Shown here: piece after piece, positions 1 through 43,387 of the stretch | Numbering within the stretch: position 1 is the first letter of the stretch | Layout: every line of letters begins with the position of its first letter | NCBI GenBank assembly: GCA_002839765.1 | Contig: PGYR01000003.1 | Span: 1-43,387, forward strand | Direction of reading: 5' to 3' | DNA length: 43,387 nucleotides | Source: Ignavibacteriae bacterium HGW-Ignavibacteriae-4 | GTDB lineage: Bacteria > Bacteroidota > Ignavibacteria > Kapaibacteriales > UBA2268 | Translations under genes and position numbers: made by a program | The notes under the pieces: generated by a model | Databases searched by the model: none | What the model was told of the DNA's origin: nothing | Seen by the model: the letters and a program-made list of their open reading frames with translations, nothing else

Positions 1-1649
1 TCTGGAACACAGATGAAACGAGCAAGTCCATCGAAGTAAATGAAACTGGAAGATATATACTAACAGTAGAAACAAGTAAGGGTTGTACTATATCAAATAC
101 AATAGATATTACATACCACCCCAAAGTACAAGCTCAACTAAAACCCACACCAACTACTATATGCAATGGAGATTCAACATTGTTAGAATCAAAATACGAT
201 GTTCCTTATTATAGCTACGAGTGGAATACAGGAGCTACAACAAAGAATATCTATGTTAGCGAAAGTGGTACATATAAGTTAACAATAACCGACACAAGAA
301 CTGGCTGTACAGACAGCACAGAAATAGCAATCAAGGTAGAAGATAACTTACAACCAACGATAACTGGTAGCAATATTTGTTCTGGTGAATCTGCTACACT
401 TACTGCATTACCAAACGACCCAAGCTATACTTACCTTTGGAGCAATGGTGAAGAAACACCAGTAATAGTAGTTAACCAAGCTGGTACATATTCCGTTACC
501 GTTAGCAAGGCAGGATGCGTAGGCACAGCAGAAACGACAGTAAAAGAAAGCCCAACACCAACGTTTGAAATACAAGGTGAGAGTATAATCTGTAATAATG
601 AAACTGCTTTGCTCTCATCTAGCGAAGACTTTGAAGAATACCTTTGGTCAACTAACGAAGTAACCAAAGAAATAGAAGTCACAGAAGCAGGAACATATAC
701 ATTAACTGTTACAGATACTGACGGATGTACAGCAACAGTAACACATATAGTTGATAAATACGAACTGAAATTCGACATAAGCAAAGGTAATATAGATTTT
801 GGTAAGGTTTATATAACAGAGACTAAAACTAATAATACAACTATTACAAACAAAAGTGGGTTTGATATTACTTTAGCTAATGGACAAGTAATCGCAAATG
901 GACAACCATATCCATACAGCTATGATTTTGTACCAACACAATTAGGTCCATTCAACAACAGTATTGATATTAGCATTATAGCACCGTGTGACACTGTAAT
1001 TACAATCCCAATAACAGCAACTGTATATGCCCGAACTACTATCAGCACAACTGACATATACACCCAAATCGGGCAAGTTGAAACTATACCAGTTTACCTA
1101 GAATGTGAGGCTAATCTACCAACGCAAGAATACACAATTACAACAGATATAGATAGAACTGCATTCTTTACGAGTGATAGTTACACGATTAATCAGACTC
1201 AAGCAATCAACCAATCAAGAACTAACATACATAACCTTACAGGTACGGTACTACTCTCAAATTCTTTGGAATACGACATCACATTCCCAAGCTACACATT
1301 CATTAATCCTTACATAGAAGTAATAGAACAACCAGGGAAGATTTACATAGATTCTGTCTGTGTGTTTCCATTGCGTAACATCACATCATTCGACCCAACA
1401 ACTCTAGATATAAACCCCAACCCAGCTAGTGAGCAGCTGAATATAGATATTACTACTGGAGTACAAGGAACGATGAAGCTAGAACTAGTTGCTACTGATG
1501 GACGTGTGATTTATACCGATGAGTGGACACAATCAACTAGAACGAAGCAGATGCTGATAAATACGCTAGCTATCCCAAGTGGGCTATACCAAGTAAGATT
1601 GATCACTCCTTATGATGCTATTACTAAGAGTGTTGTGGTGGTGGAGTAA
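1..1649 (+). CDS. Surface protein with Ig-like repeats and T9SS sorting domain (5'-truncated)
   Basis: The reading frame is open from the window edge (first full codon at 3) to a TAA at 1647-1649, giving 548 visible residues; the true start lies outside. The N-terminal part holds at least three to four degenerate repeats of roughly 75 residues. Each carries a Cys near its start, a YLWSNG/YEWNTG-type core, a GTYTVTV-type strand and a closing GC, as in Ig-like/PKD-type repeats of Bacteroidota gliding and adhesion proteins. A choice-of-anchor-D-like segment (around IDFGKVYITETKT) follows. The last ~80 residues are a type A T9SS sorting domain (INPNPASEQLNI, then SGLYQVRL). It is probably a cell-surface or secreted adhesin moved through the T9SS. 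The ligand is unknown. Expected processing (signal peptide and sorting-domain removal) comes from family knowledge. Confidence 0.85.
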   Translation, partial: WNTDETSKSIEVNETGRYILTVETSKGCTISNTIDITYHPKVQAQLKPTPTTICNGDSTLLESKYDVPYYSYEWNTGATTKNIYVSESGTYKLTITDTRTGCTDSTEIAIKVEDNLQPTITGSNICSGESATLTALPNDPSYTYLWSNGEETPVIVVNQAGTYSVTVSKAGCVGTAETTVKESPTPTFEIQGESIICNNETALLSSSEDFEEYLWSTNEVTKEIEVTEAGTYTLTVTDTDGCTATVTHIVDKYELKFDISKGNIDFGKVYITETKTNNTTITNKSGFDITLANGQVIANGQPYPYSYDFVPTQLGPFNNSIDISIIAPCDTVITIPITATVYARTTISTTDIYTQIGQVETIPVYLECEANLPTQEYTITTDIDRTAFFTSDSYTINQTQAINQSRTNIHNLTGTVLLSNSLEYDITFPSYTFINPYIEVIEQPGKIYIDSVCVFPLRNITSFDPTTLDINPNPASEQLNIDITTGVQGTMKLELVATDGRVIYTDEWTQSTRTKQMLINTLAIPSGLYQVRLITPYDAITKSVVVVE

Positions 1650-1694
1650 ACTAAAAAGAATATAGAAATTTAAAAGTCTTTAGCCTCCGAAAAC

Positions 1695-1746
1695 ATTAAA
1701 GTATATAGAGTAGTTTATTTATTTAAACTACTCTATATACTTTAAT
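1695..1746. terminator. 23-bp perfect inverted repeat, likely bidirectional terminator
   Basis: Arms at 1695-1717 and 1724-1746 are exact reverse complements, with a 6-nt loop (tttatt). The hairpin lies between two convergent genes, the surface protein ending at 1649 and the recombinase ending at 1769. It is AT-rich, with T-rich sequence on both exits, so a two-way transcription stop is the simplest reading. Its perfection and length are unusual for a terminator. Confidence 0.7.
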
Positions 1747-1768
1747 ACTATTTGATTTTTCTTTCCTT

Positions 1769-2983
1769 TTACCATCTATCTACTTTACTCCTTACTGCAT
1801 TAATTGCATCTGAGTCTGAAATTCTTATATATTTATCGAATGAAGCTCTAGAGGTATGTCCAGTTATTTTCATAATTTCAGATGGAGTTATTCTATCTAG
1901 TATAAGCCTTGTAATAAAGGTACGACGTGCTGTATGAGATGAAATTACTTTATATTTAGGTAACTTCTCTTCGAGTTGTATATTATTTCTAAAATCTGTT
2001 ATTACTACTGTATCAGTTAATCCTGCATCTCTAAGAAAACGTTTTAGCTTAGAATTATAATGGGAAGCACCATGATCCTTTATAAAATTCGACACATTAT
2101 TTTCTTTTAAAATTTGCAATAGTTTTTTACCTATTGGAATAGCTATCTCTTTATTAGTTTTTAAAGTGATTAATCTGATTATTCTATTTTTCAAATCAAT
2201 TTTATCATCAGTCAACCGCATTAAGTCAGACAGCCTAAGCCCTGTATATATCTGTATTAAGAACTTATTTTTAATATCAATTTGAGTCTTTCTAGTTGGC
2301 TTATAATTATGTATTTTTCTAATATCTTCATCTGTTAGAATGATAGAGTCCGTCTTATGTCCTTTGATTTTGAATTTTTTGTAATCTTGGTTATTAATAT
2401 ACTTTTTATCGTATGCGTAGTTCAACAACGTATTTAATATTATAAACTTTGATTGTATTGTATTATCTGAATTACCTATTTTCGAAAGGTAATCTTTAAA
2501 CTCCAGTTGAAAAGCCTTTTCTATTTGGTCTACTAATATTTCTTTTTTTGTTAGTAATTCGAATTTAATAACTGTGTTCTTGAAAGACTTATATACAGTT
2601 GCTGAACTTTCTTTTAGGTTAATTTCTATTTTCCTTTCTTTTAAATATTCATCTATGAGATTTATCAATGTTATACTTTTTTCTGATTCATTATTATTGA
2701 ATTTCTTAATTGAATGTTTTAACTCATCAAACTTTAATTCATTATAGTTTTTATAATGTTCCGCACACAATTCATTTAGAAATTTAAATTTTTGATCTAG
2801 AATATAGTTAAGATTAAATGAGTTCGGATGAGCTGTCTTAACACGCTGTAATTTTGAATCCCAATATTTTGTTTCAATTGAAATAGCTAATGGTAGCTTA
2901 AGTCTTTTTTTATCACTTATACTGAATATTATACTGCTCTTTTCCTTATTTGCATGAGCTAGGTATTTCCGTATTGAAAACAT
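1769..2983 (-). CDS. Tyrosine recombinase / site-specific integrase
   Basis: This 404-residue protein has the layout of Bacteroidota phage/transposon-type integrases: an N-terminal arm-binding region (about 1-95), a SAM-like core-binding domain (about 105-205) and a C-terminal catalytic domain. The catalytic set is complete: R250 (TGLRLSDL), probable K278, H350 and R353 (SHTARRTF), H376 (TGHTS) and nucleophile Y385 (FDKYI). It should therefore be an active DNA strand-transfer enzyme. Codon use is very AT-rich. No relaxase, phage structural, transposition or cargo genes are adjacent, so it is a solitary integrase: a remnant of an integrated element, or a local invertase acting near the surface-protein gene. 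Its DNA target cannot be read from the protein. The ATG at 2983 gives full family length. Confidence 0.93.
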   Translation of the reverse strand: MFSIRKYLAHANKEKSSIIFSISDKKRLKLPLAISIETKYWDSKLQRVKTAHPNSFNLNYILDQKFKFLNELCAEHYKNYNELKFDELKHSIKKFNNNESEKSITLINLIDEYLKERKIEINLKESSATVYKSFKNTVIKFELLTKKEILVDQIEKAFQLEFKDYLSKIGNSDNTIQSKFIILNTLLNYAYDKKYINNQDYKKFKIKGHKTDSIILTDEDIRKIHNYKPTRKTQIDIKNKFLIQIYTGLRLSDLMRLTDDKIDLKNRIIRLITLKTNKEIAIPIGKKLLQILKENNVSNFIKDHGASHYNSKLKRFLRDAGLTDTVVITDFRNNIQLEEKLPKYKVISSHTARRTFITRLILDRITPSEIMKITGHTSRASFDKYIRISDSDAINAVRSKVDRW

Positions 2984-3034
2984 ATTATCTATAATTTATT
3001 ATTAATATGGATTCAATATAAGAGAAATTACATT

Positions 3035-3058
3035 TAGGACAAAATATAGGACAAATTA
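3035..3058. repeat. Two tandem 12-bp repeats upstream of the recombinase
   Basis: The 9-mer taggacaaa occurs at 3035-3043 and again at 3047-3055. The full 12-bp units differ at one position. They lie 52-75 bp upstream of the recombinase ATG on the non-coding side. Direct repeats in this place could be integrase arm-type sites or operators. That role is inferred from position only. Confidence 0.5.
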
Positions 3059-3291
3059 TACTTACTTTGACTTATATCTCTTTACTTTGATTAACATTCT
3101 CATACAACTAAGCCCATTGAATAGCCTATTACAAGGTATATTATCGTATTTTGGGGTTAGCTGAAGTATGTATATACCTAAATGGTTACAATTAAGCACA
3201 AGAAAAGAGATAAAAGTAGTAAAATTAGACTAAATAAATATTTTCGTTCTGGGTTTAAGTAAATTTTTTAAAGTTTTATAATTATAAGTTT

Positions 3292-3319
3292 AAAAAAAGC
3301 CCACTGATTAGTGGGCTTT
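3292..3319 (-). terminator. Intrinsic terminator after the small lipoprotein gene
   Basis: A 9-bp stem (3296-3304 with 3311-3319; aaagcccac/gtgggcttt) with loop tgatta is preceded on the plus strand by seven A residues. On the minus strand it therefore ends in a U-run, as expected for the gene whose stop is at 3347. Confidence 0.8.
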
Positions 3320-3346
3320 GATAATTAAACTTTAGAGTTGATTAAT

Positions 3347-3757
3347 CTATATAAGTGCTATTCTTATTTTTGCACCAAACCTAGGTGATGCATTTAGTAT
3401 AGTAATATCTATCTCATTATCTTGATATGTTGGATTGGCAGATGTCAAAACTAATTCAGTAAATGAAATTCCATTATCCTTACTCAAATTTAAAACTACA
3501 GTATAATCTCTTCCTGAATCATCTGGACTTGCAGAAGATACTAACTGAATAATTTTAGAATTATCAAATTCAAAAGATTCATTAATAATCATATCTAAAA
3601 TCATTATTTCTCTGTGAGTTGAATCAAAGTCAACGATTGTGTCATTATCACCACCGTTATGACCTCTATCATTTCCAATATCGGTTGGATTCCAATTACA
3701 TGAGGCTAATATTACAGTGAATAAAATCACTGACAAGTGGATAAAATACTTTTTCAT
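3347..3757 (-). CDS. Small predicted lipoprotein, function unknown
   Basis: This 136-residue protein opens with a lipoprotein signal peptide (MKKYFIHLSVILFTVILASC), with the modified Cys at residue 20. The next ~25 residues are rich in Gly, Asn and Asp, a usual linker after the lipid anchor. The rest is a beta-rich stretch without a motif I recognise. There is no T9SS domain. It is probably anchored in the outer membrane and may face the periplasm or the surface. It is followed directly by a clear terminator and separated from the next gene upstream by 87 bp, so it is likely monocistronic or the last gene of a short transcript. Confidence 0.75.
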   Translation of the reverse strand: MKKYFIHLSVILFTVILASCNWNPTDIGNDRGHNGGDNDTIVDFDSTHREIMILDMIINESFEFDNSKIIQLVSSASPDDSGRDYTVVLNLSKDNGISFTELVLTSANPTYQDNEIDITILNASPRFGAKIRIALI

Positions 3758-3844
3758 TTGCGTTACCTAAAAAATTTGTTAAAAATCATTTCTAACCAAA
3801 TAACACATCATTTTCGAAATGGATACAAAAGATTATTAGAAAAA

Positions 3845-4489
3845 TTAATTTCTAATAAATTTATCAAAACTTTGACTTTTGTCTTTGTATGTTAATCTAA
3901 CAAGATAAATCCCACTACTCAGACTTCTTAAATCTATATTAATATTGTCTTTTAATGACAACAGTACTATTCCATTTACATCTAAAATTTCAATTTTTTT
4001 GATTACTTTATTGGTTCTAATATTCAAATACTCGTTACTTGGATTCGGAAATAATTCTAATTTATTATTCCCAATATTTTCAACTAGATTAGTGGTAACT
4101 ATATTGACAGGAATTGTGCAATCCGGATTATATGTAACTAAATAGCCCTTAAAATTAGCTGGGAATTCCGTGATACCATCTCTAAGCACCATAGCATATC
4201 TAGTTGTATCACCTGGCTTAAATGGGAAAAAATAACTCGATTTGTAATAATCGGTATTTGTAATAGTATCACCATTATTATCTACAAGTGCAAAGCTAAT
4301 ATATCCAGTATTCGGAGCTGTAATCTCATCATAAGTCATATCAAAATAAAAACCTTTTCTAGGTTCATCCCATATCCAATCATCAATAATTGAATCTTGG
4401 AAGTTAAATAAATGAAAAGTGCCACAATCCTGACTATAAAGATTAATTCCAGAAAATGTTATTAATAATGAGAGTAAATAATAATTCAT
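3845..4489 (-). CDS. Secreted T9SS-sorted protein, function unknown
   Basis: The start is placed at the ATG at 4489, because it gives a proper signal peptide (MNYYLLSLLITFSGINLYSQ). The frame runs further upstream from a TTG, but the added ~31 residues are not signal-like. The mature part (about residues 20-130) is a beta-rich domain of unknown type. The C-terminal ~75 residues are a T9SS sorting domain (LELFPNPSNEYLNI, then LSSGIYLVRLTYKD). The protein is therefore probably exported and surface-attached or released. At 214 residues it is a short cargo. The gene lies 93 nt downstream of the dinB stop on the same strand but is probably functionally unrelated. Confidence 0.75.
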   Translation of the reverse strand: MNYYLLSLLITFSGINLYSQDCGTFHLFNFQDSIIDDWIWDEPRKGFYFDMTYDEITAPNTGYISFALVDNNGDTITNTDYYKSSYFFPFKPGDTTRYAMVLRDGITEFPANFKGYLVTYNPDCTIPVNIVTTNLVENIGNNKLELFPNPSNEYLNIRTNKVIKKIEILDVNGIVLLSLKDNINIDLRSLSSGIYLVRLTYKDKSQSFDKFIRN

Positions 4490-4535
4490 GGTAACTTCTA
4501 TTTTATTAATGAGATGTATAATGGAGGAATAACAA

Positions 4536-4557
4536 CTGAAACAGTGATTAGTTTCAG
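4536..4557 (-). terminator. Possible weak hairpin after dinB
   Basis: A 7-bp inverted repeat (ctgaaac 4536-4542 with gtttcag 4551-4557) with an 8-nt loop lies 26 nt beyond the dinB stop. The following U-tract on the minus strand is poor, so this is at best a weak terminator. Confidence 0.3.
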
Positions 4558-4582
4558 AATTATTAATAAAAATTATGTGCAA

Positions 4583-5650
4583 TCAAAAATCCAGCAACAA
4601 CTGCCGACTCTCATTCTTGTTAATATTCAGATTAGATAACTGCACGCCCAATAGTCGGACAGGATCTTCCGGGAAATTCGGCATTCGGAGTAGTTCGTAG
4701 ATAGCATTATACATTTCTGGTGTAGTCGATATGTATTCGTCCATAGTCTTGCTTCTGGTGTTCACTACGAAGTTGTGGTACTTTATTTTCAGGGTTATGG
4801 TCTTCCCTGCTATATTCTTTTTTTCTAGTAATTCGGCGAGCTTTTCGATTATTCCGTGGAGCTTATCTAGCATTTCATTCGGGTCATCTATATTCTCGTT
4901 GAAAGTACGCTCTTTACCTACTGATTTACGTAAACGCTTTGATATAACAGGACTATTGTGGGAGAACGTAACTTGATTATACAGATAAACCCCTGTCTTT
5001 CCGAATTCCAAAGCCATGTTTATCTTACCCTTTTTAAGAATATCTTCACCCTTGTATATACCAGCTTTGTTCAGCTTTTGCTTGTTCACATTACCTACAC
5101 CTGGGATTTTCTCCACCGCCAATTGCTTAACAAAAAGCTCAGCTTTATTGGGGTGAATAACATAATATCCATCAGGTTTATTGCAATCAGAAGCAACTTT
5201 TGCAAGAAACTTAGTGAATGATATACCAGCTGAAGCGGTAAGATTCACTTCCTTCTTTATCTTCTTACGGATTTCTATGGCTACTTCTTTGGCAGTTACT
5301 TCGTCAGGTTTGTAGTCAGTTATATCCATATATGCTTCGTCTATAGAGACTTGCTCTATCAGCTCGGTGTAACCTCGTAGGATTTTCATTACCTTGTTCG
5401 AAGCTTCCTTGTAGGCGTTATAATGCCCATTTACAAAGATGAGATGAGGACAGAGTTTGAGTGCTTGGTGCGATGGCATAGCCGAACGAACACCGAATTT
5501 GCGGGCTTCGTAGCTAGCGGCAGCCACTACTCCACGGTGTATACCCCCAACTGCTATGGGTTTACCTCTGAGTGCTGGATTATCTCTTTGCTCAACGGAA
5601 GCAAAGAAAGCATCCATATCTATATGGATTATCCTTTTGAACTTATTCAT
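4583..5650 (-). CDS. dinB: DNA polymerase IV (Y-family translesion polymerase)
   Basis: This 355-residue protein matches DinB over its full length. The N-terminal catalytic region has the HIDMDAFFASVEQ motif (D11 metal ligand, F16 at the steric-gate position), YEARKFGVRSAMP, and SIDEAYMDIT with D104/E105. The helix-hairpin-helix/thumb region includes KIPGVGNV, and the little-finger domain follows. The C-terminus ends in QLLLDF, a good beta-clamp-binding motif. It extends primers past damaged bases, at the cost of fidelity. A candidate Bacteroidota-type promoter lies upstream (5696-5726). I see no convincing LexA operator, so SOS control is not shown. Confidence 0.97.
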   Translation of the reverse strand: MNKFKRIIHIDMDAFFASVEQRDNPALRGKPIAVGGIHRGVVAAASYEARKFGVRSAMPSHQALKLCPHLIFVNGHYNAYKEASNKVMKILRGYTELIEQVSIDEAYMDITDYKPDEVTAKEVAIEIRKKIKKEVNLTASAGISFTKFLAKVASDCNKPDGYYVIHPNKAELFVKQLAVEKIPGVGNVNKQKLNKAGIYKGEDILKKGKINMALEFGKTGVYLYNQVTFSHNSPVISKRLRKSVGKERTFNENIDDPNEMLDKLHGIIEKLAELLEKKNIAGKTITLKIKYHNFVVNTRSKTMDEYISTTPEMYNAIYELLRMPNFPEDPVRLLGVQLSNLNINKNESRQLLLDF

Positions 5651-5695
5651 ATTTCTATTGATTTTAATATTGAAGAGAGGTGGACTTCAATAAGA

Positions 5696-5726
5696 CAAAT
5701 ATCCAAAAGAATTTCGAGAACTACAA
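5696..5726 (-). promoter_or_regulatory. Candidate dinB promoter (Bacteroidota -33/-7 type)
   Basis: On the minus strand a TTG (plus-strand caa at 5724-5726) is followed after exactly 20 nt by gATATTTG (5696-5703), a one-mismatch version of TAnnTTTG. The predicted start would leave a leader of about 40 nt before the dinB ATG. The spacing equals that seen for the tRNA-Lys promoter in this window. Confidence 0.4.
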
Positions 5727-5807
5727 GCGGAAGTTATTAGTTAGGATTTATTCATTTATAATGAAGGTTGAGGTTGAGTATGCGGAAATTCCCCTCTCGA
5801 GGGGTGG

Positions 5808-5823
5808 CCACGCCTAGGCGTGG
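5808..5823. repeat. 16-bp perfect palindrome ccacgcctaggcgtgg
   Basis: The sequence equals its own reverse complement. It sits next to ggggtgg/ggggtggtg motifs on both sides, so it may be the core of a larger dispersed element. Confidence 0.75.
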
Positions 5824-5902
5824 ACGGGGTGGTGATTATTGAAATACTATTATTCACATCTACGGGGTGGTTTTCCGTTTTATATTCGATTGCTACAGAT
5901 AT

Positions 5903-5921
5903 TTAGCCCCGATGGGGCTAA
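5903..5921. repeat. Hairpin repeat ttagcccc-gat-ggggctaa
   Basis: Perfect 8-bp arms enclose a 3-nt loop. There is no T-run, so a terminator is unlikely. It belongs to the same palindrome cluster. Confidence 0.7.
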
Positions 5922-5946
5922 TACAGGAATCTCTTTTATTACCTGG

Positions 5947-5975
5947 ACTCTTCGGACACTGCGTGTCCTCTGAGT
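5947..5975. repeat. Imperfect 13-bp inverted repeat with ggacac/gtgtcc core
   Basis: Arms 5947-5959 and 5963-5975 pair at the outer actc/gagt and the inner ggacac/gtgtcc, with mismatches between them and a tgc loop. Confidence 0.6.
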
Positions 5976-6003
5976 GACGTATTGACAAGGAGCTTTGGAA
6001 TTT

Positions 6004-6024
6004 GAGACGTATGCAATACGTCTC
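6004..6024. repeat. Hairpin repeat gagacgtat-gca-atacgtctc
   Basis: Perfect 9-bp arms (6004-6012, 6016-6024) with a 3-nt loop. Its form resembles short dispersed palindromes around gagacg...cgtctc that I recall from other bacteria. No U-run follows on either strand. Confidence 0.75.
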
Positions 6025-6144
6025 TACGATTTCTGTTAATCCAATTAATCGGTGATTTAGACGAAAGAGATTACCCATGCCTCTGGCTTGGCAAGCACGT
6101 CCTTTGAAGTCCTAGCTGTGACATATAATTAGAGCTGTTTTAGA

Positions 6145-6738
6145 CTATTTATCATGGATAACTATCCACTCACCAGTCCAATCATACATAATGTTGATAG
6201 CTGCTTGTGCGCCCGTACCCGCTACTATTGGGTAATGGGAGCTAACATCGGCGAGTAAACCGCAGACGTAGATATTATCACTAACTTTGTACTCGGTGTG
6301 TTCTAGTGCTACTCTTGAGCTATTGTCAGTTCTTGTGAATGGTTTGATTGGTAATTCTAGCCCTTTTATATCCCAACTTCTGAAACCTGTTGCTAATAGC
6401 AGATTAGAAGCTGTGAATTCTTTATCCTTTTTTGTCTTTATTATAAAGAACTCATTTTCTTTTATTATTTCTACTATACGGTTGTCAAATAGTTCTACTA
6501 CACCGTAGCTTTCAACTTGTTTTGTTAGTTTTTGGATAGCTTTCTTACCCGAAGTACCTTGCTTCAGACCGGGTGCATTGAAGAACTTCGCTTTCAAAGC
6601 ATCAGAGCCACCAGCATCGAATACAGCTATGGACTTGCCTTTCATGCTTTCTTTTTCCTTGATTCCAGCGGAGAGAATCAAAGCAGCAGAGAGACCAGAA
6701 ATCCCACCACCTATAATTGCTAAGTCGTATTTTTTCAT
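6145..6738 (-). CDS. Short FAD-dependent (thioredoxin-reductase-like) oxidoreductase
   Basis: The ATG at 6738 gives 197 residues. A TTG three bases upstream is in frame, but the ATG fits better. The protein opens with a dinucleotide-binding beta-alpha-beta fold (YDLAIIGGGISGLSAAL; G10, G12, G15). It has the later ATG motif (LLLATGFRSW) and a C-terminal FAD-contact stretch (NIYVCGLLADVSSHYP, then GTGAQAAINI). It lacks the inserted NAD(P)H domain and the CxxC redox pair of true thioredoxin reductases, whose usual length is ~310 residues. It is therefore a single-domain flavoprotein of unknown substrate. Its ATG shares one base with the stop of the NifX-like gene (TGATG), so the two are translationally coupled and probably work together. 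Confidence 0.8.
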   Translation of the reverse strand: MKKYDLAIIGGGISGLSAALILSAGIKEKESMKGKSIAVFDAGGSDALKAKFFNAPGLKQGTSGKKAIQKLTKQVESYGVVELFDNRIVEIIKENEFFIIKTKKDKEFTASNLLLATGFRSWDIKGLELPIKPFTRTDNSSRVALEHTEYKVSDNIYVCGLLADVSSHYPIVAGTGAQAAINIMYDWTGEWIVIHDK

Positions 6739-7169
6739 CAATGAACTTTATCTTTATGGTTTATTAATGAGTTATCTAGGTATTGATGTACTGTTTCTTC
6801 AAAATCTTTGTTTGTAGTGATTATAGGTTCCATCTTGAATTGCTCGATACTATCCCATGCATTAGCACACATACCACGAGCAATTACTACTTGGCAATCA
6901 GATATAGATTTCGCTATTTTCATGTGCTTGTCTTTGCTAGCATCAACTACAGTCAAAGAGAATTGACCCATTCCAGTTCCGCTACTATTTTTAGATATTA
7001 ACTTTGGAACTTCATCATCAGCTTTATCAACGTAAACTTCCCTTAGCTCTTCGTTTACTATTTTGCTGTTTTCTATTTCATATACTTTGAAGTATTGGGA
7101 CGATCCGAAAGTACCTACAATGGATTCCCCATTCTTAGTAACTATTGCAATTTTTAACATTTCATTCAT
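6738..7169 (-). CDS. NifX/NifB C-terminal-like (dinitrogenase Fe-Mo cofactor fold) protein
   Basis: The start is placed at the ATG at 7169 (MNEMLKIAIV), which matches the family start. An upstream in-frame start adds 16 residues without similarity, and ATG 7160 is also possible. The 143-residue product follows the Nitro_FeMo-Co pattern: LKIAIVTKNGESIVGTFGSS, a FKVYEIENSKI strand, DCQVVIARGMCANAWDSI, and MEPIITTNKDFEETVHQYL. Members bind Fe-S or Fe-Mo clusters during cofactor assembly, and many occur outside nitrogen fixation with unknown roles. No nif gene is present here, so a nitrogenase role is not supported. The ~40-residue insertion in the middle (KADDEVPKLISKNSSGTG) is longer than in minimal members. 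It is coupled to the downstream flavoprotein. Confidence 0.78.
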   Translation of the reverse strand: MNEMLKIAIVTKNGESIVGTFGSSQYFKVYEIENSKIVNEELREVYVDKADDEVPKLISKNSSGTGMGQFSLTVVDASKDKHMKIAKSISDCQVVIARGMCANAWDSIEQFKMEPIITTNKDFEETVHQYLDNSLINHKDKVH

Positions 7170-7247
7170 AATAAGACACAAATTTTTAAATTGGTTAATG
7201 CACACTAGACGCAACATATATAATTTAATTTAGAGAATGAATAAATA

Positions 7248-7721
7248 TTGACTGAAATAGATTATAAATATATGGAATTGGCTTTGGAAGAAGCACAAAA
7301 AGCAGCTGAACACGGCGATGTACCAATCGGGTGTGTGATTGTTCATATTGGGAATATAGTAGCATCGACTCACAATAGAGTCGAGAAAGACCAAGACTCG
7401 ACGGCACACGCGGAAATATTGGCAATTCGCGAGGCACAGAAAAGTATTGGCTACAAGCATTTACTAGATTGTGACATGTATATTACTTTAGAACCATGTG
7501 CTATGTGTGCTGGGGCTATAGTTTTATCGAGGGTGAATCGGCTTTTCATAGCTACAGCGGACCCGAAATCGGGTGCTTGTGGTAGCGTAATGGATATAAC
7601 GAATAATCCAGAGCTAAACCACAGATGTGAAGTTCACTATGGTATATATGAGTCAGAATCTTCAGAATTACTGAAGAATTTTTTCAAAAAGATACGAGAA
7701 AGAAATGGCAGAAGAAGTTAA
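7248..7721 (+). CDS. tadA: tRNA-specific adenosine deaminase
   Basis: This 157-residue protein is a full-length TadA. It has HAE (H54, E56) and PCAMC (C84, C87), the zinc ligands and catalytic Glu of the cytidine/adenosine deaminase fold, plus SRVNRLFIATADPKSG and the MNHR-like NHRCEVHYGI of this subfamily. It converts the wobble adenosine of tRNA-Arg(ACG) to inosine. A TTG at 7248 is used as start: a stop lies just upstream (7242-7244), and the next ATG (7272) would remove the expected first helix. The end overlaps rsmI by 17 nt in another frame, so the two are co-translated. Confidence 0.93.
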   Translation: MTEIDYKYMELALEEAQKAAEHGDVPIGCVIVHIGNIVASTHNRVEKDQDSTAHAEILAIREAQKSIGYKHLLDCDMYITLEPCAMCAGAIVLSRVNRLFIATADPKSGACGSVMDITNNPELNHRCEVHYGIYESESSELLKNFFKKIRERNGRRS

Positions 7722-8394
7722 ACCGGCACTATACATAGTACCAACCCCTATAGGCAATATGGATGATATGACATTCAGAGCAATAAGGATACTAAAAAGT
7801 GTAAACGTAATAGCATGTGAAGATACCCGAGTTACAGGTAAGCTACTTTTCTATTATAAGATTAATACACCTATGATTAGCTATCACGAACACAACGAAT
7901 CACAGAAAACTGACTTTCTAGTTAGTGAGATATATAGCGGTAAATCGGTGGCATTAGTCAGTGATGCTGGAACTCCACTTATCTCAGACCCAGGATTCCC
8001 ACTCGTTCGAAAGTGCCGAGAAGAAGGAATTGACGTCATAGCTTTACCGGGTGCTAGTGCATTTGTTACTGCTATTAGTGCTTCGGGGTTCCCCTCTCAC
8101 CAATTTAAATTCCTTGGATTCGTCCCTAATACTAAGGGGCGTAAGAAATTCATGGAAGCCCTGCTACAAGACAGCGGTACGTTAGTTATGTATGAATCAC
8201 CAAATAGAGTCAAAAGGTTCTTGAAAGACCTAAATAAAATGAAAGAAGAAGATTTTAATATCTGTTTGGCTAGGGAGTTAACTAAGAAATTCGAAGAATA
8301 TATATTCGATACTATAGAAAATATACAACCTCGGCTTAATGAGTTGACACTAAAAGGTGAATTTGTTATAATAATTGATATGAATAAAAAGTAG
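7705..8394 (+). CDS. rsmI: 16S rRNA (cytidine-1402-2'-O)-methyltransferase
   Basis: This 229-residue tetrapyrrole-methylase-fold protein contains the RsmI motifs in order: LYIVPTPIGNMDDMTFRA, ACEDTRVTGKLL, SDAGTPLISDPGFPLVR, LPGASAFVTAISASGFP, FLGFVPNTKGRKK and LARELTKKFEE. It 2'-O-methylates C1402 in the 16S rRNA decoding centre, using S-adenosylmethionine. It is shorter than the E. coli enzyme (~286), lacking most of the C-terminal extension, as is common in this phylum. The start lies inside the tadA end. Both genes act on the decoding apparatus, which fits a shared transcript. Confidence 0.95.
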   Translation: MAEEVKPALYIVPTPIGNMDDMTFRAIRILKSVNVIACEDTRVTGKLLFYYKINTPMISYHEHNESQKTDFLVSEIYSGKSVALVSDAGTPLISDPGFPLVRKCREEGIDVIALPGASAFVTAISASGFPSHQFKFLGFVPNTKGRKKFMEALLQDSGTLVMYESPNRVKRFLKDLNKMKEEDFNICLARELTKKFEEYIFDTIENIQPRLNELTLKGEFVIIIDMNKK

Positions 8395-8454
8395 CAAGTT
8401 TTTTAAAATTTAAGAATAATTACGTAAATTTAAGTTTTTTTCAACGGTAGAAAT

Positions 8455-9060
8455 ATGTTTATTACTTTCGAAGGTATAGATGGTTCGGGAAAAAGTACTC
8501 AAATATTATTACTAAGGGAGTACTTAGTTAAGAATGGTCATAAGGTAGTGACACTAAGAGAACCGGGTGGTACGGAGCTATCCGAATATATCAGAGCTGT
8601 ATTACTTAACAAGAAATTGGAAGTATCCGACATATCTGAATTACTCCTATTCCAAGCAGCAAGAGCAGATTTGGTCAAGACTATAGTACTACCATCATTA
8701 GATCAAGGAAGGATAGTACTCAGCGATAGATTTTTTGACTCTACAACAGCTTATCAAGGTTACGGCAGAGGAATTGATATGGAAATTATCGAAAAGAGTA
8801 ACCAAATAGGTAGTTTAGGTGTCTTACCAGATATGACTTTCTACTTAAATATAGAAAGAAGTGTAGGAATCGACAGAGATAAAGAGAAAGACAGAGATAG
8901 AATGGAGCTTTCGGGCGATGAATTCTACGATAGAGTAATACACGGTTATGATGAGTTAGCTAAAAATGAGTCGAGATTCATAACTATAGACGGCAACCAA
9001 GATGTGAAAACAATACATGCATTGGTTGTAGCAGAAGTTGAAAAATTAATTAATAAATAA
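8455..9060 (+). CDS. tmk: Thymidylate kinase
   Basis: This 201-residue protein is of normal family length. It has the P-loop GIDGSGKST (residues 7-15), the REPGGTELSEYIR dTMP-binding segment, the SDRFFDSTTAYQGYGRG stretch with the DR motif, and a basic/acidic LID region (DRDKEKDRDRMEL). It phosphorylates dTMP to dTDP for DNA synthesis. It follows rsmI after 60 bp of AT-rich spacer and is followed after 16 bp by the metalloprotease gene. Confidence 0.97.
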   Translation: MFITFEGIDGSGKSTQILLLREYLVKNGHKVVTLREPGGTELSEYIRAVLLNKKLEVSDISELLLFQAARADLVKTIVLPSLDQGRIVLSDRFFDSTTAYQGYGRGIDMEIIEKSNQIGSLGVLPDMTFYLNIERSVGIDRDKEKDRDRMELSGDEFYDRVIHGYDELAKNESRFITIDGNQDVKTIHALVVAEVEKLINK

Positions 9061-9066
9061 GTTTTA

Positions 9067-9079
9067 GAGGAATTTTGTG
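9067..9079 (+). promoter_or_regulatory. Shine-Dalgarno deciding the GTG start of the metalloprotease
   Basis: The agagga block ends at 9071, 5-6 nt before GTG 9077. Purine-rich sites are rare in this window, so it supports the non-ATG start. The next in-frame ATG would cut the signal peptide. Confidence 0.6.
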
Positions 9080-11671
9080 AGAAATTTAAAAATAATAATA
9101 ATGCTCGTAATAATTACAGCATTTACTATAAACTCAGAGGCTAAGGATTTCGAAGCTTCTGAATTTGTATTGGAAAACACTAAGAACAATTTAGTCCAAT
9201 CTGATCTTAATCGCTATGATTTCGAAGTATTAGATAGTAAAGCAAAAGAAATTTTCAATTCAGGTGCAAATCGTATCGTTATAAATAACTTCCCAATCAA
9301 ACCAGATTATAAAGTTAATCTTATTCTAACAAAAGGTAACAGCGCAATATCTAGTGATGCTAGTATAAAGTATTTCAAGAATGGTGAGCAAGTAGATTAC
9401 AAACTGCAGAATAATGCAAAATACTATGGCTTAATCGAAGGTGATATAAGATCTGATGTTTTTATTTCGTATTCTAGTATTGGTCTAGTAGGATTTATAC
9501 AAGATGCAACAGGACAGATGTATGATGTATCTTCTGACTTGACAAAATTAGGTGGAGAGAAAGTCCCACATTGTGTTGCTGAAACTACTTTAGGTCAGTT
9601 GAATGAAAAATATTCTCAGATGTGTGGCACTGACGATTATGGTGACTACCACAAAGAGCACATAGAGTTAGAAAATGAAAAATCTCATAATGAGATACAA
9701 AAAGATGATTTATATGAAGTGACGATAGCAGCTGATGCTAACTTCGAGTATTATCTTATGTTCATTGCTCGAGTAAAAAATAAAAGTAAAGTCAATTGGG
9801 AAGATTGGTTTGAAGAAATAACAGAAGAAGAACAGAATGAAGCTATTCAATTATCTCTTGATTATATAGATAATATTATGTCTGCAGTCTCTAGAATATA
9901 TACAAGAGAAGTTGCACTTATAATAACAGTTTCTGATGTAACAATTTTCAATGATCCATTCCAAGATCCTTACTTCAATTTATTTGGTGAGGGATTGCAA
10001 GATAAACTAAATGCAATGCCAAGTATTTGGAATTCAAGAGCTGGGAGTAAAGACAGATCATTGGCTACTGTATTTACAGATTTAGGAAGACAACCATCTG
10101 GGTCTTCAACTGCTGGAATTGCAATGATGGATTTTGACCGTACAAGTACTCTTTGTAGTTCTACACGCGGATATTCAGCATTAGGAATGAGAGCAGATGT
10201 AATTTTCCCTAGAATTACTTACTCTCAGGATTTGATGGTAGCTACTCATGAGTTTGGTCATAATTTGGGATGTCCACATACTCACTTCTGTGGTTGGCCT
10301 GATATGGGTGAAACAATAATAGATTCATGTGTTTCAATTAATCAAGCTGATGATGCATATTGTATTGCTCCAAATCAAAGAAGAATCAAGTATGACGGTA
10401 CTATAATGAGCTATTGTCACCTTGGTGGTGCAATAGAATTAAAATTCCACCCTAGAATGAAAGAAAGAATACGTAAATTCACAAAACAAGTATTAAAGAA
10501 TTGTGTTTCTATACCTACATATCCAGTTGTTAAACTAGTTAGACCAATTGGACTAGAAGCATATATTGCGGGTTCACAAGAAACAATAGCTTTCAATGCA
10601 GCAAATGTTAGTGCCTCAAAACTTTTTTATTCAGCAGATTTAGGTGAGAATTGGACAGAAATAGGTATTGCAAATACTGCTGATGATACTCTTTATACTT
10701 GGACTATTCCTTCGGAATTAGGGACAAAATATATGGTTAGAATAGAGTCTGCAACAGACCCAAATGTATATGACCAAAGTGAATTAGCTTTCAAAGTTAC
10801 TGATGTTTCAATTTTAGCTACTTTCCCTACTCCTGGTGCTAAGTTAGGTTATTTAACTAAACATACGCTTAGCTGGACAAGGAAAAATGTTGGCAATGTA
10901 ACTGTAAAATTATCAACTGATAATGGTGAAAGCTTCACTAAACTTGGTGGTGGTGATATAAATATATTACAGAATGTTGACTTTCCTGATGTAGTATCAG
11001 ATAAAGCAATATTACTTATAGAATCAGATGACAATCCAAGTGTAAATCTAACAATTCCATTTTCATTGGGTAAAGAGAAAGTTGAATTCACAAACCCTAT
11101 GTTGCACGATACACTTAATACTAATTTGAAATCTCATATTATCAAATTCAATACTGACTTCGTTACTAGTGAATTTGAGGTTTATTACAGAGCTGATCAA
11201 ACGGGAGAACCAAAACAGATTACCAAATTCAACAACAAAGTTGATTTGGAAAACAACCAATTTGAGTGGACTTTTGACGCAAGTATTGTACCTGGTCAAT
11301 TGGGTGAATTAACTGCACAAGTTGCAGGTAACTCAACTTTGATTGGAGAATCTGGTGTGTTTTACTTCGAAGGATTATCTTCTGTAGGTAAAACCTATTA
11401 TAATGGATTTACTATTACATCAATAGCTCCTAATCCAGCGGCAAGTTTATTTACTTTAACAATAAACAATTCGAGAAATCAATTAGTAAGAACTAATATA
11501 AGAATAGTAGGAGTTGATGGTAGATTGTATCAAACTATTGGCGACAAGTACTACGGTAGTGGCCTAACACCATTAGAAATAGATATTTCTAAATTACCAA
11601 TCGGCACTTATTATGTGATGATTGAGTCAGATAAATACAAAGACGTTCAACAACTAAAAGTTGTTAGATAG
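9077..11671 (+). CDS. T9SS-secreted metzincin metalloprotease
   Basis: This 864-residue protein starts at a GTG (9077) with a good Shine-Dalgarno (gagg, 9067-9070) 6 nt upstream and a signal peptide (MRNLKIIIMLVIITAFTINS). A prodomain-like part (about 25-205) precedes a metzincin catalytic domain (about 212-475). That domain has the zinc site HEFGHNLGCPH (H391, E392, H395, H401) and a Met-turn at M444 (GTIMSYC), as in reprolysin/M12B-like enzymes. Fibronectin/Ig-like beta domains follow (about 480-775). The last ~85 residues are a T9SS sorting domain (IAPNPAASLFTLTI, then PIGTYYVMIESD). It is probably an exported, self-activated endopeptidase. A strong terminator follows. Confidence 0.92.
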   Translation: MRNLKIIIMLVIITAFTINSEAKDFEASEFVLENTKNNLVQSDLNRYDFEVLDSKAKEIFNSGANRIVINNFPIKPDYKVNLILTKGNSAISSDASIKYFKNGEQVDYKLQNNAKYYGLIEGDIRSDVFISYSSIGLVGFIQDATGQMYDVSSDLTKLGGEKVPHCVAETTLGQLNEKYSQMCGTDDYGDYHKEHIELENEKSHNEIQKDDLYEVTIAADANFEYYLMFIARVKNKSKVNWEDWFEEITEEEQNEAIQLSLDYIDNIMSAVSRIYTREVALIITVSDVTIFNDPFQDPYFNLFGEGLQDKLNAMPSIWNSRAGSKDRSLATVFTDLGRQPSGSSTAGIAMMDFDRTSTLCSSTRGYSALGMRADVIFPRITYSQDLMVATHEFGHNLGCPHTHFCGWPDMGETIIDSCVSINQADDAYCIAPNQRRIKYDGTIMSYCHLGGAIELKFHPRMKERIRKFTKQVLKNCVSIPTYPVVKLVRPIGLEAYIAGSQETIAFNAANVSASKLFYSADLGENWTEIGIANTADDTLYTWTIPSELGTKYMVRIESATDPNVYDQSELAFKVTDVSILATFPTPGAKLGYLTKHTLSWTRKNVGNVTVKLSTDNGESFTKLGGGDINILQNVDFPDVVSDKAILLIESDDNPSVNLTIPFSLGKEKVEFTNPMLHDTLNTNLKSHIIKFNTDFVTSEFEVYYRADQTGEPKQITKFNNKVDLENNQFEWTFDASIVPGQLGELTAQVAGNSTLIGESGVFYFEGLSSVGKTYYNGFTITSIAPNPAASLFTLTINNSRNQLVRTNIRIVGVDGRLYQTIGDKYYGSGLTPLEIDISKLPIGTYYVMIESDKYKDVQQLKVVR

Positions 11672-11690
11672 TATTAGTATAATTTTCGTT

Positions 11691-11732
11691 AAATTCCGCA
11701 ATTGAAATTGTTTCAGTTGCGGAATTTTTTTT
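11691..11732 (+). terminator. Strong intrinsic terminator after the metalloprotease gene
   Basis: The arms 11691-11707 and 11711-11727 form a 17-bp stem with one G-T wobble and a 3-nt loop, followed by an unbroken T-run to 11732. It stops transcription before the proline dehydrogenase gene 12 bp further on. Confidence 0.85.
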
Positions 11733-11744
11733 GGATAAAAATAT

Positions 11745-12641
11745 ATGATAAACAAACTAATTACAAAGACCTTACCTCTATTTCCTAAGTCTTTCATCTA
11801 TCTATTTGCAAAAAAATATATAGCTGGTGCTACACTTGAGGAGGCTATCGAAGTTTGTAAATTACTAGAAGCGAAAGGTGCTTGCACAACTATTGATACT
11901 TTGGGCGAATTTGTTAGCTCCAAACAGCAGGCAACTAAAGAGACATCTATGAGCCTAGCAGTATTAGATGCAATTAAAAATAACTCGCTAAACTCGTATT
12001 TATCGATTAAACCGACATCACTAGGATTAGAAATAGATTTCGATTTCGCATATAGTAACATAAAAAGTATAGTTTCAAAAGCAAAAGAACTAGGACTATT
12101 TGTTCGATTGGATATGGAAAATACTCCTTACACTTCTAAGACATTAGATATATATAAGAAATTAAAGAATGACGGATTAGAAAATGTTGGGTTTGTTATA
12201 CAAGCATACTTAAAAAGAAGTATGGATGATATAAAAGCAATGAGCAAGTTTAACCCAAGTACTAGATTATGCAAAGGTATCTATAATGAGTCACCTTCAT
12301 TAGCTTACAAAGACAGAGAGAAGATACGTGACAATTACAAAGAATTGTTAAAGTATATGTTTGAGAATGGATATTACACTTGTATAGCTACACATGATGA
12401 CTTGCTATTGAACTATGCAGAGAACCTAATCAAAGAGAAGAAGATACCAAAAGATAAGTATGAGTTCCAGATGCTATTAGGCGTCACAGAATCGTTAAGA
12501 GCTAAGCTAATCTCTAATGGGCACAAAGTACGAGTATATACTCCCTATGGAATTGATTGGTATGGGTACTCTATAAGAAGGCTAAATGAGAATCCGCAGA
12601 TGGCAGGGCATATTGTAAAATCAATCTTCACAAGAAAATGA
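11745..12641 (+). CDS. Proline dehydrogenase
   Basis: This 298-residue protein is a monofunctional PRODH with the TIM-barrel signatures: VRLDMENTPYTSKTLDIY, GFVIQAYLKRSMDDI, RLCKGIYNESPSLAY, FEFQMLLG-like (YEFQMLLGVT), RVYTPYGIDWYGYSIRRL and ENP. The YxxRR motif (YSIRR) near the C-terminus contacts proline. It oxidises proline to pyrroline-5-carboxylate, passing electrons through FAD to the quinone pool. The P5C dehydrogenase partner is not in this window. The end overlaps the next gene by 4 nt (ATGA). Confidence 0.93.
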   Translation: MINKLITKTLPLFPKSFIYLFAKKYIAGATLEEAIEVCKLLEAKGACTTIDTLGEFVSSKQQATKETSMSLAVLDAIKNNSLNSYLSIKPTSLGLEIDFDFAYSNIKSIVSKAKELGLFVRLDMENTPYTSKTLDIYKKLKNDGLENVGFVIQAYLKRSMDDIKAMSKFNPSTRLCKGIYNESPSLAYKDREKIRDNYKELLKYMFENGYYTCIATHDDLLLNYAENLIKEKKIPKDKYEFQMLLGVTESLRAKLISNGHKVRVYTPYGIDWYGYSIRRLNENPQMAGHIVKSIFTRK

Positions 12642-13477
12642 AAGCAATACTAATAGTTATCACTTCAATCCTATTACTAACGAGTTGTGGGTCTAACAAT
12701 GATATTACTATTGGAACTTTTAATATTGCTTGGCTAGGAGATGGGATAGATGATAAATCACCTAGAACACAAGAAGACATCAAAAATATAAGCCAAGTTA
12801 TATCAACTCTCGATGCCGATATACTTGCCCTACAAGAGATAGAGAACAGTAATGCAATAGCAAGTATAGTTGACACTGTCAAATACTCTATTATCACTTC
12901 TACTTACCCAATAGAGCAAAAAACTGCTCTTATTATCAACAAGAAAATAGAAATAGTAAATACTTACCAGCTGGATGCAATCTCTTTAGGAAACGAAGAT
13001 TTAAGACCGGGTTTAGTAGCTTATTGTAGGTATAACGGATTCGACTTTTTTGTCGGTTCGTTTCACTTCAAATCTACTTCTAGGTATGATGACACTCCAT
13101 ACAAAAAGTCTAGGAGCTTTGATATAAGACAGGAGCAATCAGAAATACTAATAAAAGAGATTAAAAAACTAGTTACTATAAAAAATGATAAAGATGTAAT
13201 ATTATTAGGAGATTTCAATGATAATCCATCAAAGAAAAATAGCAATATAACCGCATTAGATAATGATGAATTTGATTTTTTAACAAGTAATATGATGAGT
13301 TGCAAATACTCAATATGGAAATCAATAGATCATATAATAGTGAGTCAATCAATGAAAAGTAGAGCTAAGAACTCAACCCTTACTATGATTGACATTAATG
13401 CGATGTTCCCAGAAGAAGCAGCAAAAAAAGTATCTGACCACTGCCCTGTTATAGTAAAAATGAATCTAGATAATTAA
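12638..13477 (+). CDS. Endonuclease/exonuclease/phosphatase-family lipoprotein
   Basis: This 279-residue protein begins with a lipoprotein signal (MKAILIVITSILLLTSC; Cys17). The rest is a complete DNase I-like/EEP fold: TFNIAWLGD, ADILALQEIEN (catalytic Glu), GSFHFKS, ILLGDFNDNP (D and N), SIDHIIVS and SDHCPVIVKM. Members cleave phosphodiester or phosphomonoester bonds in nucleic acids, nucleotides or lipids. The lipid anchor puts it in the outer membrane, where it could work on extracellular DNA or phosphoesters for scavenging. It is translationally coupled to proline dehydrogenase (ATGA), although no biochemical link is obvious. It converges on the next gene with only 4 bp between stops. 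Confidence 0.88.
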   Translation: MKAILIVITSILLLTSCGSNNDITIGTFNIAWLGDGIDDKSPRTQEDIKNISQVISTLDADILALQEIENSNAIASIVDTVKYSIITSTYPIEQKTALIINKKIEIVNTYQLDAISLGNEDLRPGLVAYCRYNGFDFFVGSFHFKSTSRYDDTPYKKSRSFDIRQEQSEILIKEIKKLVTIKNDKDVILLGDFNDNPSKKNSNITALDNDEFDFLTSNMMSCKYSIWKSIDHIIVSQSMKSRAKNSTLTMIDINAMFPEEAAKKVSDHCPVIVKMNLDN

Positions 13478-13481
13478 ACTT

Positions 13482-14828
13482 TTATCTCAATAAGAATTCT
13501 GTTCTTCTATTATTTGCTCTTCCATCATTAGTATTATTATCCGCTATTGGCTTAGTGTCTCCATGACCAGTAAAGCTAATTCTACTACCTTCAACTCCTA
13601 AAGCAACTAACTCATTCTTTACAGTTTCGGCTCTTTTATCAGATAGCTTCAGATTGTAATCAGCATTTCCAGTATTATCAGTATGTCCGTGCAGTTCTAT
13701 TTTCAACTCTGGACTAGACTTCATATAATCCGCCAACATTTTTACAGCATTCTTTGATTCTTTTTTCAAAGTAGATTTATCGTGATCGAACAGCACATTA
13801 AGCAATACCAAGCTACCAACTGGCGGAGTATTATCGTAGCTGTATTCGTCGAAGTACTCTTTGCCATCTAAGCATATTTTTAATTTTAATTTATGCTCAC
13901 CAAAACTATCTACATCATACTCAATCAGATAATAGTTATTCAATCTAGTGTAAACATCATCAAATACATAGTCAAACTCTTTAGTCAGGTATATATGATG
14001 ATATATACCATAAGTCCTATTTGCAATCTCTTGAAGCATTTTTTCATCTACATTGTAACCATAATCAACTGTCGAAACGAAAATATTTTTTTCTCTAGCC
14101 GATTTGACAACATCATCTATACCTTGTGTTGAAGAATTATCGAAACCATCTGTAAATACTACGACAGCTCTTTTGTGGGTAAGTGGCTCATTCTCGAGTA
14201 TCGTTACAGCTTTTATAATAGCGTCTCTTGTAGCTGTCAAACTACCGTAACCTTGCAACCCATTTATTTGATGTGCTGTTTTCAGAGTAGCGATATCTTT
14301 GTCTGGACCAGCATGCACTGCAATTTTATTATCATATCTGATAAGTGTAATTCTATCTTGGTCTCTTTTATTATCAATTAGCTTTTGAACTGCCAATTGC
14401 ATGTTCCTTGCTCTTTCTTCACCCATAGAGCCAGAATGATCCATAACAATAGCAATACTAATAGGAGCGCTATTTATATCCTTGTATTCTATTATATTCG
14501 ATTTGATTATGCTCTCACCTAATGTTGTAGAATCTATTACTTCGCACCAAATATCCTTTTTGTTACTTGCGTTCGTAAGTAGAGTATTGTTTTGATTAAT
14601 CAGATGTATAAAAGCTGAAGTTTTGTTCCCTTCGTAGCGAACATTACTTACATTTACTTGGAGAGAATCTTTACCATTTTTATCAAATTCCATTTTCTGA
14701 GTTATGAAAATAGGGCTGTAACCTGCAGGGGGAGTAGCATCTGCAACATAATTTTCTCCATCATTTTGGAGTGTTTTACAAGATGTGATAACTAATAAAG
14801 CAGCTATAAGTAAAGCAAATTTTTTCAT
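13482..14828 (-). CDS. Lipoprotein with von Willebrand A and OmpA domains
   Basis: This 448-residue protein has a lipoprotein signal (MKKFALLIAALLVITSC; Cys17). A beta-rich N-terminal part (about 35-120) is followed by a vWA domain (about 122-310) whose metal-ion-dependent adhesion site is intact (D130-H-S132-G-S134). The C-terminal OmpA/MotB peptidoglycan-binding domain (about 335-448) shows LFDHDKSTLKKES, ELHGHTDNTGNADYN, LSDKRAETVKNEL and NNRRTEF. It should sit in the outer membrane, grip the cell wall through the OmpA domain, and offer a metal-dependent protein-binding surface through the vWA domain. The partner is unknown. It could scaffold envelope complexes. Confidence 0.92.
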   Translation of the reverse strand: MKKFALLIAALLVITSCKTLQNDGENYVADATPPAGYSPIFITQKMEFDKNGKDSLQVNVSNVRYEGNKTSAFIHLINQNNTLLTNASNKKDIWCEVIDSTTLGESIIKSNIIEYKDINSAPISIAIVMDHSGSMGEERARNMQLAVQKLIDNKRDQDRITLIRYDNKIAVHAGPDKDIATLKTAHQINGLQGYGSLTATRDAIIKAVTILENEPLTHKRAVVVFTDGFDNSSTQGIDDVVKSAREKNIFVSTVDYGYNVDEKMLQEIANRTYGIYHHIYLTKEFDYVFDDVYTRLNNYYLIEYDVDSFGEHKLKLKICLDGKEYFDEYSYDNTPPVGSLVLLNVLFDHDKSTLKKESKNAVKMLADYMKSSPELKIELHGHTDNTGNADYNLKLSDKRAETVKNELVALGVEGSRISFTGHGDTKPIADNNTNDGRANNRRTEFLLR

Positions 14829-14897
14829 AATATTTCAAATTTGATTAATAATGAGAATTTACAAATTAAAAGAAATGAAAAACAAATCAAAGAAAAT

Positions 14898-15824
14898 CTA
14901 GTTAAGTATTAGCTTTGAAAGAAAAGAAGATTTATTAGTATTTACTTTTACTATATATAGTCCTTTTATTAGGTGTGATATATCCATACTATTACGATTA
15001 GAGATAAATACACTTTCACCAAGTAAATTGAATATTTCAGTATTGTTATGATTTGATTTAGTATTTATATTCAATATTCCTTCATTGGGATGTAGGTATA
15101 ACAATTCACCACTATCATCAATTTCTACTTTTGTTGTTGTCTGCTTTATAAAGTCTATACATTCTTGCATTTCATTTGTGAATCCAGGAAACGTAACCGT
15201 ATGACCTATTCCAGGCATTGAATTAAAGTAAGTCACTCCCCCATTTGCCTTTAATTGATTGTATAAAGTTTGATTACGGGAATAATTACCATCATTAGTA
15301 CCCGAACAAAAACAAGTAGATTTCTTTGAATCTAAGTTATATTTATTGTCATATTCAGGAGGTAAATATGCATTAAAAGGGATTAACCCTTTAAATTCAT
15401 ACAAATTGTTTAGACCATGAAATAACGTCATTGCCGCATTACAAGAAAAACCGGTCAGGTAAACTGATTTCTTATCAATACTATACTTCGTAGATAAATA
15501 GTCAATTGCGGCAGGTATTACCTTTCCTCTCTCATCTACCATCATTTTGTTTAATTGAGAGCCATCATCTAATGCATTAATACACATTAGAATTAATCCG
15601 TTATTCTCAGCTACTTCCGAAAGAGCTGTTCTATAACTATATGCGTCTTGACCGCAACCATGAAGCCCAATAAGTAGTTCAAAGCTCTTATCTGGAGAGT
15701 AATTTGTAGGTAAATAGACAGCCAATTCTCTTGTTATACTCTCGTATTCAAAATTTAAATCAATATCTTCACCAATAGCTATAAACGGCAACATAAATAA
15801 TAAAACAATAGGTATATACTTCAT
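14898..15824 (-). CDS. Secreted alpha/beta-hydrolase (esterase/PHB-depolymerase-like) with T9SS domain
   Basis: This 308-residue protein has a signal peptide (MKYIPIVLLFMLPFIAIG), then an alpha/beta-hydrolase domain (about 20-230) and a C-terminal T9SS sorting domain (LHPNEGILNINTKS, then LIKGLYIVKVNTNKS). The order LIGLHGCGQDAY (oxyanion region), GFSCNAAM (nucleophile elbow, S127), GTNDGNY (D178) and MPGIGHTV (H208) matches feruloyl-esterase/PHB-depolymerase-like proteins. The elbow reads GxSxN rather than the usual GxSxG, an odd change at the position behind the nucleophile. It probably hydrolyses an ester on an extracellular polymer, but the substrate is unknown. Confidence 0.85.
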   Translation of the reverse strand: MKYIPIVLLFMLPFIAIGEDIDLNFEYESITRELAVYLPTNYSPDKSFELLIGLHGCGQDAYSYRTALSEVAENNGLILMCINALDDGSQLNKMMVDERGKVIPAAIDYLSTKYSIDKKSVYLTGFSCNAAMTLFHGLNNLYEFKGLIPFNAYLPPEYDNKYNLDSKKSTCFCSGTNDGNYSRNQTLYNQLKANGGVTYFNSMPGIGHTVTFPGFTNEMQECIDFIKQTTTKVEIDDSGELLYLHPNEGILNINTKSNHNNTEIFNLLGESVFISNRNSMDISHLIKGLYIVKVNTNKSSFLSKLILN

Positions 15825-15977
15825 AAATATCTCTAGATTAATAATCCAGTAAGTTAGTAATTAATAGATAAGTTAATCATCTAATTTAACTATTTTTATT
15901 GGCAGGAGGTCATTTTTTTTTCATTTTAACAAATTGAATCATTATATTGTTAAGTAACTGACATAAATAATAAAAAT

Positions 15978-16820
15978 ATGAATAAGAAAAAGATACTAAT
16001 TACAAAAATGTCCGGTGAGAAAGATGAATTCGATGAATCTAAACTAATGGGTTCTTTGGAAAGATCAGGTGCAGATGATGAAACTATCTTTTACATAATT
16101 AAGAACATTAAAAGTCTACTATTCGATGGTATAAGTACAAAGGAAATATATAAGAAAGCCTTTGAATTGTTACGCAAATCATCGAGACCCACGGCTGCGA
16201 AATACAAGCTAAAAAAAGCCATATTGGAGCTTGGTCCGACTGGTTATCCTTTCGAGAGGTTTATTGGTGAAGTACTAAAGTATGAAGGTTTCGATGTAGA
16301 AGTCGGAATAATAGTTGATGGGCACTGTGTAACACATGAGATCGATGTAATAGCCGAAAAATACAACAAACATTATATAGTTGAATGTAAATTTCATAGT
16401 GATCAAGCACGTAAGTGTGATGTGAAAGTACCATTATATATCAAATCACGATTCGATGATGTAGAAAAAGAAAGAAGAAAAAATCCCAAAAACAATGGTA
16501 AGATTCACAAAGGATGGATTTACACTAACACTAGATTCACTTCTGATGCAATACAATACGGGAACTGTTCGGGATTAGGTCTAGTCAGCTGGGATTCCCC
16601 TCATGGTAGTAGTCTCCGTGAGAGAATAGATAGAGCAGGATTGCATCCTATTACTTGTTTGACCACGCTTAATAGTCGAGAGAAACAAATGATAATAGAA
16701 AAAGATATAGTTTTATGTATGCACTTAAATGAGAATCCTGATCTACTAAATATAGTTGGGATAAAGCGTTCTAAACACAAGTCAATATTAAAAGAATCAA
16801 TGGAATTATGCAGGAAATAA
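15978..16820 (+). CDS. ATP-cone / PD-(D/E)XK (Mrr-like) nuclease
   Basis: This 280-residue protein fuses two domains. Residues ~6-88 resemble an ATP-cone (ILITKMSGEKDEFDESKL, then SSRPTAAKYKLKKAI), the nucleotide-sensing module of ribonucleotide reductases and NrdR. Residues ~89-215 form a restriction-endonuclease-like fold: GPTGYPFERFIGEVL, CVTHEIDVIAEKYN (D123) and YIVECKFH (E136, K138), the D...ExK catalytic core. The C-terminal ~65 residues are unassigned. No methyltransferase is nearby, so a classic restriction system is unlikely. A nuclease gated by ATP or dATP is the natural inference. It is followed after 4 nt by a beta-CASP protein gene. Confidence 0.85.
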   Translation: MNKKKILITKMSGEKDEFDESKLMGSLERSGADDETIFYIIKNIKSLLFDGISTKEIYKKAFELLRKSSRPTAAKYKLKKAILELGPTGYPFERFIGEVLKYEGFDVEVGIIVDGHCVTHEIDVIAEKYNKHYIVECKFHSDQARKCDVKVPLYIKSRFDDVEKERRKNPKNNGKIHKGWIYTNTRFTSDAIQYGNCSGLGLVSWDSPHGSSLRERIDRAGLHPITCLTTLNSREKQMIIEKDIVLCMHLNENPDLLNIVGIKRSKHKSILKESMELCRK

Positions 16821-16824
16821 AGAT

Positions 16825-18195
16825 ATGAACTCAAATTTGAAAATACACTTTCTCGGTGCGGCCGGCACAGTAACTGGCTCTAAGTATTTAGTGGATACTG
16901 GTGATAAGAAAATAATGATTGACTGTGGAATGTTCCAAGGTCTCAAAAAATTAAGATTGCTTAATTGGAATTATCCTCCCGTTAAAGTATCAGAAATCGA
17001 CGTTATATTATTAACACATGGCCATGCGGATCATACTGCATTTCTGCCAAGATTAGTTAATATGGGATTCAATGGACTAATAAGAGCCACAAAACCTACA
17101 CTAGATATTGCCTCTATAATAATAAGAGATAGTGCCAAGATCCAAGAAGAGGAAGCCGAAAGAGCTAATAAATATGGTTATTCGAAGCATGAAATAGCTG
17201 AACCACTTTACAATATGATAGACGCTGAGAATGCTATATCACGATTCAATTCATTAGAGGATGGTATATGGATAGAGCTATATCCAGATATAAAAGTTAG
17301 GTTTCAATATAATGGACATATACTTGGCTCTACTTTTATTGAGTTAGAAGTAAGAGGTGAGGTAATAGTATTTTCAGGTGATGTCGGTAGAAAAAGTGAT
17401 TTACTATTAAGAGAGCCGAAAAAGCCACAAAAAGCTGATTATCTACTTATCGAGTCAACTTATGGTGGAAAAATACACGAGAATCTTGATTTGGAAGAAG
17501 AACTTAGTAAGATTATTAATCACACTTACGATAAGAATGGAACTTTAATAATTCCTAGTTTTGCTGTAGAAAGAGCACAAACTCTTATGTACTTGCTCTG
17601 GAAATTGAGAGAGAAAGGTAAAATACCAAAGTTACCTATGATTATGGACAGCCCAATGGGAAACAATGTCCTTGAAGTATTCAGGAATCATAAGAGCTGG
17701 CACAAAATGAGCGCAAATGACAGCAAACAAATGTGCAACGCATTTATCATAGTTAAGGATTTCAGAGAAACTCTAAATATAATGGACGATAAACAACCCA
17801 AAATAGTAATAGCTGGAAGTGGTATGGTGACAGGTGGAAGAGTCTTGAATTATTTGACAGAATATATAGAAGATCCTTCAACTACGGTTATGTTAGCTGG
17901 ATTCCAAGCAGAAGGTACAAGAGGCAGACAATTACTAGAAGGAGCTTCTGATATAAAAATATATGGGAAGTATTACAATGTAAATGCAGAAATTTATAAT
18001 ATGACTGCCCTATCTGCACATGCAGACCAAGCAGAACTTATAGATTGGTTGAGTGATTTGGATACTAATCCAAAGAAAGTATTTATAGTACATGGTGAAC
18101 CACACTCCTCTGATGCTTTCAGAGTAAAATTGAAAGATACTTTCGGTTGGGATTGTATTTTACCAGAGCTATACGATATGTATGAACTTAAATAA
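16825..18195 (+). CDS. Beta-CASP metallo-beta-lactamase-fold ribonuclease-like protein
   Basis: This 456-residue protein matches the bacterial YSH1/CPSF73-like beta-CASP group. It has LGAAGTVTGSKYLVDTG, the zinc motif THGHADH (H65, H67, D69, H70), GHILGSTFIELEV, FSGDVGR, the LIESTYGG motif, a beta-CASP insert (about 205-370) with IPSFAVERAQTLMYLL, AGSGMVTGGRVLNYL, LSAHADQAELIDWL and VHGEPHSS. Members process or degrade RNA at zinc sites. In sequence it is closest to the bacterial/archaeal single-domain group rather than RNase J. It lies 4 nt behind the ATP-cone nuclease and 15 nt before the aminotransferase-like gene, so the three probably form one operon. Confidence 0.93.
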   Translation: MNSNLKIHFLGAAGTVTGSKYLVDTGDKKIMIDCGMFQGLKKLRLLNWNYPPVKVSEIDVILLTHGHADHTAFLPRLVNMGFNGLIRATKPTLDIASIIIRDSAKIQEEEAERANKYGYSKHEIAEPLYNMIDAENAISRFNSLEDGIWIELYPDIKVRFQYNGHILGSTFIELEVRGEVIVFSGDVGRKSDLLLREPKKPQKADYLLIESTYGGKIHENLDLEEELSKIINHTYDKNGTLIIPSFAVERAQTLMYLLWKLREKGKIPKLPMIMDSPMGNNVLEVFRNHKSWHKMSANDSKQMCNAFIIVKDFRETLNIMDDKQPKIVIAGSGMVTGGRVLNYLTEYIEDPSTTVMLAGFQAEGTRGRQLLEGASDIKIYGKYYNVNAEIYNMTALSAHADQAELIDWLSDLDTNPKKVFIVHGEPHSSDAFRVKLKDTFGWDCILPELYDMYELK

Positions 18196-18196
18196 T

Positions 18197-18202
18197 AAGG
18201 AG
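18197..18202 (+). promoter_or_regulatory. Strong Shine-Dalgarno of the Tat aminotransferase gene
   Basis: The sequence aaggag lies 8 nt before the ATG at 18211. It is among the best ribosome binding sites in a window where most genes lack one, and it fixes the start that includes the Tat signal. Confidence 0.7.
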
Positions 18203-18210
18203 TAATAATT

Positions 18211-19497
18211 ATGTCTTCCAGAAGAGGTTTTGTGAAGAATATGGCTGCAATATTAGGAACCGCATCAATACATACCATGATTGAATCAGCTGTAAGTAGT
18301 GGTTTAAAAGCGGCATCAATGAATAATCTAGCGATGGATAGTGATAAATCTGCAACTGATGGTATATTCTGGAACTGGGTAAGGGACTCTTACACAGTTT
18401 CTAGAAACATACTTAATCTAAACAATGGTGGAGTAAGTCCTCAGCCCAAGATAACACAAGATGCGCAAGATAAATACAACAGAATGGCTAATGAAGCCCC
18501 ATCGTACTATATGTGGCGAATACTAGATGCGGGAAGAGAACCTCTCCGAGAGAATCTCGCTCAATTAGCTGGCTGCTCACCTGAAGAAATTGCAATCAAT
18601 AGAAATAGTACGGAAGGATTGAACACAATTATATTTGGACTGAACCTGCAGAAAGGTGACGAAATTGTAATGTCTAATTTTGATTATCCAAATATGCGTA
18701 ACGCATGGAACCAAAGAGTAAAAAGAGATGGTATAGTACTAAAAAAAGCTATATTACCATTACCTATGGATAATGATGAAAAGATAGTAAAACTCTACAC
18801 AGATTTATTTACAGAAAGAACTAAGATCGTCCACCTTACTCATATTATTAATTGGACTGGTCAGATAATACCTGTTCGAAAAATCGCTGATGAGGCTCAC
18901 AAAAGAGGAATAGAAGTAATAGTAGATGGTGCACATTCTTTTGCTCATCTCGATTATAATATTCCTGACCTAGGCGCGGACTACTTCGGTACCAGCCTAC
19001 ACAAATGGCTTTGTGCTCCATTCGGTAGTGGGCTTATGTATATTAAAAAAGACAAGATAAAAAATATCTGGGCTTTGCTTTCTTCTGATGAACCAGATGG
19101 GGATAACATAAGAAAATTTGAATCATTGGGAACTAGAAGTTTCGCCAAAGAAATGGCAATTGGTTATTCTCTCGATTTTCATAATATGATAACTACAAAG
19201 AGAAAACAAGACAGGTTACAATATTTGAAGAACTATTGGGCATCAAGAGCGTTAGAAAATCCAAAAGTTTATATGAACACCTCACTCAATCTCAATTACT
19301 CTTGTGCTTTGGCTAATTTTGGGATTAAGGGAATGACTGGTAGTGAAATTGACCAGCAACTTTTCAATAAGTATAAAATACATACAGTAGCTATTTCACA
19401 TGAACATATTGACGGAGTAAGAGTAACACCAAATATATATACTAGTGAATCCGATTTGGATAGATTAGTCACGGCAATAAATGAGATCGCTGGTTAA
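18211..19497 (+). CDS. Tat-signal class V aminotransferase-fold PLP enzyme
   Basis: This 428-residue protein starts at an ATG 8 nt after a clear aaggag (18197-18202). The N-terminus carries a twin-arginine signal (SRRGFVKNMAAILGTA), so it is probably exported folded with its cofactor. The rest is a class V PLP fold: NNGGVSPQP, NRNSTEGLNTIIFGL, VIVDGAHSFAHLD (D239) and GTSLHKWLCAPFGSG (Schiff-base K265). These resemble isopenicillin-N-epimerase/cysteine-desulfurase-like proteins. I cannot name the substrate. There is no obvious active-site Cys loop for desulfurase chemistry. Export of a PLP enzyme is uncommon. It is the last gene of the nuclease/RNase operon. Confidence 0.9.
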   Translation: MSSRRGFVKNMAAILGTASIHTMIESAVSSGLKAASMNNLAMDSDKSATDGIFWNWVRDSYTVSRNILNLNNGGVSPQPKITQDAQDKYNRMANEAPSYYMWRILDAGREPLRENLAQLAGCSPEEIAINRNSTEGLNTIIFGLNLQKGDEIVMSNFDYPNMRNAWNQRVKRDGIVLKKAILPLPMDNDEKIVKLYTDLFTERTKIVHLTHIINWTGQIIPVRKIADEAHKRGIEVIVDGAHSFAHLDYNIPDLGADYFGTSLHKWLCAPFGSGLMYIKKDKIKNIWALLSSDEPDGDNIRKFESLGTRSFAKEMAIGYSLDFHNMITTKRKQDRLQYLKNYWASRALENPKVYMNTSLNLNYSCALANFGIKGMTGSEIDQQLFNKYKIHTVAISHEHIDGVRVTPNIYTSESDLDRLVTAINEIAG

Positions 19498-19511
19498 GTA
19501 ATATTACTTAA
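19494..19511. repeat. 18-bp perfect palindrome over the aminotransferase stop codon
   Basis: The arms ttaagtaat and attacttaa have no spacer, and the palindrome includes the TAA at 19495-19497. It could be an operator for the downstream metallo-hydrolase gene or a weak end signal. No T-run follows. Confidence 0.5.
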
Positions 19512-19681
19512 TTAGAAAAGAATATTCAATTTAGTTAATTTTAGTAAAGATAAATTCATAAATTGTGTATATTAACTTTGTATTTTCTGAAAATTTATAA
19601 AAATTAACAGAAATATTTAAGTAAACTGCTTTTAATTATAATAATACAATTGAATGGCACACAAATTGTGAAAAGTAATAT

Positions 19682-20527
19682 ATGAAGAAATTAAAAATAG
19701 AAGATACTTTATCCCTCAAAAATGATGGGAAGTTAGAGATTGTTTTTATAGGTTCTGGGACAGCTTTCTCAGAAACTTTGGGAAACAATAATATAATAAT
19801 CATCAAAGGTGACACGCATATACTAGTGGATTTTGGGCTAACGGCTCCATTTGCACTCAAACCAGTCACTGGGCTAGATATTCTAGATATAGAGAATGTA
19901 TTACCTACACATAGTCATTCGGACCATATCGGTGGATTGGAGTATTTGACTCTAAAAAACAGATATTTCGGTCAACCAAAAGGAAAACCAAGATTAACTA
20001 TGATTATACCAGATGAGTACAGAACTGTACTTTGGGAAGAATCATTGAAAGGTGGACTAAGATATAATGAATTAGGCAAATATGAAAACGAAATGACATT
20101 CGAGAGCTATTTCGACTATGTAACTCCTAACATTACACATGAGAATGGAAGAATAAAACATCATATCAATTTCAAAGGAATTGATTTGGAATTCTTTCAC
20201 ACTAATCACATACCAGGTCAAGCAGTTAAAACTGAAGACGCCTTTATAACTTACGGATTACTAATTGACGGAAAAGTCTTCTTTTCTGGAGATACAAAAT
20301 TCGATGATGAGTTGATAGCTGAGTATGAACACAAAGCAGATTATCTGTTCCATGATTGCTCATTTTTCCCAAATCCAGTTCATGCAGATATTGATTCGCT
20401 TAGAACATTGTCAGAAGAGTTAAGAAAGAGAATAGTATTAATGCACTATGGTGATGATTACGAAAATCATGATTATAGCGATTTTCATAGTTTGGCAGAA
20501 CCAGGCGTTAGATATATATTCGATTAA
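19682..20527 (+). CDS. Metallo-beta-lactamase-fold hydrolase (RNase Z/AttM-like)
   Basis: This 281-residue protein has an MBL fold with THSHSDH (H77, H79, D81, H82), FHTNHIPG, FFSGDTKFDDEL, LFHDCSFF and VLMHYGD at the later zinc-ligand positions. The early IVFIGSGTAFSETLGNNN and the overall order resemble RNase Z-type and related phosphodiesterases, but the exosite expected for tRNA processing is not evident. An RNA, cyclic nucleotide or lactone substrate cannot be decided. The gene stands alone behind a 184-bp spacer, and its stop overlaps the stop of the convergent Popeye-like gene by 4 bp. Confidence 0.85.
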   Translation: MKKLKIEDTLSLKNDGKLEIVFIGSGTAFSETLGNNNIIIIKGDTHILVDFGLTAPFALKPVTGLDILDIENVLPTHSHSDHIGGLEYLTLKNRYFGQPKGKPRLTMIIPDEYRTVLWEESLKGGLRYNELGKYENEMTFESYFDYVTPNITHENGRIKHHINFKGIDLEFFHTNHIPGQAVKTEDAFITYGLLIDGKVFFSGDTKFDDELIAEYEHKADYLFHDCSFFPNPVHADIDSLRTLSEELRKRIVLMHYGDDYENHDYSDFHSLAEPGVRYIFD

Positions 20528-21174
20528 TTATCGGCTACTAATTTTTTAATCAAATCTTCACTGAAAACATCATTAAGTTCTTTTTTGATGCTTTCATTTT
20601 TTTTCAAGAAATCAGTTAGTACCGTTTTATCCCAAACTACCATTTCCGTTTCTTCTAATGTGTCACAATTAGCAGTAGTTGCTTCACCTGACATGAAACT
20701 CATTTCCCCTACGAATCTACCATCTTTGATGTATGCTAGTACTTTTTCATTCCTTGTTATTTTAACAAGGCCTTTGGTGATAAGCATAAGTTCATTTATA
20801 TGTGTGTTTTCTTTGATAAGTGAAGTACTTTCAGGTACAACTTTCAATGTTCCTAGTCTAACTAGTTTTTTGAAGTGAGTTGGATTCATTTTACTGAAAG
20901 TGATTTCCAACATCCGTTTTTCGTGTTCACCCAAATTCAAAGTCAATTTCTCATAATAGAGAACAGAGACCCACCATAAGTTGGTTCCTACAAAGACAAC
21001 AGACCAAATAATATCAGTCCATAGAGGCTCATCGGTGATATTGAATGAGTAATATAACTCTAGTAAAGCCGCTAAGATTAACGTACTTCTTAGCCAAATC
21101 ATCTTTTCGAAAGAAGACCCTACTATATATAAGACGTTAGAAACGTGTCCAATTATTTGAACAAATAAGCTCAA
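20524..21174 (-). CDS. Popeye-like membrane protein with cyclic-nucleotide-binding domain
   Basis: This 216-residue protein has three predicted membrane helices (about 5-22, 26-45, 51-74) and then a cyclic-nucleotide-binding (CNB) fold (about 95-205: LMLITKGLVKITRNEKVLAY, GRFVGEMSFMSGEATTANC). The layout and the segments HVSNVLYIVG, FVGTNLWWVSVLYYEKL and MNPTHFKKLVRLGTL resemble animal Popeye (POPDC) proteins. The phosphate-binding cassette keeps Glu but has no Arg where classical CNB domains have PRTA. It may sense a cyclic nucleotide at the membrane. The start is the TTG at 21174, because the next in-frame ATG would remove helix 1 and a stop lies 18 nt upstream. Confidence 0.82.
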   Translation of the reverse strand: MSLFVQIIGHVSNVLYIVGSSFEKMIWLRSTLILAALLELYYSFNITDEPLWTDIIWSVVFVGTNLWWVSVLYYEKLTLNLGEHEKRMLEITFSKMNPTHFKKLVRLGTLKVVPESTSLIKENTHINELMLITKGLVKITRNEKVLAYIKDGRFVGEMSFMSGEATTANCDTLEETEMVVWDKTVLTDFLKKNESIKKELNDVFSEDLIKKLVADN

Positions 21175-21349
21175 GTTAAATCCATTTTGGGGCTAATTAT
21201 TTGAATCCAATATAATTAATATTTGCTAATTAAAATAGAAATTTAATCGACAAGAATATTAATAGTTATTTATAAATGATACTATCTTAGTTCAATTAGC
21301 AATAATAATCACAATTAAAATCCATTTTGCTATAACCTATTTAAAATTC

Positions 21350-21433
21350 ATGCGTATTATACGCATATTCATTTTAAGCCCAGAGCAAAACCTAAATTAG
21401 CCCTCCAAAGCGAATAAGGTTTTGCTTTTTTTT
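21350..21433. repeat. Two hairpins between the Popeye-like and FG-GAP genes
   Basis: The first is atgcgta/tacgcat with a tta loop (21350-21366). The second has 10-bp arms agcaaaacct/aggttttgct (21384-21393, 21417-21426) and then eight T on the plus strand, so it reads as a terminator for plus-strand transcription although both flanking genes are on the minus strand. The rest of 21175-21431 is AT-rich with nothing else recognised. Confidence 0.5.
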
Positions 21434-24400
21434 ATTTCTGTATAATAATCGGTAAAGTAACTACTGCTTCATTTTCCGACAAAATTCTTATAAAATAAGT
21501 TCCTGACGATAGATTGTTTACATCAATATCAAAAGAAGTATTATTTGCTATGTGAGTTGGGCTGAATAATTGTAATAACTTCATACCAGTAGCATCATAC
21601 ATGATAGCCGATATTTGTCCAGCATTCTCTGTATCCATAGATTCAACAACTAACTGCCCCCTATTTTTAATTGGGTTAGGAGCTATACTGAAATGATAAG
21701 TTCTGTTTCCATTTTCCCACATATCAACGTTAGAAGTTGATACGCCTGTACCAGTCATTCTCTTTTCATAAACAGGTTCATTTACAGCATCACTCTTTAT
21801 TATCAATTGTGCTGTTAATAGTTCCTCAGATTTGGGACTAAAAGTTAATGTGATTTCTTTCTTATCTTTTACTCTTATTGGAAAATCTTTTTCAGAGTGA
21901 GAGAATGTACCTACTGGGTCTATTTCAATTGAATTAACGACTAACTCTCCTTGACCTATATTTGATATAGTTAACTTTTGTTCTTTAGAGTCATCTGTTC
22001 TTACATTACCGAATGCAATTACAAACTTGGCATCAGTTGCAATTTCTGAGTTTGGTCCGTCGCATATCGCTAGTATATCTATGGATGAAACTGTGTCTTT
22101 GTTAAAAGCATCTGATTCTATTGTAATCTTACCAGTGTATCTATCTTTTTGCTTAGGTAAGAATTGAATACTAATATTCTTAGTTTGTTTTGGCTCTAAA
22201 ATGAAAGGAGGAGTATTCGGAATAGAAAGAACATCAGTATCACCAGTTAGGCTAATTGAAGATACAAATAAATCCAACTCACCTGTGTTAGTTATAACAA
22301 GGTCATTAGTCTTTGTACTATCCATCCAAACTCCCTCGAATACTACGTTCTTTGTATTTACTGTAATTAGAGGTTTATCTTCGTTTCCAAATCCCTCTAA
22401 ATGAGTGATGAAATCAGGTGCATTATCTGAATTATTTTTAAAAGATATTTTTGCTGAATATTGAGTTCTAACTTTTGGAGAGAACTTTATTGGAATTGAA
22501 ATTAATGAGTCTTTGCAGCAAATAGTTATTGGGAATATTGAATTATCAATTCCAAATACCTCATTATCATCTAGAGTTGCACCAGTAATTGTTATTGGAC
22601 GACCTGAATTATTTGAAATATTTAATAATTTTTGATTCTTAGTTGCAGTTTCACCAACATTAACTTTACCAAAGTTGATGGTTCCAGAGCCAACTACAGT
22701 GAGTAGTACTGGGTCTTCATTTTGCATATCAACATAATCTATATTGTCACCAATTTTAATTAAAGTATTAACGGGTGGGGCAAGTATAACAACTCTACTC
22801 TTTGCTTTGTTAGGATAATATACAACTACTGAATCTATAGCTGTTTCTTTACCTAAACCGAATGTTTTGATGAATGGTTGCATACCTGCGAAATGTCCTA
22901 ATCCCGATTGTATTTCTTGTTTTTGTGTAACACCATGAACATATACAAATACTTTTGCTCCAATGTAAGCTGCATTTGCACCTTTAATAGCAGAGTTTTT
23001 ATCTAGCTTTATTTGAATGAAATTATTTTCTTCCGCTTTTTTATTCTCTACTAATTCAATAGTATTATAAGTAATGTTCTTCGGTTCACCATTTTCTATT
23101 ATAGTTTCGCGAACTATCCTTGAAAGGAATAAATCTTGGTCACCATCCATATCGAAATCAGCAGGCTCCATTGAGTGAGCTTCTTTTAGAGTATCCATTT
23201 TGGTGACACTTGGTAGTATCTCGTTAAAAGTACCAAACTCATTTTGAAGTAGTAAATAAAGTCTTTCTTGACCATATATATTAGCAGTAGGATAAGAGTT
23301 TTGGCCAAGAGCTATATCTTGCAAACCATCATTATCAAAGTCGAACCAAGTACCTCCTTGGTCGCCGAGATGCGATTCCATAGGTGCTGCTCTTTTTATT
23401 CTATCTAGTTCCCAATCTAATTTGAAGCCATTTTCTTGTCCCGAATTAACAGTGATAGTAGTTCTACCTTCACCTGGATTATACCCACCATGAACTTTTA
23501 CTTCTAGTATATCCATATCACCATCATTATCAAAATCAGCAGTATTAGCTTCCCATTGACAAAGGTTTTGACCGTGATCTCCGCCTAGTCTTTGAGTATT
23601 ATAACCAGCTTCGGTTGATGCTTCTATGAATTGACCATTTACATTTTTGAAAAATTGCCCCGAAGTACGGCAATAAGGAGAGTTGATAATATCTGGCCAA
23701 CCGTCATTATTCCAATCTGTGACATTAGTACCATATAGCGGTTCAGTGGCACCCAGTTGAATTCCTTTTTGGAATGTACCGTCACCTTTACCTTTGAAAA
23801 GGAAATTACCCATATAGACATCAGCTCCTTCACCATAATGTGCGAACCAAGTACCAACATATAAATCAATATTTCCATCCAAATCGTAATCTAGAAATGA
23901 TAATCCAGTTGTATTTGTCTGCCCCAAAGCCAAGCTACTAGCATAATTAAAATTGTCTAGACCATGATTATCAACAAGAGTGAAATGTCCACTCCCATCA
24001 TTAAGCATTACCTCTGTTCTATCACCAGTGCTAACGTAATTCTGTACTCTATGACCATAGATACTAGTAACTATATCCAAATCACCATCGTTATCTAAAT
24101 CGGCTAATGCTGCTATATCTACAGTCCTACTAATATTAGTATCTATTCTACTTTTTTGAAGTCCAGATTCGGTAGTGAAATCTTCGAATATTCTTTTTAC
24201 ACTTGAATTCTGGTCTGGATTAGGAACATTCATCATCAGATAAATACTATTATATAAAGCACCTTTGTCTCCACCCCAAAGTAAATCAGGATAATCATCA
24301 CCATTTACATCAGCTAACCACACACGAAAACCCTTAGCTTCTTTTAGCCCAGCTTCATCAGAAATTTTGTTAAACCAAGTTTGGGAAAACAGTTGAGTGG

Positions 24401-24443
24401 AAGATAAGATTATAATTATAAAAAGGATAGATAGTTTTCTCAT
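21432..24443 (-). CDS. FG-GAP/ASPIC surface protein with choice-of-anchor-D and T9SS domains
   Basis: This 1003-residue secreted protein has a signal peptide (MRKLSILFIIIILSSTQLFS). FG-GAP/VCBS repeats follow (about 25-480) with calcium-binding DxDxDG loops (DLDNDGDLD, DYDLDGNIDLY, DFDNDGDMDILE). Next are an ASPIC/UnbV-like domain (about 485-575), three choice-of-anchor-D (ASH-type) beta domains (about 590-895: FGKVNVGETATKNQ, VVFEGVWMDSTKTN, AFGNVRTDDSKEQ) and a C-terminal T9SS sorting domain (IAPNPIKNRGQLVV, then LSSGTYFIRILSE). It resembles CRTAC1-like proteins. It is probably surface-exposed and calcium-stabilised, with an adhesive or binding role that cannot be specified. Confidence 0.9.
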   Translation of the reverse strand: MRKLSILFIIIILSSTQLFSQTWFNKISDEAGLKEAKGFRVWLADVNGDDYPDLLWGGDKGALYNSIYLMMNVPNPDQNSSVKRIFEDFTTESGLQKSRIDTNISRTVDIAALADLDNDGDLDIVTSIYGHRVQNYVSTGDRTEVMLNDGSGHFTLVDNHGLDNFNYASSLALGQTNTTGLSFLDYDLDGNIDLYVGTWFAHYGEGADVYMGNFLFKGKGDGTFQKGIQLGATEPLYGTNVTDWNNDGWPDIINSPYCRTSGQFFKNVNGQFIEASTEAGYNTQRLGGDHGQNLCQWEANTADFDNDGDMDILEVKVHGGYNPGEGRTTITVNSGQENGFKLDWELDRIKRAAPMESHLGDQGGTWFDFDNDGLQDIALGQNSYPTANIYGQERLYLLLQNEFGTFNEILPSVTKMDTLKEAHSMEPADFDMDGDQDLFLSRIVRETIIENGEPKNITYNTIELVENKKAEENNFIQIKLDKNSAIKGANAAYIGAKVFVYVHGVTQKQEIQSGLGHFAGMQPFIKTFGLGKETAIDSVVVYYPNKAKSRVVILAPPVNTLIKIGDNIDYVDMQNEDPVLLTVVGSGTINFGKVNVGETATKNQKLLNISNNSGRPITITGATLDDNEVFGIDNSIFPITICCKDSLISIPIKFSPKVRTQYSAKISFKNNSDNAPDFITHLEGFGNEDKPLITVNTKNVVFEGVWMDSTKTNDLVITNTGELDLFVSSISLTGDTDVLSIPNTPPFILEPKQTKNISIQFLPKQKDRYTGKITIESDAFNKDTVSSIDILAICDGPNSEIATDAKFVIAFGNVRTDDSKEQKLTISNIGQGELVVNSIEIDPVGTFSHSEKDFPIRVKDKKEITLTFSPKSEELLTAQLIIKSDAVNEPVYEKRMTGTGVSTSNVDMWENGNRTYHFSIAPNPIKNRGQLVVESMDTENAGQISAIMYDATGMKLLQLFSPTHIANNTSFDIDVNNLSSGTYFIRILSENEAVVTLPIIIQK

Positions 24444-24518
24444 AATAATTTCGGTTTTTAATGGATACTAAAAACAAAATATACGAAAAAACTAATAAAT
24501 AATGTGAGGTTATAACAT

Positions 24519-24552
24519 AAAAAAAGCCAGTTAAATCAAATTTAACTGGCTT
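24519..24552 (-). terminator. Terminator of tRNA-Lys
   Basis: Perfect 13-bp arms (24524-24536 and 24540-24552) with a caa loop, preceded on the plus strand by an A-run. On the minus strand this is a stem followed by U residues, 17 nt beyond the tRNA 3' end. Confidence 0.85.
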
Positions 24553-24568
24553 AGTTGCTTTTATGTTG

Positions 24569-24641
24569 TGACTCCTACAGGATTCGAACCTGTGGCCCTT
24601 TGATTAAAAATCAAATGCTCTACCGGCTGAGCTAAGGAGTC
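24569..24641 (-). tRNA. tRNA-Lys (anticodon UUU)
   Basis: The minus strand folds into a normal 73-nt cloverleaf. It has acceptor GACTCCT/AGGAGTC, a D-arm GCTC...GAGC with AGCCGGTA, an anticodon stem TTTGA/TCAAA around TTTTTAA (anticodon TTT), a 5-nt variable loop, and T-arm ACAGG-TTCGAAT-CCTGT with discriminator A. The 3' CCA is not encoded, so it must be added by nucleotidyltransferase. It is a single-gene unit with its own promoter and terminator. Confidence 0.97.
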
Positions 24642-24661
24642 GCCGTCTCAAAAACAGAATG

Positions 24662-24692
24662 CAAAACTAAGGCATATTAAATTAATATGCAA
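24662..24692 (-). promoter_or_regulatory. tRNA-Lys promoter, TTG-N20-TAGTTTTG
   Basis: On the minus strand TTG (plus-strand caa 24690-24692) is followed after 20 nt by TAGTTTTG (24662-24669), a full match to the Bacteroidota -7 consensus TAnnTTTG. It lies 20 nt before the tRNA 5' end. A 9-bp inverted repeat around one base (24672-24690) fills the spacer, which is unusual. Confidence 0.6.
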
Positions 24693-24711
24693 ACATTTTG
24701 CAAAAAAAATA

Positions 24712-26625
24712 CTAAATTTCTATCTTATGATTAATCTTATTTAATATAAGATTCGCTATCCCTTTACTATCCAATCCGATAGATTCGAATTGTTCTTCTT
24801 GTGTTCCATGCTCTACGAATATATCATCTATACCATGTATGGTAAGATTGTTGTGATAATTCATTTCGGCCATATATTCTGCAACTGCGGAACCAAATCC
24901 GCCTTGCTTTTGCCCATCTTCTACTGTGAATATATGCATATCTGTTCTGCATATTTCATCAACCATATTATGATCTAACGGTTTAACAAAACGTGCGTTC
25001 ACTACTTTCGCATGAACACCTTCCGCTTCTAGTAGCTCAGCTGCTTCCATAGCTATTGGAACCATATTACCAAGTGCCAATATAGCCACATCCGACCCAT
25101 CTCTTAGGGTTTCTGATTGACCAAGCTCTATTGCGTTCATCGGTTTGATTGGAACGCCTACAGACTCGCCACGAGGGAATCTGATAGCTACAGGACCATT
25201 TGTAAATTTGTAAACTGCAGAGTAAAGCATATCACGTAATTCTTGTTCATCTTTTGGAGCCATTAGAACTATACCTTGTATAGGGCGAAGGTAAGTGATA
25301 TCCAATACACCGTGGTGAGTTGGGCCATCAGCACCTACTAATCCAGCTCTATCCAATGCAAATACTACATGTAGCTTCTGTATTGCACAATCGTGAACTA
25401 AATGATCATACGCTCTTTGCAGGAATGAAGAATAGATAGCAACTATTGGTACAACACCTTGCGAAGCTAATCCTGCTGCAAAAGTAACAGCATGACCTTC
25501 GGCTATACCTACGTCTATTACACGCTCTGGCATTTCCTTTTGTACTCTATCTAATCCAGTACCATCAGGCATTGCTGCTGTGATTGATACTATTTTAGTA
25601 TCTTTTTTGCATAATTCAAGAACCGCATCACCAAATACATCTTGATATTTTGGTGGTTTAGGAGCAGATGGAGCACCAGCAACCGACTTACCTGTGATTT
25701 TATCAATCTTGCCAATTGCGTGCATATATTGTTTGTCGCGTGTAGCAAACTCGTAGCCATGTCCCTTCTGAGTCATTACGTGTAGGAATATCGGCCCTTC
25801 CATATCTTTAATGTTTTCTAGAATACTAACTAGTTTGTTTATATTGTGACCATTTACAGGCCCAATATAGTTGAAGCCAAGTGCTTCGAACAAAACTCCT
25901 GGTGTTATCACAGCTTTTACGCCGTCTTCCAGCTTAGAAGCTATCTTACGCAATCTATCACCCAAATCATCCATTTTGCCAGTTACTTGCCAAGCTTTTG
26001 CTCGCATTTTCTTAAATGGTTTCGATGTAAATATTTCACTAAAATAGTTTGATAAAGCAGAAACATTGGGAGCAATTGAGAAATTATTATCATTCATTAT
26101 TACTAGTAAGTCTTTTTGCAACACACCAGCATTATTCAATGCCTCGAAAGCAAGACCACCAGTCATAGCACCATCGCCTATGATAGATACTACTTTGTAT
26201 TTGTGATTATTAATATCTCTTGCAGCGGCAATACCAAGTGCAGCGGAGATACTTGTACTAGCGTGACCGGCACCAAACTCATCATACTCACTTTCAGTTC
26301 TTTTAAGAAATCCAGATAAACCATCTTTTTGACGGATTGTATGAAGTTGATCTCTACGACCAGTTAATACTTTGTGAGGGTAACCTTGGTGACCAGTGTC
26401 TATTATAACCTTGTCTTCGGGAGTATTGAAAACATAATGTAAAGCCACTGTAAGCTCGACTATTCCAAGACCAGCACCGAAGTGCCCACCAATCTGAGAG
26501 ATAGTATCAATAATATACTCACGGACTTCATCACAAACAACCGGCAGACTGGAAGCTTTAAGCTTACGCAAATCTGCCGGTGAATTTATATCCATTAAGT
26601 ATTTATAGTCTGAATGATTAGACAT
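24712..26625 (-). CDS. dxs: 1-deoxy-D-xylulose-5-phosphate synthase
   Basis: This 637-residue protein (from ATG 26625; an in-frame TTG precedes it) is a full-length DXS. It contains IIDTGHQGYPHKVLTGR, the thiamine-diphosphate motif GDGAMTGGLAFEALNNAG with its downstream NDNNFSI, the transketolase pyrimidine domain with YSSFLQRAYDHLVHD, DRAGLVGADGPTHHG and a C-terminal domain with TVEDGQKQGGFGS. It condenses pyruvate with glyceraldehyde-3-phosphate, the first step of the methylerythritol-phosphate isoprenoid route. This would also supply undecaprenyl carrier for the polysaccharide genes nearby. It lies 5 nt behind the double-OmpA gene, so it shares that transcript. Confidence 0.98.
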   Translation of the reverse strand: MSNHSDYKYLMDINSPADLRKLKASSLPVVCDEVREYIIDTISQIGGHFGAGLGIVELTVALHYVFNTPEDKVIIDTGHQGYPHKVLTGRRDQLHTIRQKDGLSGFLKRTESEYDEFGAGHASTSISAALGIAAARDINNHKYKVVSIIGDGAMTGGLAFEALNNAGVLQKDLLVIMNDNNFSIAPNVSALSNYFSEIFTSKPFKKMRAKAWQVTGKMDDLGDRLRKIASKLEDGVKAVITPGVLFEALGFNYIGPVNGHNINKLVSILENIKDMEGPIFLHVMTQKGHGYEFATRDKQYMHAIGKIDKITGKSVAGAPSAPKPPKYQDVFGDAVLELCKKDTKIVSITAAMPDGTGLDRVQKEMPERVIDVGIAEGHAVTFAAGLASQGVVPIVAIYSSFLQRAYDHLVHDCAIQKLHVVFALDRAGLVGADGPTHHGVLDITYLRPIQGIVLMAPKDEQELRDMLYSAVYKFTNGPVAIRFPRGESVGVPIKPMNAIELGQSETLRDGSDVAILALGNMVPIAMEAAELLEAEGVHAKVVNARFVKPLDHNMVDEICRTDMHIFTVEDGQKQGGFGSAVAEYMAEMNYHNNLTIHGIDDIFVEHGTQEEQFESIGLDSKGIANLILNKINHKIEI

Positions 26626-26630
26626 CAATC

Positions 26631-28625
26631 TTATTTTTCCTTTGGAGTAATAACATAAATCTGTACAGTTCTTGATAATTGACGACCAATAGTCAAATCA
26701 TTATCATAAGGTTGGATACTTTCACCAATACCATATACTTCAAATTTAGCATCTTTCGCTTTAGAACTGATATACTTTTCTACATTACGTGCTCTTTGTA
26801 GAGCAAGTTTCTTATTGTAGTTTTCTTCTCCGATTCTATCGCTATAACCGTATATTTGAACAGTCGAATTATAAGCAATAGCTGGGAGTATATTGTTGTC
26901 AATTATTTCTTTGTCATGAGCTGAAATCTCTGGACTATCGAAATCAAATACAACTAAACTGAATTTAGAAATTGTTTTATCTGGTTTAACTTCTTGTGAT
27001 CTTTGTGAAGTTGAGATAAATTCAACTGGTATAGATCCAGTAATGTTGTTTGACTTTCCTTTTACATTTTCAACTGACAAGTTATACTCAACTGGTAAAT
27101 CACTAGCTGAAAGTTGATTTGGTTTGATTGCCCATTGGATTTCATTAGGGTTTCCACCACCATTGAAAGTCTTGATCATTTTACCTGATTGGGATAATTC
27201 TAATTGCCATTTAGTAACGCTATCTGATGATGTTACTTCAGGAACGAACTCTACTAAATCTGGACTAGCAATTGAAGATTTCTCTTTTTCTACTAACATT
27301 GGGTTTAATAAAGTTCTGTCTTTTGTAGTGAACTCTACTCTTCTGTTCTCTGCTACACCGTCTTCAACTCTTGTAGATGATGGCTTAGAAGGATTAGCTA
27401 ATCCTTCTACAGTAATTCTATCAGGAGAAATACCATAGTTAACTACTAAATAGTTTTTAGCTTGCTCAGCTCTTTCTTTTGCTAGAGCTGTTTTACCTTT
27501 TTCAGTTTTATTATCAACAGTACCAGTGATTTTTAAATCAGCTGCAGTGTTTTGTTGCATACGAGTACCGATAATATCAAAAGTGTTTTTGTTTATTTCG
27601 ATAGCGTCTGCTTCAATATCTTCCATTACAAATTTACCAGTTTCTCTCTCTGCAGCTAATGTTTGAGTCGAAGCTGATGGATATTTACTACCTTCGTTAT
27701 AGAACACATAAGGTACAATTGGGAACAATTCAGTGTATTTAACTTCTTCTACTCTGATATTATCTACACTGTAAGCCATACCATCTTTGTTGTAAGCTCT
27801 TATATCTTTAAGACCTACATTTATAGAAGACTCAGGATCTGGTTCAACGTCATCATCACCGAAGCCAAATGTTAAGCTAACGCCAGCTCTTAGTTGAGCG
27901 AAGTTCCAATCATTATTAGTACCACCATTAAAATCACTTACATTCGAGAAAGGTAATCTGAAACTTACTTCAGGAGTTAAGAATATATTGTCATCAATTT
28001 CCATCATATAGCCAGCACCAAGTGCAAGAGCTAGTCTTAATGGAGTATCCATGATATCTCCAGAGGATGGTAGATCCGTTGAAGTCGAAATACCAAATTC
28101 ATCTGTTGTAATCCTAGTTTCTAATCTATTATACGATGCAGTTATAGGTATTCCTAATTCAAGACCAGCTAATAAGTATAGATTGTCAACTGGAATTACA
28201 TTATGGAATTGCATAAACAAATCAATTTCACCATACATCAATGAAGATTCGAACTCATCAAAATAAGTACTAGTATCTGTTAAGAAATGAGTGTACTTAT
28301 CGCTAGTAGTTGCAAAGTCTGCACCAGCACCGTGCAATCCTAATCTTCCAGAAAAAATGAACATATTGTCAAATGGTACGTTTATAATAAATCCACCATT
28401 CAATCCAAGAGACGATTCTGCACCATAGAAACCAATTGGTACTGGATTATTAGAACTTGCATTGAATGAAGTTGGATATTGGAAATCGCCATTGTGCATA
28501 TTATAGTTTAATCCAAGATAGCCACCTAAGTTAAGAGGAATATCTTTTTCTTTGGATTGTGCGCTTAGATTAATTAAATTGAAACCAATTAAAATTGGTA
28601 GAATAAAAAGGACTAACTTTTTCAT
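26631..28625 (-). CDS. Outer-membrane protein with beta-barrel and two OmpA-like domains
   Basis: This 664-residue protein has a signal peptide (MKKLVLFILPILIGFNLINLSAQ). An N-terminal barrel-like part (about 30-260) has alternating aromatic strands and ends in LRAGVSLTFGFG. Two OmpA/MotB-like segments follow. The first (about 330-435) has LAKERAEQAKNYL and ENRRVEFTTKD. A beta linker (about 440-540) leads to a second C-terminal copy (about 545-664) with VVFDFDSPEISAHDKEI, QIYGYSDRIGEENYNKKL, LQRARNVEKYI and GRQLSRTVQIYV. Two OmpA-like modules in one chain are uncommon. It probably spans the outer membrane and binds peptidoglycan. A candidate -7 element (TAATTTTG on the minus strand, 28663-28670) lies upstream. 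Confidence 0.88.
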   Translation of the reverse strand: MKKLVLFILPILIGFNLINLSAQSKEKDIPLNLGGYLGLNYNMHNGDFQYPTSFNASSNNPVPIGFYGAESSLGLNGGFIINVPFDNMFIFSGRLGLHGAGADFATTSDKYTHFLTDTSTYFDEFESSLMYGEIDLFMQFHNVIPVDNLYLLAGLELGIPITASYNRLETRITTDEFGISTSTDLPSSGDIMDTPLRLALALGAGYMMEIDDNIFLTPEVSFRLPFSNVSDFNGGTNNDWNFAQLRAGVSLTFGFGDDDVEPDPESSINVGLKDIRAYNKDGMAYSVDNIRVEEVKYTELFPIVPYVFYNEGSKYPSASTQTLAAERETGKFVMEDIEADAIEINKNTFDIIGTRMQQNTAADLKITGTVDNKTEKGKTALAKERAEQAKNYLVVNYGISPDRITVEGLANPSKPSSTRVEDGVAENRRVEFTTKDRTLLNPMLVEKEKSSIASPDLVEFVPEVTSSDSVTKWQLELSQSGKMIKTFNGGGNPNEIQWAIKPNQLSASDLPVEYNLSVENVKGKSNNITGSIPVEFISTSQRSQEVKPDKTISKFSLVVFDFDSPEISAHDKEIIDNNILPAIAYNSTVQIYGYSDRIGEENYNKKLALQRARNVEKYISSKAKDAKFEVYGIGESIQPYDNDLTIGRQLSRTVQIYVITPKEK

Positions 28626-28662
28626 AGTAAAAGAACCTTAGTAAATTTAAAAATTATTTATT

Positions 28663-28670
28663 CAAAATTA
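28663..28670 (-). promoter_or_regulatory. Candidate -7 element for the double-OmpA/dxs transcript
   Basis: The minus strand reads TAATTTTG, matching TAnnTTTG, 38 nt before the ATG. No TTG sits at the expected ~20-nt spacing upstream, so the call is tentative. The 61-bp gap must also hold the promoter of the divergent barrel gene. Confidence 0.35.
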
Positions 28671-28686
28671 ACAATAATATAGTCAA

Positions 28687-29391
28687 ATGAAAAGTATTAA
28701 CGCAAACTCAAATAGAATAGTTACAGGATTTCTTCTTGTAACGAGTATTCTTCTATTTAATTTTAACTCTGCAGAAGCTGCTGGTCCATTAGGATTGCAC
28801 TTTAAAGCCGGTTTATCTACTCCAAACGATAAAATCTCAAAAGTTTATTCTGATGAAAGTCTTACGACTAAAAACGTTAGTTCTGGTGATTTTTTAACAG
28901 ACAATGCTGATTTGGGTTATCATCTGGGTGTAGCTGCACGTGTAGAAATGACGGAAATGCTTCACTTTGTTGGCGGAATAGAATTTCATCGTTTCCCACG
29001 TTCTGAGTTCCGAATAATAGATCCACAAACAGGGGAGAAACACAAATTCAAGTCAACTCAGAATATAATTCCAATTCATGCTGGAATAAATTTAGCTTTT
29101 ATAAATACTGATTTGCTAAATATTTATGCGACAGGTGGATTTGCTTATAATTATATTTCTAATTCTGTAGATTATGTGACTGAGGAATCAGATTTTGCTG
29201 TCCCACTTAATCTTGACTTAAGTCCGACTGATTCTAGAATTGGATATTTTGTTGGCGCTGGAACTGATTTAGATTTGAAGGTATTTAAGTTAAACCTAGA
29301 GTTGAAATACCAACATATAAATCTAATAGGCAAAGATACTGGCGAGCCAGATAAACAATTCCTAGCTGTTAGTTTGGGTATTATACTTTAG
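28687..29391 (+). CDS. Outer-membrane beta-barrel protein (porin-like family)
   Basis: This 234-residue protein has a signal peptide cleaved near SAEA (residue 31) and a small barrel of about eight strands: GLHFKAGLSTP, LGYHLGVAARVEM, LHFVGGIEFHRF, NIIPIHAGINLAF, NIYATGGFAYNYI, IGYFVGAGTDLDL, KLNLELKYQHI, and a last strand FLAVSLGIIL ending in a hydrophobic residue as expected for BAM folding. It is a generic outer-membrane-beta-barrel-domain protein, and its function cannot be read. It is transcribed divergently from the double-OmpA/dxs genes. Its stop overlaps by 4 bp with the end of the polysaccharide operon on the other strand. Confidence 0.82.
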   Translation: MKSINANSNRIVTGFLLVTSILLFNFNSAEAAGPLGLHFKAGLSTPNDKISKVYSDESLTTKNVSSGDFLTDNADLGYHLGVAARVEMTEMLHFVGGIEFHRFPRSEFRIIDPQTGEKHKFKSTQNIIPIHAGINLAFINTDLLNIYATGGFAYNYISNSVDYVTEESDFAVPLNLDLSPTDSRIGYFVGAGTDLDLKVFKLNLELKYQHINLIGKDTGEPDKQFLAVSLGIIL

Positions 29392-30239
29392 TTATCCGAC
29401 TTATAAAAATACCCATCTTTGAACGCTTTTATAACTGTTTGTCTATCTGATTTGTTGCTTGCTTTTCGGAGCCAAGAGATTAGATAGGCATACGGTCTTA
29501 ACCACCTAACAAGAAAACTCCCATGCAATACATCAATTGCTATTATATTACGAATAATATAATAGTTTTTCCAAGAAAATTCCTTATTCAAATCAGGTGC
29601 ATCGAGCATTCTATCTAAGTTTGCCTTAGAAATAATATAAGAGCTAAACCCTGCTTTTTTAGCACGGATCATATATTCACTATCATCAGCAAATATAAAG
29701 AATTTCTTTTCTGGTAAACCGATTTTCTCAATTAATGATCTATGAAACATTGGCCCTTCAAAAGTAAGACCGGTGGCTGGTATTATGTCGCTCACCAAAT
29801 CTTCTTTCTTCAGTAATCGCTTCCATATATTGCTGAATGGGTTCGTCAGATTAAATTCGATTGTGTCATTTATGAAAGGAGTACCGTCTAAGCTATATCT
29901 AAGAGGGGCAACTACTTTATTAGCCGCTATATTCGCTACCAAATGTTCTAAACAATCAGGTCTAGGTACTACATCATCATCCATAGCCCATATCCACTCG
30001 TGCCCCCTATCATAAGCAGTTTTGAAGGCAGTATATTGACCACCAGAGCTTCCTACATTTTCTTGTGTAACTACGAATATATCACCATTCTCCGCTAACC
30101 ATTCTACAGTTCCATCAGTAGAGCCGTTGTTCACTACTATTATCTCATCTATACTCTGAGTTTGCGCTCTCAATCCAGCAATAGTTTTCTTGAGTAATTC
30201 CAATCGGTTGAATGTAATGACAATAGCTGCTATACTCAT
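29388..30239 (-). CDS. Family 2 glycosyltransferase (GlfT-like)
   Basis: This 283-residue protein is a soluble GT-A enzyme: IAAIVITFNRLELLKKTI, EIIVVNNGSTDGT, a SSGGQYTAFKTAY segment, WIWAMDDDVVP (metal-binding DxD) and FEGPMFHRSLIEKIGLPEKKFFIFADD (acceptor/catalytic acidic region). The WxxMDDD form is typical of galactofuranosyl/rhamnosyl-transferase-like GT2s. It probably adds a sugar to the growing repeat unit on the inner face of the membrane. It is the last gene of the operon, coupled to the Nudix gene by an ATGA overlap. Confidence 0.9.
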   Translation of the reverse strand: MSIAAIVITFNRLELLKKTIAGLRAQTQSIDEIIVVNNGSTDGTVEWLAENGDIFVVTQENVGSSGGQYTAFKTAYDRGHEWIWAMDDDVVPRPDCLEHLVANIAANKVVAPLRYSLDGTPFINDTIEFNLTNPFSNIWKRLLKKEDLVSDIIPATGLTFEGPMFHRSLIEKIGLPEKKFFIFADDSEYMIRAKKAGFSSYIISKANLDRMLDAPDLNKEFSWKNYYIIRNIIAIDVLHGSFLVRWLRPYAYLISWLRKASNKSDRQTVIKAFKDGYFYKSDN

Positions 30240-30682
30240 ATCGAGAATATCCTTAGTTGTTCGGGATTACGTATTATCTTTTCCAATTGAAGAGCACCAT
30301 TTATATGATCGGGAATTGGGAAAAAGTTTTCTAGTTCTGAATTTTTCAGCCAGCTGAATTCAGAATGTTCATTCGAAATAACAATATCTATGAAATCTTC
30401 TAGCACAACTGCAAATGTTGGTACACTTTCAACTGTATCTCTTCTTAAATCATAAAAGCCGCCGAGATAAGGTAATTTGTACCATTTATCTGCTACTAAT
30501 CCAGATTCTTCTAGAAGCTCTCTCTTTGCAGCTTCGAAAGCGTTTTCATCTACTTCGAGCGTACCAGTTACAGTTTGCCACATAGTAGGAAAGAGTTTGC
30601 AATTCTCAGATCGGCGGAGTGCCAGATGCCATATTTCATTATCTTTTGCTACGGCGACATGTACTTGAATGGTTCTAAACAT
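30236..30682 (-). CDS. Nudix hydrolase
   Basis: This 148-residue protein has a complete Nudix box from G40 to L62 (GTLEVDENAFEAAKRE, then LLEESGL; E58/E59 metal ligands). The IQVHVAVAKDN start and the HSEFSWLKNSEL segment are like dihydroneopterin-triphosphate or (d)NTP/nucleotide-sugar pyrophosphohydrolases. It splits a nucleoside diphosphate linked to another group. Its place among glycosyltransferase genes suggests a nucleotide-sugar or housekeeping nucleotide substrate, which is inference. It starts 1 nt after the GT4 stop (TAATATG) and overlaps the next gene by 4 nt. Confidence 0.93.
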   Translation of the reverse strand: MFRTIQVHVAVAKDNEIWHLALRRSENCKLFPTMWQTVTGTLEVDENAFEAAKRELLEESGLVADKWYKLPYLGGFYDLRRDTVESVPTFAVVLEDFIDIVISNEHSEFSWLKNSELENFFPIPDHINGALQLEKIIRNPEQLRIFSI

Positions 30683-30683
30683 A

Positions 30684-31841
30684 TTATATTACCTCTTTCA
30701 CAAATTGAAGTAATGCTTTCTCATCTACTGACCAATTATATCTTTTCACATAGGCATTATAAGCATTAGTAGAAAGATTGTCATAATCACAATCGTATAA
30801 TTTTTTTATGCTTTCTTTTATATCATTATTACAATCAATATTGATAGTTATACCGCAGCCAAGCTCTTTGTTCAATCTTGACATTGGTTTAGTCTCGGAA
30901 GTTATTATCGGAATTCCAAATTTAAGGAAATCGTAGTATTTGTTGAAGTTCGTAGTATTGGTAAAGTCATTAACTCCATAAGGTAAAACTCCGAAGTTGA
31001 TTGTGTTTAGGTACTTCTTGTACAATTCATCTTTCCAATTGCCGTACATTATTATCTTATCAGAATGTCCAGATTCATCAACTATTTTCTTCGTTTCTTG
31101 GTATATTTCCCCATTACCCATAATATGGAATTCCATATCATAGCCCTCGTTTAATAGTTCTATAACAGCTTGGAGGAACTCGAATACAGATTTATCACCA
31201 GTTAGATTACCGTGATGACCAAATATTGGCTTGGTGAATTTCTTGTCTATTTTTGTATTTTCTTCGAAGATTGGAGTATTTTCAACTACGCAGAACTTGT
31301 GATTGCTAATGTATTTCTCAGACTTTAGTCTATCTACTTGTTCGTCACAAACAACAATTACATTTTTTATCAAATTAAGCGAGTTCTTCTCAACCATTTT
31401 TGCCAAATCGAGAGTGTGGATTAGAAATCTAGAGAATATGTTTTGCTTATATTTTTTGAATAGTTTGATGACGGCAGGATAATTCTCCGCCATATCCATA
31501 ATAGTTGGAATACTATACTTTTTACCTAATTTGCCGACTAAAGTCCCAAGCATAATCTCACGAACTATAATAGCATCTGGTTTGAAACCTTTGATAACAG
31601 TTTCTAGCTCCTTTTTCCAAATAGGATTAAAAGAAAGAGGAATGCTTTTTATTGACTTCTCACGGAAGCCAACACGGCGAACAGTAATACCGTCAATTTG
31701 TTCAGCTTTTTTAGCTTCTTTACCCCATCGTGCAAGTATAAGAACTTCATAATCTTTGGCTAGGGATTTACAAATTTTTTCAACTCTAACATCCCATGGA
31801 TAAGGTGACTTCCATACATATATTATTTTCTTTCTATCCAT
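30684..31841 (-). CDS. Family 4 glycosyltransferase
   Basis: This 385-residue protein is a GT-B enzyme. Its N-terminal Rossmann half includes KIIYVWKSPYPWDVRVEKIC and IIVREIMLGTLVGKLG. Its C-terminal donor half has KPIFGHHGNLTGDKSVFEFL, EFHIMGNGEIYQET, a NWKDELYKKYLNTINFGVLP stretch and FGIPIITSETKPMSRLNKEL, corresponding to the conserved C-terminal sugar-nucleotide region of GT4. It probably elongates the polysaccharide repeat with retention of configuration. The donor is unknown. Its ATG follows the stop of the VTT-protein gene without any gap (TAGATG). Confidence 0.9.
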   Translation of the reverse strand: MDRKKIIYVWKSPYPWDVRVEKICKSLAKDYEVLILARWGKEAKKAEQIDGITVRRVGFREKSIKSIPLSFNPIWKKELETVIKGFKPDAIIVREIMLGTLVGKLGKKYSIPTIMDMAENYPAVIKLFKKYKQNIFSRFLIHTLDLAKMVEKNSLNLIKNVIVVCDEQVDRLKSEKYISNHKFCVVENTPIFEENTKIDKKFTKPIFGHHGNLTGDKSVFEFLQAVIELLNEGYDMEFHIMGNGEIYQETKKIVDESGHSDKIIMYGNWKDELYKKYLNTINFGVLPYGVNDFTNTTNFNKYYDFLKFGIPIITSETKPMSRLNKELGCGITINIDCNNDIKESIKKLYDCDYDNLSTNAYNAYVKRYNWSVDEKALLQFVKEVI

Positions 31842-32444
31842 CTATAGCATATACTTTACTGCTACGAAACCACCAACAAGTATAACCAAAAAAGCTATTG
31901 AAATAACATCAAAGTATTTTTCGATGAACGCTTTGATAGGGGCACCATATTTGAATAGAAGACCTGCCACTAAGAAGAAACGAGCCGCTCTGCCGATGGA
32001 AGAGACTGCAATAAAAGTAGTTAAATCCATATTAGCAGCACCAGAAGCAATTGTTGCTACTTTATAAGGAATTGGAGAAAATGCTGCACCTGCCAAGAAA
32101 AGTGTTCCCCACTCTTCATATAACTTGACAAAGTCTGCCATTGCATGTTCTTTTCCATAGAATTGTAATATTGGGTTTCCAATCGAATCCATTAGTACAG
32201 CACCTATATAATATCCGAAGATACCACCAAGAACAGAACCAACACTACACCAAAGCGCAGCTTTGAAAGCTCGTTTGGGGTTAGATATTGCGATTGCTAT
32301 CAAAAGTACATCTGGTGGAATCGGGAAAAAAGAGGATTCCATGAATGATAAAATAAATAATGCCAACATAGCATGAGGCTTTTCGGCAAAACTTTCCATC
32401 CAATCTGTCATTCGCCTAAGCCAGGCCGTAAATTTTTTGAACAA
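31842..32444 (-). CDS. VTT/DedA-family (YqaA-like) membrane protein
   Basis: The start is placed at the TTG at 32444. The gggagga that would encode an alternative N-terminus is instead an ideal Shine-Dalgarno 6 nt upstream, and this start lies 2 nt after the accA stop. The 200-residue protein has 4-5 hydrophobic segments and the SNARE-associated/VTT signature: ESSFFPIPPDVLLIAIAI, VGSVLGGIFGYYIGAVL, FLAGAAFSPIPYKVATIASG and IGRAARFFLVAGLLFKYG. Relatives move or flip lipids, including undecaprenyl phosphate in some DedA/UptA-type proteins. In a polysaccharide operon, recycling of the carrier lipid is an attractive but untested idea. Confidence 0.88.
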   Translation of the reverse strand: MFKKFTAWLRRMTDWMESFAEKPHAMLALFILSFMESSFFPIPPDVLLIAIAISNPKRAFKAALWCSVGSVLGGIFGYYIGAVLMDSIGNPILQFYGKEHAMADFVKLYEEWGTLFLAGAAFSPIPYKVATIASGAANMDLTTFIAVSSIGRAARFFLVAGLLFKYGAPIKAFIEKYFDVISIAFLVILVGGFVAVKYML

Positions 32445-32458
32445 GTTTATTCCTCCCA
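32442..32458 (-). promoter_or_regulatory. Shine-Dalgarno inside the accA 3' end, setting a TTG start
   Basis: On the minus strand gggaggaataaacTTG places a strong ribosome binding site across the last accA codons, with the downstream start 2 nt beyond the accA stop. This couples translation of the VTT protein to accA. Confidence 0.6.
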
Positions 32459-33400
32459 AACACCCATATTTAAGAATTTCTCATGACGTATTTCTATGAG
32501 CTTTTTGGAATCGTATTTTTTGTAAGATTTTAGTTCTTTAAGGAGCGTTCTTCTCATAATAGCAAACATATCGTCTGGATTTTTATGAGCTCCGCCCAGA
32601 GGTTCTTTTACAATTTCGTCTATTATATTAAGTTCTTTCAAATCAGGAGCAGTTAGTTTTAGAGCTTCAGCCGCTTGTTCTTTGAAATCCCAAGTCTTCC
32701 ATAATATACTACTACAAGATTCGGGAGCTATTACCGAATACCAAGAGTTTTCCAACATCAGTATTCTATCACCAATACCTAAACCCAAAGCACCGCCAGA
32801 AGCACCTTCACCAATAACTATCACTATAATTGGCACTTTTAGCTGTGCCATTTTTATTAGATTGTCTGCGATAGCTTCGGCTTGTCCTCTTTCTTCGGCT
32901 TCGATACCAGGATAAGCACCTGGTGTATCTAAGAAACAAACTATAGGTCTATTGAATTTTTCTGCTAATTTGAAAAGTCTAAGAGCTTTGCGATAACCTT
33001 CTGGGTTGGGCATACCGAAATTTCTCAGAATATTAGACTTAGTGTCTCTACCCTTCTGATGACCTACGAACATTACTTGATGTTCACCGATTGTAGCCAT
33101 ACCACCCATTATAGCGGCATCATCTTTGAACTTTCTATCACCGTGTAACTCTACAAAACTATCAAATGTATTTTCAAGATAGTCTGATGTTATAGGTCTT
33201 TCGGGATGGCGAGCTATTTGTACTCTTTGCCATCTAGTTAGACCAGCATAGATATTCTTTTTAAGACTCTCTACTTTCTTTTCTAAACTTTCTATGTCTT
33301 GTTCTATATCCAATTCTTCGCCTAATTGTTTCATCTCGGCTATCTTATCTTCCAATTCTATGATTGGTTTCTCAAAGTCTAAAATAAAGTTATTTGCCAT
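32447..33400 (-). CDS. accA: Acetyl-CoA carboxylase carboxyltransferase subunit alpha
   Basis: This 317-residue protein has the full length of AccA (E. coli 319). It contains [38 protein letters not shown], the crotonase-fold carboxyltransferase core with [36 protein letters not shown] and [18 protein letters not shown], and [11 protein letters not shown]. With AccD it transfers CO2 from carboxybiotin to acetyl-CoA, making malonyl-CoA for fatty acids. No other acc gene is near. It sits inside the polysaccharide operon, 3 nt behind the fusion glycosyltransferase. Confidence 0.98.
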
Positions 33401-33403
33401 GTT

Positions 33404-35335
33404 CTATCTTCTAAATAAATATTTAAAAAGTATGTCAAAATCTAATGAAAGCGAATAGTTATCAAGGTAATGATTGTTCAATTCTGCTATCATTTTTTCT
33501 TTTAATTTCTGTGGCTCGCTTATTTGAGCGAGTCCAATAATACCTAATTTTCCTTTATCTGACAAACTATTGGTCTCAGGAAATAAACCAATAAATGTTA
33601 GTTTGCCAAGTAACAACTTAACGAATATATTAGTATTTCCTTTTACAATTAATAAAGGTAATCCAATAGTTAGCATCAGTAATGCAATAGAAATATCTGA
33701 AATTCTCTTGAGCAGTTTATATCTTAATTGTGATAACTTTCTTTGCTTTGCCTCTGGATTCACTCCCGATACTTCTGTAAGTATTTTTGATATTACCAAA
33801 TTATCATAATCATTGGCAAAGAATATGTGAACTAAACTATCATTTTTCAATCGTATGAATTTCGTATCATCATCAAATTGAAACTCGGTTTTATCTAATA
33901 CTATAACTTCTGTAATCGATTTATCATTTATAGTTTTCTGTATGTAATCTGGCTCACCAAGATAATCCAAATCACTAGTAGTACTTTCTTTATTACTAAT
34001 ATATCCTACAATAACGGAGTTATTATAGCTCGATTTTATATTATGAATTAGCTTTGGTGCATTTTCGTTCCAACCAACTAGTACTATTCTGTTTACTTCT
34101 TTTACATTCTTTTGTTTCTCTATTATAGAGCTCAATATCCGAGTAACAGTTATAAATACGGCGGAGAACGAAATAGTCATAAGCAATATACCACGACTAA
34201 ACGCAAAATCACGGAAGAAATAAGTAAAGAAAGTAAGTATCAATAACGAAGAGAGAAGTCCAAAAAATGATTTCCTAATAGTTTGATTTTGCTCAAAATA
34301 CTCACCAGAAAAGAGCATTGAAATAAATGTAATTATACTTAGGAATACGAAAACAGTTGGATATGCGTAATCTGGGAAAGGGAATGCTTGCCCCCATCTC
34401 AAAAACGAAGAAAGAATAAGCGATAGATTGACTATTATCAGATCTATAATAATGAATATTACATCTTTTCTATGCTTTTTGAGATAACTTATAAATGCGC
34501 GTAGTTTGATACCTAACCTAAGAAATGCAAAGAATACCTTAGATTTCCCATAGTGTTTACGAGCAAAAATTTCCATAGCATCATAGAAGTGTTTCGTTTC
34601 ATTCAGAGTACTTCGTTTCGAACTCTCACCTTTGAAATGAGTAATAGTCGTTTTAGGATAGTATGTAACTCTATAGCCAGCTTGCTTGATTCTATAGCAT
34701 AAATCTAAATCCTCACCATACATAAAGAAGCTTTCATCGAAACCATTTATCTGCTTTAAGACATCAGTCCTAGTAAACATAAAAGCACCAATCAAAGCAT
34801 CTATGTCGTTCGTCTCATTTTCATTTAGATAGCTGAGATTATACTTTGCGAATAATTTTGATTTTGGGAATAATCGTTGAAGACCAAAGAGTTTACAAAA
34901 AGAAGCCCAAGGAGTTGGGAATCCCCTTCTACAAGCAGATTGGAAAGTACCATCTAAATTAAGAACTTTACACCCCGAAGTACCTATATCTGGATTAGAT
35001 TCCATATAGTCGTGCATCACTTGCAAAGTATCTGGTTCTATTAGAGTATCAGGATTGAGAATTAGAGTATATTTGCCATTAGCAATATTGAATCCAAGAT
35101 TATTTGCTTTACCGAACCCTAGATTTGCTTCCGAGTAAATATAGTAGAAATTATTTTCTGATTTAGATAGCTCGCTGAATATCTCTTCCGAGCCATCAGT
35201 CGAGGCATTGTCAACTACGATTATCTCATATCGCAAATTGGTCGTAGATTTGTTAATCGAGCTTATACACTGCGAAAGGAAGTCCTTCACATTGTAATTC
35301 ACAATTACGATGGATATGTCAATATTGGGTTGCAA
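33404..35335 (-). CDS. GT2 glycosyltransferase fused to a degenerate sugar-phosphate transferase
   Basis: This 643-residue protein is a fusion. Residues ~5-270 are an active-looking GT2 rhamnosyltransferase-type domain (VIVNYNVKDFL, VVDNASTDGSEE, LILNPDTLIE, FMYGEDLDLCYRIK). Residues ~290-400 hold four membrane helices. Residues ~413-500 form a Rossmann-like CoA-binding domain (NRIVLVGWNENAPKLI). Together the last two mirror the N-terminal half of WbaP/WcaJ-type transferases. The C-terminal part (541-643) keeps the KRISDISIALLMLTIGLP helix, GKLTFIGLFPE (cf. GDMSIVGPRPE), GLAQI and a final LDFDILFKYL. It has lost the middle, including the KFRSM stretch and the catalytic Asp-Glu. The start is the only available start codon, a TTG 15 nt after an in-frame stop. 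Confidence 0.85.
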   Translation of the reverse strand: MQPNIDISIVIVNYNVKDFLSQCISSINKSTTNLRYEIIVVDNASTDGSEEIFSELSKSENNFYYIYSEANLGFGKANNLGFNIANGKYTLILNPDTLIEPDTLQVMHDYMESNPDIGTSGCKVLNLDGTFQSACRRGFPTPWASFCKLFGLQRLFPKSKLFAKYNLSYLNENETNDIDALIGAFMFTRTDVLKQINGFDESFFMYGEDLDLCYRIKQAGYRVTYYPKTTITHFKGESSKRSTLNETKHFYDAMEIFARKHYGKSKVFFAFLRLGIKLRAFISYLKKHRKDVIFIIIDLIIVNLSLILSSFLRWGQAFPFPDYAYPTVFVFLSIITFISMLFSGEYFEQNQTIRKSFFGLLSSLLILTFFTYFFRDFAFSRGILLMTISFSAVFITVTRILSSIIEKQKNVKEVNRIVLVGWNENAPKLIHNIKSSYNNSVIVGYISNKESTTSDLDYLGEPDYIQKTINDKSITEVIVLDKTEFQFDDDTKFIRLKNDSLVHIFFANDYDNLVISKILTEVSGVNPEAKQRKLSQLRYKLLKRISDISIALLMLTIGLPLLIVKGNTNIFVKLLLGKLTFIGLFPETNSLSDKGKLGIIGLAQISEPQKLKEKMIAELNNHYLDNYSLSLDFDILFKYLFRR

Positions 35336-35350
35336 TGCTTCACTAGAAGG

Positions 35351-36064
35351 TTATTTTGAGATTTTGACTAAGCCCAACTTGAGCTTCCACACCATAAAAA
35401 TAGCTTCGTACACAATTTTTTTGCTCATTTTTGATTCGCCTTCCAACCTGTCAACAAATATGATTGGAATTTCTTTGACTTTTGCTCCTTTCTTCCAAAG
35501 TCTATAAGTCATCTCTATTTGGAAACTGTAACCATTAGATTTTACTTCGTTGAAATTGATTTTGGAAAGAGCAGTAGCTCTGAAGCATTTGAATCCACCA
35601 GTTGCGTCTTTGACATCCATACCAGTAATAACTCTAGTATAAAGATTAGCAAAATAACTTAGAAGCAATCTTTTCAAAGGCCAATTAACTACATTTACAC
35701 CTTTGATATATCTAGAACCTAGTACTACATCGTATTCTTGTATATACTTCAAGAAGTTCGGTATCTCTTCTGGATTATGAGAGAAATCTGCATCCATTTC
35801 CATAATATAATCATAACCATTATCTAGGGCGTATTTGAACCCAGCAAGATATGCCGTGCCGAGTCCCATTTTCCCTTCACGCTCAATTAAATGAATCCGG
35901 TTAGACTCTAGCTTCTTGTCTCTAACCAGTTTGCCTGTTCCATCGGGAGAATTATCATCTACTACTAGTACGTCTATCTCATCGTGAACGGAGAATATTT
36001 TGTCTATTATTCTGACTATATTCTTACTTTCGTTGTATGTCGGTATTACTACTATTGCTTTCAT
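35351..36064 (-). CDS. Polyprenol-phosphate mannose synthase-like GT2
   Basis: The start is placed at the ATG at 36064, 1 nt after the upstream stop (TAATATG); ATG 36079 adds five residues. The 237-residue protein resembles DPM1-type enzymes: AIVVIPTYNESKNI, VLVVDDNSPDGTGKLV, KMGLGTAYLAGFKYAL, IMEMDADFSHNPEEI (DxD), VLGSRYIKGV and KDATGGFKCFRATALS. It lacks a GtrA-type membrane tail. It would transfer a sugar, commonly mannose or glucose, to a polyprenyl phosphate, making a lipid-linked donor for reactions outside the cytoplasm. It lies between the initiating transferase and the fusion GT2. Confidence 0.92.
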   Translation of the reverse strand: MKAIVVIPTYNESKNIVRIIDKIFSVHDEIDVLVVDDNSPDGTGKLVRDKKLESNRIHLIEREGKMGLGTAYLAGFKYALDNGYDYIMEMDADFSHNPEEIPNFLKYIQEYDVVLGSRYIKGVNVVNWPLKRLLLSYFANLYTRVITGMDVKDATGGFKCFRATALSKINFNEVKSNGYSFQIEMTYRLWKKGAKVKEIPIIFVDRLEGESKMSKKIVYEAIFMVWKLKLGLVKISK

Positions 36065-36065
36065 A

Positions 36066-37541
36066 TTATGTTTGTCCATGTCCTTTGAACACTAACCAAA
36101 TTGTCCGAATAATTATTTCAAAATCTAATTTCAACGACATATTTTCAATATAATAAAAATCGTCTTTAGTTCTATTTTCTATTTCTTCTAAACTGAGTTC
36201 GTGTGACTCATATTTTATCTGCCACCAACCTGTAATCCCTGGTCTGACTTTGTGACGGCGATTATAATAATCTAACTGTTCCGAAAACATTTTTACAAAT
36301 TTCGGCTGCTCTGGTCTAGGACCTACTATACTCATATCTCCGATGAAGCAATTCCAAAACTGAGGGACTTCATCAAGATGAGATTTTCGCAAAAACTTAC
36401 CGAATTTAGTAACCCTTTTATCGCCAACTACAGTCCATTTTTGTTCTGCATCTGGCTTGGCAGGTACCATCGATCTAAATTTATAAATCTTGAATTCTTT
36501 ACCATGTCTCCCCACTCGTGGTTGAGTATAGAATACTCCACCTTTCGATTCTAGTGATATAGCCAAAGCTAGCAGGAGCCAAACAGGCAATCCAATGATA
36601 AGTACCAAAGTACTAAAAACTATGTCGAATATTCTTTTAGCAAAACTTTGCCATGGCTTCATTAGATTCAAATTCACATCTATGAGAGGAATACCATAAA
36701 GATTAGTAGTCTTAGATTGACCAGTGAATATATGATACAAATCTGGCTCTATTTTAACGCTAATATTATTGTCCTTGCATATCTGAACTATATTGAACAT
36801 ACTAGCTCTATGACTCATCTTAGAGCCAATTACTATAGAATCTGGCTTGTATTCTTCTAATATTTTCATGAAATCATTGATGGATCCTATATTAGGAATC
36901 AAATCTCTTGCTTCTTCTAGCTCTTTATTTTCTGAAGTACTGATATAGCCTAATGGTCTAAAACCCCACCCTGGAGAAAGCTGCATTTTTCTTGCTATTT
37001 GAAATACTTTTTCTTTCTTACCAATGAAGATGGTACGTAAATTTATAACTTTTCTTTTTCTCAAAGAGAGTTGTATTCTTCTAGCAATAGTTCTAAATAT
37101 TATAACAAAGACACTTAACATTATAAAGTTGATAATAATCAACATTCGAGGATTTGTCTGTATATTAGTCAATATTACAATTGAAAGCATAATACAGCCA
37201 AAACCCACTAGCTTGAGCATAGTAAATATTTCATCAATTGGAGACCGCTCATACCAGTTCCTATACATACCATTGATTGCAAATATGGATAACCAATAGA
37301 TAACTATTACAATTGCTGGATAAATGAAATAAGTCCAATCCTGGTTAAGATTCGGTTTTATTTCACTGTAAATACTTGTTTCAAATCTAATATAATACTG
37401 TACAGCATAACTGATAACAATAGCCAAAATATCAGCTGTTAGCTCTAAATAGAGAGGCAATATCAAATTCTTAAACCTCGTAGAATAAGAAGTTTTGATT
37501 TGCTCAGTTATGATTTTACTATTTTCTACAGCTATACTCAA
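36066..37541 (-). CDS. Undecaprenyl-phosphate sugar-1-phosphate transferase (WbaP/WcaJ type)
   Basis: This 491-residue membrane protein likely starts the repeat unit by moving a sugar-1-phosphate to undecaprenyl phosphate. It has four N-terminal membrane helices (about 28-160), a Rossmann-like domain (about 167-290), a hydrophobic hairpin (KRIFDIVFSTLVLIIGLPVW), and a complete catalytic domain: QPRVGRHGKEFKIYKFRSM, KSHLDEVPQFWN (D390/E391), GDMSIVGPRPEQP and RPGITGWWQI. The only usable start is a TTG overlapping the preceding stop (TTGA). It is the intact counterpart of the degenerate domain two genes downstream. Confidence 0.95.
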   Translation of the reverse strand: MSIAVENSKIITEQIKTSYSTRFKNLILPLYLELTADILAIVISYAVQYYIRFETSIYSEIKPNLNQDWTYFIYPAIVIVIYWLSIFAINGMYRNWYERSPIDEIFTMLKLVGFGCIMLSIVILTNIQTNPRMLIIINFIMLSVFVIIFRTIARRIQLSLRKRKVINLRTIFIGKKEKVFQIARKMQLSPGWGFRPLGYISTSENKELEEARDLIPNIGSINDFMKILEEYKPDSIVIGSKMSHRASMFNIVQICKDNNISVKIEPDLYHIFTGQSKTTNLYGIPLIDVNLNLMKPWQSFAKRIFDIVFSTLVLIIGLPVWLLLALAISLESKGGVFYTQPRVGRHGKEFKIYKFRSMVPAKPDAEQKWTVVGDKRVTKFGKFLRKSHLDEVPQFWNCFIGDMSIVGPRPEQPKFVKMFSEQLDYYNRRHKVRPGITGWWQIKYESHELSLEEIENRTKDDFYYIENMSLKLDFEIIIRTIWLVFKGHGQT

Positions 37542-38671
37542 TCTAATCCTTTTCTACTCCATTTTGCATTTTGATTACCATATAGATAATGCAATATCCC
37601 TTTTATGAAACCGATATTCATAGAGACAAAGAACAGTGGTATTTTTAGCGGATTGGGCATTTTAGCTTTTTCTAATAAGAAACCTATAGCACTTATAACA
37701 AGCAATACACTAAATAGATAAGCGGTAATTAATCCAAAATGCGTATCCAACATAAAAAGTGAAGTAACATAAGCTAATAACAAGAATAAAGAAGAGAACC
37801 ATCTAAGAATCTTATGAGACCAAAGGAAGAAAGCACTCCATCCGTTACTAATCGAAAGTAAATCTTTGAAAGCAAATATAGTGGATAGTCCACCACCTAC
37901 TAGTCGCTTTCTACGAGAGTAATCTTCAAAGAAATTTGATTTACGTACTTCGTATATTTTATTATTCTCATCAAAATAGACACGCTTTCCTTTCTTTATA
38001 CTCGTTAGTATAGAGTGTAAATCATCGCAATATTTATCTGAAGGAATACTATCGAAAATATCTTTCTTAATTATATAGCTTCCAAGAGAGTTAACACAAG
38101 AAGCTATTTCACTCTCATTTCTTCTAATATATGATTCATATTTCTGATAAATTGATTCGCCTTCTTTTGAATCTTCACCACTCTTAGTTCTCATCTCTAT
38201 TGGGCAGATAATAATCCCAACATCAAGCTTACCGAAGTTTTCAAGTATATTTTTTATACTATTTTCTTTCAATCTAAAATCAGCATCTATGAAAAGAAGA
38301 TTCTCATTTTTAGATTCTTTTACTAATTGATTTAGAGTTTGGTTTTTACCTTGTCGTTCAAAATCAAAAACTCTGACATATTCACTATTGAGCGCTTTTA
38401 CAAACTCTACAGTTCTGTCATTGCTACCATCAGAGCCAACTAGAATCTCCAAATTGAGACCTGAAATATCTGATTGTAGAATGGATTCAATACAATCGAC
38501 TATATGATCTTCTTCATTATACGCAGCTATTATAATACTTAGCGAGTTTATAGTTTCGTTTCTATACTTTAATTTATTTTTTGGAAGTATAGCAAGGATA
38601 ATCGGATAGATAACCAATGGATAAGCAAATAGAATAAGCAAAACAGCTAGTATAATAGACATTACATCCAT
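37538..38671 (-). CDS. Membrane-bound GT2 glycosyltransferase, copy B
   Basis: This 377-residue protein has an N-terminal membrane helix (SIILAVLLILFAYPLVIYPI), a GT-A domain (LSIIIAAYNEEDHIVDCI, VGSDGSNDRTVEFV, LLFIDADFRLKEN with DxD) and RRKRLVGGG near where processive GT2s have QxxRW. Three or so helices follow at the C-terminus (FFLWSHKILRWFSSLFLLLA onwards). It is built like hyaluronan/cellulose-synthase-type GT2s but shorter. It is clearly a tandem paralogue of the gene just upstream (38721-39866). It ends by overlapping the TTG of the initiating transferase. The sugar is unknown. Confidence 0.9.
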   Translation of the reverse strand: MDVMSIILAVLLILFAYPLVIYPIILAILPKNKLKYRNETINSLSIIIAAYNEEDHIVDCIESILQSDISGLNLEILVGSDGSNDRTVEFVKALNSEYVRVFDFERQGKNQTLNQLVKESKNENLLFIDADFRLKENSIKNILENFGKLDVGIIICPIEMRTKSGEDSKEGESIYQKYESYIRRNESEIASCVNSLGSYIIKKDIFDSIPSDKYCDDLHSILTSIKKGKRVYFDENNKIYEVRKSNFFEDYSRRKRLVGGGLSTIFAFKDLLSISNGWSAFFLWSHKILRWFSSLFLLLAYVTSLFMLDTHFGLITAYLFSVLLVISAIGFLLEKAKMPNPLKIPLFFVSMNIGFIKGILHYLYGNQNAKWSRKGLD

Positions 38672-38720
38672 ATATTCACCTCTTTGACTGATTCAAATTT
38701 GATATGTTTTTGATTACTTC

Positions 38721-39866
38721 TCACTCTAATCCTTTTCTACTCCATATTGCGTTTTGTTTTTTCTTATAAAACTGAATAATACCTTCTACAAATCCAATAT
38801 TCATAGAGATAAAGAATAATGGTAGTTTAAGTGGGTTATTAATACGATTTTTTTCTAATACATATCCTATTATACTTAAGACTATTGTAATCGAGAAAAA
38901 GTACATAAAAATAGCACCGATTGCTGTATCTAAAATAAAGAATGAAGCTAAATATGCGAGTATAAGTATAACGGCAGAGTACCATCTGAGTATTTTGTGT
39001 GACCATAGGAAGAGTGAAGTCCACCCATAAGTTGGATTAAGTAGTTTAGGGAAGCTAAATATTGTCGCTAGTCCTCCTCCAACTAATCTTTTACGCCTTT
39101 GATATTCTTCACCAAAGTTTCGCTCTCTTACGTCCACTATATTTATTTTTTTGCTAAATATGACCTTTTTCTTGTTTTCTATAGTTACAAGTAATGAATA
39201 AAGATCATCGCATACTTTGTCATTAGGGAATTTTTGGAATAGCTCTTTGCGGATAGCATGGCTACCGAGTGAGTTAATATTGCTCTTTAGCAAAGATTCT
39301 CTTTCTCTAAGGAAGCTATCATATTTCTGATAGAAAGATTCACCTTTAGATCCTGTGTTGTCATCAGCTTGGCTGAACTCAACAGAGTAAACTAAACAGC
39401 CAACCTTATCTTTCAATATTGCATTTGTTTGCTTTAGTGATTCAGTTTTTAATCTACAATCTGCATCTAGAACTAACATTATAGAACCCGTCATCTCATC
39501 GGATAAGTGATTTAGAATAGCATTTTTACCAACTCTTTCATGTCTATAATACTTTACGTTGTCGTATTCTTGAGCAATTTTTTTGATTATTTCATCTGTT
39601 TTATCTGTCGAACCATCTGAACCGACAAGTATTTCTAATTTTGAATGAGGATATTCAGCTTTTATAACTGAGTGGATACACTCATATATATAATCTTCTT
39701 CGTTATAAGCCGCGATCAGGACTGAAATTTTTTCTAGATTCTCATCGTCATTTCCAAAAACAATGGTCTTGTTCACAGTCAAAATATACAATACAACAGG
39801 ATATATTATATAGACATAACTAACTAGGAGTAAAGACAATAGCAATATAAATAGAGATATACTCAT
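38721..39866 (-). CDS. Membrane-bound GT2 glycosyltransferase, copy A
   Basis: This 381-residue protein has the same plan as copy B: an N-terminal helix, a GT-A domain (ISVLIAAYNEEDYIYECI, VGSDGSTDKTDEII, MLVLDADCRLKTESL), RRKRLVGGGLATIFSF, and C-terminal helices (LFLWSHKILRWYSAVILILA). Both copies end in KxNAxWSRKGL, which shows recent or strongly constrained duplication. It probably adds one residue of the repeat unit or primes with a related sugar. It follows the Wzi-like gene by 6 nt and precedes copy B by 49 nt, one of the widest gaps in the operon. Confidence 0.9.
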   Translation of the reverse strand: MSISLFILLLSLLLVSYVYIIYPVVLYILTVNKTIVFGNDDENLEKISVLIAAYNEEDYIYECIHSVIKAEYPHSKLEILVGSDGSTDKTDEIIKKIAQEYDNVKYYRHERVGKNAILNHLSDEMTGSIMLVLDADCRLKTESLKQTNAILKDKVGCLVYSVEFSQADDNTGSKGESFYQKYDSFLRERESLLKSNINSLGSHAIRKELFQKFPNDKVCDDLYSLLVTIENKKKVIFSKKINIVDVRERNFGEEYQRRKRLVGGGLATIFSFPKLLNPTYGWTSLFLWSHKILRWYSAVILILAYLASFFILDTAIGAIFMYFFSITIVLSIIGYVLEKNRINNPLKLPLFFISMNIGFVEGIIQFYKKKQNAIWSRKGLE

Positions 39867-39872
39867 TATAAA

Positions 39873-41516
39873 CTAGAAGTCCTCCAGAGTTAGGATAACT
39901 CTAAAATAATTATTCGATTCCACTTTTGTTTCGTAAGAGTACATAGCTTTCAAATTAAGATTTCTAATCAATTCTAACCCAACAGAAAGTTCAAATATAC
40001 TTGTTTTTATTAGATTTCCATCTAAGAATTCTATTCCTGTTAATTTATCATCTGGTCTTCGTGATTGATTTTCATCTCCCCCAACATTACCAACTAGTTC
40101 GTTATTCTCAAATACATTTTCACCATGTCTAGTATTAAAGTACCGGAAGCTAATCGGATATTTGTTGCTAATCCAATAGTTTATCATAACCCCGATGTAA
40201 TCTGAATTTGGTTTGATAATCGAGCCAAGTAATCCTTTATCATTGGTATATGAGTTCAATCCATTGAAATGAGAGTACGTATATGGCTCAACTCTAGAAT
40301 ACTCTATCCCTACATCTATTGGTAAATCAAGAGAGTAAGTAGCGGCTATGTTCCAAGCAGTCTTATTGCTCCAATATCCATTACCAATTTCACTAATTAT
40401 TATATCATCAAGTAAGAAGCTACCTTTGAGTTGTAAGTTCTTTAGAGGACGAATAGTCGCATCTATTCCCATCATTGAATTATCTCTATCTCGTAGTGCA
40501 TGTTCTAGAGATTTAAAAAAAGAGATTGGGTTCAAGTATGCAAAATCTATTGATCGGTCTGAATATATAACGCTTTCCCAAAGGGCAAATTCACCCCAAG
40601 ATGGGCGAAAAGCAAATCTGTGCATTACCAAAAACTTATCTGGTATTACTGAGTTAAAACCTTGACTTATATTAGTATCTTGAGGAATAGAAAGTAATGA
40701 TCCATGAGTAAAACGATATTCAAAGCTACTAAACTTTGCACCAAAACTAATTGCATCGAATGGTTGGGATGAGTTAGAAATGAATACTTTTTGAAAAAGA
40801 CCAGCTCCTAAGTTCCTCACCTCTCTTCCTAATGTAACATAAAACCATGAATTATCATATCGAACATGTGATTGAGTAAAATCCAAATCACTTTCCAAAA
40901 ATGCAAATTTCACATTGTTGCTATATGATTGCTCTCTATCTATTGCTAACCTTCTATCTCCAGAGATTATAGAACCATTCGTAGCTTGCAGATAGTACCC
41001 AAATGAATTGGACAAAGTGCCCATAAGTCTAACTCCACCATGCACTAGGACGCTTTTAGATTCTTCATAATTAGTATTATTAGTGAAGAAAGATTCAGCT
41101 TTCAGAAGAGGCTTTAGCTCTACATTGCTCGTACTATCAGTGTACTTATATATATATTTATCTTTATTCCCAAGTAAATCATCGAAGAATATATTGTCAG
41201 TATTCTGCTCATTTTCGAAGATAACAGCATTGCTTTCCGGTAGAGCATTGAATTCTTTCAAATAGAATGTAACAATCTCTTTATCACTATTTGATAGATT
41301 TTTGTCGTTATACATTTGGTTCAATATGGCTGTAATTTCTTTTCTTTGGAGCGGTAAACTAGATAGAGATTTATGCTCCAAATATCCTTTATTTTCAGCT
41401 CTTAAAAGGTAATCATATATTGGGGAAGTCAATGGAACGTGTTCCACCTGTGCTTCAAGCAAGCCGCTAGTTAAAGAAAAAACTAGTAGCACCGATATGA
41501 TTAATCTTTTTGTCAT
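39873..41516 (-). CDS. Wzi-like capsule assembly outer-membrane protein
   Basis: This 547-residue protein has a signal peptide (MTKRLIISVLLVFSLTSGLLEAQ) and an N-terminal periplasmic helical part (about 25-110) typical of Bacteroidota Wzi-family proteins (HVPLTSPIYDYLLRAENKGY, then a PLQRKEI segment). A long beta-barrel follows (about 140-547) with WFYVTLGREVRNLGAG, LVMHRFAFRPSW, FAYLNPISFF, GIEYSRVEPYTYSHF and a C-terminal FRVILTLEDF. Wzi proteins hold capsule at the surface or aid its assembly. Its place directly after the SLBB export gene (TAATG overlap) supports this. Assignment rests on pattern recognition and could be a related barrel. Confidence 0.78.
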   Translation of the reverse strand: MTKRLIISVLLVFSLTSGLLEAQVEHVPLTSPIYDYLLRAENKGYLEHKSLSSLPLQRKEITAILNQMYNDKNLSNSDKEIVTFYLKEFNALPESNAVIFENEQNTDNIFFDDLLGNKDKYIYKYTDSTSNVELKPLLKAESFFTNNTNYEESKSVLVHGGVRLMGTLSNSFGYYLQATNGSIISGDRRLAIDREQSYSNNVKFAFLESDLDFTQSHVRYDNSWFYVTLGREVRNLGAGLFQKVFISNSSQPFDAISFGAKFSSFEYRFTHGSLLSIPQDTNISQGFNSVIPDKFLVMHRFAFRPSWGEFALWESVIYSDRSIDFAYLNPISFFKSLEHALRDRDNSMMGIDATIRPLKNLQLKGSFLLDDIIISEIGNGYWSNKTAWNIAATYSLDLPIDVGIEYSRVEPYTYSHFNGLNSYTNDKGLLGSIIKPNSDYIGVMINYWISNKYPISFRYFNTRHGENVFENNELVGNVGGDENQSRRPDDKLTGIEFLDGNLIKTSIFELSVGLELIRNLNLKAMYSYETKVESNNYFRVILTLEDF

Positions 41517-43231
41517 TATTTTTTAACTGTATTCACGATATTGACAATCAAGAAACCAAGTGACAAAATTATACTACCAATGGCAGCATAAGTAGAGACT
41601 TTCGCTTGTTCTGTTGATGTCGAAACATCAACTTCTCCAGGGACATAAATATAATCCCCATCAAAGACTAGGGTCTTTTCTATATCCCCTTCCCACGAAC
41701 TTGTATTCTTCCTTATTACCGCTGTACGATCTTCATCAGCAACGTTAGTAAACCCACCAGTCTTAGTTATATAATACTGAATATTCTGCCCTTTCTCGAA
41801 CTCTACAAAACCTGGATTTTCTACTCTTCCGAATACATATACTCTATTAGGACTTGTTGGGATTACTATCTCATCGCCATTTTCTAAAGTCACATCAAAG
41901 TTTTTATCATTAAGCGCTTTAGTAAAGTCAACAGACACTATCGGCTCTATTGCATGTATGTCAAGTGTATATCTCACAGTATCTTCAAGAGTTAGATTAC
42001 TTTTTCTGAATAATTTGAATGCTTCTGTTCTAGATTCTGACAATTCGTCAAACTCATTACTTTTTCTGTATAATTTAGCAAGAGGTAAATATGCACCTTC
42101 TGTTATGCCTCCAGCTCTCTCAATAATTTCTCTAAGGGTTGTTTTAGAATTAACAATCGGAAATGCACCCGGACTATTTACATATCCTCTGACAGTAACT
42201 ACTCCCTCTTCTATTGACTGTCTCTCTTCTAAATTAGCAGCGATGACTACTGCACCTTGACTAAGTAGTCTGTCATTATCTACAACTATTTTGCCGTCTT
42301 TTGCATTTAGCTTTATCTTATTGCCGTTGTCGAATAAATATATATTATCCGTATCTGCAAATGATGTCAATCCCAAACCATACTCTACTAATTCGGATAG
42401 TTTGTCGCCACTTTTAAAAGGAATAGAGATAGGTCTATTAACTTCCCCTGAAATTGAGATTGTACCGAAGTTAGTTCTGTTGAAAGGTACTATTATTCTA
42501 TCCCCTTGTCTTACATAAGGATTATTAAACGCATTGTCTTTAGATTTTGCTTTTACTAAATCCACAAGAGTACTCGAACCATCTTCATGAACAACTAATA
42601 TATTTCTTTTCCAATAGTCAACAATCTCACTATTATCTTGATTTCTCGAATAAGTTCTCCTTATCCTCATTCTTTCTTGAATGTAAGTATCTTCACTGGC
42701 ATTATTCTTTTCAGAAATTGGGCCTCTTTTATTAGCTAATTGTATAGCATCAGAAACTTTGAAAGTAGAAGGTAGATTATAAACACTAGAGTTTAGAACG
42801 TTCCCCTCTACCTCTATGAAAGATAAATGTGGCTTTTGGAAAGATGTAGTGACTATAGCATCCGATTTATATTTAGTTATATTCTCTTCTATTAATTTAC
42901 GGACTTCAGTTAGTGTCTTTCCATTGACATCTACCAACCCGCCGGAGCGTGGTAATAATATCATATTATCTGGAGATACTACAACAGGTACTGGTGTTGT
43001 TAACATTGGTATTGCCTTAATCATAAGCACATCACCTGGTCCCAGATAATAATAGTCAGGATTTACTATATTAGAAACTGGCATTTGCTCTGTTTCAAAC
43101 ATTTGAGAATCCATTCCCTTATTATTCTCTATTTCACTTTTTAGTATTGAGCTACTTTCACTCATACCTGTTACTTGTGCCATCAAACTAACGGTCGATA
43201 GCAACATAACAATAAAATACCTTAACTTCAT
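41516..43231 (-). CDS. Polysaccharide export protein with SLBB domains (Wza-like)
   Basis: This 571-residue protein has an N-terminal signal peptide (MKLRYFIVMLLSTVSLMAQ). A Poly_export domain (about 58-140) includes YYLGPGDVLMIKAIP, LPRSGGLVDVNGKTL and EVRKLIEENI. Several SLBB-type repeats follow (about 140-540: IEVEGNVLNSSVYNLP, ISGEVNRPISIPFKSGD, VTVRGYVNSPGAFPIV, YVFGRVENPGFVEFEKG). It would form the periplasmic/outer-membrane channel for the polymer. Unlike Wza it has no lipobox, and it ends in a membrane helix (AAIGSIILSLGFLIVNIVN). No Wzc-type kinase is visible in this window. The ATG overlaps the epimerase stop (ATGA). Confidence 0.92.
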   Translation of the reverse strand: MKLRYFIVMLLSTVSLMAQVTGMSESSSILKSEIENNKGMDSQMFETEQMPVSNIVNPDYYYLGPGDVLMIKAIPMLTTPVPVVVSPDNMILLPRSGGLVDVNGKTLTEVRKLIEENITKYKSDAIVTTSFQKPHLSFIEVEGNVLNSSVYNLPSTFKVSDAIQLANKRGPISEKNNASEDTYIQERMRIRRTYSRNQDNSEIVDYWKRNILVVHEDGSSTLVDLVKAKSKDNAFNNPYVRQGDRIIVPFNRTNFGTISISGEVNRPISIPFKSGDKLSELVEYGLGLTSFADTDNIYLFDNGNKIKLNAKDGKIVVDNDRLLSQGAVVIAANLEERQSIEEGVVTVRGYVNSPGAFPIVNSKTTLREIIERAGGITEGAYLPLAKLYRKSNEFDELSESRTEAFKLFRKSNLTLEDTVRYTLDIHAIEPIVSVDFTKALNDKNFDVTLENGDEIVIPTSPNRVYVFGRVENPGFVEFEKGQNIQYYITKTGGFTNVADEDRTAVIRKNTSSWEGDIEKTLVFDGDYIYVPGEVDVSTSTEQAKVSTYAAIGSIILSLGFLIVNIVNTVKK

Positions 43232-43387
43232 TTACTCTCCGACAATCTATTACTTATTACTTCGGCGATTCTTTCAGCAGCATTTCCATCCCATAGATAA
43301 GGAACACTACCAGTTTTTCTATCACCACTTAAATATCTATTTACAGCATTTTCTATATCTTTTTTATTTGGTTGTACTAATATATTA
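43228..43387 (-). CDS. wecB: UDP-N-acetylglucosamine 2-epimerase, C-terminal fragment (runs off the window)
   Basis: Fifty-two C-terminal residues are visible, read on the minus strand from the window edge to a TGA at 43228-43230. The end (NILVQPNKKDIENAVNRYL, then VPYLWDGNAAERIAEVI) matches the closing helices of WecB-type non-hydrolysing epimerases, where GxAAERI is conserved. The full enzyme interconverts UDP-GlcNAc and UDP-ManNAc and so supplies a precursor for the polysaccharide. It is the most upstream gene seen of this operon, coupled to the export gene by ATGA. Only the tail is present, so the call rests on family pattern and context. Confidence 0.72.
   Translation of the reverse strand, partial: NILVQPNKKDIENAVNRYLSGDRKTGSVPYLWDGNAAERIAEVISNRLSESK

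Follow-up and report, generated by a model that had tools for sequence, protein, structure and literature searches.

The closest described relatives of the gene reported here are the large monotopic PGTs (Lg-PGTs) of the WbaP and WcaJ type (TIGR03025; PF13727 plus PF02397), in which, as in our gene, a membrane bundle and a Rossmann DUF are combined with a re-entrant helix carrying a K-R-x-x-D signature and a Pro, and with terminal helices. For PglC, passages of two reports describe a Lys7-Asp169 salt bridge by which the globular domain holds the re-entrant helix, and list Arg88 and Arg145 as contacts of Und-P (PMC6133551, PMC10519829). Part of a third report describes Bi-PGTs, in which functional domains are fused to the PGT core (PMC10942596).

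Here we report that a gene in a 43,387-nucleotide stretch of contig PGYR01000003.1 from Ignavibacteriae bacterium HGW-Ignavibacteriae-4 (hereafter the window) encodes a GT2 glycosyltransferase fused to a large PGT that has lost its catalytic residues. The gene occupies positions 33404-35335 of the minus strand, the strand of all window features described below up to position 37541, and encodes 643 aa from a TTG start. Its N-terminal domain (residues 1-284; 34484-35335) is a GT2 catalytic domain by Pfam match (PF00535, E 5.1e-28), by alignment, in which the GT-A acidic motifs are kept and D42, N94-P95-D96, E208, D209 and H233 are invariant across 94 fusion rows, and by fold, the best solved-structure matches to model residues 2-288 being a Leptospira GT (6p61), RmlT, WrtF and TarS (Z ~22-25), with GalNAc-T2 also among those listed. 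The domain is followed by a membrane four-helix bundle (residues 285-412; 34100-34483; model helices 289-314, 327-342, 353-373 and 381-412), a Rossmann-like DUF recognized by Pfam and in the model (PF13727, 'CoA_binding_3'; residues ~413-510; 33806-34099), a homologue of the re-entrant membrane helix (residues 541-565, K543 R544 xx D547 ... P560; 33641-33715; placed by hhalign, model and alignment), the site of a missing block (residues ~565-575; 33611-33643; placed by hhalign and anchor spacing) and a PGT C-terminal remnant (residues 576-643, with G577, G583, K596, Y623 and D632; 33407-33610; placed by hhalign and alignment). The large PGT architecture, a four-helix bundle and PF13727 DUF ahead of the PGT core, is present in the fusion. 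PF13727 matched residues 353-479 with 31.4 bits (cutoff 25), and residues 572-639 scored 26.3 bits against PF02397, just below the 27-bit gathering cutoff and over profile positions 95-173 of 179 only. The AlphaFold2 model (mean pLDDT 91.9, pTM 0.85) places the parts in the order GT2, helix bundle, Rossmann-like domain, long helix (537-565) and two terminal helices. WbaP was absent among the listed Foldseek/VIA matches to the whole model, lists that were filled by the GT2 domain.

The PGT homology of the C-terminal half rests on profile comparison, since direct BLASTP between the fusion and the window's intact PGT is weak (best E 0.001); a phmmer search of this half against PDB sequences returned no PGT (best E 0.31, ammonia monooxygenase chains). 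When a family alignment of 94 fusions (A1) was compared with 40 intact Lg-PGTs, including the window's own, hhalign joined the two with probability 100 and E 2.9e-45 over 373 columns. The alignment contains one large gap, of ~60 residues, corresponding to residues ~332-393 of the intact PGT (P0002) and absent from the fusion. In the intact enzyme this block holds a hairpin, KFRSM (354-358) and the Asp390-Glu391 dyad, and KFRSM and the dyad are invariant in all 40 intact sequences aligned. Neither KFRSM, DExPQ nor GPRP was found in the 643-aa fusion, and with the dyad, the KFRSM-type and the GPRP motifs absent, the C-terminal half falls outside the catalytic monotopic PGTs. A first-pass annotation of the window had proposed from the sequence an intact GT2, a C-terminal half on the WbaP/WcaJ plan and the loss of the KFRSM block and of the catalytic Asp-Glu; the Pfam, fold and profile results above uphold it on each of these points.

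The residues that survive are informative as to what the C-terminal half may do. K543, D547, G583 and D632 are identical in all 94 A1 rows, R544 is Arg in 81 and P560 is Pro in 85 of them, and the Arg of GPRP is gone. In a wider set of 146 rows the four anchors are identical in 140, 141, 146 and 144, respectively, short of strict invariance, which slightly lowered our confidence in the explanation preferred below. Within the C-terminal half, the A1 invariant residues lie in the re-entrant helix, a GDMS-like turn and the terminal helix, and none in the DUF. PglC was mapped onto the fusion through the alignment of the intact PGT; the offset of 4 used for this was deduced from the Lys7-Arg8 pair. 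In this mapping Lys7, Arg8, Pro24 and Asp169 correspond to K543, R544, P560 and D632, and Arg88, Asp93 and Glu94 fall into the lost block. The determinants of the re-entrant helix, namely the Lys-Arg pair, the helix-breaking Pro and the Asp partner of the Lys, are present by sequence. Arg145 has no Arg counterpart even in the window's intact PGT, so that its position is uninformative for the fusion. As judged from the alignments, the survivors would mostly be residues that shape or hold the re-entrant helix, the residues of the chemistry having been lost, and this pattern lends support to the earlier suggestion that the stripped domain is a membrane dock.

The extent of the deletion is graded. 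The spacing between the K543 and G583 positions is 103-106 residues in the 40 intact enzymes, 71-77 in eight rows from KSB1, WOR-3 and Neomarinimicrobiota, 43-53 in 118 of the 146 fusion rows, 40 in the window fusion and 26-27 in three rows, with 78 in L097. Long forms retain a degraded segment near the lost dyad (for example, LPQLMQVLKGDMSIVGS in L158), with no Asp-Glu preceding it. The spacing series fits a history in which catalysis would have been lost before the loop was trimmed.

Full-length fusions without internal stops were found in 52 of the 60 genomes searched, own genome included, counting one (G041) whose first match covers residues 5-568 and whose remainder was shown by a separate search. 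Three genomes (G019, G026 and G033) hold fragments, at or apparently at contig ends, and five (G016, G028, G031, G032 and G046) gave weaker matches only (best E 1.3e-37 to 1.5e-9), two of these five being at least 98% complete. Phylum-wide, matches at E 1e-40 or better were obtained in 138 of 198 genomes, in some of them through the GT2 part alone. The closest named records of the fusion are Ignavibacteriota MAGs with 85-91% protein identity, and the named relatives (best 80 of 253) include members of Ignavibacteriota, Chitinophagaceae, Bacteroidales, Thermochlorobacter, KSB1, WOR-3 and Neomarinimicrobiota. A cultivated relative, Lacibacter luteus (L138), also has the fusion in full length. 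Among 155 distinct ORFs of at least 500 aa, none carries DExPQ or DMSxVGPRP in its C-terminal half, and the KFRSM-like strings of two (L063 and L139) lie outside the PGT core and are due to chance. The first-pass annotation had proposed searching relatives for the same fusion with the same deletion, and for a catalytic domain in its place; the former is conserved in several phyla, and the motifs of the latter occur at this place in none of these ORFs. The idea that the gene is simply decayed or misassembled was rejected and retains next to no probability, given the 52 uninterrupted full-length copies and the lack of the catalytic motifs in all 155 ORFs.

In a tree built by a quick method from 48 fusion and 40 intact PGT sequences, two long rows and ~20 rows of odd composition among them, one branch (SH-aLRT 100) separates the two groups completely. 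Residues 540-643 are under purifying selection, with dN/dS of 0.10-0.17 in six pairs among four congeners, in a stretch where dS is itself low; for several region-pairs dS was inestimable (value -1). As a separate observation, synonymous sites are unusually conserved among these four congeners over the last ~90 codons of the gene (33404-33670), where dS is low. Identical codons occur at 19 of 23 invariant residues in 571-600, 13 of 25 in 601-630 and 13 of 13 in 631-643, and the identical-codon fraction is 0.09-0.35 in most other segments of the gene. This conservation perhaps reflects an accA promoter or another embedded element; a promoter scan of the 3' end was uninformative (5 promoter-like sites, 2.7 expected, sd 1.7).

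Reduced forms of the fusion also occur. By length and hydropathy, 185 distinct ORFs were assigned to 151 full forms, 23 D-type (short-tailed GT2 for which at most one membrane segment is predicted), three B-type (GT2, bundle and Rossmann domain), three C-type (GT2 and bundle, no Rossmann domain), four GT2 only and one unclassed. Bacteroidales account for all three C-type and 12 of the 23 D-type forms, and a Rossmann remnant is discernible by eye in several of the short D-type tails. Some Bacteroidota thus retain parts of the module only, and the module is dispensable in places. Four fusion forms (L136, L137, L149 and L154) are 963-965 aa long, with ~300 additional C-terminal residues. Other architectures were encountered as well. 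In G043 a different GT2 (26% identity over 123 residues) is fused to a catalytically intact large PGT (L206:1075-3438), and the same genome additionally has a pseudo-PGT fusion; in L209:1123-3603 (G111) and L210:53-2395 (G151) a polytopic transferase of the WecA type (PF00953) and an intact large PGT (PF13727+PF02397) form a single ORF.

An intact large PGT of the EPS_sugtrans/WcaJ type (36066-37541; 491 aa), the proposed partner of the fusion, lies two genes upstream, as the first-pass annotation had noted. It scores 227.5 bits against PF02397 and 417.2 bits against TIGR03025, carries KFRSM, DExPQ and GPRP, and is related to the solved WbaP and PglC; its model is fair (pLDDT 80.9, pTM 0.71). 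Between the two genes stands a further GT2 gene (35351-36079), which we take to be DPM1-like, and accA (PF03255; 32447-33400) is the downstream neighbour of the fusion. Upstream of the intact PGT, two adjacent and similar membrane GT2 genes (37538-38671 and 38721-39866) form an apparent tandem duplication.

Neighbourhoods were compared by sequence likeness of the genes in 96 loci of at least 9 kb, in 93 of which the fusion was placed. A GT2 like that at 35351-36079 is found at -1 in 39 loci and an accA-like gene at +1 in 45, and an Lg-PGT with KFRSM and GPRP is present in 40 of the 96; the 39 of these that were aligned all have the dyad. By genome coordinates, a same-strand Lg-PGT lies within 4 kb of a long fusion in at least 65 of 95 genomes (within the order at least 11 of 16, among other members of the class at least 28 of 30, and beyond it at least 26 of 49); among the matches listed, at most 30 of the 95 are without one nearby. 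The Lg-PGT is upstream of the fusion in 43 of the 65 and downstream in 22, and slow change of gene order alone is insufficient to give a pairing that occurs in two orders. Within the window's class, conserved order alone is no proof of a functional link, since accA adjoins the fusion about as often (45/96). Several Bacteroidota loci have unrelated neighbours (GH3, LysE, inositol monophosphatase and RecR). Among the matches listed, all 138 genomes with a fusion match have an Lg-PGT match and the 19 genomes without an Lg-PGT are all without the fusion, a co-occurrence that is weak because 17 of the 19 come from one family (f26). Six short-tailed genes lie 1.6-4.5 kb from a same-strand Lg-PGT (6 of 25 short-tail genomes), and 8 of the 25 are without a PGT match among the matches listed. 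The Lg-PGT match that adjoins the fusion in another genome (G204:C22:133455-134861) contains one in-frame TAG.

The explanation that we consider probable takes the fusion for a pseudo-PGT of ancient origin whose task is to hold a second-sugar GT2 on the membrane next to the initiating PGT. A GT2 would have been fused to an Lg-PGT long ago; the PGT part would then have lost its catalytic residues, the loop that held them being trimmed away, and the membrane bundle, Rossmann DUF and re-entrant-helix scaffold would have stayed under selection. The tail would seat the GT2 on the inner leaflet in PGT geometry, a predicted topology, and the GT2, presumably active, would attach the second sugar to the first, Und-PP-linked one that the co-encoded intact Lg-PGT supplies, possibly within a PGT/pseudo-PGT complex. 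A role of the dead PGT module as membrane dock appears likely from the pattern of conservation, and a second-sugar role of the GT2 is reasonable in its genomic context; a physical, putative GT2-PGT complex is possible.

Such a complex could take a specific form, in which the intact Lg-PGT dimerizes with the pseudo-PGT instead of with itself, joining the initiating PGT and the second glycosyltransferase in one channelling complex. We regard this proposal as tentative, and a direct heteromer of the two proteins as speculative. The heteromeric partner suggested by the first-pass annotation has indirect support at most, from co-location with an Lg-PGT and from homology with a module that is dimeric in WbaP. 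According to part of one report, it is largely the DUF with its beta-hairpin that keeps the WbaP dimer together (PMC10942596), and a sequence counterpart of this hairpin is visible by eye in many fusion relatives, five D-type forms (L164, L169, L171, L174 and L185) even terminating on it; in the window protein, however, the corresponding stretch is modelled as helix and coil, whereas the hairpin region of the intact partner forms two strands in its model. Co-location with an Lg-PGT in two gene orders, extending to the six short-tailed genes, speaks for pairing, but up to 30 of the 95 genomes are without a nearby Lg-PGT among the matches listed, several Bacteroidota relatives have dropped the membrane bundle, the pseudo-PGT or both, and a homodimer of the fusion would fit equally. 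The strongest version, in which a multi-phylum pseudo-PGT assembles with the live Lg-PGT by shared fold and its second-sugar GT2 receives the first sugar directly, as a built-in initiation complex, seems doubtful to us.

The module could also be the inert remnant of a GT2-PGT that formerly had both activities, retained only as a membrane anchor. The intact GT2-PGT fusion found in a relative (L206), albeit with another GT2, and the loss of module parts in some lineages would agree with this, but the re-entrant-helix scaffold is conserved at the residue level with low dN/dS and the PGT fold is retained across several phyla, and we find it unlikely. Alternatively, the Rossmann DUF might be the selected part, a sensor of UMP or UDP-sugar regulating the GT2, with the remainder as anchor. 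Part of the WbaP report describes binding experiments that implicate its DUF in uridine-nucleotide binding (PMC10942596), and B-type and, by eye, several D-type forms keep the Rossmann-like part; C-type forms, however, keep the bundle without it, and the invariant residues of the C-terminal half in A1 lie outside the DUF, which makes this reading distinctly improbable.

To our knowledge, it is still unsettled in bacterial glycan assembly how a second glycosyltransferase locates the scarce Und-PP-sugar made by an initiating PGT. A fusion that is conserved, lacks the PGT active site and would keep its membrane seat is well suited to testing whether PGT and GT are coupled in an initiation complex. 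Our searches of the open-licence PMC literature turned up neither a pseudo-PGT nor such a GT2 fusion, and nothing on this gene among its papers on Ignavibacteria glycosyltransferases; the fusion would be a pseudoenzyme in the PGT superfamily, none of which we found described there. Unlike WbaP and WcaJ, it is without Asp-Glu, KFRSM, an equivalent of PglC Arg88 and the PRP motif, and it has a GT2 in front. Like the Bi-PGTs, it unites a PGT-type domain with another enzyme domain in a single polypeptide, but its PGT domain is dead, the intact GT2-PGT counterpart, with another GT2, being that of L206. The Leptospira GT (6p61), RmlT, WrtF and TarS resemble the GT2 part only, with which they share the GT-A fold.
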